Positions 1 through 54,997 of a DNA stretch of 54,997 nt are shown here, one piece after another. Location of the stretch: contig JAFWXW010000029.1 in the NCBI GenBank assembly GCA_017517845.1, positions 1-54,997 of the forward strand, written 5' to 3'. This DNA is from Paludibacteraceae bacterium. Lineage in GTDB: Bacteria; Bacteroidota; Bacteroidia; Bacteroidales; Paludibacteraceae. The notes below the pieces were generated by a model. That model was not told the origin of the DNA and made no database searches. It saw nothing but the letters and a program-made list of their open reading frames with translations. Every line of letters begins with the position of its first letter. The first letter of the stretch is position 1. A program made the position numbers and the translations under genes.

Positions 1-24
1 GCCAGGATCAAACTCTTCGTTGTA
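1..24 (-). rRNA. rrs: 16S rRNA, 5' end only
   Basis: Positions 1-16 are the reverse complement of the universal 16S 5' motif AGAGTTTGATCCTGGC, so only the first ~24 nt of a small-subunit rRNA gene lie in the window; the rest continues beyond position 1. The exact mature 5' end is inferred from the usual ~7 nt before AGAGTTTG. The gene is read on the minus strand from two promoters upstream. Confidence 0.93.
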
Positions 25-231
25 TATATATTTTATTTGTTTTTTACTCTGACTTAGGTTACCTGTTATAGTTCTCTATAAAATAAGAAAACTGACGGTT
101 GCTATTTTTTTCCTTAACCTTGTTTTGGTTGTATATTGTTCAATCTATCAAAGAACTTTTTGCATTTCATAATTTATAACACAACTGCAATTCGCTTTTG
201 CAAGTGCTCCACTTGTTATCGAAACGGATTG

Positions 232-263
232 CAAAGATAAAGCAAGATTTTTTAACCACCAAA
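232..263 (-). promoter_or_regulatory. rRNA promoter P2 (proximal)
   Basis: Read on the minus strand: TTTG (260-263), 20 nt spacer, TATCTTTG (232-239). This matches the Bacteroidota -33/-7 consensus TTTG-N19-21-TAnnTTTG exactly. The sequence just upstream (264-290) is A/T tracts like an UP element. Expected start near 225-228, giving a ~200 nt leader before 16S. Confidence 0.85.
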
Positions 264-369
264 TTTTTACGAAAAATTTTTCAAAAAAATTTAGAAGCGG
301 TTAAACTTCTAATTTATCAATCTTACTAAGCTTTTGTTGTGCTGACCACTCTTGGTCGAAAAGCGAGTG

Positions 370-401
370 CAAAGGTAGAGGATTTTACCATACGCTCCAA
401 A
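370..401 (-). promoter_or_regulatory. rRNA promoter P1 (distal)
   Basis: Minus strand: TTTG (398-401), 20 nt spacer, TACCTTTG (370-377), again a perfect -33/-7 match with the same spacing as P2, 138 nt further upstream. A/T-rich sequence follows at 402-440. Together with P2 this is a tandem-promoter arrangement of the kind seen on rRNA operons of fast growers. The stretch 25-588 holds no convincing gene. Confidence 0.85.
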
Positions 402-500
402 TATTTTGACTACTTTTTTACAAAAATTTTTTACTACATAATCAAAACTACCTGATAATCTGCAATTTATAGTTTTAACAAAACTTCGTGAATATAAAGT

Positions 501-528
501 AAAAAGCGCCAGACGTATAATCTGACGC
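501..528 (-). terminator. Terminator of the lipoprotein operon
   Basis: Minus strand: stem GCGTCAGA / TCTGGCGC (521-528 with 506-513, one G-U pair), 7-nt loop, then TTTTT (501-505). It lies ~60 nt after the stop of the 589-1284 gene and insulates the rRNA promoters from that operon. Confidence 0.8.
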
Positions 529-588
529 ATTTATTTATTTTTCAAACACCCTTTCACACTTTCGATATATGCAAAAGAGTTATTTAAA

Positions 589-1284
589 TTATTCCTTAGA
601 AGGTTGCATTGTTATACTAAGAACTTCTCCATATGAATACACTTCACCTACTTTTGCGACACCCCTAACATAATAAGTCACGCCGGGCTTTACACCCTCA
701 CCCATTGTCAATTCCAATGAAGTCTTATAATTAATCGCTAAAGTACTGCCCATACAAGTCTCAAACGTAAGTGAAGAATCAGTAGAAATAATATAACCTA
801 AATCACAAGCACTAATTCCATCTTTTGAATCAGCTTTTACGGTAACTGATAACATAGAACCTGGCCCTTCTTCTACCTTTATAGTTGTAACGTTTAGAGA
901 ACCTTTTGTTTGAAAAGCTACTTCATTGCCATATGCAATACTATATTCATTTTGAATAAAAGCTCTAACATAGTAAGTTGTACCTGGAACTAGATTCTTT
1001 AGCACTGTATCAAAAGAATAATCATAATCATCCTCATTAACATTCATAGATACCACCTCGTCAGATTTTGTTGGCATAGGCACCACACTATAACAGAAAC
1101 CACATTTATCAATATTTTGACTATTCATATTACAATCTGCACTAAGTCTAACGCTAGACGATGTAATATTTTTTGGTTTATTAGTAGTAACTTCAGTTAC
1201 ATCTACACGAGGTCCGTTCCAATTACAAGAATATAGACCTAAACACAAGGTTATTATACTGAATATTTTTATTATATTTTTCAT
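589..1284 (-). CDS. Lipoprotein with two fibronectin-III-like domains
   Basis: A 231-aa predicted lipoprotein. The N-terminus is a signal peptide ending in the lipobox LYSC, with Cys20 as the acylated residue. The mature part seems to hold two repeats of a beta-sandwich type (about residues 35-127 and 128-230), each ending in a pattern like PGTTYYVRAF or PGVTYYVRGV followed by YGE/YGN. That pattern is common in fibronectin-III-like domains of Bacteroidota surface lipoproteins. It is the last gene of a three-gene operon (2 nt after the 1287-2012 gene) and is followed by a terminator. Partner and substrate are unknown. The lipoprotein call is firm; the fold is inferred. Confidence 0.8.
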   Translation of the reverse strand: MKNIIKIFSIITLCLGLYSCNWNGPRVDVTEVTTNKPKNITSSSVRLSADCNMNSQNIDKCGFCYSVVPMPTKSDEVVSMNVNEDDYDYSFDTVLKNLVPGTTYYVRAFIQNEYSIAYGNEVAFQTKGSLNVTTIKVEEGPGSMLSVTVKADSKDGISACDLGYIISTDSSLTFETCMGSTLAINYKTSLELTMGEGVKPGVTYYVRGVAKVGEVYSYGEVLSITMQPSKE

Positions 1285-1286
1285 CT

Positions 1287-2012
1287 TTATTTTTTCTTGA
1301 TATCTTTAAAACAATAACCTACACCTATTTTGGCATACCAATCTCCACCGACATATAAATTCATATTACACATGAAACCTACAGATAATGATACTCCTTT
1401 ATATTGACCAATTAAACCCAATTCCACATTAGCCATGTGTCCATTATCTTCATAACGAGACCATTTACCATCTGTAGTCTCACAGAACACTCCTTGATAC
1501 GAATAACCAGCACCAGCATAAGCATACAAAGGAATACCTAAACAAACCATTATACCAGCAGAAGCAGAAAAATGTGTATATTCTTTATTTCCATTATAAT
1601 ATGGATAACCCTCATAGTAACCTTTACTTGAATCTACTTGTCCATAAGAACTACAGGTATAATCTCCAGAGAAACGATAATTAAAATTGGTCATTGCATT
1701 CACATAGAAACCAACTTTACTTACACGAGCGTATGTTAAACCAAAAGAATGATTTGGTAAATTAGAAAACGCTCCATTCACAAGCACAAAATTATTCCAT
1801 CCATCTATCATCTCCTTAATGGCTTGCTTTTTAAGATTTTTTTGCTCCTCATCTTGAAACAAAGCCTCCATCTTTTCTTGATTGGCCTTCTCTAAAGATT
1901 GGCTAATTGCTTGCGCTTCTGTTTCGCTCAACACAGTTCTAGCATATTGTGCATAACCTACCGAACAAGAACATAAAGTAAACAAAAGCACACAGATAGT
2001 CTTACTACTCAT
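1287..2012 (-). CDS. Probable outer-membrane beta-barrel protein
   Basis: A 241-aa secreted protein with a signal peptide (cleavage likely after GYA, about residue 21). A helical, charged stretch (about 30-70, rich in Glu/Lys/Gln) is followed by alternating hydrophobic/aromatic strands with Gly and Tyr, as in a small outer-membrane barrel; the final strands are near residues 190-236. It lacks a lipobox. It lies between two lipoprotein genes in one operon (2 nt upstream of the FN3-like lipoprotein, 6 nt after the 146-aa lipoprotein), so the three may form one envelope complex. I do not recognise a named family; the barrel call is inference. Confidence 0.65.
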   Translation of the reverse strand: MSSKTICVLLFTLCSCSVGYAQYARTVLSETEAQAISQSLEKANQEKMEALFQDEEQKNLKKQAIKEMIDGWNNFVLVNGAFSNLPNHSFGLTYARVSKVGFYVNAMTNFNYRFSGDYTCSSYGQVDSSKGYYEGYPYYNGNKEYTHFSASAGIMVCLGIPLYAYAGAGYSYQGVFCETTDGKWSRYEDNGHMANVELGLIGQYKGVSLSVGFMCNMNLYVGGDWYAKIGVGYCFKDIKKK

Positions 2013-2018
2013 ATCTCG

Positions 2019-2459
2019 TTATTTAATTTCAACTAAAGGAACGTTTATAAACCACTCATCATTTTTTGTTGCGCTTCTGTAATTTTTGTATTTTGCAGGA
2101 TATGCGCTCACTGTTATTACTAGTTGATTATTCATATCAGTTTGAACATCTACTAGAGGAGCCACTAGCACATCAGCACCATGAGTTTTCATTGCATTAT
2201 TCATAACTAAACTTTTTTCTTTTTCAACTAAGCTCTGTAGTTCACTATCAGACAAGTCTGAAACCTTTACACCAAGACGTTCAGAATAAGTTATTTTCTC
2301 TTGTTGAACATCCAAATCTGCCACTACAGGTACTGCGTGAACAGATTGTGTAGGTTGTTCCACACGATACTCAGAATAAGAATAGGTTTTCTTTGCTGAA
2401 CAAGCAGTCATAAGAACAGACAAAACTATGCCTGCACAAATAAAAATCTTTTTCATCAT
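2019..2459 (-). CDS. Small lipoprotein of unknown function
   Basis: A 146-aa lipoprotein: signal peptide with lipobox LMTAC, Cys20 acylated. The mature part starts with a Ser/Tyr/Lys-rich linker (about 21-45), then a compact domain with a helix (about 60-95) and two or three beta-strands ending in FINVPLVEIK. No catalytic motif is visible. It is the first gene of the operon with the 241-aa putative barrel and the 231-aa lipoprotein. A promoter lies 56 nt upstream, next to a perfect palindrome that could be an operator. Confidence 0.75.
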   Translation of the reverse strand: MMKKIFICAGIVLSVLMTACSAKKTYSYSEYRVEQPTQSVHAVPVVADLDVQQEKITYSERLGVKVSDLSDSELQSLVEKEKSLVMNNAMKTHGADVLVAPLVDVQTDMNNQLVITVSAYPAKYKNYRSATKNDEWFINVPLVEIK

Positions 2460-2514
2460 AGTTTAAAATTTATTAATGTATTGAGTAAAATTATTTCAAT
2501 TTGTTAAGAGATCG

Positions 2515-2547
2515 CAAAATTACTACTTAATATTCATAGAAAACAAC
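2515..2547 (-). promoter_or_regulatory. Promoter of the lipoprotein operon
   Basis: Minus strand: TAATTTTG (2515-2522) matches the -7 consensus TAnnTTTG. A GTTG (2544-2547) with a 21-nt spacer is a near match to the -33 TTTG. Expected start near 2508, giving a ~50 nt leader. The palindrome at 2554-2590 sits directly upstream of the -33 box. Confidence 0.65.
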
Positions 2548-2553
2548 CAATAC

Positions 2554-2590
2554 ATTGCCCATATTGGGCGAGATGCCCAATATGGGCAAT
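2554..2590. promoter_or_regulatory. Perfect 16-bp palindrome built of four half-sites
   Basis: Left arm 2554-2569 and right arm 2575-2590 are perfect reverse complements around GAGAT. Each arm is itself a near-palindrome, GCCCA-3 nt-TGGGC, so the element holds four half-sites. It lies 7 nt after the HTH gene stop and just upstream of the operon promoter. It has no T-run, which argues against a simple terminator. An operator for the neighbouring HTH protein is a reasonable inference. Confidence 0.7.
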
Positions 2591-2597
2591 ATGTAGA

Positions 2598-2807
2598 TTA
2601 AAGAAGTTCTGAGTAGTATTTAAAGAAATCAACACCCAAGGCTTGTGATATTAGAAGTAGTTGATGAGTGTCAATTACATCTTTAAGGAAGATTTTGTTT
2701 ACGGTACGTGTATTTACATTGATTTCCTTGGCAAACCAAGCATTTGTTTTGCCTTGTCTGCGAAGTTCATCTCTAATAATGGAACCAATATGGATTGTAG
2801 AACTCAT
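2598..2807 (-). CDS. Small XRE-family HTH regulator
   Basis: A 69-aa protein that is almost entirely one Cro/C1-type helix-turn-helix domain (about residues 8-62): IIRDELRRQGKTNAWFAKEI for the first helices and TRTVNKIF for the recognition region. There is no room for a ligand or dimerisation domain beyond the HTH. It lies upstream of, and in the same direction as, the lipoprotein operon, with the four-half-site palindrome between them, so it may regulate that operon. Its own 5' region (2808-3122) is unusually structured. Confidence 0.8.
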   Translation of the reverse strand: MSSTIHIGSIIRDELRRQGKTNAWFAKEINVNTRTVNKIFLKDVIDTHQLLLISQALGVDFFKYYSELL

Positions 2808-2824
2808 CTGCGTATTGATTTAAG

Positions 2825-3000
2825 ATTAAAATAAAACGCGGACCCAACCATATCTCTATCTCAAGGTCCTAGGAAAACCCGCAATGCAAGACAAGTCAAG
2901 TCCACGTAGAAATACGCAGACACTTATCTGACTTATTCTTATGCATTGACATTCAAAATTTCCTAGGTTTTGAGAGTACTTAGAATAATCAGTAAATGAT
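2825..3000 (-). ncRNA. Candidate structured RNA or leader upstream of the HTH gene
   Basis: This part of the gene-free stretch 2808-3122 has several pairings: CTGACTTATTCT (2928-2939) with AGAATAATCAG (2982-2992), one bulge; TCAAAA (2953-2958) with TTTTGA (2968-2973); TTTCCTAGG (2959-2967) with CCTAGGAAA (2868-2876), 9 bp over a long range; and an 8-bp hairpin closing ATTTCT near 2902-2923. GC-rich arms (GCGG 2838-2841, CCGC 2879-2882) followed on the minus strand by TTTTATTTT resemble a terminator. It could be a separate RNA or the HTH mRNA leader. I cannot assign it to a known family. Confidence 0.4.
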
Positions 3001-3074
3001 TATAAAAACGTTATATGTTAGGTTTTTGTTTTCTGTTTCTTCTTATAATTCTGTTTATGTTAATGTCACTACGA

Positions 3075-3082
3075 CAAATATA
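3075..3082 (-). promoter_or_regulatory. Possible -7 element for the HTH gene or the structured RNA
   Basis: Minus strand TATATTTG fits TAnnTTTG. No clear TTTG is found at the expected distance, so this is a weak promoter call. A start near 3068 would give a transcript running through the structured region 3000-2825 into the HTH gene. Confidence 0.4.
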
Positions 3083-3122
3083 ATACAATTTCTACAAAAA
3101 TAACAACACAAATGAGACTTCT

Positions 3123-4301
3123 TTAGTGTTTAACAAGTTTCAATACTGAAATCTCTGGTCTCATACCAAGGCGAAAAGGGATACCCACATACCCGATGCC
3201 TCTAGAAATGAATAAATATTGATCTGGATAAGAACCAGAAGTAGGACTATCTGTATATAGTCCGTCCCAATCCTTATACATAAACTGTGCAGGCGAGAAT
3301 TTTACCGTTCCACAATCTATTCCCATTTGAGCCCCATGAGTATGTCCTGAACAAGTCAATTTTATATTATGGAAACTCAAAACTTCATTACGCCAATGCG
3401 AGGGGTCATGTGTCATAAGAATAGCTGGTAAATTTTCCACTCCTAACATTGCTTGAGGCAAATCTGCATAACAAGGGAATGGTTCTTCACCACAATTTTC
3501 TGTTCCCACTATCGCAATGCTATCCATTCCATTAGTCAATATTCTATTCTCATTTAACAACAAATCAAAACCTAAGTCGCGATACAACTTTTTCACAGCA
3601 TTCATATTTTCAATGCTATCTTGTTCAGAAGCCCAATTATAATATTTGCCATAATCATGATTGCCAAGTACAGCATATTTTCCTATTTTAGCTTCCAACT
3701 TATTCATTATCCCCAATGCTGGTAAACCTTCATCGGCTTTAATATTTACCAAATCACCAGTTAAGAAAACAATATCGGGATTCTGTTCATTACAGAGTTC
3801 TACCATTATTTCTAAATATTCCTCTAAACCATCTATATTTCCTAAATGTACATCTGTAATCTGAAGAATCTTCAATCCATCATAAGACTCAGGCCAATTC
3901 TGAATCTCCACCTGAGTCTCTCTTACCATTATATTCTTTCTTTCACAAACACCAATAAGAAGAATTATAAATACCAAAATAGAAAATCCTACACCAAGAC
4001 TATTGAGCCATTTAATTTTTTTCCCTTTATATTTTTCTATAAGTAAATATATTCCTTTAAATAAAAACAAAATATCCACTGGCAACATACATATTATAAA
4101 TGTCATATTCATAATGCACATTGTCATGGAATCTATAGGAATAACTTTCATCATCATTAACCCATAGAAAATCATAAATATACTAGGAATAACTAATAAA
4201 AGCCACTTTAATAGTTTTTTACCATTCCTAAACAAAGTATAAAACAAACCTGGTCCGTAGGTTAGTATTACAAGGAAAATAAACATTAAAAAAAATCTCA
4301 T
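3123..4301 (-). CDS. Membrane-anchored metallophosphoesterase
   Basis: A 392-aa calcineurin-like phosphoesterase. Residues 1-120 hold about four hydrophobic membrane segments; the catalytic domain follows. All family motifs are present: DVH (Asp150, His152), GD (182-183), GNHD (213-216), His298 and GHTHG (319-323), which bind two metal ions. The layout resembles the YkuE/YaeI group, members of which can act on UDP-sugar lipids, but the substrate here is unknown. It starts 69 nt after the rplQ stop, beyond the strong terminator at 4318-4352, so it is probably transcribed separately or by read-through. Confidence 0.9.
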   Translation of the reverse strand: MRFFLMFIFLVILTYGPGLFYTLFRNGKKLLKWLLLVIPSIFMIFYGLMMMKVIPIDSMTMCIMNMTFIICMLPVDILFLFKGIYLLIEKYKGKKIKWLNSLGVGFSILVFIILLIGVCERKNIMVRETQVEIQNWPESYDGLKILQITDVHLGNIDGLEEYLEIMVELCNEQNPDIVFLTGDLVNIKADEGLPALGIMNKLEAKIGKYAVLGNHDYGKYYNWASEQDSIENMNAVKKLYRDLGFDLLLNENRILTNGMDSIAIVGTENCGEEPFPCYADLPQAMLGVENLPAILMTHDPSHWRNEVLSFHNIKLTCSGHTHGAQMGIDCGTVKFSPAQFMYKDWDGLYTDSPTSGSYPDQYLFISRGIGYVGIPFRLGMRPEISVLKLVKH

Positions 4302-4317
4302 AATCTTATGTGTTAAT

Positions 4318-4352
4318 ACAAAAAATGGGCGAGACTTATCTCACCCATTTTT
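4318..4352 (-). terminator. Terminator of the ribosomal protein superoperon
   Basis: Minus strand: 14-bp stem (4339-4352 with 4321-4334, one G-U pair), loop TAAG, followed by TTTTTTGT. It lies 18 nt after the rplQ stop codon and would end the str-S10-spc-alpha transcript. Confidence 0.9.
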
Positions 4353-4369
4353 CTTTATCTGGAATAATT

Positions 4370-4855
4370 TTATTCTGCAGATTCTGCTGCTGGAGCAGCT
4401 TCTACTGGAGCAGCTTCTACTACTTCAGCAGATGCTTTTTTAGAAGAACGACGTGTTCTAGCTTTTTTCTTAGGAGCAGCATCTTTAAGTAGGTTTTCAT
4501 TATAGTCAACTAACTCAATGAAGCACATTTGAGCAGCGTCACCTAAACGGAAACCAGTTTTTAGGATACGTGTATAACCACCTGGACGATCACCTATACG
4601 TTGAGCGATTTCACCGAATAATAAGCTAACAGCTTCTTTATTTTGAAGTTGAGAGAAAACAATACGGCGAGAAGCAGTAGTATCTTCTTTAGCTTTGGTG
4701 ATAAGTGGTTCTACAAATTTACGTAATGCTTTAGCCTTTGCTAAAGTGGTAGTAATTTTCTTATGTTCAATAAGAGAAACTGCCATATTTGATAACATAG
4801 AATCTCTGTGAGCAGTTTTTCTACCTAAGTGATTGAATTTTTTATTATGTCTCAT
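4370..4855 (-). CDS. rplQ: 50S ribosomal protein L17
   Basis: A 161-aa L17. The conserved N-terminus [17 protein letters not shown] and the core up to about residue 118 are clear. Residues ~125-161 form an Ala/Glu/Lys-rich low-complexity tail ([13 protein letters not shown] then repeats of VEAAP) that bacterial L17 of ~120 aa lacks; such tails occur in Bacteroidota. It is the last gene of the superoperon, 5 nt after rpoA, and is followed by the terminator at 4318-4352. Confidence 0.97.
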
Positions 4856-4860
4856 CGTTA

Positions 4861-5853
4861 TTACTCTTTATCTAATTTATATTTTGAAATATCCATGCCG
4901 AATGATAGATTTAAACTTTCTAGTTTTTCATCTAATTCGACTAAAGATTTTTTACCAAAGTTACGGAACTTCAATAAATCATTACGATTGAACGATACTA
5001 GTTCAGCTAGAGTTTCTACTTCTGCAGATTTTAAGCAGTTCAATGCACGTACAGAAAGATCTAAATCTACTAATTTAGTTTTCAATAATTGGCGCATATG
5101 AAGTGCATCTTCATCGAAGTCTTCTTCTCCATCTAAATTATCTAAATCAATAGTAATTTTTTCATCAGAGAACAACATAAAGTGGTGAATCAAAATCTTA
5201 GCAGCTTCTTTTAAAGCTTCTTTTGGATGAATAGAACCATCAGTATCAATTTCAATGGTTAATTTTTCATAGTCTGTTTTTTGTTCAACACGGAAGTTCT
5301 CAGAAGCATACTTCACGTTAACTATTGGAGTATAGATTGAATCAATTGGAATTACGTCCACTCCTTGATTTGGAAGTCTATTTTCTTCTGCAGGAACATA
5401 ACCACGACCCTTATTAATAGTTAATTCCATACGAACGCGAGTTGTAGGCTCTAAAGTACAGATTAATAAATCTGGATTTAAAACTTCAAAATTCTTCAAC
5501 TGCTTTCCTATATTACCAGCCTTAAATGTGGTTGTATCTGTTATGTCAATAACTACAGTTTCTGTGTCTGCACCATCTATAATTTGTTTAAAACGAACTT
5601 GTTTAAGTGCCAAAATGATGTTAGTTACATCTTCTGTTACACCAGGGATAGTAGCAAACTCATGTTCTACACCATCTATTTTAATAGAGGTGATGGCAAA
5701 GCCTTCTAATGATGAAAGCAAAATGCGGCGAAGAGCATTACCGATAGTAACACCAAAGCCTGGTTCCAATGGACGGAATTCAAATTTTCCGTGGAACGCA
5801 TTTGCTTCAAGCATGATGACTTGCTCTGGTTTTTGAAATGGTAATAAAGGCAT
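4861..5853 (-). CDS. rpoA: RNA polymerase alpha subunit
   Basis: A 330-aa alpha subunit. Residues ~1-235 are the N-terminal assembly domain ([14 protein letters not shown] is the dimer helix region). Residues ~255-320 are the C-terminal domain with helix-hairpin-helix motifs ([33 protein letters not shown]). In this phylum the alpha CTD works with promoters of the TTTG/TAnnTTTG class. It lies in the alpha cluster, 9 nt after rpsD and 5 nt before rplQ. Full length, nothing odd. Confidence 0.98.
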
Positions 5854-5862
5854 AATTCAAAA

Positions 5863-6471
5863 TTAATTTTTAGAGTAAAGTTCGACGATTAATTGTTCCT
5901 TGATGTTTTCAGGAATGTCAGCTCTTTCTGGCAAATGTAAGAATTTACCAGCCATAGAAGCTGAATCGAATTCTATCCAAGCGTATTTGCTGTGATTGAA
6001 ACCGCTAAGTGCGTCTGCAATAACTTCTAAAGATTTAGATTTTTCGCGTACACCTACAACATCACCTGGTTTAACTTGATAAGAAGGAATATTAACCACT
6101 TGACCATTTACTACAATGTGTTTGTGACTTACAAGTTGGCGAGCAGCAGAACGAGTGCGAGCTAATCCTAAACGGAATACAACGTTGTCTAAACGAGATT
6201 CTAGAAGTTGTAAAAGCACTTCACCTGTAATACCTTTTGTACGAGTAGCTTTATCAAACAAGTTAGAGAATTGTTTTTCTAAAACACCGTATGTAAATTT
6301 CGCTTTTTGTTTTTCTTTTAACTGAATACCATATTCAGATGTTTTTCTCTTACGAGAGTTTCCGTGTTGGCCTGGAGGATAATTTTTCTTAGACAACACT
6401 TTATCAGCTCCGAAAATAGGTTCACCAAATTTACGAGCTATTCTTGTTTTAGGTCCAATATATCTTGCCAT
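5863..6471 (-). CDS. rpsD: 30S ribosomal protein S4
   Basis: A 202-aa S4, a primary 16S-binding assembly protein. The S4 RNA-binding domain is around residues 92-150 ([20 protein letters not shown]). The N-terminus lacks the zinc-binding cysteines found in some S4 proteins, so it is the zinc-free form. It lies between rpsK (30 nt) and rpoA (9 nt). In E. coli S4 represses the alpha operon; no site for that is evident here. Confidence 0.98.
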
Positions 6472-6501
6472 TTTCTTTAAATTTAATGTTGTAAATTAAT
6501 A

Positions 6502-6891
6502 TTATACTCTTCTTCTCTTTGGAGGACGACAACCATTGTGTGGTAGTGGAGTAACGTCAATGATTTCAGTTACTTCAATTCCTGCACCATGGATAGTTCT
6601 GATAGCAGATTCACGTCCGTTACCTGGACCTTTAACGTATGCTTTAACTTTACGTAAACCAAGATCGTAAGCTACTTTTGCACAATCTTGAGCAGCCATT
6701 TGTGCTGCATAAGGGGTGTTCTTTTTAGAACCACGGAAGCCCATTTTACCAGCTGATGACCAAGAGATAACTTGACCTTCTGCATTGGTAATGGTCACAA
6801 TAATATTATTGAAAGACGAATAAACGTGTGCTTGACCTGTTCCGTCTATTTTTACTACTCTTTTTTTGGTAGCAGCAGTTTTCTTTGCCAT
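6502..6891 (-). CDS. rpsK: 30S ribosomal protein S11
   Basis: A 129-aa S11 with the hallmark segments [15 protein letters not shown] near the N-terminus and the basic C-terminus [12 protein letters not shown]. It lies on the platform of the 30S subunit near the mRNA exit. Third gene of the alpha cluster, 34 nt after rpsM and 30 nt before rpsD. Typical length, no anomaly. Confidence 0.98.
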
Positions 6892-6925
6892 GTTTTCTTA
6901 GTTTTTAACGGATTTGACAAATTAA

Positions 6926-7306
6926 TTATTTAGTTGCTTTTTTCTTGTTAGCAACAGTTTTCTTTTTACCCTTGCGAGTACGAGCGTTGTTTTTAGTACT
7001 TTGACCACGTAATGGTAAACCAATACGGTGACGAATACCACGATAACAACCTATATCCATCAAGCGTTTGATGTTAAGTTGTACTTCAGAGCGTAAATCG
7101 CCCTCTACTTTGAACTGTGCACCAATGATATCACGGATTTTAGATGCTTGATCATCTGTCCAGTCTTTTACCTTGATGTCTTTGTCAATTCCAGCTTCAG
7201 CTAATATCTTATTAGCACTGCTTCTTCCTATTCCGTAGATATAGGTTAAACCTATTTCACCTCTTTTATTTTGAGGTAAATCTACTCCTGCAATTCTTAT
7301 AGCCAT
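6926..7306 (-). CDS. rpsM: 30S ribosomal protein S13
   Basis: A 126-aa S13. The conserved start [20 protein letters not shown] and the helix-two-turn-helix region with [20 protein letters not shown] are seen, and the tail is Lys-rich (residues ~110-126). It contacts tRNA and bridges to the large subunit. It follows rpmJ by 25 nt and precedes rpsK by 34 nt. Confidence 0.98.
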
Positions 7307-7331
7307 AAACTATTTATAATTATTTAAAAAA

Positions 7332-7448
7332 TTAACCTTGACGTTGTTTTTCTTTAGGATTCTTTTTATTAATTACGTAAAGACGTCCTTTTCTTCTAAC
7401 GATTTGACATTCGTCAGAACGTTTTTTAATTGATGCTTTGACTTTCAT
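7332..7448 (-). CDS. rpmJ: 50S ribosomal protein L36 (zinc-free form)
   Basis: A 38-aa protein translated from ATG at 7448 to TAA at 7332: [10 protein letters not shown] at the start and PKEKQRQG at the end identify L36. In zinc-binding L36 four ligands (three Cys, one His) are present; here only one Cys remains (in SDECQIV) and the others are Ser, Asn and Glu, so it is the C-minus, zinc-independent type. It lies 17 nt after infA and 25 nt before rpsM, the standard place. Confidence 0.95.
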
Positions 7449-7465
7449 GCTATATATTTATTTAG

Positions 7466-7684
7466 TTATTTATATCTAAATGAAATACGTCCCTTTGTTA
7501 AATCATAAGGTGACATTTCCACTTTAACTTTATCTCCAGGTAAAATACGAATATAATGCATACGCATTTTTCCAGAGATATGTGCGGTAATTTCATGACC
7601 ATTTTCCAACTCTACACGGAACATTGCATTAGAAAGTGCTTCTACAATAGTTCCATCTTGTTCTATAGCTGCTTGTTTTGCCAT
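7466..7684 (-). CDS. infA: Translation initiation factor IF-1
   Basis: A 72-aa single OB-fold protein ([20 protein letters not shown] to RISFRYK) that binds the 30S A site during initiation. Its length and its ending match the family closely. The ATG directly follows the map stop codon with no gap, so the two are probably translationally coupled. rpmJ follows after 17 nt. Confidence 0.98.
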
Positions 7685-8467
7685 TTATTTATTATTTAAA
7701 ACTTCTTCTATATAATCGAATGTTGATAATATCTCAGCCTTACCCTTACGAATAGCAATTGTGTGTTCAAAGTGAGCAGAAGGTTTTCTATCTATTGTGC
7801 GGATAGTCCAACCATCTTTCTCCTGAACCACATCTCTGTTACCCATATTAATCATAGGTTCAATAGCAATAACCATACCTTCTTTAAGTAGTACGCCTTG
7901 ACCTCTTTTACCAAAATTAGGCACTTCTGGGTCTTCATGAAGGTTTCTACCAACCCCATGACCCACAAGTTTACGTACGACAGAAAACCCTGCTGCTTGG
8001 CAGTGTTTCTGTATGGCATAACCGATATCACCTATACGATTTCCGTGTTGTGCCGAATCAATCCCCAAAGATAGTGATTCTTTTGTAATTTTCAGCAATT
8101 TTTTAACTTTTTCGTCAACTTCACCTACACAAAATGTATAAGCTGAGTCTCCATAGTATCCATTAAGCACTGTTCCGCAATCCACAGAAACTATATCACC
8201 CTCTTTAAGAGCATAGTTTGAAGGAATGCCATGAACAACTTGATCATTTACTGAAACACATAAGGTATTGGGGAATCCACCATAACCTAAGAAACCTGGA
8301 ACAGCACCGTTAGAACGGATAAAATCTTCAGCTATTTTGTCTAATTCTAAAGTAGTAACACCTACTCTAATATGTTTAGCCACTTCAGCTAAAGTTTTAC
8401 CCACTAACTGATTGCTTGCTCTAAGTAGAGCTATTTCTTCTGGCGTCTTAAGATAAATCATATTCAA
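7685..8467 (-). CDS. map: Methionine aminopeptidase, type I
   Basis: A 260-aa type I enzyme that removes the N-terminal Met from new proteins. The metal ligands are all visible: Asp96, Asp107, His170, Glu203 and Glu234, with substrate-binding His79. Two possible starts (Met1 and Met3) are present. It lies between secY and infA as in many bacteria. If the broken secY tail is restored, only 1 nt separates the two genes, which supports the idea that the secY stop is recent or artefactual. Confidence 0.97.
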   Translation of the reverse strand: MNMIYLKTPEEIALLRASNQLVGKTLAEVAKHIRVGVTTLELDKIAEDFIRSNGAVPGFLGYGGFPNTLCVSVNDQVVHGIPSNYALKEGDIVSVDCGTVLNGYYGDSAYTFCVGEVDEKVKKLLKITKESLSLGIDSAQHGNRIGDIGYAIQKHCQAAGFSVVRKLVGHGVGRNLHEDPEVPNFGKRGQGVLLKEGMVIAIEPMINMGNRDVVQEKDGWTIRTIDRKPSAHFEHTIAIRKGKAEILSTFDYIEEVLNNK

Positions 8468-8468
8468 A

Positions 8469-8558
8469 TTAATATGCAGCTAAAGAGCCGTGTCTTCCTT
8501 TAATTTTACCGCTTTCCATTAAGCCGTCATAATGACGCATCAACAAATGACTCTCTAT
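8469..8558 (-). other. secY: Detached secY C-terminal tail after an in-frame UAA
   Basis: Directly after the secY UAA (8559-8561), the same frame stays open for 29 codons to a UAA at 8469-8471 and reads IESHLLMRHYDGLMESGKIK then GRHGSLAAY. This is the expected cytosolic C-terminal tail of SecY (compare the DTLQQIE...LMRxY...GRIKGR pattern of SecY proteins). The UAA replaces what is normally a second Gln codon (CAA to TAA). With the tail the protein would be 445 aa, the normal size. Confidence 0.9.
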
Positions 8559-9806
8559 TTATTGTAATGTATCTAACACAACACCCACCATAATTAACAA
8601 TGATGTACCACCAAAGAATTGAGCGAATGAAGTACTAATACCTAACAACCCTGCAAAAGCAGGCATAATAGCCACAATACCTAAGAAAATAGAACCTGGT
8701 AAAGTAATACGTGACATTACAGTATCTAAATACTCTGCAGTCTTTTTACCTGGTTTTACTCCTGGTATGAAACCATTATTTAATTTCAAATGTTCAGCCA
8801 TTTGAGTTGGGTTAATTGTAACCGCTGTATAGAAATATGTAAATGCAATGATTAACAAGAAGAACACTAGGTTATACCAGAAACCATTAACATCCATCAT
8901 AGCAAGTGCAAAGTTGCTTACTTCACCATCTGCTGTAAACAGACCTGCCACAGAAGCAGGAATAAACATGATAGCTTGAGCAAAGATGATAGGCATAACA
9001 CCTGCAGCATTTACCTTTAATGGAATAAATTGATAAACGCCACCATATTGTCTATTACCTATAACTTGTTTTGCATATTGCACTGGGATTCTACGAGTAC
9101 CTTGTACCAAAAGGATAGAACCACATATAACTAACAACAAGAATACAAGTTCAGCTAAGAACATTACTAAACCACCTGCTGCATCTGTAAGACGTGAACT
9201 AAATTCACCTACTAATGCTTGAGGCAGACGAGCGATGATACCAACAAGGATGATGAAAGATACACCATTACCAATACCTCTCTCTGTAATTCTTTCGCCT
9301 AACCAAAGCACAAACATACTACCAGCAGCTAGGATAACGATAGAAGAGAACATGAAGAATGCACCTTCTGGAACTACTGATCCTAATTGCATACGTAGGT
9401 TTGCTAAATATGCTGCACCTTGTACGATTAAAACTACAACAGTTAAATAACGAGTGATTTGGTTAAGTTTATTACGACCACTTTCACCGTCTTGTTGTAA
9501 TTTTCTAAAATAAGGAATCGCCATACCTAACAATTGCACCACGATAGAAGCTGTGATATAAGGCATAATACCTAGTGCAAAAATAGAGGCATTTGAGAAT
9601 GCACCCCCAGAGAACATATCTAACAACATCATTAGACCACCTTCTGTTTGTTGAGTAAGGTTTGCTAACTGAGTTGTGTCAATGCCAGGAAGTGCCACAA
9701 ATGACCCAAATCTGTATATCACAACCAAAAGGAATGTGATAGCTAGACGAGAGCGTAACTCCTCTATTTTAAAAATGTTTTGTATGGTTTGAATGAATTT
9801 TTTCAT
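8559..9806 (-). CDS. secY: Protein translocase subunit SecY, truncated as read
   Basis: A 415-aa SecY, the channel of the Sec translocon in the inner membrane. About ten transmembrane segments are seen, with the plug region near FSGGAFSNASIFALGIMPYI and the C5 loop near NNGFIPGVKPGKKTAEYL. The frame stops at DTLQ and lacks the last ~30 residues of the cytosolic tail, which helps SecA function; those codons are intact downstream in the same frame. SecY is essential, so this is a sequencing error, a read-through stop, or a genuine truncation. It lies 13 nt after rplO in the spc cluster. Confidence 0.93.
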   Translation of the reverse strand: MKKFIQTIQNIFKIEELRSRLAITFLLVVIYRFGSFVALPGIDTTQLANLTQQTEGGLMMLLDMFSGGAFSNASIFALGIMPYITASIVVQLLGMAIPYFRKLQQDGESGRNKLNQITRYLTVVVLIVQGAAYLANLRMQLGSVVPEGAFFMFSSIVILAAGSMFVLWLGERITERGIGNGVSFIILVGIIARLPQALVGEFSSRLTDAAGGLVMFLAELVFLLLVICGSILLVQGTRRIPVQYAKQVIGNRQYGGVYQFIPLKVNAAGVMPIIFAQAIMFIPASVAGLFTADGEVSNFALAMMDVNGFWYNLVFFLLIIAFTYFYTAVTINPTQMAEHLKLNNGFIPGVKPGKKTAEYLDTVMSRITLPGSIFLGIVAIMPAFAGLLGISTSFAQFFGGTSLLIMVGVVLDTLQ

Positions 9807-9819
9807 ACAAATTAATAGA

Positions 9820-10266
9820 TTATAATGTTACAGCAGTACCACCTGCTTTTTCTATAGCTTCAATTGCAGCTTTAGAGAAAGCATGAGCAGATACTTCTAA
9901 TTTTGCAGTTAATTCACCTTTTGCAAGGATTTTAACTAGACGTTTAGAAGAAACAAAGCCAGCTTCAACTAAATCACTTACAGAAATTTTAGTAAGTTGT
10001 TTAGAGTCTGCTAATTCTTGTAAAGTTGCTAAAGAAATAGCTTTGTATTCTACACGATTGATATTTTTGAAGCCAAATTTAGGCAAACGACGTTGCATAG
10101 GCATTTGACCACCTTCAAAACCAATCTTTCTTGAGTAACCAGAACGTGACTTAGCACCTTTGTGACCACGGGTAGAAGTACCACCTAAGCCAGAACCAGG
10201 ACCACGACCTATTCTCTTACGTATTTTTACAGAACCTTCTGCAGGTTTCAAATTACTTAAATCCAT
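9820..10266 (-). CDS. rplO: 50S ribosomal protein L15
   Basis: A 148-aa L15. The Gly/Arg-rich N-terminal extension (GRGPGSGLGGTSTRGHKGAK, then the GGQMPMQRRLPKFGF motif) threads into 23S rRNA; residues ~75-148 are the globular domain. It follows rpmD by 32 nt and precedes secY by 13 nt. Normal length. Confidence 0.98.
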   Translation of the reverse strand: MDLSNLKPAEGSVKIRKRIGRGPGSGLGGTSTRGHKGAKSRSGYSRKIGFEGGQMPMQRRLPKFGFKNINRVEYKAISLATLQELADSKQLTKISVSDLVEAGFVSSKRLVKILAKGELTAKLEVSAHAFSKAAIEAIEKAGGTAVTL

Positions 10267-10298
10267 TTTCTTTTAATTTAAAGCGTTAACAAAAAGAA

Positions 10299-10475
10299 TT
10301 ATTCTACCACTTGAACTAGGTGTTTTACTTTACGCACCATACCCAAAACTTGAGGAGTAGCTTCTTTTTCTACCACTGCATTCAATTTTCTCAAGCCAAG
10401 CGCATCTAAAGTCAATTTTTGATCTTTAGGAGCAGAAATACGGCTTTTAACTTGTTTAATTTTTATTGTTGCCAT
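10299..10475 (-). CDS. rpmD: 50S ribosomal protein L30
   Basis: A 58-aa protein translated from ATG at 10475 to TAA at 10299: MATIKIKQVKSRISAPKDQK at the start, GLRKLNAVVE in the middle and GMVRKVKHLVQVVE at the end. These match the short bacterial L30. It lies 8 nt after rpsE and 32 nt before rplO, the standard position in the spc cluster. Confidence 0.95.
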   Translation of the reverse strand: MATIKIKQVKSRISAPKDQKLTLDALGLRKLNAVVEKEATPQVLGMVRKVKHLVQVVE

Positions 10476-10483
10476 AGTCGTAT

Positions 10484-11005
10484 TTATTTACCTGTGAATA
10501 CTTTTTCTAATGAAACACCACGATTTTGAGCCACAGTGTAAGCATCTCTTAATTCAGATAAAGCTTTGATAGTAGCTTTAACTAAGTTATGAGGGTTAGA
10601 AGAACCTTTAGACTTAGCTAACACGTCAGTAATACCAACGCTTTCTAGAACAGCACGCATCGCACCACCAGCTTTAACACCAGTACCAGTTGTTGCAGGT
10701 TTAATGAAAACTTCTGAACCACTGAAACGAGCTACTTGTTCGTGAGGGATAGTTCCTTTTAATACAGGAACTTTAATTAGGTTCTTTTTAGCCATTTCTA
10801 CGCCTTTAGCAATGGCAGTGGTTACTTCACCAGCTTTGCCTAAGCCCCAACCTACTAAGCCATCTTCGTTACCTACAACAACGATAGCTGCAAAGGTAAA
10901 GGTACGACCACCTTTTGTAACCTTAGTAACACGATTAATTGCTACTAATCTATCTTTTAACTCACTTTCGTTCGTTAATCTAACTGTATTGTTTTTTCCT
11001 GCCAT
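10484..11005 (-). CDS. rpsE: 30S ribosomal protein S5
   Basis: A 173-aa S5. The double-stranded-RNA-binding-like N-domain (about 12-75, with [20 protein letters not shown]) and the C-terminal domain with the [15 protein letters not shown] motif are intact. S5 lies near the decoding centre and affects fidelity. It follows rplR by 5 nt and precedes rpmD by 8 nt. Confidence 0.98.
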
Positions 11006-11010
11006 AATAC

Positions 11011-11364
11011 TTAGAATTTAAGTCCTGCTTTACGAGCGGCTTCCGCCAATTCTTTAACTCTACCATGATATAGGAAACCATTACGGTCGAATACCACAGT
11101 TTCGATACCTGCTGCAATAGCTTTTTTAGCGATTAATTCACCTACTTTTGCAGATTTTTCAGATTTAGTCATTTTTTCTTTAATTGCTAAAGATGATTCA
11201 GCAACTAAAGTTTTACCACCATTTGCTGCGGTATCGTCTATAATTTGCACGTAGATCTGGCTGTTGCTTTTGAACACTGACATACGTGGCTTTTGGGCTG
11301 TTCCAGAGATTTTTCCGCGAACACCAGCCTTAATTTTCAATCTTCTTGCTATTTTATCAATCAT
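11011..11364 (-). CDS. rplR: 50S ribosomal protein L18
   Basis: A 117-aa L18, which binds 5S rRNA in the central protuberance. Seen are the basic N-terminus ([20 protein letters not shown]), the [10 protein letters not shown] motif, and the C-terminal [20 protein letters not shown]. It follows rplF by 16 nt and precedes rpsE by 5 nt. Confidence 0.97.
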
Positions 11365-11380
11365 GATTCTACGTATTTAA

Positions 11381-11938
11381 TTATTTAGCACCAGCAGACT
11401 TGCCAGCTTTTCTACGAATATATTCACCAACAAACTTAATACCTTTACCTTTGTATGGTTCTGGTTTACGGAATGAACGAATCTTAGCACAAACTTGACC
11501 TAAAAGTTGTTTGTCACAGCTTTCTAGGATTACAAGTGGGTTTTGGTTTCTTTCACTCTTAGTTTCAACCTTAACTTCAGCAGGTAATTTTAGGTAGATA
11601 GCGTGAGTATAACCTAAAGAGAATTCAATAACTTGACCTTGGTTAGAAACACGATAACCTACACCTACAAGTTCTAATGTTTTTTGGTATCCTTTAGACA
11701 CACCTATAACCATGTTATTTACTAACACACGGTATAGGCCATGCATAGCTTTTGATTGTTTTTCGTCGTTAGGACGAGTAAGAACTACTTCATTACCATT
11801 AACTTCTACTTTAATGATAGGATTTACTACTTGTTTTAGTTCTCCCTTTGGACCTTTTACGACTACTTCGTTTCCAGCACCTACAGTAACTGTAACACCT
11901 GCTGGTATATTGATAGGTAATTTTCCAATTCTTGACAT
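11381..11938 (-). CDS. rplF: 50S ribosomal protein L6
   Basis: A 185-aa L6 made of two similar alpha/beta domains (about 1-82 and 83-185). The N-terminal MSRIGKLPINIPAGV and the C-terminal EPYKGKGIKFVGEYIRRKAG signature are clear. It binds 23S rRNA near the sarcin-ricin loop. Upstream, a TCCTCC-like stretch on the plus strand gives GGAGG on the mRNA ahead of the ATG, an unusually good ribosome-binding site for this phylum. Confidence 0.98.
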   Translation of the reverse strand: MSRIGKLPINIPAGVTVTVGAGNEVVVKGPKGELKQVVNPIIKVEVNGNEVVLTRPNDEKQSKAMHGLYRVLVNNMVIGVSKGYQKTLELVGVGYRVSNQGQVIEFSLGYTHAIYLKLPAEVKVETKSERNQNPLVILESCDKQLLGQVCAKIRSFRKPEPYKGKGIKFVGEYIRRKAGKSAGAK

Positions 11939-11953
11939 TTCTTTATCCTCCTA

Positions 11954-12349
11954 TTAATAAACGTAACACAATACTTCACCGCCAACGTTAAGTTCGCGAG
12001 CTTCTTTATCTGTCATTACACCTTTAGAGGTAGAAATGATTGCAATACCCAAACCGTTTAATACACGTGGGAGATCTTTATGGCTTGCATATTTACGCAA
12101 ACCTGGAGTAGATACGCGCACCAATTTTTTGATGGCATTTACTTTATTAGCTTTGTCATATTTCAAAGCTATTTTGATAGTTCCTTGAGGACCATCTTCT
12201 TCGAACTTATAATTCAAGATATAACCTTGTTCAAACAAGATCTTGGTAAGTTCTTTCTTCAAATTTGACGCAGGCACTTCAACTACTTTGTGACCAGCCT
12301 GAATTGCGTTGCGTAAACGCGTCAAATAATCTGCTATTGGATCTGTCAT
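11954..12349 (-). CDS. rpsH: 30S ribosomal protein S8
   Basis: A 131-aa S8. The N-terminal [20 protein letters not shown] and the C-terminal [19 protein letters not shown] / GGEVLCYVY segments are diagnostic. It binds the central domain of 16S rRNA. In E. coli it also represses the spc operon through rplE mRNA; I did not find a convincing copy of that site. It follows rpsN by 60 nt, one of the longer gaps of this cluster, which holds a short hairpin (TCAGG...CCTGA). Confidence 0.98.
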
Positions 12350-12409
12350 AAAATTATAAATTAAATTAATCAGGACTACCCTGACAATATTTAGTTAATA
12401 AATCTTTTT

Positions 12410-12679
12410 TTACCAGCTTGCTTTTTTAACTCCTGGGATTAAGCCTTTAGATGCCATTTCACGGAATTGAATACGTGAAATACCGAATAAACGCATATAT
12501 CCTTTTGGACGACCTGTTAATTTGCAACGGTTGTGTAATCTTACCGGAGATGCATTTTTAGGAATGCTTTGTAAAGCCTCATAATTACCTTCTGCCTTGT
12601 ATTGTTCACGTTTAGCAGCATATTTGGCAACTAATTTTGCTCTCTTCACCTCACGGGCTTTCATTGATTCTTTTGCCAT
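12410..12679 (-). CDS. rpsN: 30S ribosomal protein S14 (zinc-free form)
   Basis: An 89-aa S14 without the CxxC zinc motif of the short 61-aa type, so it is the long C-minus form. The signature [20 protein letters not shown] and ending [11 protein letters not shown] are clear. Along with the zinc-free L36 this suggests ribosomes with a low zinc need. It follows rplE by 8 nt. Confidence 0.97.
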
Positions 12680-12687
12680 ATTCCGTA

Positions 12688-13230
12688 TTATTTTTTAAAT
12701 GGTAAACCAAATGCTTTCAATAATGCAAATGCTTCTTCATCAGTTTTGGCAGAAGTTACGAATGTAATGTTCATACCCATGATTTTAGAAACTGCATCAA
12801 TATTGATTTCTGGGAAAATAATTTGCTCTTGGATACCGAAGGTATAGTTACCTCTACCATCCATTTTGCTATTAATTCCTTTGAAGTCACGAATACGAGG
12901 TAGAGCCACGCGTACTAATTTTTCTAGGAATTCGTACATTTGGTCACGACGTAATGTTACAGAAACGCCGATAGGCATTTTTTTACGCAATTTGAAGTTA
13001 GAAATATCTTTCTTTGAATAAGTAGCAACTGCTTTTTGACCAGAAATAGCTGTCATTTCGTTGATTGCAATTTCGATGATTTTTTTATCTGCAACTGCTT
13101 GACCTAAACCTTGGTTTAGAACGATTTTTTCTAACACAGGAATTTGCATGGTTGATTTGTAACCAAATTCCTTCATTAAAGCGGGAGCAATACGCTCTGC
13201 ATATTCTTTCTTTAAACTAGCGGTATTCAT
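12688..13230 (-). CDS. rplE: 50S ribosomal protein L5
   Basis: A 180-aa L5, a 5S rRNA-binding protein that touches P-site tRNA. Conserved parts include [15 protein letters not shown], the [12 protein letters not shown] loop and the C-terminal [20 protein letters not shown]. Its start overlaps the rplX stop by one base (TAATG), so translation of the two is likely coupled. rpsN follows after 8 nt. Confidence 0.98.
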
Positions 13231-13544
13231 TATTTAATTTCCTCCCCTGTAGTTTTTGCGTAACGTACTAATTTTCCATCTACTAATTTACGACCAATAC
13301 GAGTAGGTTTTTTATTTTTATCTACTGGATTTAGGTTAGAAATATGAATAGATGCTTCTTTCTTTACGATGCCACCTTGTGGACTTTTTGCGTTAGGTTT
13401 GGTGTGTTTAGCCACCATATTAACACCTTCTACGATAGCACGTTGTTTTTCAACTTGAACTTCTAAAACGCGAGCAATTTGACCTTTATCTTTACCTGCG
13501 TTTACGTAAACGGTGTCACCTTTCTTAATGTGTAATTTTGCCAT
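13230..13544 (-). CDS. rplX: 50S ribosomal protein L24
   Basis: A 104-aa L24 with the KOW motif at residues ~3-35 ([20 protein letters not shown]). It starts large-subunit assembly near the exit tunnel. The segment [20 protein letters not shown] is typical. It follows rplN by 20 nt and overlaps rplE by one base. Confidence 0.97.
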
Positions 13545-13564
13545 TCTCTATCAAATTTACTTAA

Positions 13565-13930
13565 TTAAAGAACTTCTGGTGCTAATGAAACAATTTTCAT
13601 GTTAGTGGCACGTAATTCTCTGGCAACTGGACCGAAGATACGGCTACCTCTCATTTCGCCTGCACCATTTAACAATACACACGCATTGTCATCGAAGCGA
13701 ATATAAGAACCGTCTGGACGTCTAATTTCCTTTTTGGTACGTACAACTACTGCCTTTGAAACGGCACCTTTTTTAGTATCACTTGAGGGGATTACCGATT
13801 TTACTGCTACAACAATTATGTCCCCCACTGTGGCATAGCGCTTGCCGGTACCACCTAGTACACGGATGCAAAGCACTTCTTTTGCGCCACTGTTGTCAGC
13901 TACGGTAAGTCTAGATTCTTGCTGTATCAT
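13565..13930 (-). CDS. rplN: 50S ribosomal protein L14
   Basis: A 121-aa L14 beginning [20 protein letters not shown], with the [10 protein letters not shown] segment and the ending [11 protein letters not shown]. It lies at the subunit interface and is a docking site for ribosome silencing factor in many bacteria. It follows rpsQ by 2 nt and precedes rplX by 20 nt. Confidence 0.98.
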
Positions 13931-13932
13931 TT

Positions 13933-14196
13933 TTACTTAGCTTTTTCGATTATTTCTACTAATCTCCATCTTTTAAGCTTGCTTAAAGGACGAGTTTCCA
14001 TTATTCTTACCGTATCGCCAATACCACATTCGTTGTTTTCATCATGAACATGATATTTTTTAGTTTTATTTACGAATTTACCGTAAATTGGATGTTTTTC
14101 TTTCCATTTAACTGCAACAGTTATGGTTTTATCCATTTTGTTGCTCGATACGATGCCTTGTCTTTCTTTTCTTAGATTTCTCATATCAGACTGCAT
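13933..14196 (-). CDS. rpsQ: 30S ribosomal protein S17
   Basis: An OB-fold protein of 87 aa as called. The S17 signature [20 protein letters not shown] and the [16 protein letters not shown] segment are clear. The true start may be Met5 ([10 protein letters not shown]), which matches the usual family start better and would leave a 15-nt gap after rpmC instead of 3 nt. rplN follows after 2 nt. Confidence 0.96.
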
Positions 14197-14199
14197 TTA

Positions 14200-14394
14200 T
14201 TATTTGTTTATTTCTCTTTGACGTAGCTCGGTTTCGATACGAGCAATAGTTTTACGTGTTTCACGAATTTTGCCTGGATTTTCAAGCGGAGAAATAGCAT
14301 GGCTCAACTTCATTTTTGATAAAGATGCCTTTTCTGTTTCGAGTCTTTCTATAAGCTCTTTGTCTAATAAATTTTTAATTTCTGCTGTTTTCAT
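14200..14394 (-). CDS. rpmC: 50S ribosomal protein L29
   Basis: A 64-aa helical protein at the tunnel exit, where trigger factor and SRP dock. The family patterns KNLLDKELIERLE at the N-terminus and NPGKIRETRKTIARIETELR near the C-terminus are present. It follows rplP by 5 nt and precedes rpsQ by 3 nt. Confidence 0.96.
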   Translation of the reverse strand: MKTAEIKNLLDKELIERLETEKASLSKMKLSHAISPLENPGKIRETRKTIARIETELRQREINK

Positions 14395-14399
14395 ACTAT

Positions 14400-14834
14400 T
14401 TACGCGTTTTCAGATTCAAAATCGTAATCTCTTCTTACAACAAATTTTGTTGTGATTGGAAGTTTTTGAGCAGCTAGACGTAATGCTTCTTTTGCTACTG
14501 CAAATGGCACGCCTTCTACTTCAAATAACATACGTCCTGGAGTTACAGGAGCTACGTAGCCTTCTGGGTTACCTTTACCTTTACCCATACGTACGTCAGC
14601 TGGTTTTTTAGTAATTGGTTTATCTGGGAATATACGTACCCACACTTGACCTTGACGTTGCATATATCTGGTTACCGCGATACGAGCAGCCTCGATTTGA
14701 CGGCCAGTTATCCATTTGGATTGTAAAGCTTTTATCCCGAAAGATCCAAAGGCCAATTGGTTACCACGACCGGCATTGCCTTTCATAGTACCTTTCTGAG
14801 GTCTTCTGAACTTAGTCTTTTTAGGTTGTAACAT
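14400..14834 (-). CDS. rplP: 50S ribosomal protein L16
   Basis: A 144-aa L16, which binds near the peptidyl transferase and A-site t[18 protein letters not shown] at the start, RVFP-like [20 protein letters not shown] in the middle and PITTKFV near the end are characteristic. It follows rpsC by 20 nt and precedes rpmC by 5 nt. Confidence 0.98.
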
Positions 14835-14854
14835 AATTTCTTTGAATTAACAGT

Positions 14855-15571
14855 TTATTTTTTTCTCTTTTTAAAGCCCTTGCCTGAATTGAAACCAGCA
14901 CCGTGGTTATCTTTGGCAGCAGCGTATTGTGGAGTAAGGTCTTTTTTACCGTAAACTTCGCCACGGCAGATCCAAACCTTAATACCAATAAGACCTACTT
15001 TTGTAAGAGCTTCGCATTGTGCATAGTCGATGTCTGCGCGGAATGTGTGAAGAGGAGTTCTTCCTTCTTTATACATTTCTGAACGAGCCATTTCTGCACC
15101 ATTTAAACGACCAGATACTTGAACTTTGATACCTTCTGCTCCTGCACGCATTGTAGAAGAAATAGCATTCTTAACTGCACGACGATAAGCGAACTTACCT
15201 TCGATTTGACGAGCGATTTGGTTACCAACGATTTCAGCGTCTAATTCTGGTTTCTTAATTTCAAAGATGTTAATTTGTACGTCTTTATCGGTGATTTTCT
15301 TTAACTCTTCTTTTAGTTTATCAACTTCTTGACCGCCTTTACCGATGATCATACCTGGACGTGATGTACATACAGTGATTGTGGTCAATTTAAGTGTACG
15401 TTCTATGATAATACGAGAAACATTAGCTTTTGCTAAACGAGCATTCAAATATTTTCTGATTTTAGAATCCTCTAAGATAGTATCACCATAATCTTTACGG
15501 CCGATCCAGTTTGAATCCCAGCCTTTAATGATTCCTAAACGGTTTGCGATTGGATTAACTTTTTGTCCCAT
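14855..15571 (-). CDS. rpsC: 30S ribosomal protein S3
   Basis: A 238-aa S3. The KH domain (about residues 40-110, with [16 protein letters not shown] carrying the GxxG loop) and the C-terminal domain ([16 protein letters not shown]) are intact; the tail is Gly/Lys-rich. S3 forms part of the mRNA entry tunnel and helicase. It follows rplV by 8 nt. Confidence 0.98.
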
Positions 15572-15579
15572 ACTATCAA

Positions 15580-15987
15580 TTATTTAGCATCGTTATTGTT
15601 CATACTATCAACACATATTGTAACGTGGTTTGAACGTTTACGGATACGATATCCACGACCTTGTGGAGCTGGACGTAAGCGTTTAAGTGTTCTACCTGCG
15701 TCTACATAAACAGCACTTACGAATAAGTTACCGTCTTCTGCTTTTTGCTGAGTTTTTTGTTCCCAGTTAGCTATTGCTGAACGAAGAAGTTTTTCTAAAC
15801 GACCAGCTGCTTCCTTAGTAGAAAATTTCAGCATACCAAGCGCTTTGTGTACTTCTACACCTCTAATCATGTCAGCGACAAGACGCATTTTACGAGGTGA
15901 TGTAGGCACATCATTTAGCTTGGCAAAGTAAACAGACTTTCTAGCCTCTTTACGATTGTCTGATGATTGTCTTTTTCTAACACCCAT
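15580..15987 (-). CDS. rplV: 50S ribosomal protein L22
   Basis: A 135-aa L22 whose beta-hairpin (about residues 95-115, [20 protein letters not shown]) lines the exit tunnel and is the usual place of macrolide-resistance changes; nothing unusual is seen there. The N-terminal [16 protein letters not shown] motif is typical. It lies between rpsS (11 nt) and rpsC (8 nt). Confidence 0.98.
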
Positions 15988-15998
15988 ATCTAATTATT

Positions 15999-16265
15999 TT
16001 ATTTTCTGTTACCACTGTGGCCTTTGAAGGTTCTAGTTGGAGCGAATTCTCCTAATTTGTGGCCTACCATATTTTCTGTAACATAAACTGGAATGAATTT
16101 ATTTCCATTGTGTACAGCAATAGTGTGACCAACGAAGTCTGGAGAAATCATAGAAGCTCTTGACCAAGTTTTGACTACTGATTTTTTATTTGCCTCATTC
16201 ATTGCGATAACTTTCTTTTCAAGTTTTACGCAAATAAAAGGTCCTTTTTTTAATGAACGACTCAT
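15999..16265 (-). CDS. rpsS: 30S ribosomal protein S19
   Basis: An 88-aa S19: [15 protein letters not shown] at the N-terminus, [20 protein letters not shown] and the ending [17 protein letters not shown]. It lies in the 30S head with S13. It follows rplB by 23 nt and precedes rplV by 11 nt. Confidence 0.98.
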
Positions 16266-16288
16266 GTTACTTCTCTTAAATTATCAAA

Positions 16289-17113
16289 TTACTTTTTCTT
16301 TCTCTCGATAATGTATCTGCTTGAAGCTTTTTTAGGAGCACGTGTCTTATAGCCTTTAGCTAATAAGCCTTTACGTGATCTTGGGTGACCACCAGATTGA
16401 CGGCCTTCACCACCACCCATTGGGTGATCCACTGGGTTCATTACTACACCACGGTTGTGTGGACGACGTCCGAACCAACGTGTACGACCAGCTTTACCAG
16501 ATTGTTCAAGAGCATGATCTGAATTACCTACAGCACCGATGGTTGCTTTACATGTGCAAAGAATCATACGTGTTTCACCTGAAGGTAATTTGATAATAGC
16601 ATATTTGCCTTCGCGAGAGGTTAACTGAGCGAAAGTACCTGCAGAACGAACTAAAGCAGCTCCTTGACCAGGTCTTAACTCAATATTGTGGATAACAGTA
16701 CCTAATGGAATGTTTTGAAGTGGAAGTGAGTTACCTACTTCTGGAGCAGCTTCTGCACCAGAAAGAAGTACTTGACCTACTTCTAGACCATTAGGAGCGA
16801 GAATATAGCGTTTTTCGCCATCAGCATAGAATAACAATGCGATACGAGCAGAACGGTTTGGATCGTACTCGATAGTTTTAACGGTTGCAGGGATTCCGTC
16901 TTTTTCTCGCTTGAAATCAATTACTCTAAATTTTCTCTTGTGACCGCCACCTAGATAGCGCATGGTCATTTTACCTGCATTGTTACGACCACCTGTTGAT
17001 TTTTTACCAACTACAAGAGATTTTTCTGGAGCACTTGCAGTAATTGTGTCAAATGTTCCAATAATCTTGTGTCTCTGCCCCGGTGTTGTGGGGTTGAATT
17101 TACGTACAGCCAT
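16289..17113 (-). CDS. rplB: 50S ribosomal protein L2
   Basis: A 274-aa L2, needed for subunit joining and peptidyl transfer. The C-terminal motif [17 protein letters not shown] contains the conserved His important for activity, and the N-terminal [20 protein letters not shown] segment is standard. It follows rplW by 9 nt and precedes rpsS by 23 nt. Confidence 0.99.
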
Positions 17114-17122
17114 TTTCTTTTA

Positions 17123-17413
17123 TTAAATGTTGCTATAAAAATCAATTGAATCTCCGTCTTTAAGTGTAACTACTGCTTTTTTGTAATCAGAAGTTGCACC
17201 TTTAATGATGCCAGACTTGGTGTAGCGAGTTTTGTTTTTACCGCGTACAATTGAAGTATTGACATCTTCTACAGTTACGTTATAAGTAGCTTCTACAGCT
17301 TTTTTAATCTGTATTTTGTTGGCATCCTTATTAACTTTAAAAGAATAACGATTAAGTTTTTCTGTAAGTGAGGTTGCCTTTTCGGTAACGATAGGTTTAA
17401 TTATTATACTCAT
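17123..17413 (-). CDS. rplW: 50S ribosomal protein L23
   Basis: A 96-aa L23, docking site for trigger factor and SRP at the tunnel exit. The IVTEKAT motif near residue 8 and the NKIQIKKAVEATYNVTVEDV segment are diagnostic. It follows rplD by 14 nt with a GGAGG-like stretch ahead of its ATG, and precedes rplB by 9 nt. Confidence 0.97.
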   Translation of the reverse strand: MSIIIKPIVTEKATSLTEKLNRYSFKVNKDANKIQIKKAVEATYNVTVEDVNTSIVRGKNKTRYTKSGIIKGATSDYKKAVVTLKDGDSIDFYSNI

Positions 17414-17427
17414 TACTTATTTCCTCC

Positions 17428-18057
17428 TTAAGCGTTAAATGATGCTGTTAAATCTGCTACTGCTTTTTCTGTTAATACCATGTATTTAGCATCTAAAATG
17501 CTGTATGTATTAACATCTGCTGTTACCATAACACTAGCCTTCGCTAAGTTACGAGCTGACAAATATACGTTTTTATTTGCTTCTGGTAAAACTAAAAGTG
17601 ATTTTTTATCATCACATTTTAAGTTTTTAAGCATTGCAACGTAATTTTTTGTCTTTGGTGCGTCTAAGTTGAAGTCTTCAACTACTACTAACGCATTTTC
17701 TTTTACTTTATAAGAAAGAGCAGATTTACGTGCTAATTGTTTTACTTTTTTGTTAAGTTTAAAGTTGTAATCACGTGGCACTGGACCAAATATGCGACCA
17801 CCACCTACACGAACAGGTGATTTGATATCACCAGGGCGAGCACCGCCACCACCTTTTTGACGACCTAACTTACGTGTACTACCTGCTATTTCACTTCTTT
17901 GTTTAGATTTGTGAGTACCTTGGCGGTTGTTTGCCATGTATTGTTTCACATCTAAGTAAATAGCGTGATCGTTAGGTTCAATTCCGAAGATAGATTCATC
18001 TAATGAAATCTTCTTACCGGTGTCTTTTCCTTCGATGTTATATATACTTAGTTCCAT
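17428..18057 (-). CDS. rplD: 50S ribosomal protein L4
   Basis: A 209-aa L4. The long tunnel-lining loop (about residues 45-95) has [20 protein letters not shown] and [18 protein letters not shown]. In E. coli L4 also represses the S10 operon. Its start codon overlaps the rplC stop by one base (TAATG), which suggests coupled translation. rplW follows after 14 nt. Confidence 0.98.
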
Positions 18058-18674
18058 TATTTATTTACTATTACGATTGAACCTTTTGCTCCTGGAACAG
18101 AACCTTTAATTAAAATAAGGTTGTTTTCAGGAATCAATTTTAAAATCTCAAGGTTTTCAACGGTAACGCGTGCATTGCCTGTTTGGCCTGCCATACGCAT
18201 TCCTTTAAACACTTTTGCTGGGTAAGAACAAGCACCGATAGAACCTGGAGCTCTTAAACGGTTATGTTGACCGTGAGTAGATTGACCTACACCACCGAAA
18301 CCATGACGTTTAACAACACCTTGGAAACCTTTACCTTTAGAGGTACCGATTACATCTACCCAAGAGGTATCAGCGAACATATCTACAGTGAATACATCAC
18401 CTACTTTGATTTCGCCTTCAAATCCTTTGAACTCAACCAAGTGGCGTTGTGGAGCTACACCTACTTTCTTGAAAAGACCTGCTTCTGCTTTATTAGTATT
18501 CTTTTCTGATTTTTCAGAAAAACCTAATTGAATTGCTTCATAACCGTCTTTTTCAAGGGTTTTGATTTGGGTAACAACACAAGGACCAGCTTCGATAACA
18601 GTGCATGGTACATTTTTACCATCAGCACTGAAAACGGAAGTCATTCCGATTTTTTTTCCTATTAATCCTGGCAT
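18057..18674 (-). CDS. rplC: 50S ribosomal protein L3
   Basis: A 205-aa L3, one of the first proteins in large-subunit assembly. [15 protein letters not shown] at the start and [16 protein letters not shown] / [20 protein letters not shown] are family signatures; the latter loop reaches toward the peptidyl transferase centre. It follows rpsJ by 38 nt and overlaps rplD by one base. Confidence 0.98.
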
Positions 18675-18712
18675 TTCAATGTATTATTAAATGATTTATA
18701 AAATATAATTTA

Positions 18713-19018
18713 TTACGCTTTAATTTCAACTTGTACACCACTTGGCAATTCTAATTTCATTAGAGCGTCGATGGTTTTAGATGTTGAATTGTGAATGTCA
18801 ATAAGACGTTTGTAAGAGAACAATTGGAATTGTTCACGAGATTTCTTATTAACGAAAGTTGAACGGTTTACAGTGAAATAACGTTTGTGAGTTGGTAATG
18901 GAATTGGACCACTTACTACTGCACCTGTTGCTTTTACTGTTTTAACGATTTTTTCAGCAGATTTATCTACTAAATTGAAATCGTAAGATCTAAGTTTGAT
19001 TCTAATTTTTGGTGTCAT
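18713..19018 (-). CDS. rpsJ: 30S ribosomal protein S10 / NusE
   Basis: A 101-aa S10: [20 protein letters not shown], the [17 protein letters not shown] loop and the C-terminal [15 protein letters not shown] are diagnostic. S10 also acts as NusE in transcription antitermination. It lies 65 nt after fusA, across a stable hairpin (19040-19069), and starts the S10 part of the superoperon. Confidence 0.98.
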
Positions 19019-19039
19019 TTTTTTATTATTTTATAAGAG

Positions 19040-19069
19040 AGAGGGTTAAGAATCATTTACTAACCCTCT
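19040..19069 (-). promoter_or_regulatory. Hairpin between fusA and rpsJ
   Basis: Perfect 9-bp stem AGAGGGTTA / TAACCCTCT (19040-19048 with 19061-19069) and a 12-nt loop, in the 65-nt gap between the fusA stop and the rpsJ start. No T-run follows it, so it is more likely a processing or attenuation site at the str/S10 boundary than a full terminator. Confidence 0.6.
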
Positions 19070-19083
19070 ACTCGGTTAATTTA

Positions 19084-21201
19084 TTATAGTAAATCTACTC
19101 TACCTTTTGCTTCAGTTAATACTGCTTTTGCAATTTGTGTAGAAACCTCAGCATAGTGAGAGAATTCCATAGAAGAGGTTGCACGACCTGATGTGATAGT
19201 ACGTAAAGCTGTTACATAACCGAACATTTCAGCTAATGGAACTTTTGCTTTAACAATACGTGCACCAGAACGGCTAGTTTCCATACCTTCTACTTGACCA
19301 CGACGTTTGTTTAAGTCACCGATAACATCACCCATGTTTTCTTCTGGAGTAACTACTTCTACTTTCATGATAGGTTCTAGAAGAACTGGTTTAGCTTTTG
19401 CACAAGCGTTTTTGAATGCTATCTGAGCACAAATTTCGTATGATAATTGGTCAGAGTCCACTGGGTGATAAGAACCATCCACAACTACTACTTTAAGGCG
19501 GTTAACTGGATAACCTGCTAGCACACCATTACGCATAGCTGCTAAGAAACCTTTTTGGATAGAAGGGATAAATTCTTTTGGAATGTTACCACCTTTAACT
19601 TCGTCGATAAATTGAAGTTCGCCTTGGAAATCTTCGTCAGCTGGACCAACTTTAAGTACCATATCAGCGAATTTACCACGACCACCTGATTGTTTTTTGT
19701 AAACTTCACGAATATCAACTGTGTTGGTGATAGCTTCTTTGTAAGATACTTGAGGACGACCTTGGTTACATTCAACTTTGAACTCACGTTTTAGACGGTC
19801 GATAATAATTTCTAGGTGTAACTCACCCATACCGCTAATGATAGTTTGACCAGATTGTTCGTCTGTTTTAACGGTGAAGGTTGGGTCTTCTTCTGCAAGT
19901 TTAGCAAGACCATTACCTAATTTATCTAAGTCTTTTTGAGTTTTTGGTTCAATTGCGATACCAATAACTGGATCTGGGAAGTCGATAGATTCAAGTGTCA
20001 TTGGCATATCTTCGCTACATAATGTATCACCTGTACGAATATCTTTAAAACCAACACCTGCACCTATATCACCTGCAGAAATAGTTTCTACTGGGTTTTG
20101 TTTATTTGAGTGCATTTGGAAGATACGTGAAATACGTTCTTTTTTGCCTGAACGAGAGTTCCATACGTATGAACCTGCGTCGATTTTACCTGAGTAAACA
20201 CGGAAGAAACATAGACGACCTACATAAGGGTCTGTAGCAATTTTAAATGCTAATGCACATAGAGGTTCATCTTCATTTGGATGACGTACTATTTTTACAT
20301 TTTCATCATCAGCTGCGTGACCAACGATTTCTTCTGTATCCATTGGAGAAGGTAAGTATGCACAAACTGCATCTAGCATAGTTTGAACACCTTTGTTTTT
20401 GAATGAAGAACCACAAATCATTGGAGTCATAGACATGCTTAATGTACCTTTACGGATAGCACGTTTAATTTCGTCTTCTGTGATTGATTCTGGATCTTCA
20501 AAATATTTTTCCATTAACTCATCATCAAATTCAGCTACAGCGTCTAACATTTTTGCACGCCATTCTTCTGCTTCTGATACTAAGTCTGCTGGGATATCTT
20601 CTACTGAATATTCAGCTCCCATAGTTTCGCTATTCCAAATGATAGCTTTCATTTTTACTAGGTCAACTACACCTTTGAATGTTTCTTCTGCTCCGATTGG
20701 AATTTGAATAGCAACTGGGTTAGCACCTAGAACTTCTTTTACTTGACGAACTACGTCATAGAAGTCTGCACCTGAACGGTCCATTTTATTTACATAACCG
20801 ATACGAGGTACGCTATATTTATCAGCTTGACGCCAAACTGTTTCTGATTGTGGTTCTACACCGTCTACAGCACAGAATGCAGCCACAGCACCGTCAAGAA
20901 TACGAAGTGAACGTTCTACTTCTACTGTAAAGTCAACGTGCCCTGGGGTGTCAATCAAGTTGATTTTATATTTGTCATTTTTATAATTCCAGAATGTGGT
21001 AGTTGCTGCTGAAGTAATAGTAATACCACGTTCTTGTTCTTGTTCCATCCAGTCCATAGTAGCTGCACCGTCGTGAACTTCACCGATTTTGTGTGTCAAA
21101 CCAGTGTAGAATAAGATACGTTCTGATGTGGTAGTTTTACCAGCATCAATGTGCGCCATAATACCAATGTTTCTGGTGTATTTTAAATCTGCTTTTGCCA
21201 T
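19084..21201 (-). CDS. fusA: Elongation factor G
   Basis: A 705-aa translocase GTPase. The P-loop AHIDAGKT is at residues 16-23, the switch region DTPGHVDFT and NKMD follow in the G domain, and the GEGxLH-like GMGELHLEI and C-terminal [12 protein letters not shown] segments mark domains III-V. It is the target of fusidic acid. It follows rpsG by 19 nt. tuf, which in many bacteria follows fusA, is absent, as is usual in Bacteroidota. Confidence 0.99.
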
Positions 21202-21220
21202 TTTTCTCTGTCTTTAAAAA

Positions 21221-21697
21221 TTAGAAACGGAAGTGAGCGAATGCACGGTTAGCTTCTGCCATCTTATGCATATCTTCTTTACGTTTGTAAGCAGCACCTT
21301 GCATATTATAAGCGTCAACGATTTCAGCTGCTAGTTTATCAGCCATAGTTTTTCCGCCTCTTTTACGAGAGTACTGGATTAAATTTTTCATTGAAATAGA
21401 TTCTTTACGTTCTGGACGTATTTCTGTAGGAACTTGGAAAGTAGCACCACCGATACGACGAGATTTAACCTCAACTTGTGGAGTGATGTTTTCTAAAGCT
21501 TTTTTCCAAATTTCAAGAGCTGGCTTATCTTCATTAGCCATTTTGCCTTTAACGACTTCTAAGGCAGAGTAGAAAATAGTATAGGCGATAGTTTTTTTAC
21601 CATCATACATTAGGTGGTTAACAAATTTACTAACCATAACATCGCCGAAAACTGGATCTGGTAATACGACCCTTTTCTTAGGTTTAGCTTTTCTCAT
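21221..21697 (-). CDS. rpsG: 30S ribosomal protein S7
   Basis: A 158-aa S7, the primary binder of the 16S 3' domain. [20 protein letters not shown], the [20 protein letters not shown] beta-hairpin region and the C-terminal [16 protein letters not shown] are typical. In E. coli S7 represses its own operon by binding the rpsL-rpsG spacer. Here the same 122-nt spacer is strongly structured (21713-21796), so similar control is plausible. Confidence 0.98.
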
Positions 21698-21712
21698 TGT
21701 TTTTTAAATTTT

Positions 21713-21810
21713 CCGTTTTGGGTTGCCTTTCGTCTTCAACTAATTCCGCTGAATTAATTTACTCAACCTAGTCCCGAAGGACTCAAACCAAAACAGTATT
21801 AATAACTGTT
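21713..21810 (-). promoter_or_regulatory. Structured rpsL-rpsG spacer, candidate S7 control site
   Basis: On the mRNA, CUGUUUUGG (21796-21788) pairs with CCAAAACGG (21721-21713), 9 bp. It encloses a UUCG-capped hairpin (AGUCC/GGACU, 21770-21783) and a second hairpin (UUAAUUC/GAAUUAG, 21740-21757), forming a three-way junction. A competing hairpin ACTGTT/AACAGT (21792-21810) uses part of the first strand, so two folds exclude each other. The position equals that of the E. coli S7 repression site; function is inferred. Confidence 0.6.
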
Positions 21811-21819
21811 ATTCTTTAA

Positions 21820-22224
21820 TTATTTTTTGCCTTTTGCGGCTGGCGCTTGACCTGGTTTTGGACGTTTAGCACCGTATTTTGAACGACGTTGTGTACGACT
21901 TGCTACACCTGCAGTATCTAAAGTACCACGAACGATGTGATAACGTACACCTGGAAGGTCTTTAACACGACCACCACGAATCATTACGATAGAGTGTTCT
22001 TGTAGGTTGTGTCCTTCTCCTGGAATGTAAGAGTTAACTTCTTTTTGATTAGTTAAACGAACACGTGCCACTTTACGTAATGCCGAATTTGGTTTTTTAG
22101 GAGTTGTTGTGTAAACCCTTACACAAACACCACGACGTTGAGGACATGCGTCCAATGCAGGAGCAGTACTCTTTTCTGTCAAGGCTGTTCTTCCTTTTCT
22201 TACTAATTGTTGAATAGTAGGCAT
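21820..22224 (-). CDS. rpsL: 30S ribosomal protein S12
   Basis: A 134-aa S12, first gene of the superoperon. The decoding-centre loops [18 protein letters not shown] and [20 protein letters not shown] carry the lysines linked to streptomycin sensitivity; both are wild-type-like. A Lys/Ala/Pro tail ends the protein. It is driven by the promoter at 22287-22317 and is followed by a long structured spacer before rpsG. Confidence 0.99.
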
Positions 22225-22286
22225 TGTTTAAAAGTTTAGTTTAAAATTGTTTATATTATTTTTGACTCTTTTACACTTTTGGGTTG

Positions 22287-22317
22287 CAAAGGTACGGAAA
22301 TAATTTTAAACTACAAA
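22287..22317 (-). promoter_or_regulatory. Promoter of the ribosomal protein superoperon
   Basis: Minus strand: TTTG (22314-22317), 19-nt spacer, TACCTTTG (22287-22294). This is a perfect -33/-7 pair for the phylum. Expected start near 22281, ~55 nt ahead of rpsL. Confidence 0.85.
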
Positions 22318-22372
22318 CAAAATCGCAAATATTTTCGCTAAAATATTGATTTTTTATTATTTACACACCAAC

Positions 22373-22445
22373 TCCTAATTGCCTAACGGCGATTTTGCTC
22401 ACACTCGCAAAATTCCTAATTCCTAATTACTCATTCCTAATTAAA
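22373..22445 (-). repeat. Heptad-flanked hairpin element (type E) after the DUF3467 gene
   Basis: Read on the minus strand it starts 2 nt after the DUF3467 stop with TTAGGAAT-type heptads, then a 7-bp hairpin ATTTTGC/GCAAAAT (22392-22413, 8-nt loop), then a further AATTAGGAGTT unit. The layout of heptads around a hairpin matches the elements at 33998-34104 and 34828-34988, but the core differs. Confidence 0.7.
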
Positions 22446-22757
22446 TTACGCTTCCCCCTTAAAGCCCCACGAAGGAATAGTCATAGTCTTTTTATTTTCT
22501 GGAAGAACTATTTCACCAAATTGTTGTTCGTATTTATCTATATTTTGTTGCAAAGCATATAATAATCTTTTTGCATGTTCTGCATTCATTATCACTCTTG
22601 ATTTTACTTTAGATTTAGGCATATTAGGCATAACTCTTATAAAATCAAACACAAACTCACTAGATGAATGTGCTATAACTGCTAGATTTGAATATACTTC
22701 TTCTAATTCTGCTGGTATCTCAATATTTAATTGAGGTCTTACTTTTTCGTCTTTCAT
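22446..22757 (-). CDS. DUF3467 family protein
   Basis: A protein of 103 aa if it starts at the Met of MKDEKVRPQLNIEIP. An in-frame upstream extension of 19 residues is possible but overlaps the -7 promoter element and is unlikely. The body NIEIPAELEEVYSNLAVIAH, then SEFVFDFIRVMP and SRVIMNAEHAKRLLYALQQN, matches the small DUF3467 family, whose function is not known. It is divergently oriented from the pgpH-like gene, with a promoter at 22785. The gene ends right at a repeat element. Confidence 0.8.
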   Translation of the reverse strand: MKDEKVRPQLNIEIPAELEEVYSNLAVIAHSSSEFVFDFIRVMPNMPKSKVKSRVIMNAEHAKRLLYALQQNIDKYEQQFGEIVLPENKKTMTIPSWGFKGEA

Positions 22758-22784
22758 AATGTAGTCTTTTATATAATTAAGGTG

Positions 22785-22792
22785 CAAAGTTA
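22785..22792 (-). promoter_or_regulatory. -7 element for the DUF3467 gene
   Basis: Minus strand TAACTTTG fits TAnnTTTG; no clear -33 TTTG at the right distance. Expected start near 22779, ~22 nt ahead of the ATG at 22757. This supports the shorter start for that gene. Confidence 0.55.
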
Positions 22793-22814
22793 ATAAAATT
22801 TGCGAATATTTCAT

Positions 22815-22822
22815 TATCTTTG
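22815..22822 (+). promoter_or_regulatory. -7 element for the pgpH-led cluster
   Basis: Plus strand TATCTTTG is a full -7 match. A TTTG lies at 22799-22802, but the spacer is only 12 nt, so the -33 box is weak. Expected start near 22829, ~57 nt before the ATG at 22886. It is back-to-back with the DUF3467 promoter. Confidence 0.6.
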
Positions 22823-22885
22823 TACTCTTAAAGCATATACATCACATTGATGTGAATAAACAACAAATAAACGAATCAACTACAA

Positions 22886-24946
22886 ATGAGCAAGAAAACT
22901 CAGAAAATATGGGACGAAATTTATAAAAATGGATTATTTATAATTTCTATAGTGGTAATTATCCTTTTGTTACCTTCTACATCTTTAGACCCTTTCCAGT
23001 TTGAGATAGGCAAACCTTGGCAGAATGATTTATTAACCGCTCCTTATGATTTTCCTATCTATAAAACTTCTAATGAATTGGATATAGAAAGAAAAAGGAT
23101 AGAAACTTCTGCGTCGTATTTTGAATATGATTCCACTGTCTATTATTCTGAAATAGAAAACTTAACTAATCTAGAAAACAAACTAAGAAGCGAATATACC
23201 ATTACTAAAGATGACTCTATTTCTTTAAGATATACTAAAATGAAACTTAAAGAAATCTATAGAAGAGGTATTATTTCTGTTAATGATTTGAAAATAGCTA
23301 CTGCATATAAGGATAGCAGTATTATGCTAAAACAGAATAAAATCACTGCTCCTAGTTCTGTAAAACTTCTTTACACGCCTTCTTCTGCTATGAATGAGAT
23401 TAGAAAGGATTTTCCTAGTAATCTTAATGCAAATTGGCTAACAAATTGGAAAATAGAATCATATATTACTCCTAATGTTTTTTATGATGCTACTACCACC
23501 AATCTTATCAAAACCGAAAGGATAAATAATATTTCTATTTCTGAGGGTATGATTCAGATAGGTGAGAGAATCATAGACCGTGGTGATATTGTTACTGAGG
23601 AGAAGGCTAAAATATTAAATTCTCTTACCAAAGAAAAAGAAATTAAGCAGGGACAAACATTTAATGAGCGTTCTAAACTTTTGATAGGTCGTTCATTAAT
23701 CATCTTATGCTTAATGATTCTATTCTATGTTTATTTGAGATTGTTTAGAAAACAGTTTTATAATAGTAAAAGGATTGTAACTCTTTTATTAATGATGATA
23801 GTAGGTTTCTGTGTAGCTACTTCACTTATAATCACACATACCTCGGCTTCATTGGTTTATGTAATTCCTTTTGCTCTGTTACCTATTATTATTAGTACGT
23901 TTTTTGATACTCGTACTGCACTTTATGCTAATTATATTACCATTTTTATTTCATCTCTAGTGGTTCCTTCTCCGTTTGAGTTCGTATTGCTTCAGGCTAC
24001 TGCTGGTATGGTAACTATTAGTTCATTAAGAGACCTTTCTCAACGTTCACAATTAATAAGAACTGCAATAATAATATTCTTTACTTATTGTCTGTTCTTC
24101 TTGGGGTATGGTTTAACTTCTGACTCTAGTATATTTGAAGTAAACTGGATAACTTTTGTTTTCTTCCTTATCAATGGAATTTTGTTATTATTTGCATATC
24201 CTTTCATTTATATAATAGAGCAAATTTTTGGATTTATTTCTAATGTTAGACTTATAGAATTGAGTGATATAAACACTCCACTGATGAGAAAACTCTCTGA
24301 GACTGCACCTGGTACTTTCCAACATTGTACACAAGTTTCTAATCTGGCTGTTGAGATAGCTAATAAAATAGGTGCTAACCCATTGCTTGCTAGAGTTGGG
24401 GCTTTGTATCATGATGTGGGTAAAATTAATAGTCCTGCTTTCTTTATTGAAAATCAGGCTAAGGGTATCAATCCTCATGACAAGTTAAATTCTGAGGAGA
24501 GTTCTATGATTATTACCAATCATGTGAAGGATGGAGTGAAGATAGGTAAAGAATATGGTTTGCCCAAAAGTATTATTGAGTTTATAGAGACTCATCATGG
24601 TAGAAGTGTCACTAGATATTTCTACAATAAATATGTTAATGATCACCCCGATGAAGAGGTTGATATTAACAAATTCACATATATGGGTCCAAATCCTTAT
24701 ACTAAGGAGCAAGCAATAGTGATGATTTGTGATGCTGTAGAGGCTGCTTCTAGAAGTTTGCCTGAGTATAATGATGAAAGCATCAATAAATTGGTGGACA
24801 AAATAGTGGATACTCAAGTACTAGAACATTATTTGGATAGAGCACCTATTACACTTAAAGAACTTGGGGAGGCCAAAAATATTTTAAAAGAGAAATTAAA
24901 AAACATTTATCATACTAGGATTGCATATCCAGAATTAAAGAAATAG
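22886..24946 (+). CDS. pgpH: 7TM-HD phosphodiesterase, PgpH family
   Basis: A 686-aa integral membrane protein. An N-terminal membrane helix (about 15-32) is followed by an extracytoplasmic 7TMR-HDED domain (about 35-255), about seven membrane helices (about 260-455), and a cytosolic HD domain (about 475-670). The HD metal motif is visible in FQHCTQVSNLAVEIA, LYHDVGKINSPAF and THHGRSVT. Family members degrade cyclic di-AMP. It leads a plus-strand cluster; the protease gene follows after 2 nt. No lesion is seen. Confidence 0.9.
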   Translation: MSKKTQKIWDEIYKNGLFIISIVVIILLLPSTSLDPFQFEIGKPWQNDLLTAPYDFPIYKTSNELDIERKRIETSASYFEYDSTVYYSEIENLTNLENKLRSEYTITKDDSISLRYTKMKLKEIYRRGIISVNDLKIATAYKDSSIMLKQNKITAPSSVKLLYTPSSAMNEIRKDFPSNLNANWLTNWKIESYITPNVFYDATTTNLIKTERINNISISEGMIQIGERIIDRGDIVTEEKAKILNSLTKEKEIKQGQTFNERSKLLIGRSLIILCLMILFYVYLRLFRKQFYNSKRIVTLLLMMIVGFCVATSLIITHTSASLVYVIPFALLPIIISTFFDTRTALYANYITIFISSLVVPSPFEFVLLQATAGMVTISSLRDLSQRSQLIRTAIIIFFTYCLFFLGYGLTSDSSIFEVNWITFVFFLINGILLLFAYPFIYIIEQIFGFISNVRLIELSDINTPLMRKLSETAPGTFQHCTQVSNLAVEIANKIGANPLLARVGALYHDVGKINSPAFFIENQAKGINPHDKLNSEESSMIITNHVKDGVKIGKEYGLPKSIIEFIETHHGRSVTRYFYNKYVNDHPDEEVDINKFTYMGPNPYTKEQAIVMICDAVEAASRSLPEYNDESINKLVDKIVDTQVLEHYLDRAPITLKELGEAKNILKEKLKNIYHTRIAYPELKK

Positions 24947-24948
24947 CT

Positions 24949-26436
24949 ATGAAAAAATTTATATTGTATTTTACGGGATTGTTTTTTTCCGCGAGTGTGT
25001 TTTCATATACTCCTACTCCTTTTAACTTTCATAACTATAGTGTTAAACACGAAAGAACAACACTTCCAACTAGTTATGATTCTAGGGATTATGACATCAT
25101 ACTTCCTGCAAAAGACCAAGGTAGAACAAATTGTTGTTGGGCTTATACTGCTTGCCACGTAGCTCAAGCTAAATTCTATAAAGAAAACTCTAAAAGTGGA
25201 GATTTAGCACCTATCGTTTATGTAAATTGTGCAAAAGATTTAGGTTTTAATTATGTGGATGTAAATTCTGGTGGCAATGAAGGTATTGCTAATGCAATGA
25301 ATTGTATGCTTAAAACTCCAGTATATCAAAATAGAGTTCCTGAACTAACTATCAATACTACTGAATGTCCTAATTATACAAAAGATGATATTCATAAATA
25401 CATTTTAAGTAGTAGTGACCTTCCTGAAAATGATGCTATAGCTATTAAGAAGGCTATTATGGAACATGGTTCTGTCTTTTCTTCTGTCTATTATAATGAT
25501 AACTATTATAGTAAATCCAATAATTTCTATGAATATACAGGAGAAAACGAACCAAATCACGCCATTAGTATTATAGGTTGGGATGACAATAAACAGGCAT
25601 GGTTAGTCAAGAATACATGGGGGACTTATTGGGGTGATGAAGGCTGTTTTTGGGTAAGTTATGATGATAGTCAGATTTCAAAAAAATGTACTTCATGGAA
25701 CGAATTTGTAGATACAGAAGATATTGATGAAGTTTATACTTATTCTAAATCTAACTGTACTGGAAGTATGGGATATGAAAAACCTAATATTCCTCTTTCT
25801 ATTTTGGTAGCATACGAGATAAAAGAGGGAGAAAGTTTAGAATACATTTCTACCTTTATAGTAAATCCTGATACTAAAATACAAATAGCTATTAGTTATG
25901 ATGGCGAAAATGAACCTATATATACATGGGAATCTGAAAATATAAAGTACACTGGTATGTACTTGCATAAATTAAATGAAGAGATTGTTTCTAACGGAGA
26001 GGCTATATTAGTGGAGATATGCTATACCTCTCCTTATAAATATGCTGTGCCTACTGAGCAATCTATTGAAAATTATAATGATATTATCCTATATGACAAC
26101 CAATGGATTAGTTTAAATGGAGGATGGGTTCCTGTTGGAAAAGAGTCTGAATACTATAGATATAATTTTGTGGTATATGTATATACTAAAAAACAAAATA
26201 GTACAGATATAGAAGAAAATTCTGCTCTTAATAATAAGGTAGTGTTCTCTGATGGTAAGATAAATCCTGAAATATGGGAATCTGCTATACAAGCCACTAT
26301 TTTTGATGTAAGTGGAAGAAATTATGGTACTATTAAACCTGGTGGGAATATCCCTACTTTAAATAAAGGTTATTACGTACTTATTATAGATATGAAAGAT
26401 GATACTTTCGTTGTAGAAAAGTTTAATATTTTTTAA
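24949..26436 (+). CDS. Secreted C1 (papain-like) protease with T9SS-type C-terminus
   Basis: A 495-aa secreted protease. Signal peptide residues ~1-19. The catalytic residues are visible: Gln57, Cys63 in TNCCWAYTACH, His204 in EPNHAISIIGWDD and Asn222 in VKNTWGTYWGDEG. The Cys pair CC before Trp is a variant of the usual GSCW. A middle beta domain (about 250-400) resembles the lectin-like domain of related peptidases. The last ~80 residues, with ATIFDVSGRNYGTI and LNKGYYVLIIDM, look like a type A T9SS sorting domain, so export through SprA and cleavage at the surface is inferred. Confidence 0.87.
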   Translation: MKKFILYFTGLFFSASVFSYTPTPFNFHNYSVKHERTTLPTSYDSRDYDIILPAKDQGRTNCCWAYTACHVAQAKFYKENSKSGDLAPIVYVNCAKDLGFNYVDVNSGGNEGIANAMNCMLKTPVYQNRVPELTINTTECPNYTKDDIHKYILSSSDLPENDAIAIKKAIMEHGSVFSSVYYNDNYYSKSNNFYEYTGENEPNHAISIIGWDDNKQAWLVKNTWGTYWGDEGCFWVSYDDSQISKKCTSWNEFVDTEDIDEVYTYSKSNCTGSMGYEKPNIPLSILVAYEIKEGESLEYISTFIVNPDTKIQIAISYDGENEPIYTWESENIKYTGMYLHKLNEEIVSNGEAILVEICYTSPYKYAVPTEQSIENYNDIILYDNQWISLNGGWVPVGKESEYYRYNFVVYVYTKKQNSTDIEENSALNNKVVFSDGKINPEIWESAIQATIFDVSGRNYGTIKPGGNIPTLNKGYYVLIIDMKDDTFVVEKFNIF

Positions 26437-26473
26437 ATATAGCAGTGCTATTGCACTTTAATATCTTAGAATT

Positions 26474-27211
26474 ATGAATATAATAGAACATGTGGGAAGA
26501 TACTCATTGCTTATGCAAAGGGTTTTTAAGTTTCCTCAAAGATGGCGTTTGCTAGGGAAGCAATACATCAAAGAAGTGGAGAAATTAGGTATTGATTCTC
26601 TTGGAATTATTATCATTATTTCTTTCTTTATTGGTGCTGTTATTACTATGCAAATGGTACTAAACACAGAGAATCCACTATTGCCTGGATATGTGACTGG
26701 ATTAACAACTAGAGACACCCTACTTCTAGAATTTTCATCTACTATCCTATGTCTAATATTGGCAGGGAAGGTTGGTTCTAACATTGCGTCAGAAATAGGT
26801 ACTATGCGTATTACTGAGCAGATTGATGCCTTGAAGATTATGGGGGTTAATGCTCCTAATTATCTTATTTTACCAAAGATTTTGGCTTTTGTTACCATTA
26901 TGCCAGTACTAGTTATATTTAGTATGTTTGTGGGTATTCTAGGTGGATATTTAATCTCATTCTCTGGTATTATCTCTCCTGCTAAATATGTAATGGGTAT
27001 TCAGTATGCATTTGAGCCTTTTTATGTAACTTACTCTATTATTAAATCACTTTTCTTTGCATTTGTAATTTCTTCTGTATCTTCTTACTATGGTTACTAT
27101 GCGTATGGTGGTGCTTTGGATGTGGGTAAGGCAAGTACTAATGCTGTGGTTAATAGTAGTATTATAATCTTACTACTTAATGTATTATTAACTGATATTT
27201 TATTGGTATGA
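26474..27211 (+). CDS. mlaE: MlaE-like lipid ABC transporter permease
   Basis: A 245-aa inner-membrane permease with about five hydrophobic segments. The pattern KVGSNIASEIGTMRITEQID and DALKIMGVNAPNYL is the hallmark of the MlaE family, which moves phospholipids between membranes. It overlaps the mlaF-like ATPase gene by 4 nt (ATGA). No mce/mlaD gene is adjacent, so the substrate-binding subunit must be encoded elsewhere. Confidence 0.92.
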   Translation: MNIIEHVGRYSLLMQRVFKFPQRWRLLGKQYIKEVEKLGIDSLGIIIIISFFIGAVITMQMVLNTENPLLPGYVTGLTTRDTLLLEFSSTILCLILAGKVGSNIASEIGTMRITEQIDALKIMGVNAPNYLILPKILAFVTIMPVLVIFSMFVGILGGYLISFSGIISPAKYVMGIQYAFEPFYVTYSIIKSLFFAFVISSVSSYYGYYAYGGALDVGKASTNAVVNSSIIILLLNVLLTDILLV

Positions 27212-27972
27212 TAGAAGTTCGTAACGTATATAAATCATTTAATGGTAAAGAAGTATTAAAGGATATTTCTTTTACCTTTGAGGCTGGTAAGACCAATCTT
27301 ATCATTGGTCAAAGCGGTTCTGGTAAGACTGTTTTGATGAAAAGTGTGATAGGTATCCACCAAGTGGATAGAGGTCAAATACTTTATAATGGAAGAGATT
27401 TTACTAAAATGTCTAATAAAGAAGTATCTCTTTTGAGACAAGAGATTGGTATGCTTTTCCAAGGTTCTGCCCTATTTGACTCTATGACTGTGGCAGAAAA
27501 TGTGCGTTTCCCTCTAGAAATGTTTTCTAATAAATCTAGAAAAGAATGGGAAAAGAGAGTAGCGTTCTGTTTGGAGCGTGTGGGACTTTCTCATGCTGCT
27601 AATTTGTTCCCTTCTGAGATAAGTGGTGGTATGCAAAAACGTGCTGCTATTGCTCGTGCTATAGTGCTTGAACCTACTTACCTTTTCTGTGACGAACCAA
27701 ACTCTGGTTTGGACCCAAAAACATCACTTACTATAGACCAACTAATCCAAGAAATTACTCGTGAAAATAATATCACTACTGTGGTGAATACTCACGATAT
27801 GAACTCTGTGATGGAGATAGGTGATAATATTCTTTTCATTCATAAAGGTGAAAAAGGTTGGGAAGGAAGTAAAGATACTATTTTTGATTCTAATAATGAG
27901 AATCTAGATAACCTAGTATTTGCTTCTGAACTATTTAAAAAAGTAAAAGAAAATCAGATTAAACAAAAATGA
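27208..27972 (+). CDS. mlaF: MlaF-like ABC transporter ATPase
   Basis: A 254-aa ABC ATPase. Walker A GQSGSGKT at 34-41, signature SGGMQ at 139-143, Walker B with Asp162-Glu163 in LFCDEPNSGLDP, and the switch His in NTHDMNS. SGGMQ rather than SGGQQ is typical for Mla/Mce-type ATPases. It overlaps mlaE by 4 nt and xth by 4 nt, so the three are probably one operon. Confidence 0.93.
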   Translation: MIEVRNVYKSFNGKEVLKDISFTFEAGKTNLIIGQSGSGKTVLMKSVIGIHQVDRGQILYNGRDFTKMSNKEVSLLRQEIGMLFQGSALFDSMTVAENVRFPLEMFSNKSRKEWEKRVAFCLERVGLSHAANLFPSEISGGMQKRAAIARAIVLEPTYLFCDEPNSGLDPKTSLTIDQLIQEITRENNITTVVNTHDMNSVMEIGDNILFIHKGEKGWEGSKDTIFDSNNENLDNLVFASELFKKVKENQIKQK

Positions 27973-28733
27973 AAATAGTTTCTTATAACGTAAACGGTAT
28001 TAGAGCTGCTATAGGCAAAGGATTAGTTTCTTGGCTTGCAGAAACAGATATAGATGTACTTTGTCTGCAAGAAACTAAAGCACAAGCAGACCAGATAGAT
28101 AGTAAGTCTTTTGAGGCTTTAGGTTATCACTGTTACTATACTTGTGCAGAAAAGAAGGGCTATAGTGGTGTGGCTATTTTTACAAAAAGGGAGCCAGATA
28201 ATGTAGTTTATGGAATGGGAAATCCTAAATATGACTGCGAAGGCAGAGTGATTAGAGCCGATTATGGTGATTTTACTCTTATCTGCGTTTACATTCCTTC
28301 TGGTACTTCTGGAGAAGAACGTCAAGCATTTAAAATGGAGTTTCTAGCAGATTTTAAAGTTTTTATAGACGAATTAAGACAGGAAAGACCTAATATTCTC
28401 GTTTGTGGAGACTATAATATAGCTCACACTCCTATAGATATAAATCACCCAGAAAGACAAAGGGGGGTGTCTGGTTTCCTTCCAGAAGAACGTGATTGGG
28501 TAACTGAGTTTTTGGGAAGTGGAATGATAGATACTTTTAGAGTTTTTGACCAACGTGCTGAGCAATATAGTTGGTGGAGTTATAGATTTAACTCTAGAAG
28601 TAGGAATGCTGGTTGGAGAATAGATTACCACATGGTATCTGAGCCACTAAGAGATAAGCTTACTAATGCAGATATTTGGCAACACGTGGTTCATTCAGAC
28701 CACTGTCCAATATTTGTAGAACTGACGCTCTAG
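27969..28733 (+). CDS. xth: Exodeoxyribonuclease III
   Basis: A 254-aa AP endonuclease / 3' exonuclease of the ExoIII family for base-excision repair. Glu35 in LQETKAQ, the GDYNIAHTPIDI segment and the terminal catalytic pair Asp244-His245 in SDHCPIF are present. It overlaps the mlaF-like gene by 4 nt. Its stop codon TAG (28731-28733) abuts a TTAGGAG heptad array with no gap. Confidence 0.95.
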   Translation: MKIVSYNVNGIRAAIGKGLVSWLAETDIDVLCLQETKAQADQIDSKSFEALGYHCYYTCAEKKGYSGVAIFTKREPDNVVYGMGNPKYDCEGRVIRADYGDFTLICVYIPSGTSGEERQAFKMEFLADFKVFIDELRQERPNILVCGDYNIAHTPIDINHPERQRGVSGFLPEERDWVTEFLGSGMIDTFRVFDQRAEQYSWWSYRFNSRSRNAGWRIDYHMVSEPLRDKLTNADIWQHVVHSDHCPIFVELTL

Positions 28734-28757
28734 TTAGGAGTTAGGAGTTAGGAGTTG
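28734..28757 (+). repeat. TTAGGAG heptad array after xth
   Basis: Three units of TTAGGAG follow the xth stop codon directly, then a decayed unit (TTGAGTG). The array ends ~20 nt before the next ATG and puts AGGAG cores upstream of it, too far away for an optimal ribosome-binding site. Confidence 0.85.
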
Positions 28758-28777
28758 AGTGTTAAATTGAGATTATT

Positions 28778-29068
28778 ATGGGATTAATTACAAGTATATT
28801 TAAACAAAGAAAACCTCGTCAATTTAACCTAAAACCAAGGTATTATGACGAGCATAAAGAAAGACTACAACAGTCTGAGGATAGAGTGCGTAAAGAATTG
28901 GAAATGGAATTAGAGAATAAAAGAAAGCACTCATATGAGGACGCTATTCGTGGCAAATTTAAAGGTGCCATAGAAGATAGTAGGGAAAAGAAAAATCATA
29001 AAGTAAAGATAGGAATAATGATAAGCACCATTATAGCTATTGTTTACATTATTTTTAACTATGTCTGA
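28778..29068 (+). CDS. Small membrane protein of unknown function
   Basis: A 96-aa protein: a basic N-terminus, a long charged helix (about 25-70, with EHKERLQQSEDRVRKELEME) likely to form a coiled coil, and one C-terminal membrane segment (about 76-95, [19 protein letters not shown]). The layout is of a tail-anchored inner-membrane protein. It overlaps the start of mutL by 8 nt, so it is probably cotranscribed. I do not recognise a family. Confidence 0.7.
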   Translation: MGLITSIFKQRKPRQFNLKPRYYDEHKERLQQSEDRVRKELEMELENKRKHSYEDAIRGKFKGAIEDSREKKNHKVKIGIMISTIIAIVYIIFNYV

Positions 29069-30878
29069 AAATATAATACACATATTACCTGAAGTAGTAT
29101 CTAATCAGATTGCTGCAGGAGAGGTGGTACAACGCCCATCTTCTGTGGTTAAGGAACTTGTGGAGAACTCTATAGACGCAGGGGCTACCAAGATAGATAT
29201 TTACATTAAAGAAGCTGGCAGAACTTCCATTAGAATCATTGACAATGGTAAAGGTATGTCTGCAGATGATGCGGTGATGGCATTCCAACCTCACGCCACA
29301 TCTAAGATTGCCGATGTAAATGACCTATTTTCTCTTTCCACTATGGGTTTTAGAGGAGAAGCCTTGGCTTCTATCTCTGCGGTGGCATTTGTAGAGGTAA
29401 GAACCAAAAGAGAAGAAGACACACTAGGCACACGAGTGGAATATACCGCAGCCGACCTAGTTTGCCAAGAGTGTATTCAGTGTCCTAAAGGTACAGATAT
29501 TACAGTGAGGGACATATTTTATAATGTACCTGCACGCAGAAAATTCCTTAAACCTAATGATACTGAATTTAGGCATATAGTTTCTGTATTTGAACAAATC
29601 ACACTTGCACACCCGCAGATAAGTTTTACATTAGTTCATAATGATAAGACAGTGTTTAATCTGCCAAAAGAAAACAGATTGCAACGCATTTGTTCACTAT
29701 TTGGGACTAAATGGAACCAAAAGCTCCTACCTATATCTATAGAAACAACATTGGGTAAAATTTCTGGATATATAGGCACACCAGAAGCTGCAATGAAGAG
29801 AAATTGCCCTCAATTTTTCTTTGTAAACAATAGGTATATCCAACATCCATACTTCCATAAGGCAATTAGTATGTCATACGATAAATTACTTATGCCAGAT
29901 GTGAAGCCTGCTTACTTTGTCTTTTTTGAGATGGAAGCAGATAAGATAGATGTGAATATTCACCCAACTAAAACAGATGTTAAGTTTGAAGATGAAAAAT
30001 CAATCTTCCCTATCCTATCTGCTACTGTGAAAGAAGCATTGGGTAAATCCAACTCTGTACCTAGTATAGACTTTGACCAAGATGACGCTCCAGAGATTCC
30101 TGCCTTTACTGGCAAACAGATGGAATATGTGGCTCCGCCAAAGGTAAGTTATAATCCAAATTATAATCCTTTCAACACCCACTCTGAGAGAACATATACC
30201 TCCAATAAACCTACTCAAAACTGGGAAAGTTTGTATGCTGTAACAAAAGAAGTGAAGCAGGTAAATGAACCAAAAATGGAGAGTGCGTGGGCAAATCTAG
30301 AGATTGTGGAAGATTTCAGTGCAGTTCCTATGATTCAAACAGAAAATAAATACATAGTATTTCCTGTTAGTGGTGGCATTAAGGTGGTAGATCAATACAG
30401 AGCTAGTCTTCAAATAAATTATGAACAGACTCTAAAGGAACTAGAATTACTTGAGGTACATAGTAGTCCATTACTATTTCCAGAGGCTGTGGAACTTGAT
30501 GTAAAAGAAGACCTCATCTTCAATGAGATAAAAGAAGAGTTGGAAGAGGTAGGTTTTACATTTACAACATTCGGCAAACAAACATATCAGATAACTGCTG
30601 TACCAAACAGCATGAGCAATATTAGTGCAGAAGCATTATTGGAAGAATTTATATCTATGTGTGTCGATGAAAAAGATGTAAAAACAGAAATAAAGAAGAA
30701 CCTAGCCATAAAAATAGCAGAAAAGAATGCTACTAAAGGCGGTGTTATTTTGAATGAAACACAGATGAGAAGTATTATAGAAAGACTCTCCAAATGTGAA
30801 AGTCAAGTTTATACTACTCAAGGCAAGAAAATATCAGTGATAATAAATAATAACGAAATAGAAAATAAATTTTTATGA
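29061..30878 (+). CDS. mutL: DNA mismatch repair protein MutL
   Basis: A 605-aa MutL starting at [10 protein letters not shown]; an upstream in-frame codon inside the previous gene is unlikely. GHKL ATPase motifs are present: [25 protein letters not shown]. Residues ~340-410 are a linker and the rest is the dimerisation domain. The endonuclease motif DQHA(X)2E(X)4E is altered: the sequence reads [12 protein letters not shown]. The zinc-type CPHGRP motif is also absent, with YTTQGKK in its place. The nicking activity of other MutL proteins is therefore doubtful. It overlaps gltX by 4 nt. Confidence 0.95.
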
Positions 30879-32377
30879 TGAAAGAAGTAAGAGTGCGTTT
30901 TGCACCAAGTCCTACAGGTGCTCTACATATAGGTGGAGTACGTACAGCACTTTATAATTATTTGTTCGCTAAACAAAACGGTGGTAAAATGATTCTACGT
31001 ATAGAAGATACAGACTCTACACGTTTTGTACCTGGAGCTGAAAAATATATTATTGAGTCACTAGAATGGTTGGGAATACGTTTTGATGAAGGTATAGAAA
31101 ATGGAGTGGCAACCTGCAGACAAAGCGAGAGAAGAGATATTTACAGAAAATATGTAAAAGAACTTTTGGACAAAGATTTAGCATACATAGCCTTTGATAC
31201 TCCTCAAGAACTTGAGGCTAAACGTGCAGAAATAGCAAACTTCCAATATGACGCCAAAACTCGTATGATGATGAACAACTCACTTACACTTGGCAAAGAA
31301 GCTACCGATGCAAAAATAGCTGCAGGCGAAAACTATGTAGTGAGAATTAAGATAGAACCAGGAGAAGATATTATAGTTAATGATATGATTCGCGGCGAAG
31401 TAAAAATTAATTCTTCTATCCTAGATGATAAAGTGCTTTATAAATCTGCAGATGACCTGCCTACATATCACTTGGCTAATATAGTAGATGACCACTTAAT
31501 GGAAATATCACATGTAATACGTGGTGAAGAATGGTTACCTTCCGCCCCTCTTCATGTGTTACTTTATAAATACTTTGGTTGGGAAAGACCAGAGTTTGCT
31601 CACCTACCTCTTTTGCTTAAGCCCGACGGCAATGGTAAATTAAGCAAACGTGATGGCGACAGACTAGGTTTCCCTGTATTCCCACTAGACTGGGTAGATC
31701 CTAAAACTGGTGATAAATCTTCTGGTTATAGAGAAGCTGGTTACTTCCCAGAAGCTGTAGTAAACTTCCTAGCACTTCTAGGTTGGCATGGTGAATCTGA
31801 TAAAGAATTCTTCACAATGGAAGAACTGATTCAGGAGTTCTCATTGGCACGTGTAAGTAAAAGTGGTGCAAAGTTTGATTATGAAAAAGGTAAATGGTTT
31901 AACCACGAATATCTGCAAAAGAAATCTGACACAGAACTAGCACAAGCATTTATGCCAATTCTTGAAGAAAAAGGAATTAAGGTGGAAGTAGAAAAAGTGG
32001 AAAAAGTAGTAGCATTGACCAAGGCTCGTTGTAATTTTGTAAAGGACCTATGGGCTAATACTGATTATTTCTTCATTGCTCCTACCGAATATGATGAAAA
32101 AACTCGTTCTAAACGTTGGAAAGAAAACTCACCTCAAGACATGAAAGAACTAGTAGAATTTATTTCTACATTAGAGGATTTCTCTGCTCACAATGCAGAG
32201 CAAGCTGTGATGCAATGGATAGCTGATAATGGTAAACATACTGGTCAAGTTATGAATGCGTTCCGCTTATGTGTGGTGGGTGAAGGCAAAGGTCCTCACA
32301 TGTTTGACATTACAGAATTTATAGGCAAAGAGGAAACTATTAGAAGAGTTAATGTTGCAATAGAAGCGTTAGGTTAA
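30875..32377 (+). CDS. gltX: Glutamyl-tRNA synthetase
   Basis: A 500-aa class I synthetase. The HIGH-type motif HIGG is at 18-21 in [12 protein letters not shown], and the KMSKS-type motif reads KLSKRDGD around residue 255. It charges tRNA-Glu. The start is one of two adjacent ATG codons; the first overlaps mutL by ATGA. A short covarying hairpin repeat lies 8 nt after its stop. Confidence 0.97.
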
Positions 32378-32385
32378 ATAGAAAC

Positions 32386-32405
32386 GGACATTGCACGCAA
32401 TGTCC
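32386..32405. repeat. GGACATTGC hairpin repeat after gltX
   Basis: 9-bp stem GGACATTGC/GCAATGTCC around AC, followed by CCTAC-like sequence. A second copy at 37219-37238 has GGACATAGC/GCTATGTCC with the same loop and the same downstream CCTAC. The T-A pair in one copy is A-T in the other. It has no T-run, so it is not a normal terminator. Confidence 0.75.
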
Positions 32406-32436
32406 CTACTCTTTAAATCAACGTATAATTGTTAGA

Positions 32437-33999
32437 ATGAAAAAACTGTTTATTATATTATTTTCGTTGTTGTTATGCTTTAATGCCTTGGCTCTGCCAA
32501 GGAAGAAAAAGAAGGAAATCATAAAAGATACTATTCCTGCAGAGGTTGTTAAGGCATTGGATCCTGTTTACAAATCCCCTAAGAGAGAATTCAGAGGCGT
32601 ATGGATGCACACCATATATAATGGAGTGTATCCTACTCTATCTTCTGACGAATGGAAAGAGTATATAAGAAAACAACTAGATGAATACCAAAAACTAGGA
32701 ATAAATGTGGTTCTATTTCAGGTGAGACCAGAGGCAGATGCCTTTTATGAGTCTGAATATGAGCCATGGAGTAGATTCCTAACAGGTGAGCAAGGAAAAA
32801 GACCTGAACCATTTTTTGACCCATTGCATTTTATGACAGAAGAGTGTCATAAACGTTGTATGGAACTCCATGCGTGGGTAAATCCATATAGGGCTAATGC
32901 CAATAAATCTAAAAACAGACTTGTGTGGCATCATATCTACTATGAAAAACGATATATGTTCTTCTCATACGGAAATCAACTTCTGTTTAATCCTGGAGTT
33001 CCTGACAGTAGAGAATTTATTATTAAGGTTATAGCAGATATAGTAAACAGATATGATATAGACGGTATTCATTTAGATGATTATTTCTATCCTTATCCTA
33101 TAAAAGGATTAAAACTCCCTGACAATGAAACCTTTAAGAAGTATGGGCTAAACAAAGGTTACAAACTAGGTGAAATAGATAATTGGCGTAGGGATAATGT
33201 AAACAAGTTGGTAGAATCATTATCTGATACCATAAAAGCCATTAAACCGTATGTGAAATTGGGTATAAGTCCATTTGGGATTTATAGAAACAAAGCTCAA
33301 GATGAAAATGGAAGTGAAACCAATGGACTTAGTAATTATGATAATCTCTATGCAGATACACAACTATGGTTAAATAATGGTTGGTTGGATTATATCATTC
33401 CTCAACTTTATTGGGAAGTGGGTCACCCTGCAGCAGATTACACTACTCTTTTCTATTGGTGGAAAGAAAGTAAGCCAGAACACACTCAAATGTATATTGG
33501 TCAAGATGTTGGGCGAAGCCAAAATCAGATTTATAGAAAGTTGAAACCAACTAGAGAGGAAGATGCTATAGGTGGAAACTGTTTTTGGAGTGGCGATATG
33601 CTTCTAGAGAATAAAAACTCATATATGGATACTCTAAAAACTGAGTATTTCAAACATCATGCCATAGCACCAAACTTTCCAAAACTTTATCATAAGTCAC
33701 CTAAAAAAGTGGAAAATGTGCGTTTGGACCTTATGGGTGATGCTCCTAAATTGTGTTGGGATTCTGATAATTCTACAAATAATCTGAACAAGGCATGGTA
33801 TTATATAGTATATGCTGTGAAATATAATGCTCCATTCATAGATCAGTATGACCCAACTAAGATAATTTATGTGGGAACGGAAAATGAATATATCATTCCA
33901 GAAGAGATTAATCCGCTGCACTATAAATATGTAGTCACTGCTGTGAGCAGAATGCAAAATGAGAGCGAAATCTCCGAGGTCTGCAAACACGAAGAATAG
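32437..33999 (+). CDS. Glycoside hydrolase-like family 10 (DUF187) protein
   Basis: A 520-aa secreted protein, signal peptide ~1-19 (LLCFNALA). The barrel domain (about 50-400) has REFRGVWMHTIYNGVYP, RPEADAFYESEYEPWS, the acidic GIHLDDYFYP motif and PQLYWEVGHPAADY, typical of the GHL10/YngK group, thought to act on cell-wall or polymeric glycans. A fibronectin-like C-terminal part (about 425-515) follows. The substrate is unknown. Its TAG stop runs straight into a TTAGGAATT repeat element. Confidence 0.88.
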   Translation: MKKLFIILFSLLLCFNALALPRKKKKEIIKDTIPAEVVKALDPVYKSPKREFRGVWMHTIYNGVYPTLSSDEWKEYIRKQLDEYQKLGINVVLFQVRPEADAFYESEYEPWSRFLTGEQGKRPEPFFDPLHFMTEECHKRCMELHAWVNPYRANANKSKNRLVWHHIYYEKRYMFFSYGNQLLFNPGVPDSREFIIKVIADIVNRYDIDGIHLDDYFYPYPIKGLKLPDNETFKKYGLNKGYKLGEIDNWRRDNVNKLVESLSDTIKAIKPYVKLGISPFGIYRNKAQDENGSETNGLSNYDNLYADTQLWLNNGWLDYIIPQLYWEVGHPAADYTTLFYWWKESKPEHTQMYIGQDVGRSQNQIYRKLKPTREEDAIGGNCFWSGDMLLENKNSYMDTLKTEYFKHHAIAPNFPKLYHKSPKKVENVRLDLMGDAPKLCWDSDNSTNNLNKAWYYIVYAVKYNAPFIDQYDPTKIIYVGTENEYIIPEEINPLHYKYVVTAVSRMQNESEISEVCKHEE

Positions 34000-34104
34000 T
34001 TAGGAATTTCTATGCAAACGAGTGGAGAACCAAGCTTGCTTGAGTTATCCCGAGTGCAGCCAGAAATCACGAGCGGAGCGAGTAATTTTAGGAGTTAGGA
34101 GTTT
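33998..34104. repeat. Composite hairpin repeat, copy A
   Basis: It begins at the stop codon of the glycoside hydrolase-like gene with TTAGGAATT, then the core GCAAACGAG...CCAAG-CTTG-CTTGAG...CCGAGTGCAGCCA, then ATCACGAGCGGAGCGAGTAA, and ends with two TTAGGAG heptads 3 nt before the birA GTG. The core 34024-34050 folds into an ~11-bp stem with loop CTTG. It is nearly identical over ~50 nt to copy C (54889-54997). Confidence 0.85.
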
Positions 34105-34847
34105 GTGAAGTTTAACATTATACATATCAACGAGTGTGATTCCACCAATGCTTATCTGCAGAGGGAAATTGTAGAAGCAAACCCTGTAGAAGGCACTGTA
34201 ATTTCCACTTATTTTCAAACAAAAGGACGCGGTCAATTAACTAACGTTTGGGAAGCAGAAAAGGGAAGAACATTCTTTGTAGTATATTACTACGCCCTAC
34301 CAACCTACCTATTAAGCAACAATTCCTTATATCACAAGCCATATCCGTGGCTATCGTAGATGTGCTTAATTCATATACCGATGGTTTCTGCATAAAATGG
34401 CCAAACGACATATACTACAAAGAAGACAAGATAGCAGGCATTCTTATAGAAAATAACCTCACTTCTGCAGGAATAAGTACATGTATTATAGGTTTAGGGC
34501 TGAATGTAAATCAAAAGACATTTAAAAGCGATGCTCCAAACCCCATATCACTGTTTAACATTATAGGCAAAGAAACTTCTGTACCAGAACTTTTACAAAG
34601 TATATTAGATAGATTTAATAAAGTCTATTCACTTGTATATTCCAACGTAGAACTTCTTAGAGAAAACTATTTCACCAATCTACTTTTCAATGGTCAGATG
34701 AGAGAATATGCAGATGAAAATGGCTTCTTCTACGGCAAGATTGTGGATGTGGAAAACGACGGACACCTGATAATTGAAGACATAGAGGGTGAAAGAAGAA
34801 GGTATGCGTTTAAGGAAGTGGTATTTCAGTTAGGAGTTAGGAGTTAG
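34105..34847 (+). pseudogene. birA: Biotin-protein ligase, frameshifted
   Basis: It encodes a short, single-domain BirA without the HTH domain. The first frame runs from GTG at 34105 (NECDSTNAYL, TKGRGQLTNVWEAEKG); the second carries the rest (NILCSILLRPTN, IKWPNDIYYKEDKIAGILIE). The shift is at about 34266-34271, where one A appears to be missing; adding it back gives a full protein of ~247 aa. BirA attaches biotin to carrier proteins such as OadA in this window. The last five codons and the stop (TTAGGAGTTAGGAGTTAG) come from a heptad array. Sequencing error, pseudogene or frameshifting cannot be told apart here. Confidence 0.88.
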
Positions 34848-34988
34848 GAGTTAGGAGTTAGGAGTTAGGAATTAGGAGTGAGGAATTTTTCAAGTAGCGA
34901 GAGCAATGATAAGCTTGCTTAAGCATTGCCGAGTCACGAAGAAAAATCACGAGCGTAGCGAGTAATGTTCACACCTGTTAGGAATTAG
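34828..34988. repeat. Heptad array and composite hairpin repeat, copy B
   Basis: About seven TTAGGAG-type heptads (34830-34885) begin inside the birA 3' end and supply its stop. Then come a core with the stem GCAATG...TAAG-CTTG-CTTA...CATTGC (34903-34929) and the tail ATCACGAGCGTAGCGAGTAA. A last unit GTTAGGAATTAG (34977-34988) abuts the comF stop. Loop and tail match copy A, while stem bases differ by compensatory changes. Confidence 0.85.
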
Positions 34989-34989
34989 T

Positions 34990-35676
34990 TTAGCCTCCAA
35001 ACGCGAGTGAAAGGAAACTGAGTTTTACATTTGGGATTTGCTGTAAGCATTTGAGACAGGCAATAGCAGTGGAACCTGTAGTAAGAACATCGTCTATAAG
35101 AAGAATGTGTTTCCCCTCAAACCCTTCATTAGCTGCAAGAGAAAATAGTCCCTCTGCATTTTTCCAACGTTCTTCCTTATTTTTATGAGTTTGAGTTTCG
35201 TTGAAACGAGTTCGTTTTAGAAGTTCTGGGAAGATTGGTAAACCAACCACCTCTTGTATTCCTTTTGCAATCTCCTCAGACTGATTATACCCCCTTATTT
35301 TTTGTTTTTTTTGGTGTAAAGGCACAGGAACTATAGCATCAATATCTGCAAAGAAATCTGGAATCTCTTGAGACATCACTTCTCCCATTTGCCTAGCAAA
35401 CTTATACTTCCCTTTGTACTTAATGTGATGAAGAATATTTTGAACCGATGTTTCCTTCTCAAAATGACACCATGAGAATGCCTTTTGTAGATGTACTCTC
35501 CCAAGAAAAATATCCATAACTTTATTGTCTGAGAAATTATGAGTCTGTGATTTAGGCAGAGTATATAAACATGTTAAACAGATATTTTCCTCCCCTTCCA
35601 TAAGCACCCTGTTGCAGCACACACATAACTTGGGATAAACCAAATCTAGTAAAGAATTAAGAATTGGGAATTTCAT
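34990..35676 (-). CDS. comF: ComF family phosphoribosyltransferase-like protein
   Basis: A 228-aa ComF-type protein. A zinc-ribbon-like N-terminus (Cys18, Cys20, Cys21, Cys33, Cys36) is followed by a PRTase fold with the PRPP motif LLIDDVLTTGSTA near 190-204. In naturally competent bacteria ComF supports DNA uptake; its exact role in Bacteroidota is unclear. It follows the flippase gene by 11 nt, so the two are probably cotranscribed. A repeat element starts right after its stop. Confidence 0.88.
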   Translation of the reverse strand: MKFPILNSLLDLVYPKLCVCCNRVLMEGEENICLTCLYTLPKSQTHNFSDNKVMDIFLGRVHLQKAFSWCHFEKETSVQNILHHIKYKGKYKFARQMGEVMSQEIPDFFADIDAIVPVPLHQKKQKIRGYNQSEEIAKGIQEVVGLPIFPELLKRTRFNETQTHKNKEERWKNAEGLFSLAANEGFEGKHILLIDDVLTTGSTAIACLKCLQQIPNVKLSFLSLAFGG

Positions 35677-35687
35677 AAGATTATTTA

Positions 35688-37001
35688 TTATTTAATAGTT
35701 CTCTTTAATTTACCTTTATCGTATGAATATGCTATGGTTATGAACCAGATACTGTCTAGAGATTTCATTATAAAACTAACCATAAAATACATTAATAATG
35801 TCAAGTAAATATCATTTAAATATATACCTAAAAGTAAGGCTATAGTTTTTAATATTATTTGTGTTACCTCAAAGAAGAGTAAGCCTTCTTGTTTTTTGAA
35901 AAGTTCTGGTAAGAAATCTATAACATTAGAAATAGAAAAAGCTAATAACCATGGGAGCATTAAACGAATATATTCGCCAGAGGTACGCCATTCTTCTCCT
36001 AAGATTATAGCTGTTAAGTCTGGAAGTATAAAGTATAATAGTGCAAATGAAGGAATACCTAACATAAGCACAGATGCAATGTATTTTGTTATAACAGGCA
36101 ATATTTTTTCTTCATTCCAAACCTTTTCTGAAACAAAACGGAACATTATCTTATAAAGAGACCCACAAGCCACATTAATAGGCGTATGTGCCAATACCAA
36201 CCCCATGGAATAAAGTCCTATTTCTGTCATGCCAAAGTTTGCAGAAAGCAAGAATATTGGCAATGACTTTGCCAATAGGTTTATGGTTTTCCTACTTAAT
36301 GAATATTTTGGAAACTTGATATATTCACGTGCTATAGCGATAGTAGAATCCCATGTTGGACGAGTGCCAAGAGATGAGAAAAGTTTATCTCGTTGCTGAG
36401 CAAATAAAAGTACTAGTAGCAAAATAATTACAGAACCAGATACTGCAGAAATAATAAGACCTGCAGTACTCCAACCTAGATTTCCTAAAAGAATTTTTAA
36501 TCCTACATTATAAAGGGCAAGCAGAATTAAGTAAATAGAGATATACTTAAATAGTTTCTTTCTAATAATAAGACTATCGCAGATATTCCAAATAGCCGTA
36601 GCTGCCACATAAATAGGCATAAGGTAATACCAATCGGCAAGGTCGGCAGAACCAAATAGAGATGCTATTTCTGCCGAGAATGGAACAGTTATTAGTACTA
36701 GAGCAGAAACCAAAGTTACGCAAGAAAGACAAACTGCCAAAACAGAGGGAAGGTATTTTTCGTTTTTGTGAAACACCAACACATTTTGGTATTCGGCATT
36801 GGCAAGAAGCACCAAAATAGCAAATATGGAAACAAATAGATTGAGTGTACCCATCTCATCGGGAAGATAGATGCGAGAGATGATTGGGTATGCCGCCAAT
36901 GTAATTATCTGAGCAAGAATATTCCCGCTCAGTAGCACACTAGTGTTTCTCACAATACGCGATTGCAGAAATCTGTTGATATATTTGTTTTTTATTTGCA
37001 T
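35688..37001 (-). CDS. Oligosaccharide flippase (Wzx/MOP superfamily)
   Basis: An integral membrane protein of ~437 aa from the Met at 37001 (MQIKNKYINRFLQSRIVRN). About 12-14 membrane segments, with the N-terminal SVLLSGNILAQIITLAAYPI segment typical of polysaccharide flippases that move lipid-linked sugars across the inner membrane. An in-frame upstream ATG at 37088 would add 29 residues, but those codons lie in the repeat cluster 37003-37125 and look unlike protein, so I prefer 37001. The comF gene follows after 11 nt. No glycosyltransferases are nearby. Confidence 0.85.
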   Translation of the reverse strand: MQIKNKYINRFLQSRIVRNTSVLLSGNILAQIITLAAYPIISRIYLPDEMGTLNLFVSIFAILVLLANAEYQNVLVFHKNEKYLPSVLAVCLSCVTLVSALVLITVPFSAEIASLFGSADLADWYYLMPIYVAATAIWNICDSLIIRKKLFKYISIYLILLALYNVGLKILLGNLGWSTAGLIISAVSGSVIILLLVLLFAQQRDKLFSSLGTRPTWDSTIAIAREYIKFPKYSLSRKTINLLAKSLPIFLLSANFGMTEIGLYSMGLVLAHTPINVACGSLYKIMFRFVSEKVWNEEKILPVITKYIASVLMLGIPSFALLYFILPDLTAIILGEEWRTSGEYIRLMLPWLLAFSISNVIDFLPELFKKQEGLLFFEVTQIILKTIALLLGIYLNDIYLTLLMYFMVSFIMKSLDSIWFITIAYSYDKGKLKRTIK

Positions 37002-37002
37002 T

Positions 37003-37125
37003 GCTCGCCTACGGCTCGGTTGCACCACCCTACGGGGGTGCCCTTTTTTATTTTCATTTAATACAGGCGTTGCGCTAACGCTTAACACCTGCCTACAACT
37101 TAAGAGTTACCCCTTACAGGGGTAA
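37003..37125. repeat. Cluster of hairpins upstream of the flippase gene
   Basis: Four stems in a row: GCC-TAC-GGC (37007-37015); GCACC..CCC/GGG..GGTGC (37022-37041); a 28-nt hairpin with CAGG/CCTG outer and GCG/CGC inner pairs (37064-37091); and TTACCCC/GGGGTAA with loop TTACA (37107-37125). None has a T-run. The gap 37002-37325 (324 nt) contains only this cluster, a terminator and repeats; I see no gene in it. Confidence 0.75.
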
Positions 37126-37150
37126 TAAGTACACAAATTTAATAAATTAA

Positions 37151-37193
37151 AATAAAAAAGAAAAGCGTTTGAGGAAAAATCCTCAAACGCTTT
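37151..37193 (-). terminator. Terminator of the oad operon
   Basis: 14-bp perfect stem AAAGCGTTTGAGGA / TCCTCAAACGCTTT (37162-37193), 4-nt loop, followed on the minus strand by TTTTCTTTTTTATTTT. It lies ~130 nt past the oadB stop. Confidence 0.92.
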
Positions 37194-37218
37194 GTAAATG
37201 TATTTTGTTTTGTAAGGC

Positions 37219-37238
37219 GGACATAGCACGCTATGTCC
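37219..37238. repeat. GGACATAGC hairpin repeat near oadB
   Basis: Second copy of the element at 32386-32405: stem GGACATAGC/GCTATGTCC around AC, followed by CCTAC. The internal A-T pair replaces T-A of the first copy, so pairing is preserved. Confidence 0.75.
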
Positions 37239-37292
37239 CTACACCTTTATCTCTTAAGAGTTACTTTTAAAGGAGGGTATTCTAGGCTTTAA

Positions 37293-37325
37293 AACTCCTA
37301 ACTCCTAATTCCTAACTCCTAACTT
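37293..37325 (-). repeat. Heptad array after oadB
   Basis: On the minus strand the oadB stop TAA is followed by AAG and then four units: TTAGGAG, TTAGGAA, TTAGGAG, TTAGGAG. Same orientation as the gene. Confidence 0.85.
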
Positions 37326-38570
37326 TTATCCCAAGAAGGAGATTAAAATACCCGCAGCAACCGCAGAACCAATCACACCAGCCACGTTAGACGACATACA
37401 GTAGTTTAACACGTGGTTTTTAGGATCATATTTAAGAGCGATGTCGTTAGCTACACGAGAAGCCATTGGCACAGCACTTAAACCAGTAGCACCAATAAGT
37501 GGATTGATTTTCTTTTTGCTGAATAAGTTCATTAACTTAACCAACAAAATACCACCAAAAATTGAGAAACCGAATGCTAAGAAACCACCAGCAACGATTC
37601 CTAAGGTTTGCCAATTAAGGAAAGCATCTACAGTCATGGTAGCACCTACAGATAGACCTAAGAAAATGGTAGCAGCATTCATGATGCCGTTTGAAGCAGT
37701 TTCAAACAAGCGAGAAGTGTTTGCACCAATTTCTTTGATAAGGTTACCAAACATAAGCATACCTACTAGAGATACAGCATCTGGCACAATGATAGCCACG
37801 ATAGTTGTAACAGCAATAGGGAAAATAATCTTAAGAGCTCTCATGTTTTTGAACTCAGTTTTTGAAGGATAAAGTTTGTCTTGTTCCTTCATGTTGATCA
37901 TAAGTTCTTTTTTGGAGCAAGTAAGTTTTACCACTAGTGGAATAATCACTGGCACCAATGCCATATATGAATAGGCTGCAATGGCAATAGGAGCTAGCAA
38001 GTGTGGAGCAAGTTTAAGGGTGGTAAAGATAGCAGTAGGACCGTCGGCACCACCAATGATTGCTAGTGAACCTGCTTCTTGAAGTGTAAAGAATTGAGAA
38101 GCCACTAGAAGTACTGCAAAAATACCAAATTGAGCACCTGCACCAAAGATAGCAAGTTTAAGGTTACGTAGCATAGGACCAAAGTCTGTCAAAGCACCTA
38201 CACCCATAAAGATGATAGGAGGAAGCAGACCAGATTTGATTAATGCGTAGTAAATAAGGTTCATAATGCCTAAGTCGTGTGCAATCTCTGGAAGAGACAT
38301 TTCGTACACGTTTTTAGCAACCATTACACCATCTTTCATGTAGTGAACTAGGCCTTCACCATCGGCACCAAGCACACCCATACCACCGCCTGGGAAGTTT
38401 GCGATAAGCACACCAAAAGCGATTGGCACTAGAAGTAGTGGTTCAAATTCCTTCTTAATACCTAAGTAAAGAAGGACGAAAGCTAAGGCGTACATAATAA
38501 GGAAGCGAGGATCTTCCACAATGGCGCCTATGGCTGTCATGTCATAAATTTTATTTAATATTTCTCCCAT
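37326..38570 (-). CDS. oadB: Oxaloacetate decarboxylase, sodium pump beta subunit
   Basis: A 414-aa membrane subunit with about 9-11 hydrophobic segments. The motif IIGGADGPTAIFTTLKLAP holds the Asp used for sodium binding in this family, and GVGALTDFGPML is another conserved part. It decarboxylates carboxybiotin on the alpha subunit and pumps sodium outward. It follows oadA by 5 nt in the order G-A-B. Paralogues act on methylmalonyl-CoA or glutaconyl-CoA, but the adjacent OadA makes oxaloacetate the likely substrate. Confidence 0.95.
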   Translation of the reverse strand: MGEILNKIYDMTAIGAIVEDPRFLIMYALAFVLLYLGIKKEFEPLLLVPIAFGVLIANFPGGGMGVLGADGEGLVHYMKDGVMVAKNVYEMSLPEIAHDLGIMNLIYYALIKSGLLPPIIFMGVGALTDFGPMLRNLKLAIFGAGAQFGIFAVLLVASQFFTLQEAGSLAIIGGADGPTAIFTTLKLAPHLLAPIAIAAYSYMALVPVIIPLVVKLTCSKKELMINMKEQDKLYPSKTEFKNMRALKIIFPIAVTTIVAIIVPDAVSLVGMLMFGNLIKEIGANTSRLFETASNGIMNAATIFLGLSVGATMTVDAFLNWQTLGIVAGGFLAFGFSIFGGILLVKLMNLFSKKKINPLIGATGLSAVPMASRVANDIALKYDPKNHVLNYCMSSNVAGVIGSAVAAGILISFLG

Positions 38571-38575
38571 AGTTC

Positions 38576-40420
38576 TTATCCTTTGATTTTCATCAATACG
38601 TCATCTTCTGATACTGCAGCACCTGCATTAAAGCAGATTTCTGTAATAACACCGTCGCATTCAGCAGCAATTGCGTTGAAGGTTTTCATAGCCTCGATGT
38701 AGCAAACAGTTTGACCTGCTTTCACTACGTCGCCTACTTTCACTGCAGGTTCGCCTTGTGCTTTTACAAGGTAGAATTTACCTTCAAGTGGAGCAGCAAG
38801 TTCTTTACCTTCGCCTGTTCCAGCAGCAACGGCAGCAGGAGCAGCAGAAGCGGCAGGCATTGCACCAGCTTCACCAACAGTTACTTTGTAAGAGACACCG
38901 TTTACTTGTACTTCTACCGTTTGAGGAAGAGAAGCACCACCAGCAGCAGCTTTAGCTTCTTTCTTCTTAGCTAAATCTGCTTCGAAGTCTGCTTTAGCTT
39001 GACCAGATTTGTATAGACGATATTGTTGTGGGTGCATAGCAAGTTCGAATAGTTCTTCATCATCTTCGCCAAGTTCCCAACCATTTTCTTCCATTTCTTT
39101 ACGGAAGCCGTCTAATGCATCTGGATAAGAATCTTGTGGATTACCAGTGAAGAATTCACGACCTTGTTGTTTTGCTTTTTCGATAAGTTCTGGAGCGATA
39201 GGACCAGGAAGACGACCAGATTTGCCAAGAAGCATATCCCAAATATCGTCTGCAATCATGCTCCAACGTTCACGACCTTTTTCCATTTGGATAACGTTCA
39301 TTTGAGCCATGTTTTTAACATATTGGCTAAATGGAGTTACAAGTGGTGGATAACCCATCTTAGGCCATACGTATGCTACCTCGTTGAACAACTTGATAAG
39401 CATTTGGTCTTGGGTCATTTCTGGTTTGCCGTTTTTAGCAAAATATTTGTTTAGGCTATCTAGAGCATCGTTTAGGTCGTTCATTAAACTACCCATCATA
39501 CCGCCAGGAAGACCAGGACCGATAAGAAGAGAGTTCATTTGACGATTACGAGCAGGGATGTAATAACCTAAGAAGTCGTCCATCATAGCTTGTACTTGAG
39601 TACGTACTTCCATGTAAGCTTCCATATTGATTTCTGGCACGTCGAAGCCAGCATCTTTTAGCATAGCTTGAACAGCTAACACGTCTGCGTGACCTGTACC
39701 CCAAGAAAGTGGTTCCATACCAACATCTACATAGTCGCAACCTGCTTTACAAACCTCAAGGATAGAAGCCATGCTGAAACCAGGACCAGCGTGTGAGTGA
39801 TATTGAATAGGAAGTTCTGGATATTTAGCTTTGATGTTTTTAACGATTTCGCCAAGTGATGCTGGACGACCGATACCAGCCATGTCTTTCAAACAGATTT
39901 CATCAGCACCAGCTTCGATAAGTTCAAACGCCATTTTGGTATAATATTCTACTGTGTGAAGTGGAGAGAATGTTATACACAAACAACATTGAGAAATCAT
40001 TCCACCATCATGAGCATATTTAATAGAAGGAATGATATTACGTGTATCGTTAAGACCACAGAATGTACGTGCAATGTCTGTACCTTGTTTTTTCTTAACT
40101 TTGTAGAATAATTGACGAACGTCTGCTGGAACAGGGTTCATACGTAAACCGTTAAGAGCACGGTCTAGCATGTGAGTTTGGATACCAGCTTCGTGGAAAG
40201 GTTTTGTCCACTCACGAACAGCTTTATTTGGGTTTTCACCGTAAAGTAGGTTTACTTGTTCAAAACCACCACCGTTGGTTTCAACACGAGCAAAACAGCC
40301 CATTTTAACGATAGCAGGAGCTACTTTTACCAATTGGTCAACACGTGGTACATATTTACCAGCCGATTGCCACATATCTCTAAATAGTAGAGAAAACTTA
40401 ACTTGTCTTTTCTTTGCCAT
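38576..40420 (-). CDS. oadA: Oxaloacetate decarboxylase alpha subunit with biotin domain
   Basis: A 614-aa carboxyltransferase. Residues ~1-300 form the TIM-barrel catalytic domain (FRDMWQSAG, CLKDMAGIG, QYHSHAGPG supply metal and catalytic residues). Residues ~300-470 are the PYC/OADA domain. After an Ala/Pro linker (~510-545) comes the biotinyl domain with Lys579 in EAMKTFN. The residue after the Lys is Thr instead of the usual Met, a tolerated variant in some biotin proteins. It transfers CO2 from oxaloacetate to biotin. BirA, needed to load biotin, is frameshifted in this window. Confidence 0.95.
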   Translation of the reverse strand: MAKKRQVKFSLLFRDMWQSAGKYVPRVDQLVKVAPAIVKMGCFARVETNGGGFEQVNLLYGENPNKAVREWTKPFHEAGIQTHMLDRALNGLRMNPVPADVRQLFYKVKKKQGTDIARTFCGLNDTRNIIPSIKYAHDGGMISQCCLCITFSPLHTVEYYTKMAFELIEAGADEICLKDMAGIGRPASLGEIVKNIKAKYPELPIQYHSHAGPGFSMASILEVCKAGCDYVDVGMEPLSWGTGHADVLAVQAMLKDAGFDVPEINMEAYMEVRTQVQAMMDDFLGYYIPARNRQMNSLLIGPGLPGGMMGSLMNDLNDALDSLNKYFAKNGKPEMTQDQMLIKLFNEVAYVWPKMGYPPLVTPFSQYVKNMAQMNVIQMEKGRERWSMIADDIWDMLLGKSGRLPGPIAPELIEKAKQQGREFFTGNPQDSYPDALDGFRKEMEENGWELGEDDEELFELAMHPQQYRLYKSGQAKADFEADLAKKKEAKAAAGGASLPQTVEVQVNGVSYKVTVGEAGAMPAASAAPAAVAAGTGEGKELAAPLEGKFYLVKAQGEPAVKVGDVVKAGQTVCYIEAMKTFNAIAAECDGVITEICFNAGAAVSEDDVLMKIKG

Positions 40421-40431
40421 AGTTTAAAGTT

Positions 40432-40734
40432 TTATATTTTTTCAATTTTTTGTGCTTGTTTTTTACCACCACTTATTGCCATAATAGCTTTGTTGATGGC
40501 TTCTTGAATATTTTGGTCAACAGCTTGCACTGCTGCAGCCGCTTTTGCCACTGGTTTAACTTCTTCTGGGAAGAATTTATTCACTGTTTTTATTAAAAGC
40601 GTACCTAACGCAATAATAATTAAAAGTACAGTAAACACTGTAAGCATACCAATGGTCATTAGAAGTAGAGCCTCGGTAAATTTGTCCCAATTGGACAACT
40701 CTGCTACTGTTGCTTGTAATAAAATTAGGTTCAT
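40432..40734 (-). CDS. oadG: Oxaloacetate decarboxylase gamma subunit
   Basis: A 100-aa protein with one membrane helix (about 22-48, LLMTIGMLTVFTVLLIIIAL) and a charged Ala/Lys-rich tail, typical of OadG, which holds the alpha and beta subunits together. First gene of oadG-oadA-oadB; oadA follows after 11 nt. A promoter lies ~130 nt upstream. Confidence 0.85.
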   Translation of the reverse strand: MNLILLQATVAELSNWDKFTEALLLMTIGMLTVFTVLLIIIALGTLLIKTVNKFFPEEVKPVAKAAAAVQAVDQNIQEAINKAIMAISGGKKQAQKIEKI

Positions 40735-40828
40735 TTTTTATATTGTTTAATGTTTAGTTATAATGTTGAATTTTTAATGTTAAATGGAAAAGAATATTTT
40801 GTAAAATATTCGGTATTCTTGCATAAAT

Positions 40829-40900
40829 ATGCAATATTTCTGTATAAAAATGCAAATTTTAGGCAAAGATACGAATTTTTAACGAAAAAAATGCAATTTT
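40829..40900. promoter_or_regulatory. Three phased ATGCAA boxes around the oad promoter
   Basis: ATGCAAWWTTT-like boxes start at 40829, 40850 and 40891, spaced 21 and 41 nt apart, close to two and four helical turns. They flank the -7 element at 40864-40871. An AT-rich palindrome GAATATTTT-GT-AAAATATTC lies further downstream in the leader (40792-40811). Operator function is inferred. Confidence 0.4.
40864..40871 (-). promoter_or_regulatory. -7 element of the oad operon promoter
   Basis: Minus strand TATCTTTG, full match to TAnnTTTG. The -33 box is weak (ATTG at 40894-40897, 22-nt spacer). Expected start near 40857, giving a ~120-nt leader ahead of oadG. Confidence 0.6.
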
Positions 40901-40907
40901 TTTCGTT
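40881..40907 (-). terminator. AT-rich hairpin downstream of sprA
   Basis: 11-bp stem AACGAAAAAAA / TTTTTTTCGTT (40881-40891 with 40897-40907) around TGCAA. It could end the ruvA-sprA transcript, but the stem is weak and U-rich on both sides. Confidence 0.45.
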
Positions 40908-40913
40908 AAAAAG

Positions 40914-40961
40914 TGAGGAGTGAGGAGTGAGGAGTTAATTCCTCATTCCTAATTCCTAATT
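40914..40961. repeat. Head-to-head heptad array after sprA
   Basis: Three AGTGAGG-type units on the plus strand meet three inverted units (TTCCTCA, TTCCTAA, TTCCTAA) at a TTAA centre, so the array forms a long imperfect palindrome. It begins 8 nt after the sprA stop codon. Confidence 0.75.
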
Positions 40962-40969
40962 ATTATGTA

Positions 40970-43900
40970 TTATCGAGTAAGAAGGACTTTGACACTTACT
41001 CCCACCTCAGAATTTAGTGTAGGATATGAGGTAGAAACTACAGGAGTACGCATTTGTAAGTCATAGAATAGACTGAAGTTTATGCGTTCACTGAATACAT
41101 AGTTTGCAGCAAACTTGAAGGTGGTTACTAAATCACCTGCTGTGGCTTGAGATTCGTTAAGTTCTATCTTACGAACTAGAGTTTTGGCATCCTTTAATGA
41201 GAAATCGGCGCGAAGTGTTAGGTCGTTCTTCACTTGTTTAGAAGACTTCGCTGTCTTCATATTGAACTTTAAGTCACTAAACTTATAACCTATACCCACT
41301 ACATACTCATTATTGGAAGATTCTACTATTTGGTTACTTGCTAGATTAAGTCCCATGTTTCTACCACGACGCCATTCTGCCTTGAATGTTAGACTGTTTT
41401 TCAAGTTCATATCCAAGCCTACTAGTGGACTAAACTGCTCATTAAGAGTGAGATTACCCAAAGAGTAGCGACTAGAAGGAAGGAAACCATCAGACAGAAC
41501 ATCTTCTACATAACCGAAGTCATCACCTTCTACAGAGGTAAATGTCTGGTCTGAGGTGAAAGAACCTATTTGGTATTTACAGGTATAACCATGAGTAATG
41601 TTTATGCTTCTAAAATGCTCTTTTACCCATGGGATTCTATTAAGAGCAGTGATAGTGACTTGCCAGTTTGGTAGGAATGACCAGAATTTAGGAACTGATT
41701 TTGTATCCACTTTATTCACATCTCTACCTGCGTATGCAGCAAGGAATGCAGGAACAAGCACATCATCAGAATTTAGGGCATAACCAGTGTTTGGACCATA
41801 TTGGTTTTCCAATCTTTTCTTAATGGTATTTCTGTAGTTTAAGAAATTATTAAATAGTTCATCGGTAAATACCCCTCCTCTTACACTAGTAAATGCTGTA
41901 CCTATTGCCACATAACTCATAGATAGGCTACCATCTAGATTTGTTAAGTTGCTACCGCCAGAGAATTGAACACTTCTATTGTTTACATATTGGCGGTCTG
42001 CTTGAACATTAATCTTAATACCAGGGAATGGTTCTACTAGGGCTGTTGCTTTAAATGTTTCTGTATGAACAAACTGAGCAGGATTATAAACAGCATCAGA
42101 AGTTAATAACCAACCACTAGAAAGAGCTTTGTCTAATATGTCATCTTCTTGAATACCCATTACGAATGCAAATGTAGGAGCTGTTTTACCATTAAATTCG
42201 CTCATACCTAAGCCCTGTACAGAAGGTAGATAACCAGGAAGTGTGGTTCCATCTGTTTGAGCATAGTTGAATGATACATTTCTCACTAGCATTGCAATGC
42301 GGGCTAGCACATCTACAAAAGTCATAGAAGCTGGTTGTGGTCCACCAGAAATAACGGTCAATTCTACTTCTGCACCTTTTGTGGCAATAACCTTAATACT
42401 ATTAGCATCTACCACCTTATGTTTAAGTTTATATGACTGACCATTGCTTGAAGCCTTGATTCTTACCTTTTTGTCATTTAAACGGTGACGAACCACCACT
42501 GTATCTCCAGCTTGAAGTTTAAGTGTTTGTGTAAACTCTTTCTTCTTTTTTGGTTTAGGAGCATTGGTTGAACCATATTTCTTATTTACATCTTTTAAAT
42601 AAGAAGACTTATTGTATAAAGATTCAAAATTGAATTTACCATCTGCTTGTATAGTTCCTTTACTTATAGCTGTATTGGCTATCACATCTGTTCCAGACAA
42701 CCATTGGTAATTACCATCATATTTAATATTACCTTGAATCCAGTTTAGAGCAAGTATTTTGTTGAATGGAATATTCCATGAAGCTGTGAAACGTTGGTTA
42801 TAATCTTGTGGAGAACCTAAGTGAGAAAGGCTGTTCCATACAGAATCTTTCCACATCTCATATTCATCTGGATATAATTCACTATTCACCCCACCCTCGT
42901 TTTCTGTAATAAGAGAATTGTTACTTGTAGTAAGAGTAAGTTTTAGGTTTTTGGTAAGGTCCCAAGCAAAGTCAAACTCATTGCTCCACATAAAGTCTTT
43001 TGCAAATGTAGGGTCAATGTCTTGTTCTGGGTTTTCAAAATTTCTTACCACCTGTTCATAATAATTACGAGTAAAGTTGGTCTTGAATGAAATTAATTTT
43101 GGAGCATAATAGAATCCAAAATCAGTTAACCAACGCATGTGTTTGTTATTCTGAATAGATTTTATTTTGGCAAATGGTTCGACTGGTTCTGGAGACCAAG
43201 AGAATTCATACTGACCATAGGCATTACTATATTGTTCCACCTCACGAGTGGTATTTGGGTCTCGAGACTCTGTTTGAGAATATGAACCACCTATGGTAAA
43301 GTTGGCTGGGTCCCATGGGCGTGGACCTTCTTTGCTTGTTATACCCACACGAATTCCTGGCACAGAAAGGCTCTGTGTCATAGTCATATCTTGAGCTACA
43401 TTGAGGATAGAATCGCGTTGCTGTTTATTTGCAGTAGTTTCTAACGCATCTTTTAACAGAATATCCTTATCTAGTGGATTATATTTAGGATTAATAATCT
43501 CATGAGACAGAGAATAACGAACAGGAATTACTGTATTAGCCTTTTCTGGCAATAATTTTCCTAAATCAATACCAGCATTAACATTGTATTGATAATAGTC
43601 ATCTTGGCGACGTTCTTGAACTTTTTGTTCAATGCCACCATAACCAATGGTTTCTATACGACCTGCAGCATTAAGTGTGATAAAGTCTGATAGTGCAATA
43701 TCTAGACTTGCACGTGCAGCCACGCCGCCTTGTTCGTCAAAATCTGTCAGAAGTAGTTCATTTACCCAAACCTCAGCACTCTTAACTTCTCTAGAAGCAT
43801 TTCTAATACCTATCATAAACACTTCTACCTCTCCCAAACTAGGATTACCAATAATGGTAACTCTGTTATTTGGATTTGCAGGGTCTAGTGTAGAGTATTC

Positions 43901-46900
43901 TGTTAGGTTACTTACAGAAGAATGATTGCGATTTTTTTCCTCATTACGTGCTTTCTTTAAATTTGTAAGAAGTTCTAGAGGAAGTTCTATTTTGTTATCT
44001 TCTGGCCAAACAGCCCTACGGTCTGTGGTGGTATTATTAGAATAAATACCTTCTGGAGTTAGAGTCAAAGGAACTTCATATTCATAATAGTTGTTTTGAT
44101 AATCTGAACCTATACGTATGAATAGTTTCAAATCTCTATCACGTAAGTTGGTATCATCATCTGGAAGAGCTTCTGCATGGACAAACATTTCTAGTTTACC
44201 ATATTGACGCATATCATAACCACCAAATTTCTTATATACTGCACGAGAATCTTTTGGGTGTAGGTTGTGAACACGAAGCACCATAGACTGCTCGTTTTCT
44301 TGACGGACTTGTTGTTGTGAAGGGTCTATTTCACGAGAAACACCAGGAGGCAATACATAGTTTACAGGTTGTTTATCTGCATTTTCTTCTATATTGACAG
44401 AAGAAGTTTCAATAATTGTAGCCTCATTGTGATAGCCTTTTTCTATTTCTTTCTGATAGGTTCTCCATTCTCCTTTTACTAGTTCCATACTAGCAAAACG
44501 TAAATTTACATCATGAGAGAAACCTGTTAGATACATACGCATAAAACGTATAGACTTGAAACTACGAATGCTACCATAAGAGGTATAATTATCTGCATCA
44601 CGAAGTGGAATTTTGAACTGATACCATTTTACAGTTCCTGTCTCGCCATTTTTTAGGGTTACAGAAGAGGTTACCATATCTGTGATATAGTTTTGACCTA
44701 CATTCATATCCTCTGGACGAAGCGACACCTTATACTCAAAGTATTTTTCACTATCACTCAGAGTATTATCTATATTTATATCTTCATAATCTGGTTTATT
44801 TGAAGATGCTGTTGTATAAGATTCTGATTCAGAAGTGGTTTGTGAGTTTCCCTCTGTACCATTATAATAACGATAACGTTCCAACACGCCCACCTCTGCA
44901 TTATCATAATCTGTGCCACGATAATGGTGGAAATTATCACCCGCAGGGTCGTTGAGTGGTGAGAACTTATCTGCCAACATTCTGTTTAAAGCATCTGGAG
45001 TAAGTTTTGCTTTTAATTTTTCTAAGAATGTTTTATATGTTTCATTGTTGAACTCTTCTTCTGTAGAAAGACCATTGAGACCTGTATCTTGAGCTTTGCG
45101 GGCGTCTTCTGTGGCATCAAAAGCATAAACTACAGACTGTTTTGTAGGTACTTTACCCCAAACGGTATTGACTACAGAGTTTTCTTCTATACCTACAGGT
45201 AGTCCATTTTCATAGAATTTACGACCATCTTTTAATATATCCTCAGAAATATCACCGAAGTTAAAATAAAGGTCACCACCAGTCATTGTACCATCGTTAT
45301 AAACGAATGGGTCCATTACCCAAAACTCTAGGTATTCTATATTATTAGTCTCAAAGTCTGTTGTTTCAAGTTTACGCATCACACCACCCCACTTGGTTGC
45401 AGGATTGGTTAGTTTACCATCTGAATCAAAGTTTTCTGCGTATATATTATAAGGTCCACGTTCTGTTGGGTGGAAAGCCAAGTCTAATGTTTGGATATAA
45501 CTAGACTGACCATATACCAACTCACGATTTGGGAAAATTTCATTTTCTGAAATCTGACGAACAAAGTGATTAGAAAGTTGTTCTTTGTCTTTTCTAATAT
45601 GGCTAGGTGTGCTAGATGTGGTTTGGTTAAACATATTATCTATGTAGTACCAAGAAAGTAAAGCACGGTTCTTTCCATATTCTATATTATTAACTAGTCC
45701 AGACTCTGCAAATCTAGAAGGTGTACTAGCTAGACGCCAATTGGAAGCATATCTAACATCGTATCCTACTGTAGTGGATTCAAAGTCATCTACATAAACT
45801 TTTCCTTTTGCACCTCTAGCAGTTCCTGGAATCATGTGAGCAAATTCTGCATCAAACGCCACTGTAGAAGCCTGCTTTAGGTTAAGTATCGGAAGTTTAT
45901 TTAACCAATCTGTGACAGACTGGAATTGGTCTCTATATGACATATTCAATCCCCAAACAGTATTTGCCACAGGGTCATCACCATAACCAACTTTTTCGGT
46001 AAGAGGTTTTTCTGAAAGATACATCACTGTACCACCTACATTGAAGTTGTCTGTAAAGGCATAATCTAAGTGCGTACCAATGAGTGATTTACGTTTCATA
46101 TTGAACATAGACTGACTCTCCATAGTTACACTAATTGGAGTGCCTAGGTCTATTAGGTCTTGGTTCATAATTGTAACCACACCCATCATGTAATCGACCG
46201 TATAATCCACATTTTCTGTAAGTTGAACACCACCTGCGGTAACTTTTACAGAACCTTTTGGAACATTCATGGCATTAAGCCTAATCTCACTGCCAGACGA
46301 TGCACGATATTCACCCTGTAGATAGAATTTATTCTTTTCGGCAAACTCTTGTGCTGTGGTCAATGTGGAATCATAAAGTTCTTGGTAAACATATTTTTCC
46401 ACCAAAATAGGATCATTTTCCAACTTTTTGGCTAAATATGAACCGAATGGTTCCACAACAGGGAATATAACTTTGCCATTTTGAGAGATAATAGTATAAC
46501 CTTCTATAAAGTCAAACATACCATCACCATTTGGTTTTTCATTTTGCTGTGAATCCAAATGGTCTAGGTTCATTACCCATAATAAAGGTTTCTTTGCTAT
46601 AGGTCCTTCGGTGATATATCTTAGATCTATACCTGTTGAATCGTTTTTGTATAAAATGTTGAGAGTAAATTTATTGCTCTGCACTTGATAAGCCCCTAGG
46701 GAATAGATATTTTTCATCATAAGGTCCCAAGTAGGAAGAAGTGGAGACTTATCTGTAGATTTCAATAATTTAAGAGCCAATGGTTTGGTGGTTTCTGTAG
46801 ATGCTGTACTAAGCTCACCCACTGTATATACCTTACCTTTGTAGGTATATTGGTATGCCACAGCCAACATTTCATCATTGTTAAGGGCAGATTTTAATGA

Positions 46901-48211
46901 GATATAACCTAATGTTTTATTAAGTGTATAATCTGATGATTCTAGTTTTCTAGCCCCTTCTAGTTTGACAAAGTCTGTTCCAGACTCCATATTCCAATTA
47001 CGTAGATAGGTATCTACTTCATAAATATCTGGAAGTCCACCTGCAGACTGAACCACTTGTGAGAATAAAGTATTGGCACCATTAGATGGAACTCCTCCAT
47101 TAGATGTAAATGAAGAATTGTATATACGTTCTGGTTCACCTAAATCTGCAAAACCTACCACATTGGTGGTATTCTGATAGTTTATAGAATTTTTGTTGGT
47201 AACCCAAACTTCTATATTGGTAACAGACACTCCAGATGAAATATTAGGTGCATCTTGCATCCATTCGTCATAATGTTCACGGAAGAAATGAGAAAGGAAG
47301 TAGTGACGATTTTCATCATATTCATCTATAGAAATCTCAAAATCTGTGGTTTGAGCACCTGTAGTATTAATGGTTTGAGATTCTGATTCTTGTTGGGAAA
47401 TAACTGCACTTACACTGAGTTTCCCAAATTGTAAGTCTGTCTTGAAACCAAAAAGTGAGGTATTACCTGTAATCAAAGAACCTGTAAGAGGCATACTCAC
47501 ATTACCTGCCTCTAGTTTTTTTACAATATCATCTTCTTTGCCCTCATATTGGAGTTTCAGCATAGATTGGTCAAAGTCAAATGTAGCTTCTGTATTATAA
47601 TTTAAGCCAAAATTTAACTTATCACCCACCGAACCGCTCACATTAAGTTGTATTTTTTCATCAAAATCAAATGTTGGAGCAGGATTTTGAGAACGTTCGC
47701 TTAGTGCAGGGTCTTTTAGTTTCTTAAATTGTAGAGCAAAGATAAGTTCTGCAGAACCTTGTAATTTTAATTGAACACCACCAGGTCCAAAAACTTTGTC
47801 TGCAGGACCAATATCAAACTTCATCTCAGTTAATGAAATTTCATGCTTTTTACCTTTTTCTTCACTAACTTTTGTCTTATAATATTCTTGTTGAGACCTT
47901 TGGGCTTGATATTCCGCAAACTCATCACTAGTCAAATAGAATGGAGTTCCAAGGTCTTCTTCGCCTACCTTTGATTGGAAATAATACCTATCTGTATCTG
48001 GGTCATAGACGACTTCTGTCACCACATTATCTGGAATAGGAATAGACGCAGGAGCAGTATTATCCAGGTCATTATGATTTTCTACGTAGTTTTTAGAAAT
48101 AGGGAAATGAAGCTGAGAATCTTCCTTATTGGCAATACTATCCCCTGTCGCTTGAGCGAAAACCGCAAACGAAATAGAAAGCATTGCTAATATGTAGAAA
48201 AACTTCTTCAA
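40970..48211 (-). CDS. sprA: SprA, type IX secretion outer-membrane translocon
   Basis: A 2413-aa protein, the size expected for SprA/Sov (about 2400-2500 aa). Signal peptide ~1-19 (MLSISFAVFA). SprA forms the giant outer-membrane barrel through which T9SS cargo leaves the periplasm. Repeated long stretches of alternating polar/hydrophobic residues and motifs such as SVAFDAEFAHMIPGTARGAK and YVDDFESTTVGYD are typical. The start codon is TTG at 48211; no ATG lies upstream in frame before a stop, and a heptad array abuts the start. ruvA precedes it by 22 nt. The C1 protease in this window is a likely cargo. Confidence 0.95.
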   Translation of the reverse strand: MKKFFYILAMLSISFAVFAQATGDSIANKEDSQLHFPISKNYVENHNDLDNTAPASIPIPDNVVTEVVYDPDTDRYYFQSKVGEEDLGTPFYLTSDEFAEYQAQRSQQEYYKTKVSEEKGKKHEISLTEMKFDIGPADKVFGPGGVQLKLQGSAELIFALQFKKLKDPALSERSQNPAPTFDFDEKIQLNVSGSVGDKLNFGLNYNTEATFDFDQSMLKLQYEGKEDDIVKKLEAGNVSMPLTGSLITGNTSLFGFKTDLQFGKLSVSAVISQQESESQTINTTGAQTTDFEISIDEYDENRHYFLSHFFREHYDEWMQDAPNISSGVSVTNIEVWVTNKNSINYQNTTNVVGFADLGEPERIYNSSFTSNGGVPSNGANTLFSQVVQSAGGLPDIYEVDTYLRNWNMESGTDFVKLEGARKLESSDYTLNKTLGYISLKSALNNDEMLAVAYQYTYKGKVYTVGELSTASTETTKPLALKLLKSTDKSPLLPTWDLMMKNIYSLGAYQVQSNKFTLNILYKNDSTGIDLRYITEGPIAKKPLLWVMNLDHLDSQQNEKPNGDGMFDFIEGYTIISQNGKVIFPVVEPFGSYLAKKLENDPILVEKYVYQELYDSTLTTAQEFAEKNKFYLQGEYRASSGSEIRLNAMNVPKGSVKVTAGGVQLTENVDYTVDYMMGVVTIMNQDLIDLGTPISVTMESQSMFNMKRKSLIGTHLDYAFTDNFNVGGTVMYLSEKPLTEKVGYGDDPVANTVWGLNMSYRDQFQSVTDWLNKLPILNLKQASTVAFDAEFAHMIPGTARGAKGKVYVDDFESTTVGYDVRYASNWRLASTPSRFAESGLVNNIEYGKNRALLSWYYIDNMFNQTTSSTPSHIRKDKEQLSNHFVRQISENEIFPNRELVYGQSSYIQTLDLAFHPTERGPYNIYAENFDSDGKLTNPATKWGGVMRKLETTDFETNNIEYLEFWVMDPFVYNDGTMTGGDLYFNFGDISEDILKDGRKFYENGLPVGIEENSVVNTVWGKVPTKQSVVYAFDATEDARKAQDTGLNGLSTEEEFNNETYKTFLEKLKAKLTPDALNRMLADKFSPLNDPAGDNFHHYRGTDYDNAEVGVLERYRYYNGTEGNSQTTSESESYTTASSNKPDYEDINIDNTLSDSEKYFEYKVSLRPEDMNVGQNYITDMVTSSVTLKNGETGTVKWYQFKIPLRDADNYTSYGSIRSFKSIRFMRMYLTGFSHDVNLRFASMELVKGEWRTYQKEIEKGYHNEATIIETSSVNIEENADKQPVNYVLPPGVSREIDPSQQQVRQENEQSMVLRVHNLHPKDSRAVYKKFGGYDMRQYGKLEMFVHAEALPDDDTNLRDRDLKLFIRIGSDYQNNYYEYEVPLTLTPEGIYSNNTTTDRRAVWPEDNKIELPLELLTNLKKARNEEKNRNHSSVSNLTEYSTLDPANPNNRVTIIGNPSLGEVEVFMIGIRNASREVKSAEVWVNELLLTDFDEQGGVAARASLDIALSDFITLNAAGRIETIGYGGIEQKVQERRQDDYYQYNVNAGIDLGKLLPEKANTVIPVRYSLSHEIINPKYNPLDKDILLKDALETTANKQQRDSILNVAQDMTMTQSLSVPGIRVGITSKEGPRPWDPANFTIGGSYSQTESRDPNTTREVEQYSNAYGQYEFSWSPEPVEPFAKIKSIQNNKHMRWLTDFGFYYAPKLISFKTNFTRNYYEQVVRNFENPEQDIDPTFAKDFMWSNEFDFAWDLTKNLKLTLTTSNNSLITENEGGVNSELYPDEYEMWKDSVWNSLSHLGSPQDYNQRFTASWNIPFNKILALNWIQGNIKYDGNYQWLSGTDVIANTAISKGTIQADGKFNFESLYNKSSYLKDVNKKYGSTNAPKPKKKKEFTQTLKLQAGDTVVVRHRLNDKKVRIKASSNGQSYKLKHKVVDANSIKVIATKGAEVELTVISGGPQPASMTFVDVLARIAMLVRNVSFNYAQTDGTTLPGYLPSVQGLGMSEFNGKTAPTFAFVMGIQEDDILDKALSSGWLLTSDAVYNPAQFVHTETFKATALVEPFPGIKINVQADRQYVNNRSVQFSGGSNLTNLDGSLSMSYVAIGTAFTSVRGGVFTDELFNNFLNYRNTIKKRLENQYGPNTGYALNSDDVLVPAFLAAYAGRDVNKVDTKSVPKFWSFLPNWQVTITALNRIPWVKEHFRSINITHGYTCKYQIGSFTSDQTFTSVEGDDFGYVEDVLSDGFLPSSRYSLGNLTLNEQFSPLVGLDMNLKNSLTFKAEWRRGRNMGLNLASNQIVESSNNEYVVGIGYKFSDLKFNMKTAKSSKQVKNDLTLRADFSLKDAKTLVRKIELNESQATAGDLVTTFKFAANYVFSERINFSLFYDLQMRTPVVSTSYPTLNSEVGVSVKVLLTR

Positions 48212-48236
48212 GTTAGGAGTTAGGAGTTAGGAGTTA
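48211..48236 (-). repeat. Inverted heptad array between ruvA and sprA
   Basis: On the minus strand the ruvA stop TAA is itself the first TAACTCC unit of three units; the array runs up to the sprA TTG start. The orientation is opposite to that of the genes. It fills the whole spacer. Confidence 0.85.
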
Positions 48237-48833
48237 CAACATTTTCAGTGCCTTTTTAATAACTTGTTCTACCTTAAGGTCTGGTTCCTCGGTTAATATT
48301 GCAGACACTGCTTTTTGAGTAGCAGAGGCTGCGAAGCCCAACATCATAAGTGCAGACACTGCCTCGTTCTGAATCTCTGTTGAAATAGGAGAAACCTTTG
48401 GAGATACAGACGATGTTCCTGCAGAAGCAGATAATTCCAACACCTTATCTTTTAAGTCTAGAATGATACGTTGAGCCGTTTTTGCACCAATACCCTTAAC
48501 TGCCTTTATTAAATTTACATTGCCAGTTTGGATAGCATCACAAATTTCATATACAGAAAGTGAAGAGAGAACCATACGTGCAGTAGCGGCTCCCACACCT
48601 TGAACAGACATTAAAAGAAGGAACATGCTTCTTTCATCTGCAGTGGCAAAACCATAAAGAGTGAAAGAATCTTCACGAATTACCTCATAAAGATATAGTT
48701 TTGCATCTGTTTTGTCTTGTATAGCAGTATAAGTGGAAAGGGAAATATTCACTCCAAAACCCACCCCATTTACATCTAAAACAGCGTATGTAGGGGTTAA
48801 AGAGGTGATTTCACCATTTATATATTCTAGCAT
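48234..48833 (-). CDS. ruvA: Holliday junction DNA helicase subunit RuvA
   Basis: A 199-aa RuvA: OB-fold domain (1-63), two helix-hairpin-helix motifs (about 70-130; VQGVGAATARMVL and VKGIGAKTAQRII) and the RuvB-binding domain III (about 150-199, NEAVSALMMLGFAASATQKA). It tetramerises on Holliday junctions and works with RuvB, which is not in this window. It has its own promoter (48862) and is probably cotranscribed with sprA. Confidence 0.96.
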   Translation of the reverse strand: MLEYINGEITSLTPTYAVLDVNGVGFGVNISLSTYTAIQDKTDAKLYLYEVIREDSFTLYGFATADERSMFLLLMSVQGVGAATARMVLSSLSVYEICDAIQTGNVNLIKAVKGIGAKTAQRIILDLKDKVLELSASAGTSSVSPKVSPISTEIQNEAVSALMMLGFAASATQKAVSAILTEEPDLKVEQVIKKALKML

Positions 48834-48861
48834 AAAGTAATTACTTTTTTATGAAAAGCAC

Positions 48862-48869
48862 AAAGGTAA
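48862..48869 (-). promoter_or_regulatory. -7 element of the ruvA promoter
   Basis: Minus strand TACCTTTG matches TAnnTTTG; the -33 region is not clear. It lies ~29 nt before the ruvA ATG and directly beside the terminator of the preceding operon, so the T-run of the terminator and the promoter are only 2 nt apart. Confidence 0.6.
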
Positions 48870-48870
48870 T

Positions 48871-48903
48871 AAAAAAACGTTGTATTTATAAAAACACAAC
48901 GTA
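48871..48903 (-). terminator. Terminator of the manC-lptB-AGCS-DUF4465 operon
   Basis: 11-bp stem ACGTTGTGTTT / AAATACAACGT (one G-U pair; 48893-48903 with 48878-48888), loop TTAT, then seven U (48872-48878). It lies 35 nt after the DUF4465 gene. Confidence 0.9.
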
Positions 48904-48938
48904 GAAATAGTAAAAATATTGTGATAATATCACGATTT

Positions 48939-49658
48939 TTAATCATAAATACGATAGCAAATATCATCTATCGCACAATATGTAGGAGTATTAAGTCCGT
49001 AGTCTCCTATATCAGTGCCACTAAAAGATATTTTCACCTTATGCACATATCTTCCTAGAGTTGTCAAATTTACATAACCCCATGAGTCCAAGATAAATGA
49101 TTTTCCGTCACGAAAATCTGCTAAATAATAATCTACAGAACCCAACAATTCTCCACAAGCATCATATCCTGTAAATGTAACCTTAAACCAATCTCCATCT
49201 TTGTATGCACGGCAAGAGCCAAAACCATCGTCGCCAGTTTTTATAGCCCAATAAGTATATGTAGTATTTGCTATTTTCAAACCCTCTACCATTGTTGGCT
49301 CGGGTAGAATAAAGGAAGCATAATTATCCTCACTACCAGAAATAAAATCATTATAATGCACTACAGCAAAATTGCCATCTGGTTTTGCATATGAACTATA
49401 TTGATTAATTATACCAGTGGTAATGGAATCATTAAGATTTGAAGGATATATACCACCATTTGAATATCCACCATACTCAGAAACCCACTCAGAAGTAAAA
49501 ATAATATCATCAGACTTAAACACACCAAGTAGTTCTTCATCCAAATAACCAGCCTCTGGCAATGGAATTTCTGAAAAAGTTGCATAACTCTCATAATATG
49601 GAGGCTGACAAGCTACCATTATTATAGACATTAACGCTACCGCAATAATTTTTTTCAT
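48939..49658 (-). CDS. DUF4465 domain lipoprotein
   Basis: A 239-aa lipoprotein with lipobox IMVAC (Cys17). The DUF4465 domain (about 50-239) shows TYTYWAIKTGDDGFGS, FTGYDACGELLGSVDYYLAD and the ending PTYCAIDDICY, typical for this beta-sandwich family of Bacteroidota surface proteins with no proven function. It is the last gene of its operon, 2 nt after the AGCS symporter gene, and is followed by a terminator. Confidence 0.85.
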   Translation of the reverse strand: MKKIIAVALMSIIMVACQPPYYESYATFSEIPLPEAGYLDEELLGVFKSDDIIFTSEWVSEYGGYSNGGIYPSNLNDSITTGIINQYSSYAKPDGNFAVVHYNDFISGSEDNYASFILPEPTMVEGLKIANTTYTYWAIKTGDDGFGSCRAYKDGDWFKVTFTGYDACGELLGSVDYYLADFRDGKSFILDSWGYVNLTTLGRYVHKVKISFSGTDIGDYGLNTPTYCAIDDICYRIYD

Positions 49659-49660
49659 AA

Positions 49661-51040
49661 TTATACCTCTAAATCTTTATCAATATCATCTAAACGATTA
49701 TTCCACAAATATTTTTGTGTTTCACGTGCCACTACCCCACTCAGAGCAAGCACTGCCACCAAGTTTGGTATTGCCATAAGGGCATTAGCACAGTCTGAAA
49801 AAGCCCAAACCAAATCTAATTGGGCAACTGAACCTATAAAAATACAAATCACCCAAATTATCCTGTAATAAGGAATTGCTTTTTTACCAGCCAGATATTC
49901 AAGAGTTTTTTCTGAATAATATGACCAACCCAAAATAGTAGAGAAAACAAATGTAAGCAATGCAATAGTTAGGATTATAGAACCCATCCAGTGCATCTTT
50001 CCAAATGCCATACTAGTTAATACTGCTCCATCTGTAAAGTTTATATCTGGATATGCCAACACACTAGAAACTAACACCACACCTGTTAAAGCACAGATGA
50101 TAACAGTATCCCAAAATGTTGCAGAAGATGCTATAAGTGCCTGACGAACAGCATTATTAGTTTTGGCAGCAGCAGAAACAATAGGAGCAGAACCCATACC
50201 AGATTCGTTAGAAAATAGTCCACGTGCAAAACCATAACGCATGGCAAGCATCATACCTCCACCCATGGTTCCACCCAAAACAGCAGAAGTATCAAATGCA
50301 GATTTTAAGATAAGTTCTATAGCCTCAAAAACATAGTTATAATTAATGAAAAGTAATACAATACAACCTATCACATAAAAGACTGCCATAAATGGAACTA
50401 AATATGTACAAACCTTGGACAAAGACTTCACCCCACCTATAATAATAACTCCCACCAATATAGCCATTACTATACCTGTGATGTATGGAGGGATAGAGAG
50501 ATTTTCATTGAGAAGTGAAGCCACAGAATTGGCTTGAGTCATATTTCCTATACCAAATGCTGCCGCAATAGTTGCTAGGCAAAAAAATACAGAAAGAAAA
50601 CGCATCTTCAATACCTTATCTAGCACCACCATTGCCCCACCTATCATGGTTCCGTCCGATGTTTTTTCACGATATTTCACAGCAATAAGAGATTCTGCAT
50701 ATTTGGTAGCTATACCGAAGACACCTGTCATCCAACACCAAAAAACAGCACCTGGTCCACCTAGAGTAATGGCTGTACCCACACCTATAATGTTACCAGT
50801 ACCCACAGTGGCAGCCATAGACACTGCTAATGCACCAAAATGGCTAATATCTCCACCCGACTCTTTGTCAGACTTTACAGTCAAAGATATTGCCTTAAAG
50901 ATTTTACGTTGCACACCTTTGGTACGGAAAGTCATAAATATGTGTGTTCCTATTAGTAAAACTAACATAGGAACACCCCATAAAATAGCACTTGCCTCAT
51001 TTAAGAAAGCACCTATATAGGATTGAATTTCTGCTAACAT
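49661..51040 (-). CDS. Alanine/glycine:cation symporter (AGCS family)
   Basis: A 459-aa inner-membrane transporter with about 10-11 membrane segments. Signatures of the AGCS family: [40 protein letters not shown] and [14 protein letters not shown]. It takes up alanine or glycine with sodium (or protons), and could use the sodium gradient made by OadABG. Its start overlaps the lptB end by 7 nt, so the two are probably cotranscribed. Confidence 0.93.
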
Positions 51041-51780
51041 TTTTTTCTTAAAACGAAGTTAGAACCTAGATATTTCTCACGAACCACAGGATTTTCTGCC
51101 AACTCCTCTGCAGAACCCCAAAACATGATTTTACCCTCAAATAGCATATAAGCACGGTCTGTAATACTCAGAGTTTCATGAACATTGTGGTCTGTAATAA
51201 GAATTCCTATGTTTTTATCCTTAAGTTTTGCCACTATGTTTTGAATATCTTCCACAGCAATAGGGTCCACGCCCGCAAATGGCTCATCAAGCATAATAAA
51301 CTTAGGCTCAATTGCCAAACAGCGAGCTATCTCACACCTACGGCGTTCACCACCAGAGAGTTGAGCACCAAGACTCTTACGCACTTTGGTAAGGTGAAAT
51401 TCCTCTATCAGAGATTCTAATTTTTCTTTTTGATATTCTTTGGAAAAATTAGTCATTTCTAGCACAGAACGAATATTATTCTCCACAGACATATCTCTAA
51501 ATACAGAAGCCTCTTGAGCCAAATAACCAACACCTATCTGTGCACGACGATAAACAGGATATTTAGAAATATCTAAATCATTAAGAAAGATTTTTCCCTC
51601 ATTAGGCTTAACTAAACCAGTAGTCATATAGAAAGTAGTAGTTTTACCAGCACCATTAGGTCCTAGTAGTCCCACTATTTCGCCCTGAGTCACATTAATA
51701 GAAACGTCATTCACCACAGTACGTTTACCATAACGTTTCACTAAATGCTCCGTACGGAGAATCATCTTTTCTTCTGCCAT
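51034..51780 (-). CDS. lptB: LPS export ABC transporter ATPase LptB
   Basis: A 248-aa ABC ATPase. Walker A GPNGAGKT near 38-45, signature [16 protein letters not shown], Walker [14 protein letters not shown], and His in [10 protein letters not shown]. The SGGERRR signature is typical of LptB, which powers LPS transport with LptFG. It lies between manC (3 nt) and the AGCS gene (7-nt overlap). lptF/lptG are not in the window. Confidence 0.95.
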
Positions 51781-51783
51781 ATA

Positions 51784-52866
51784 TTAAATAAAATTTTCGT
51801 TATCTTCGAGCATACTAACATCATTAACAAACTGACGAATACGTTGTTCATCAGTAGCTTTGCACACTAGTAATGCATTATCAGATTCTACTATAATATA
51901 TCCTTCAAGACCTTGAACCACAGCAAGTTTACATTCTGGAAGAACTATAATATTATCGTTACTATCGTATGTTAAACTCTTACATTTCAAGATTACATTG
52001 CCATTTTCGTCGCCTTCGGCAATATCTTTAAGGGCACCCCAAGTACCCATATCAGACCAACCATAGTCACCAGAAAGCATATAGACTTCACGAGCATGCT
52101 CCATAATACCATAGTCAATAGAGATATTTTGGCAAGTAGGGAAAATTTCATCTATAAATGACTGCTCATTTTCGGTATTCATATTATCCATACCAGACTC
52201 AAACTTCTGAGAAATCTCTGGAAGAAATTCTCTGAAAGCAGCATCAATAGTCTTAACACTCCACATAAATACCCCAGAATTCCAGAAAAACTCACCACTA
52301 TTAACAAAAACTTTTGCTAGTTCCAAGTTTGGTTTTTCGGTAAATGTCTTAACAGGTTTAAAATCCCCCTCTTCATCTACATGAGCTTGAATATAACCAT
52401 ATCCAGTTTCTGGACGATTTGGTTTAATACCCAATGTCAATAAACTATTGTTGTTAGCAACAAAGTTTAAACCACGTTCTATTGCGTTAAGGAATTCCAT
52501 TTCCTTGGTAATAAGGTGATCGGAAGGAGCCACCACCATATTAGCATTAGGATTAATAGCCTTGATATGACTCATTGCGTAAGCAATACAAGGAGCAGTA
52601 TTTCTTCTACAAGGTTCTAGAAGAATTTGACTAGGTTTAATTATTGGAAGTTGCTCCATAATCAAATCCTTATAAGCAGCATTACTTACTATAATGATAT
52701 TAGAAGCAGGAATCACTTTTGCGAAACGGTCAAATGTCATTTGAAGAAGAGAACGACCAGTTCCGAAGAAATCTAGAAATTGTTTAGGTTTATCGTTACG
52801 TGAGAATGGCCAAAAACGGCTACCTACACCACCAGCCATAATCACACAAAAATTATTATAATCCAT
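51784..52866 (-). CDS. manC: Mannose-1-phosphate guanylyltransferase
   Basis: A 360-aa nucleotidyltransferase that makes GDP-mannose. Nucleotide-binding motif AGGVGSRFWPFSRNDKPKQF at ~11-30, the VVAPSDHLI segment and FTEKPNLELAKVF with FFWNSGVFMW are characteristic. It lacks the phosphomannose isomerase domain of longer ManC proteins. It is the first gene of the operon manC-lptB-AGCS-DUF4465. Confidence 0.93.
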   Translation of the reverse strand: MDYNNFCVIMAGGVGSRFWPFSRNDKPKQFLDFFGTGRSLLQMTFDRFAKVIPASNIIIVSNAAYKDLIMEQLPIIKPSQILLEPCRRNTAPCIAYAMSHIKAINPNANMVVAPSDHLITKEMEFLNAIERGLNFVANNNSLLTLGIKPNRPETGYGYIQAHVDEEGDFKPVKTFTEKPNLELAKVFVNSGEFFWNSGVFMWSVKTIDAAFREFLPEISQKFESGMDNMNTENEQSFIDEIFPTCQNISIDYGIMEHAREVYMLSGDYGWSDMGTWGALKDIAEGDENGNVILKCKSLTYDSNDNIIVLPECKLAVVQGLEGYIIVESDNALLVCKATDEQRIRQFVNDVSMLEDNENFI

Positions 52867-52897
52867 AATTATTTGATTTTATCATTTATTAGTTTGA

Positions 52898-52905
52898 CAA
52901 AGGTA
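52898..52905 (-). promoter_or_regulatory. -7 element of the manC operon promoter
   Basis: Minus strand TACCTTTG matches TAnnTTTG; the -33 region is an A/T tract without a clear TTTG. It lies ~32 nt ahead of the manC ATG and is divergent from the tRNA-Leu promoter. Confidence 0.6.
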
Positions 52906-52930
52906 AATAAAAGAATTTATGTAAAAAAAT

Positions 52931-52961
52931 TTTCATATCTAAAAAAGAATAATTACCTTTG
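52931..52961 (+). promoter_or_regulatory. Promoter of tRNA-Leu
   Basis: Plus strand TACCTTTG (52954-52961) with TTTC (52931-52934) at a 19-nt spacing. Expected start near 52968, ~19 nt before the tRNA. Confidence 0.65.
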
Positions 52962-52986
52962 TCACGCTTTTGAAAAAAAGGCCATC

Positions 52987-53073
52987 GCCCAGATGGCGGA
53001 ATCGGTAGACGCGCTGGTCTCAAACACCAGTGGATTCACTTCCATCCCGGTTCGACCCCGGGTCTGGGTACCA
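52987..53073 (+). tRNA. tRNA-Leu (anticodon CAA)
   Basis: A class II tRNA with acceptor stem GCCCAGA/TCTGGGT (first pair G-U), an anticodon stem CTGGT/ACCAG with loop CTCAAAC (anticodon CAA, reads UUG), a long variable arm, T-arm with TTCGACC, discriminator A at 53070 and CCA encoded at 53071-53073. It is followed at once by a strong terminator. Confidence 0.95.
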
Positions 53074-53110
53074 AAAAGACTGATAATCGCAAGGTTATCA
53101 GTCTTTTTTT
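53073..53110. terminator. Bidirectional terminator, tRNA-Leu / ATPase gene
   Basis: Stem AAAAAGACTGATAA / TTATCAGTCTTTTT (53073-53086 with 53095-53108), extended by two pairs and closed by a GCAA tetraloop. A T-run follows on both strands. It ends the tRNA transcript on the plus strand and the ATPase transcript on the minus strand. Confidence 0.93.
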
Positions 53111-53114
53111 GTTT

Positions 53115-54536
53115 TTATTTAAACAAATCATCAAGTTTCACCTCAGACTGAATTGTATTCCAATAAGCATTGTGCCTCACTCCAAAAGAGGTTACAAAGG
53201 TTATATGCACAGATTTTTTAGTTTTAGTCTGCTCCTTAAAAATCTCTCTTCTCTCACGTAGCCATGCATCATAATCTTGTGTTATTACATATTCACTATT
53301 AGAATATTTCATCTCACACAAGTTTATTATACCATCCTTTCTATCTATTACCAAGTCTATCTGAACTCCTTTATTTTCTCCTTCCGCTACTCTTTGATAA
53401 ACAGAACACTCCGTTGAAACACCACTTATACCTAAAGCCGTTTTTATCTGCGGAATATGCCACAAACACAATCTTTCAAAGGCAAGACCCGCCCAGTTAT
53501 GATGAATAGGAGAATCTACATTGTAAGTCCAAAATCTATCCTCGTGCGATTTATTTTCTTGCACAAACTTCAGATAAAACAATGTGAAATTGTCTATTAA
53601 TCGATAAGTTAACTCATTTCTACGTTTGCCAAAATTATTGTATGATTTTATAAAACCACTCTGCTCTAATTCTATCAGCATACGTTTAAATACCGTATTA
53701 TTAGATAGTTTTGTCGCTTTAAGAATTTCTTCCCTACTCATTCCAGATTTTTTACTTCCCAAAGCCTTAATAATAGCTATATAATTTTCTGGGCGTTTGA
53801 AAATAGAAGCATAAAGTGCCTCAAATTCATTCTTAAATGGTGCATTATCATAGAAAAACAACCTATCTATATTTTGCGACAGACTCTCACCCTTTCGTAG
53901 AAAACTCCAATAATATGGCACTCCCCCCATAATCATATAAGCCTCAGCAATATCTTTCCTAGAAAATTCAATATTAGAGGCCTTTAAATACTCCTCACAT
54001 ACGCCAAGAGAAAATGGTAATAATTTTATCTGTTCTGTAACACGATTGTATAATCCACCCGTATTATTAATAATATTGTCCATTACCCACGACGTAGAAC
54101 TACAACATGTAATTAACACTATGTCTTCTCTAGCACTAGCAAAACTATTCCAAAAATATTCCAACGCACTTAAAAAGTCGCTTTGCTTAGTATCCAACCA
54201 AGAAAGTTCGTCAAGGAATATCACTTTTTTATTTTTGCTTTGTGTTTTATCTATCAACACAGACAACAAATTGAATGCTTCAAACCAATCATTAGGTTTC
54301 TTATTATCCTTGTCCAATCCGTATGTTAACAAAGAATTATAAAACTGTTTCAACTGAACAGATTTACCCACCTTCGCTACACCTGTATGGAAGAAAGTAA
54401 AATAAGGTTGTAGCGTCTGTCTTATCAAATAAGTTTTCCCCACACGCCTACGACCATAAACCACACAAAATTGACTTTCGGTTTTTTCCAACAAACCTAA
54501 CAATATGGATTGCTCATTATCTCTACCTATTAACAT
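53115..54536 (-). CDS. AAA ATPase with C-terminal DUF234 nuclease-like domain
   Basis: A 473-aa protein of the archaeal-type ATPase group. Walker A GRRRVGKT at 28-35, Walker B with KKVIFLDELSWLD near 105-117. A winged-helix region is around 285-325 (SREEILKATKLSNNTVFKRM). The C-terminal DUF234 domain has Asp394 and the ExK pair Glu408/Lys410 (LCEMKYS), consistent with a PD-(D/E)xK nuclease fold. Function is unknown; similar genes are accessory and some occur near mobile or defence loci. It has its own promoter and an unusual inverted-repeat region upstream. Confidence 0.85.
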   Translation of the reverse strand: MLIGRDNEQSILLGLLEKTESQFCVVYGRRRVGKTYLIRQTLQPYFTFFHTGVAKVGKSVQLKQFYNSLLTYGLDKDNKKPNDWFEAFNLLSVLIDKTQSKNKKVIFLDELSWLDTKQSDFLSALEYFWNSFASAREDIVLITCCSSTSWVMDNIINNTGGLYNRVTEQIKLLPFSLGVCEEYLKASNIEFSRKDIAEAYMIMGGVPYYWSFLRKGESLSQNIDRLFFYDNAPFKNEFEALYASIFKRPENYIAIIKALGSKKSGMSREEILKATKLSNNTVFKRMLIELEQSGFIKSYNNFGKRRNELTYRLIDNFTLFYLKFVQENKSHEDRFWTYNVDSPIHHNWAGLAFERLCLWHIPQIKTALGISGVSTECSVYQRVAEGENKGVQIDLVIDRKDGIINLCEMKYSNSEYVITQDYDAWLRERREIFKEQTKTKKSVHITFVTSFGVRHNAYWNTIQSEVKLDDLFK

Positions 54537-54553
54537 ATACCTATTTTTTTTGG

Positions 54554-54584
54554 TAAAGATATGAATTCTATTTTAATTGGCAAA
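54554..54584 (-). promoter_or_regulatory. Promoter of the AAA ATPase gene
   Basis: Minus strand TTTG (54581-54584), 19-nt spacer, TATCTTTA (54554-54561; one mismatch in the last base). Expected start near 54547, only ~10 nt before the ATG at 54536. Confidence 0.6.
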
Positions 54585-54596
54585 TATTATTAAGGC

Positions 54597-54705
54597 AAAA
54601 GTGTGAAAACCTACCCATTTTTGAGGAGCATTTCACACTTTTGGAGCGATTTTACAAGGAAAAGTGTGAAAATGTAGCAATTTTCAGGTAGCATTTCACA
54701 CTTTT
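54597..54705. repeat. Two tandem inverted repeats AAAAGTGTGAAA / TTTCACACTTTT
   Basis: Unit 1 (54597-54642) and unit 2 (54660-54705) each have AAAAGTGTGAAA at one end and TTTCACACTTTT at the other, separated by ~21-22 nt that are partly alike (ending AGGAGCA or AGGTAGCA). They lie just upstream of the ATPase promoter, so four GTGTGAAA half-sites are available for a regulator. Confidence 0.8.
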
Positions 54706-54747
54706 GAGAATGTTCAATATATTTTGGAAATACCTGTTTTTTATTTT

Positions 54748-54791
54748 TAGCGTTATTTGTTAATTAATTTAACATTTAACGCTATTTTTTT
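54748..54791 (+). terminator. Plus-strand terminator-like hairpin without an upstream gene
   Basis: Outer stem TAGCGTTA / TAACGCTA (54748-54755 with 54777-54784), 2x2 T-T mismatch, inner stem TGTTAA/TTAACA, loop TTAAT, then seven T (54785-54791). No plus-strand coding gene precedes it, so it could end a short RNA that starts downstream of 54540. In the stretch 54537-54997 I see no gene. Confidence 0.55.
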
Positions 54792-54850
54792 GTCCATTTT
54801 CTTTTAACATTTTCTCCTTTTTTATCCCCTATTTTCCACCCAATTTTTTG

Positions 54851-54892
54851 TCCAAATCAATCGGTCGTTTGATTGGAACAACTTGTTCCAAT
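54851..54892. promoter_or_regulatory. Two overlapping, mutually exclusive hairpins
   Basis: ATTGGAACAA-C-TTGTTCCAAT (54872-54892) is a 10-bp palindrome. Its left arm overlaps the right arm of a second hairpin, TCCAA(A)TCAA with TTGATTGGA (54851-54877). Only one can form at a time, as in attenuators. Confidence 0.5.
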
Positions 54893-54997
54893 TAGGAATT
54901 AGGAGTTAGGAATTCTTGTGCAAACGAGAGGAGAACCAAGCTTGCTTGAGTTATCCCGAGTGCAGCCAAGAATCATGAGGTGCGAAGCACTGAATAA
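54889..54997. repeat. Composite hairpin repeat, copy C (cut by window end)
   Basis: Heptads (TTAGGAA, TTAGGAG, TTAGGAA) followed by the same core as copy A: GCAAACGAG, then GGAGAACC-AAG-CTTG-CTTGAG (stem 54930-54956), then CCGAGTGCAGCCA. After the core it differs from A, ending with a small GTGC-GAA-GCAC hairpin. It runs to the end of the window. Confidence 0.85.

Follow-up and report, generated by a model that had tools for sequence, protein, structure and literature searches.

The window (the whole stretch of 54,997 nucleotides analysed here) belongs to a Paludibacteraceae genome, G000, a 1.68 Mb draft that is 81% complete, and contains three copies (A, B and C) of a short hairpin. What kind of element is this repeat, and how did it become dispersed? 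The initial annotation had described a stem with compensatory base changes, and its description holds on re-reading the sequence. AAG-CTTG-CTT with a bulged A is present in A and B, the four compensated stem pairs between them are correct, the 27 nt of the inner hairpin of C are identical to those of A, and the tail ATCACGAGCGnAGCGAGTAA is conserved between A and B. Two more stem positions, absent from that annotation, also differ: one is unpaired in A (G.A) and paired in B (A-T), the other is a C-G pair in A and an unpaired A.G in B. The tail of C (CATGAGGTGCGAAGCACTGAATAA) differs from that of A and B. The three copies comprise the following features:

34005-34068, plus strand: body of the copy A hairpin unit (match to model R1, 92.2 bits)
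34006-34012, plus strand: left arm (T7, ATTTCTA) of the outer 7-nt stem of copy A, 6 of 7 positions pairing (sequence, re-pairing set)
34019-34022, plus strand: CGAG, which would form the left half of a tandem G.A block with the CGAG at 34051-34054 (GAG does not vary in 79 aligned cores; pairing putative)
34024-34050, plus strand: inner hairpin of copy A, AAG-CTTG-CTT with bulged A (sequence, covariation in 14 copies)
34051-34054, plus strand: CGAG, right half of the proposed block (CCGAG does not vary in the 79 aligned cores, mostly retrieved with a search pattern that itself demanded CCGAG)
34061-34067, plus strand: right arm (T7', CAGAAAT) of the outer stem of copy A (sequence, re-pairing set)
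34068-34085, plus strand: tail of copy A, CACGAGCGGAGCGAGTAA, which can fold with a GNA triloop (sequence)
34884-34948, plus strand: body of the copy B hairpin unit (match to model R1, 52.7 bits)
34903-34929, plus strand: inner hairpin of copy B (sequence)
34948-34965, plus strand: tail of copy B, CACGAGCGTAGCGAGTAA (sequence)
54911-54974, plus strand: body of the copy C hairpin unit, at the contig end (match to model R1, 95.2 bits)
54930-54956, plus strand: inner hairpin of copy C, identical to that of A (sequence)
54974-54997, plus strand: differing tail of copy C, CATGAGGTGCGAAGCACTGAATAA, reaching the contig end (sequence)

A stretch of about 230-250 bp that includes copy C (window 54750-54997) recurs with 90-97% identity near the ends or starts of contigs C9, C32 and C7; the window thus ends at a repeat. 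This terminal repeat is adjoined by an ATPase gene (53115-54536, PF01637), before which a 58-nt inverted-repeat unit, AAAAGTGTGAAAA...TTTCACACTTTT, is present in two tandem copies that are 78% alike (54586-54706). Between copies A and B, a biotin-ligase-like gene (34105-34847) looks split over two frames, with its N-terminal part in the frame of 34105 (by eye) and the rest in the ORF 34248-34847 (BPL_LplA_LipB), reflecting either a frameshift or an assembly error.

A hairpin family with a constrained fold

A 90-nt query from copy A gave 41 matches in its own genome at E<=10, many of the weaker ones spanning the tail alone, and 37 at E<=0.001. The covariance model R1, built from 14 copies of this genome, retrieved 70 matches in it at E<=0.01, possibly a lower bound since 150 of 758 first-look candidates were scored. 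The same model found matches in 14 of the 16 genomes of the genus, ranging from 0 to 98 per genome; these counts are rough, since 150 candidates were scored in each genome, out of as many as 1078 at first look, and the model derives from G000 copies. The presence of further copies, set beforehand as a test of the element, was thus confirmed both in its own genome and in relatives. A core pattern, GAGAGCA-N5-AAGYTTRCTT-N5,6-TGCCGAG, occurs in at least 117 genome-contig stretches; the titles of the 117 listed ones name Bacteroidetes, mostly Bacteroidales, with the exception of two contigs of one 'uncultured bacterium' bin.

The layout that recurs in 167 distinct copies (143 loci) is an outer stem, a connector, CGAG, the inner hairpin, CGAG, a connector and the outer stem again, with mainly three connector registers, (7,6), (8,5) and (8,7). 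Three pairings are thus nested: a copy-specific outer stem, a conserved core flanked by CGAG, and the inner AAG-YTTR-CTT hairpin. Judging from their sequence, the two CGAG motifs could form tandem G.A pairs opposite one another. Of 125 copies chosen for having a stem in register, 80 have an outer stem of exactly 7 uninterrupted Watson-Crick pairs. A similar choice gave 73 distinct arm pairs, 40 of them perfectly complementary (0.8 on average in shuffles, at most 4). At L111, L188 and L366 the outer arm looks copied from the target, but the same outer arms recur at different sites in families within one genome. A second small hairpin is present in the tail of part of the copies. A crude finder applied to 125 copies gave a score of at least 3 in 44% (30% in shuffles) and of at least 4 in 24% (9% in shuffles), and 22 of 55 called tail loops are GNA triloops. 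As a general feature, the tail hairpin is weak by this finder and was rejected; the weakness may come partly from the finder ignoring tandem G.A pairs. Another repeat, GTCATNNTGAGCG-AGCGAANNATCT, was noticed in loci of G010-G015 (L038, L041, L222, L302), where it encloses some hairpins.

In the 14 copies, both sides changed at 11 of 21 pairs, giving 37 cells compared with 10.7 +/- 2.4 after shuffling (reached in 0 of 500 shuffles), and 92.4% of cells are paired (shuffled mean 79.5); structures slid along the same alignment gave 1 to 5 both-side-changed cells. The copies share descent, so these figures are not to be read as probabilities. Stronger evidence comes from re-pairing arms between copies: an outer-stem score of at least 6 is reached by 52% of the 167 distinct copies and by 2.4% of the re-paired ones. 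The stem changes are therefore compensatory beyond shuffles and beyond the re-pairing control. Together with the extra copies and the lack of any Rfam match at gathering scores in the window, this covariation bears out the proposal of a dispersed and structurally constrained element.

The mismatches in the stems bear on whether this fold is one of DNA or of RNA. The 11 inner pairs of 90 distinct cores comprise 943 Watson-Crick, 14 G.T, 11 A.C and 22 other combinations. In the outer stem there are 663 Watson-Crick, 9 G.T, 8 A.C and 34 others. The twelfth inner position, usually G.A, leans towards RNA (9 G.T, no A.C) and brings the inner stem to 23 G.T versus 11 A.C. Over all positions, 32 G.T stand against 19 A.C among more than 1600 Watson-Crick cells, or 23 against 19 with the twelfth position omitted. 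In an RNA fold, G.U should be tolerated far more readily than A.C. With G.T hardly above A.C in the stems, a DNA-level fold is favoured, the near-parity being seen as templating or selection at the DNA level, and an RNA reading is unlikely. CTTG and GNA loops are favourable in DNA. A permissive Rfam scan of eight loci gave sub-threshold matches to unrelated families only; a known RNA family was rejected for the window and these eight loci by the lack of a match at threshold. The initial annotation had proposed selection on the fold or replication through it. Its claim that the fold is constrained stands, whereas selection is only one of two possibilities: most pair changes replace one Watson-Crick pair with a different one, so that templated copying within DNA fits at least as well.

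Heptamer arrays and mobility of the hairpin

The window contains eight tandem 7-mer rows of the TTAGGAG kind, located as follows (tandem-repeat rows):

22411-22442, minus strand: solo (AATTCCT)n array, in opposite orientation
28732-28756, plus strand: solo (AGTTAGG)n array
34828-34884, plus strand: (AGTTAGG)n array directly left of copy B (8.1 copies, 94% matches)
37293-37324, minus strand: solo (AACTCCT)n array, in opposite orientation
40912-40961, strand-neutral: (AGTGAGG)n then (AATTCCT)n, inverted head to head, with no gene or spacer between
48211-48236, plus strand: solo (AGTTAGG)n array
54890-54914, plus strand: (AATTAGG)n array at copy C

Searching G000 with a 21-nt array pattern gave 184 overlapping matches, and none with the reversed pattern as control; across the genus, the pattern was found in only 4 of the 16 genomes, so the TTAGGAG-type 7-mer is lineage-specific; in other species, hairpins lie beside other 7-mers (by reading). 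An array is present at the left flank of 37 of 205 hairpins and in 66 of 1589 intergenic control windows, and 34 of these 37 flanking arrays have period 7. At the other 168 hairpins the left flank lacks a strict array, which counts against the reading that we favour below. Array length varies between otherwise similar repeats (L009 versus L011). The initial annotation had drawn no connection between the hairpin and the TTAGGAG arrays near it.

Several comparisons of orthologous sites, in all of which gain and loss of the hairpin are unpolarised, point to mobility. At an orthologous four-helix-bundle locus in G003 and G004, a hairpin unit of about 85 nt lies between two 7-mers in G004 alone. 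The comparison of 13 G015 hairpin loci with G014 covered only part of the latter, up to 20 kb from each of 60 contigs. Six loci have flanks that are orthologous over 500 bp or more on one or both sides, and no hairpin core was found in the G014 stretches orthologous to these six. The junctions are clean at two of them, where G014 has a bare TCAACTG array at one and neither array nor hairpin at the other; the absence of both from G014 at L223 counts against our favoured reading. The G014 sequence differs at two of the other four loci, and a single flank aligned at two. The remaining seven G015 loci match G014 through the repeat itself only, or not at all.

Copies also lie in frame within long ORFs whose names were assigned by reading the sequence, for instance FtsK-like (L004, in G000), ABC-F-like (L060), RecF-like (L144) and a solute-binding protein (L190). 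Direct repeats of at least 7 nt, not fixed in length, flank 35% of 83 non-array copies and 5.4% of mis-paired controls, in a set that includes short arrays or partial tandem copies missed by the filter (e.g., L004, L021, L145, L165). Taken together, filled and empty orthologous sites, in-frame copies and flanking direct repeats indicate that the hairpin is mobile. Most copies (163 of 207) lie outside ORFs, as judged with a rough mask spanning 86% of the DNA. Copies directly 5' of start codons were seen at L057 (rpmH-like) and L043 (arginine-decarboxylase-like; both names by reading), with the tail hairpin ending at the ATG.

PF05635 genes between inverted heptamer arrays

One G015 insertion consists of a PF05635 gene between inverted arrays. 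Proteins of this family, for which we use the label 'four-helix bundle' from plasmid-record annotation and from the accessible part of PMC4990558, have 18 matches in the genus, 17 of which pass the curated cut-off. The 18 are spread over 10 of the 16 genomes, with two in G000. Of 148 genomes searched in the phylum as a whole, 116 have the family. The sole PDB match of the G000 protein at E<=0.01 is 2rld (E 4.5e-34), deposited as an uncharacterized protein.

We scored the complementarity between the 300 nt before and the 300 nt after each gene. In the genus, 15 of 18 PF05635 loci score above the 95th percentile (27) of 73 control ORFs, whose maximum is 46, and 13 of 18 remain above the 95th percentile (36) of a harsher control with mis-paired flanks. 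Across the phylum, 30 loci were fetched, corresponding to the best-scoring PF05635 matches; 19 exceed the 95th percentile of mis-paired flanks, and 12 exceed the 99th, while control ORFs from these loci (n = 49) reach 37 at most, with a 95th percentile of 25.6. Three of the 18 genus loci and 11 of the 30 phylum loci are not above the 95% control level. Twelve plasmid loci, chosen for diversity among at least 25 records, come from Cyanobacteria (8), Bacteroidota, Chloroflexota, Spirochaetota and Bacillota. All 12 score between 35 and 85, above the mis-paired 95th percentile (34), and seven are above the 99th (48). On three of these plasmids, where 46, 28 and 44 genes were ranked, the four-helix-bundle gene comes first, and the 115 other CDS score at most 25. 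Period 7 is the commonest period in each set, being found in arms scoring at least 28 at 9 of 15 genus, 13 of 18 phylum and 12 of 12 plasmid loci.

The neighbours of these genes are protein-coding in the 12 annotated plasmid loci, and the genus flanks read as protein genes; judged by these neighbours, the loci do not lie in a 23S rRNA gene. By reading, an orthologous PF05635 cassette is in opposite orientations in G010 and G011. In three cyanobacterial plasmids and one Chlorohelix plasmid (L388, L390, L392, L393), a helicase or DUF1156 gene precedes the four-helix-bundle gene, and the gene on its other side encodes a hypothetical protein, an N-6 DNA methylase or Swt1/HEPN, as in defence-like operons. 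Virus contigs (IMG/VR) gave 19 stretches, several of them near-identical. The bracketing of PF05635 genes by inverted 7-mer arrays across phyla is more surprising than the hairpin itself. In the literature covered (titles and the beginnings of abstracts, with most subscription journals outside the coverage), we found neither a link between PF05635 or four-helix-bundle genes and inverted heptamer arrays nor a report of the hairpin.

The ends of the hairpin differ from the 7-mer arrays that end PF05635 loci, though some hairpins sit in such arrays. By reading, and as a plain count, hairpins lie within the arrays of only 4 of the 18 genus cassettes (L317, L321, L324, L327), which counts against the reading favoured below. 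In 16 genomes, the numbers of hairpin and PF05635 matches correlate (Spearman 0.59, p 0.016), and genomes with PF05635 have more hairpins than those without (one-sided Mann-Whitney p 0.008), both statistics ignoring ancestry. Exceptions among these draft genomes are G002, with three PF05635 matches (one below the cut-off) and one hairpin match, and G007, G012 and G014, with 38, 15 and 8 hairpin matches, respectively, and no PF05635 match. In the window, the head-to-head pair at 40912-40961 looks like the two ends of a four-helix-bundle element that lacks its gene.

Possible mode of spread and related systems

The reading that we tentatively favour, though it is about as likely to be wrong as right, makes the hairpin a small mobile DNA element of about 65-90 nt, non-autonomous and working as a folded strand in or near the 7-mer terminal arrays of four-helix-bundle elements. 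The arrays would be the terminal repeats of a mobile four-helix-bundle element, together with its solo remnants, and the hairpin a passenger or parasite that inserts into them and could reach other sites too. DNA that becomes single-stranded at replication forks may fold and then be copied into a new place. The 7-nt arms would stay complementary because one is copied from the other by fold-back templating, rather than by slow step-wise selection. The four-helix-bundle protein would be the likeliest nucleic-acid-binding helper, a role suggested by the architecture of the loci and a modest correlation (rho 0.59).

Passive spread is an alternative that we regard as possible but doubtful. It requires no dedicated enzyme: the hairpin would be carried by recombination or fork template switching between near-identical 7-mer arrays, its arms being kept by quasipalindrome correction. 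The numerous arrays of G000 would serve as homology arms, and the enrichment of hairpins at arrays, the closeness of G.T to A.C and the variable array length all fit; copies with no detected array nevertheless have flanking direct repeats, in-frame copies occur in genes with no obvious array (L190), and the sharp 7-bp limit of the outer stem is unexpected under an open-ended correction. The position of most copies outside ORFs, with some directly before start codons (L057, L043), and the one inner position with G.T and no A.C would suit a cis-regulatory RNA structure, such as a leader, a terminator or a processing site, that has multiplied in these genomes. With no Rfam family at threshold in the window and eight loci, a small G.U preference at the other positions and copies within coding frames too, we consider this improbable. 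We think as little of selection for a folded DNA bound by a protein (at a nucleoid or replication site) with neutral dispersal: the core is conserved beyond the needs of pairing, though the search pattern imposed much of that conservation, and the uneven match number in related genomes (0 to 98) and the site polymorphism look like mobile DNA.

A REP element moved by a RAYT/Y1 (IS200/IS605-like) transposase is very improbable. The initial annotation had suggested looking for a linked RAYT-type transposase. In the genus, PF01797 (Y1_Tnp) was found in 2 of 16 genomes, G000 and G001, with one gene each; it is missing from the other 14, including both genomes with 98 hairpin matches and all five rated at least 90% complete and at most 5% contaminated (the drafts being 78-100% complete overall). 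RAYT/Y1 was accordingly rejected as a general driver. The sole Y1 gene of G000 (L031:1417-1851, on G000:C4) does lie 0.7 kb from an element copy, and the bulged hairpins resemble REPs in general form. The motifs of its protein (DHVH, WQ, YIKKQKEHH), relatives of which are up to 54% identical in other genera of the family, are close to the signature of TnpA subclass 1.2, for which the authors, in the accessible part of their paper, give no associated structures (Quentin et al., PMC6006769); that part also mentions atypical structures near Bacteroidetes subclass 2.6 genes. Among 207 copies, 9 have GTAG no further than 8 nt 5' of the core, and the other 198 lack it there; copy B has it by eye, and GTGG was found in none. 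Like REP/RAYT elements, as far as the accessible parts of PMC3733652 and PMC6006769 describe them (see also PMC2817692), the hairpins are dispersed, mostly intergenic and imperfect; unlike them, they have no consistent GTAG tag or Y1 partner and are enriched at 7-mer arrays. Other hairpin-like stretches, GCAGGTGTT...AGCGTAGCG...AACGCCTG, surround the G000 Y1 gene (L031:700-1100 and 1950-2020), together with a long palindrome, GTGGGCGGTGC...GCACCGCCCAC; some of these L031 stretches have GC-GNA-GC tips. Copying with a reverse transcriptase as helper is likewise not supported, PF00078 being found in 5 of 16 genus genomes and in neither G000 nor G003.

Among known systems, the hairpin is closest in kind to the palindromic elements of Rickettsia (RPE), with which we compared it by layout. 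Short palindromes of this type, in Rickettsia and Wolbachia, are located between genes and in frame inside protein genes, and we know of no transposase for them. The hairpin is likewise palindromic and found both in intergenic regions and in frame in protein genes; it differs by its copy-specific 7-nt outer stem, an often present second hairpin in the tail, its 7-mer arrays and its Bacteroidales hosts. MITEs and PATEs (palindrome-associated, derived from IS200/IS605) are small, non-autonomous, palindromic and mobile, as is the hairpin, whereas no matching full-length insertion sequence was identified here among the mobility genes searched in the genus (Y1 and reverse transcriptase families).

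Tandem heptamer repeats located between genes are known in Cyanobacteria as STRR. Tandem 7-mers between genes, including TAACTGA direct repeats, have been described in Cyanobacteria, Beggiatoaceae and some Bacteroidetes (PMC4679880); no bracketed gene is named in the accessible part of that report, whereas the arrays described here bracket PF05635. The same protein family (S23p, PF05635) is encoded by intervening sequences (IVS) of 23S rRNA genes. According to the accessible part of PMC4990558, the terminal inverted repeats of the Coxiella burnetii IVS form a 28-bp stem, and tandem heptameric GACAGAT repeats, whose number differs between strains, lie just upstream of the S23p ORF; these features fit the array pattern, though the accessible part draws no general rule from them. 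Unlike the IVS, our loci lie between protein genes within inverted 7-mer arrays, and solo arrays and hairpins are dispersed genome-wide.

More speculatively, and more likely wrong than right, PF05635 genes and their inverted 7-mer arrays could constitute an unrecognised cross-phylum mobile element without known transposase, integrase or reverse transcriptase. The dispersed heptamers of Bacteroidota, perhaps also the cyanobacterial STRR, would be its solo ends, and the hairpin either a second-order parasite or a working end structure, copied as a folded single strand with its 7-nt arms re-templated.

On a modest reading, the hairpin is a widespread dispersed family of Bacteroidales, with no Rfam match in the scanned sequence (window and eight loci). 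It also provides a compact reporter: copy-specific 7-bp stems, in-frame copies and filled or empty sites let mobility be measured between strains. If the wider proposal is true, gut Bacteroidales would have a way of adding short peptides to proteins and remodelling gene boundaries that needs no classical transposase, and two old puzzles, the origin of heptamer repeats and the function of four-helix-bundle/IVP genes, would merge into one testable system.
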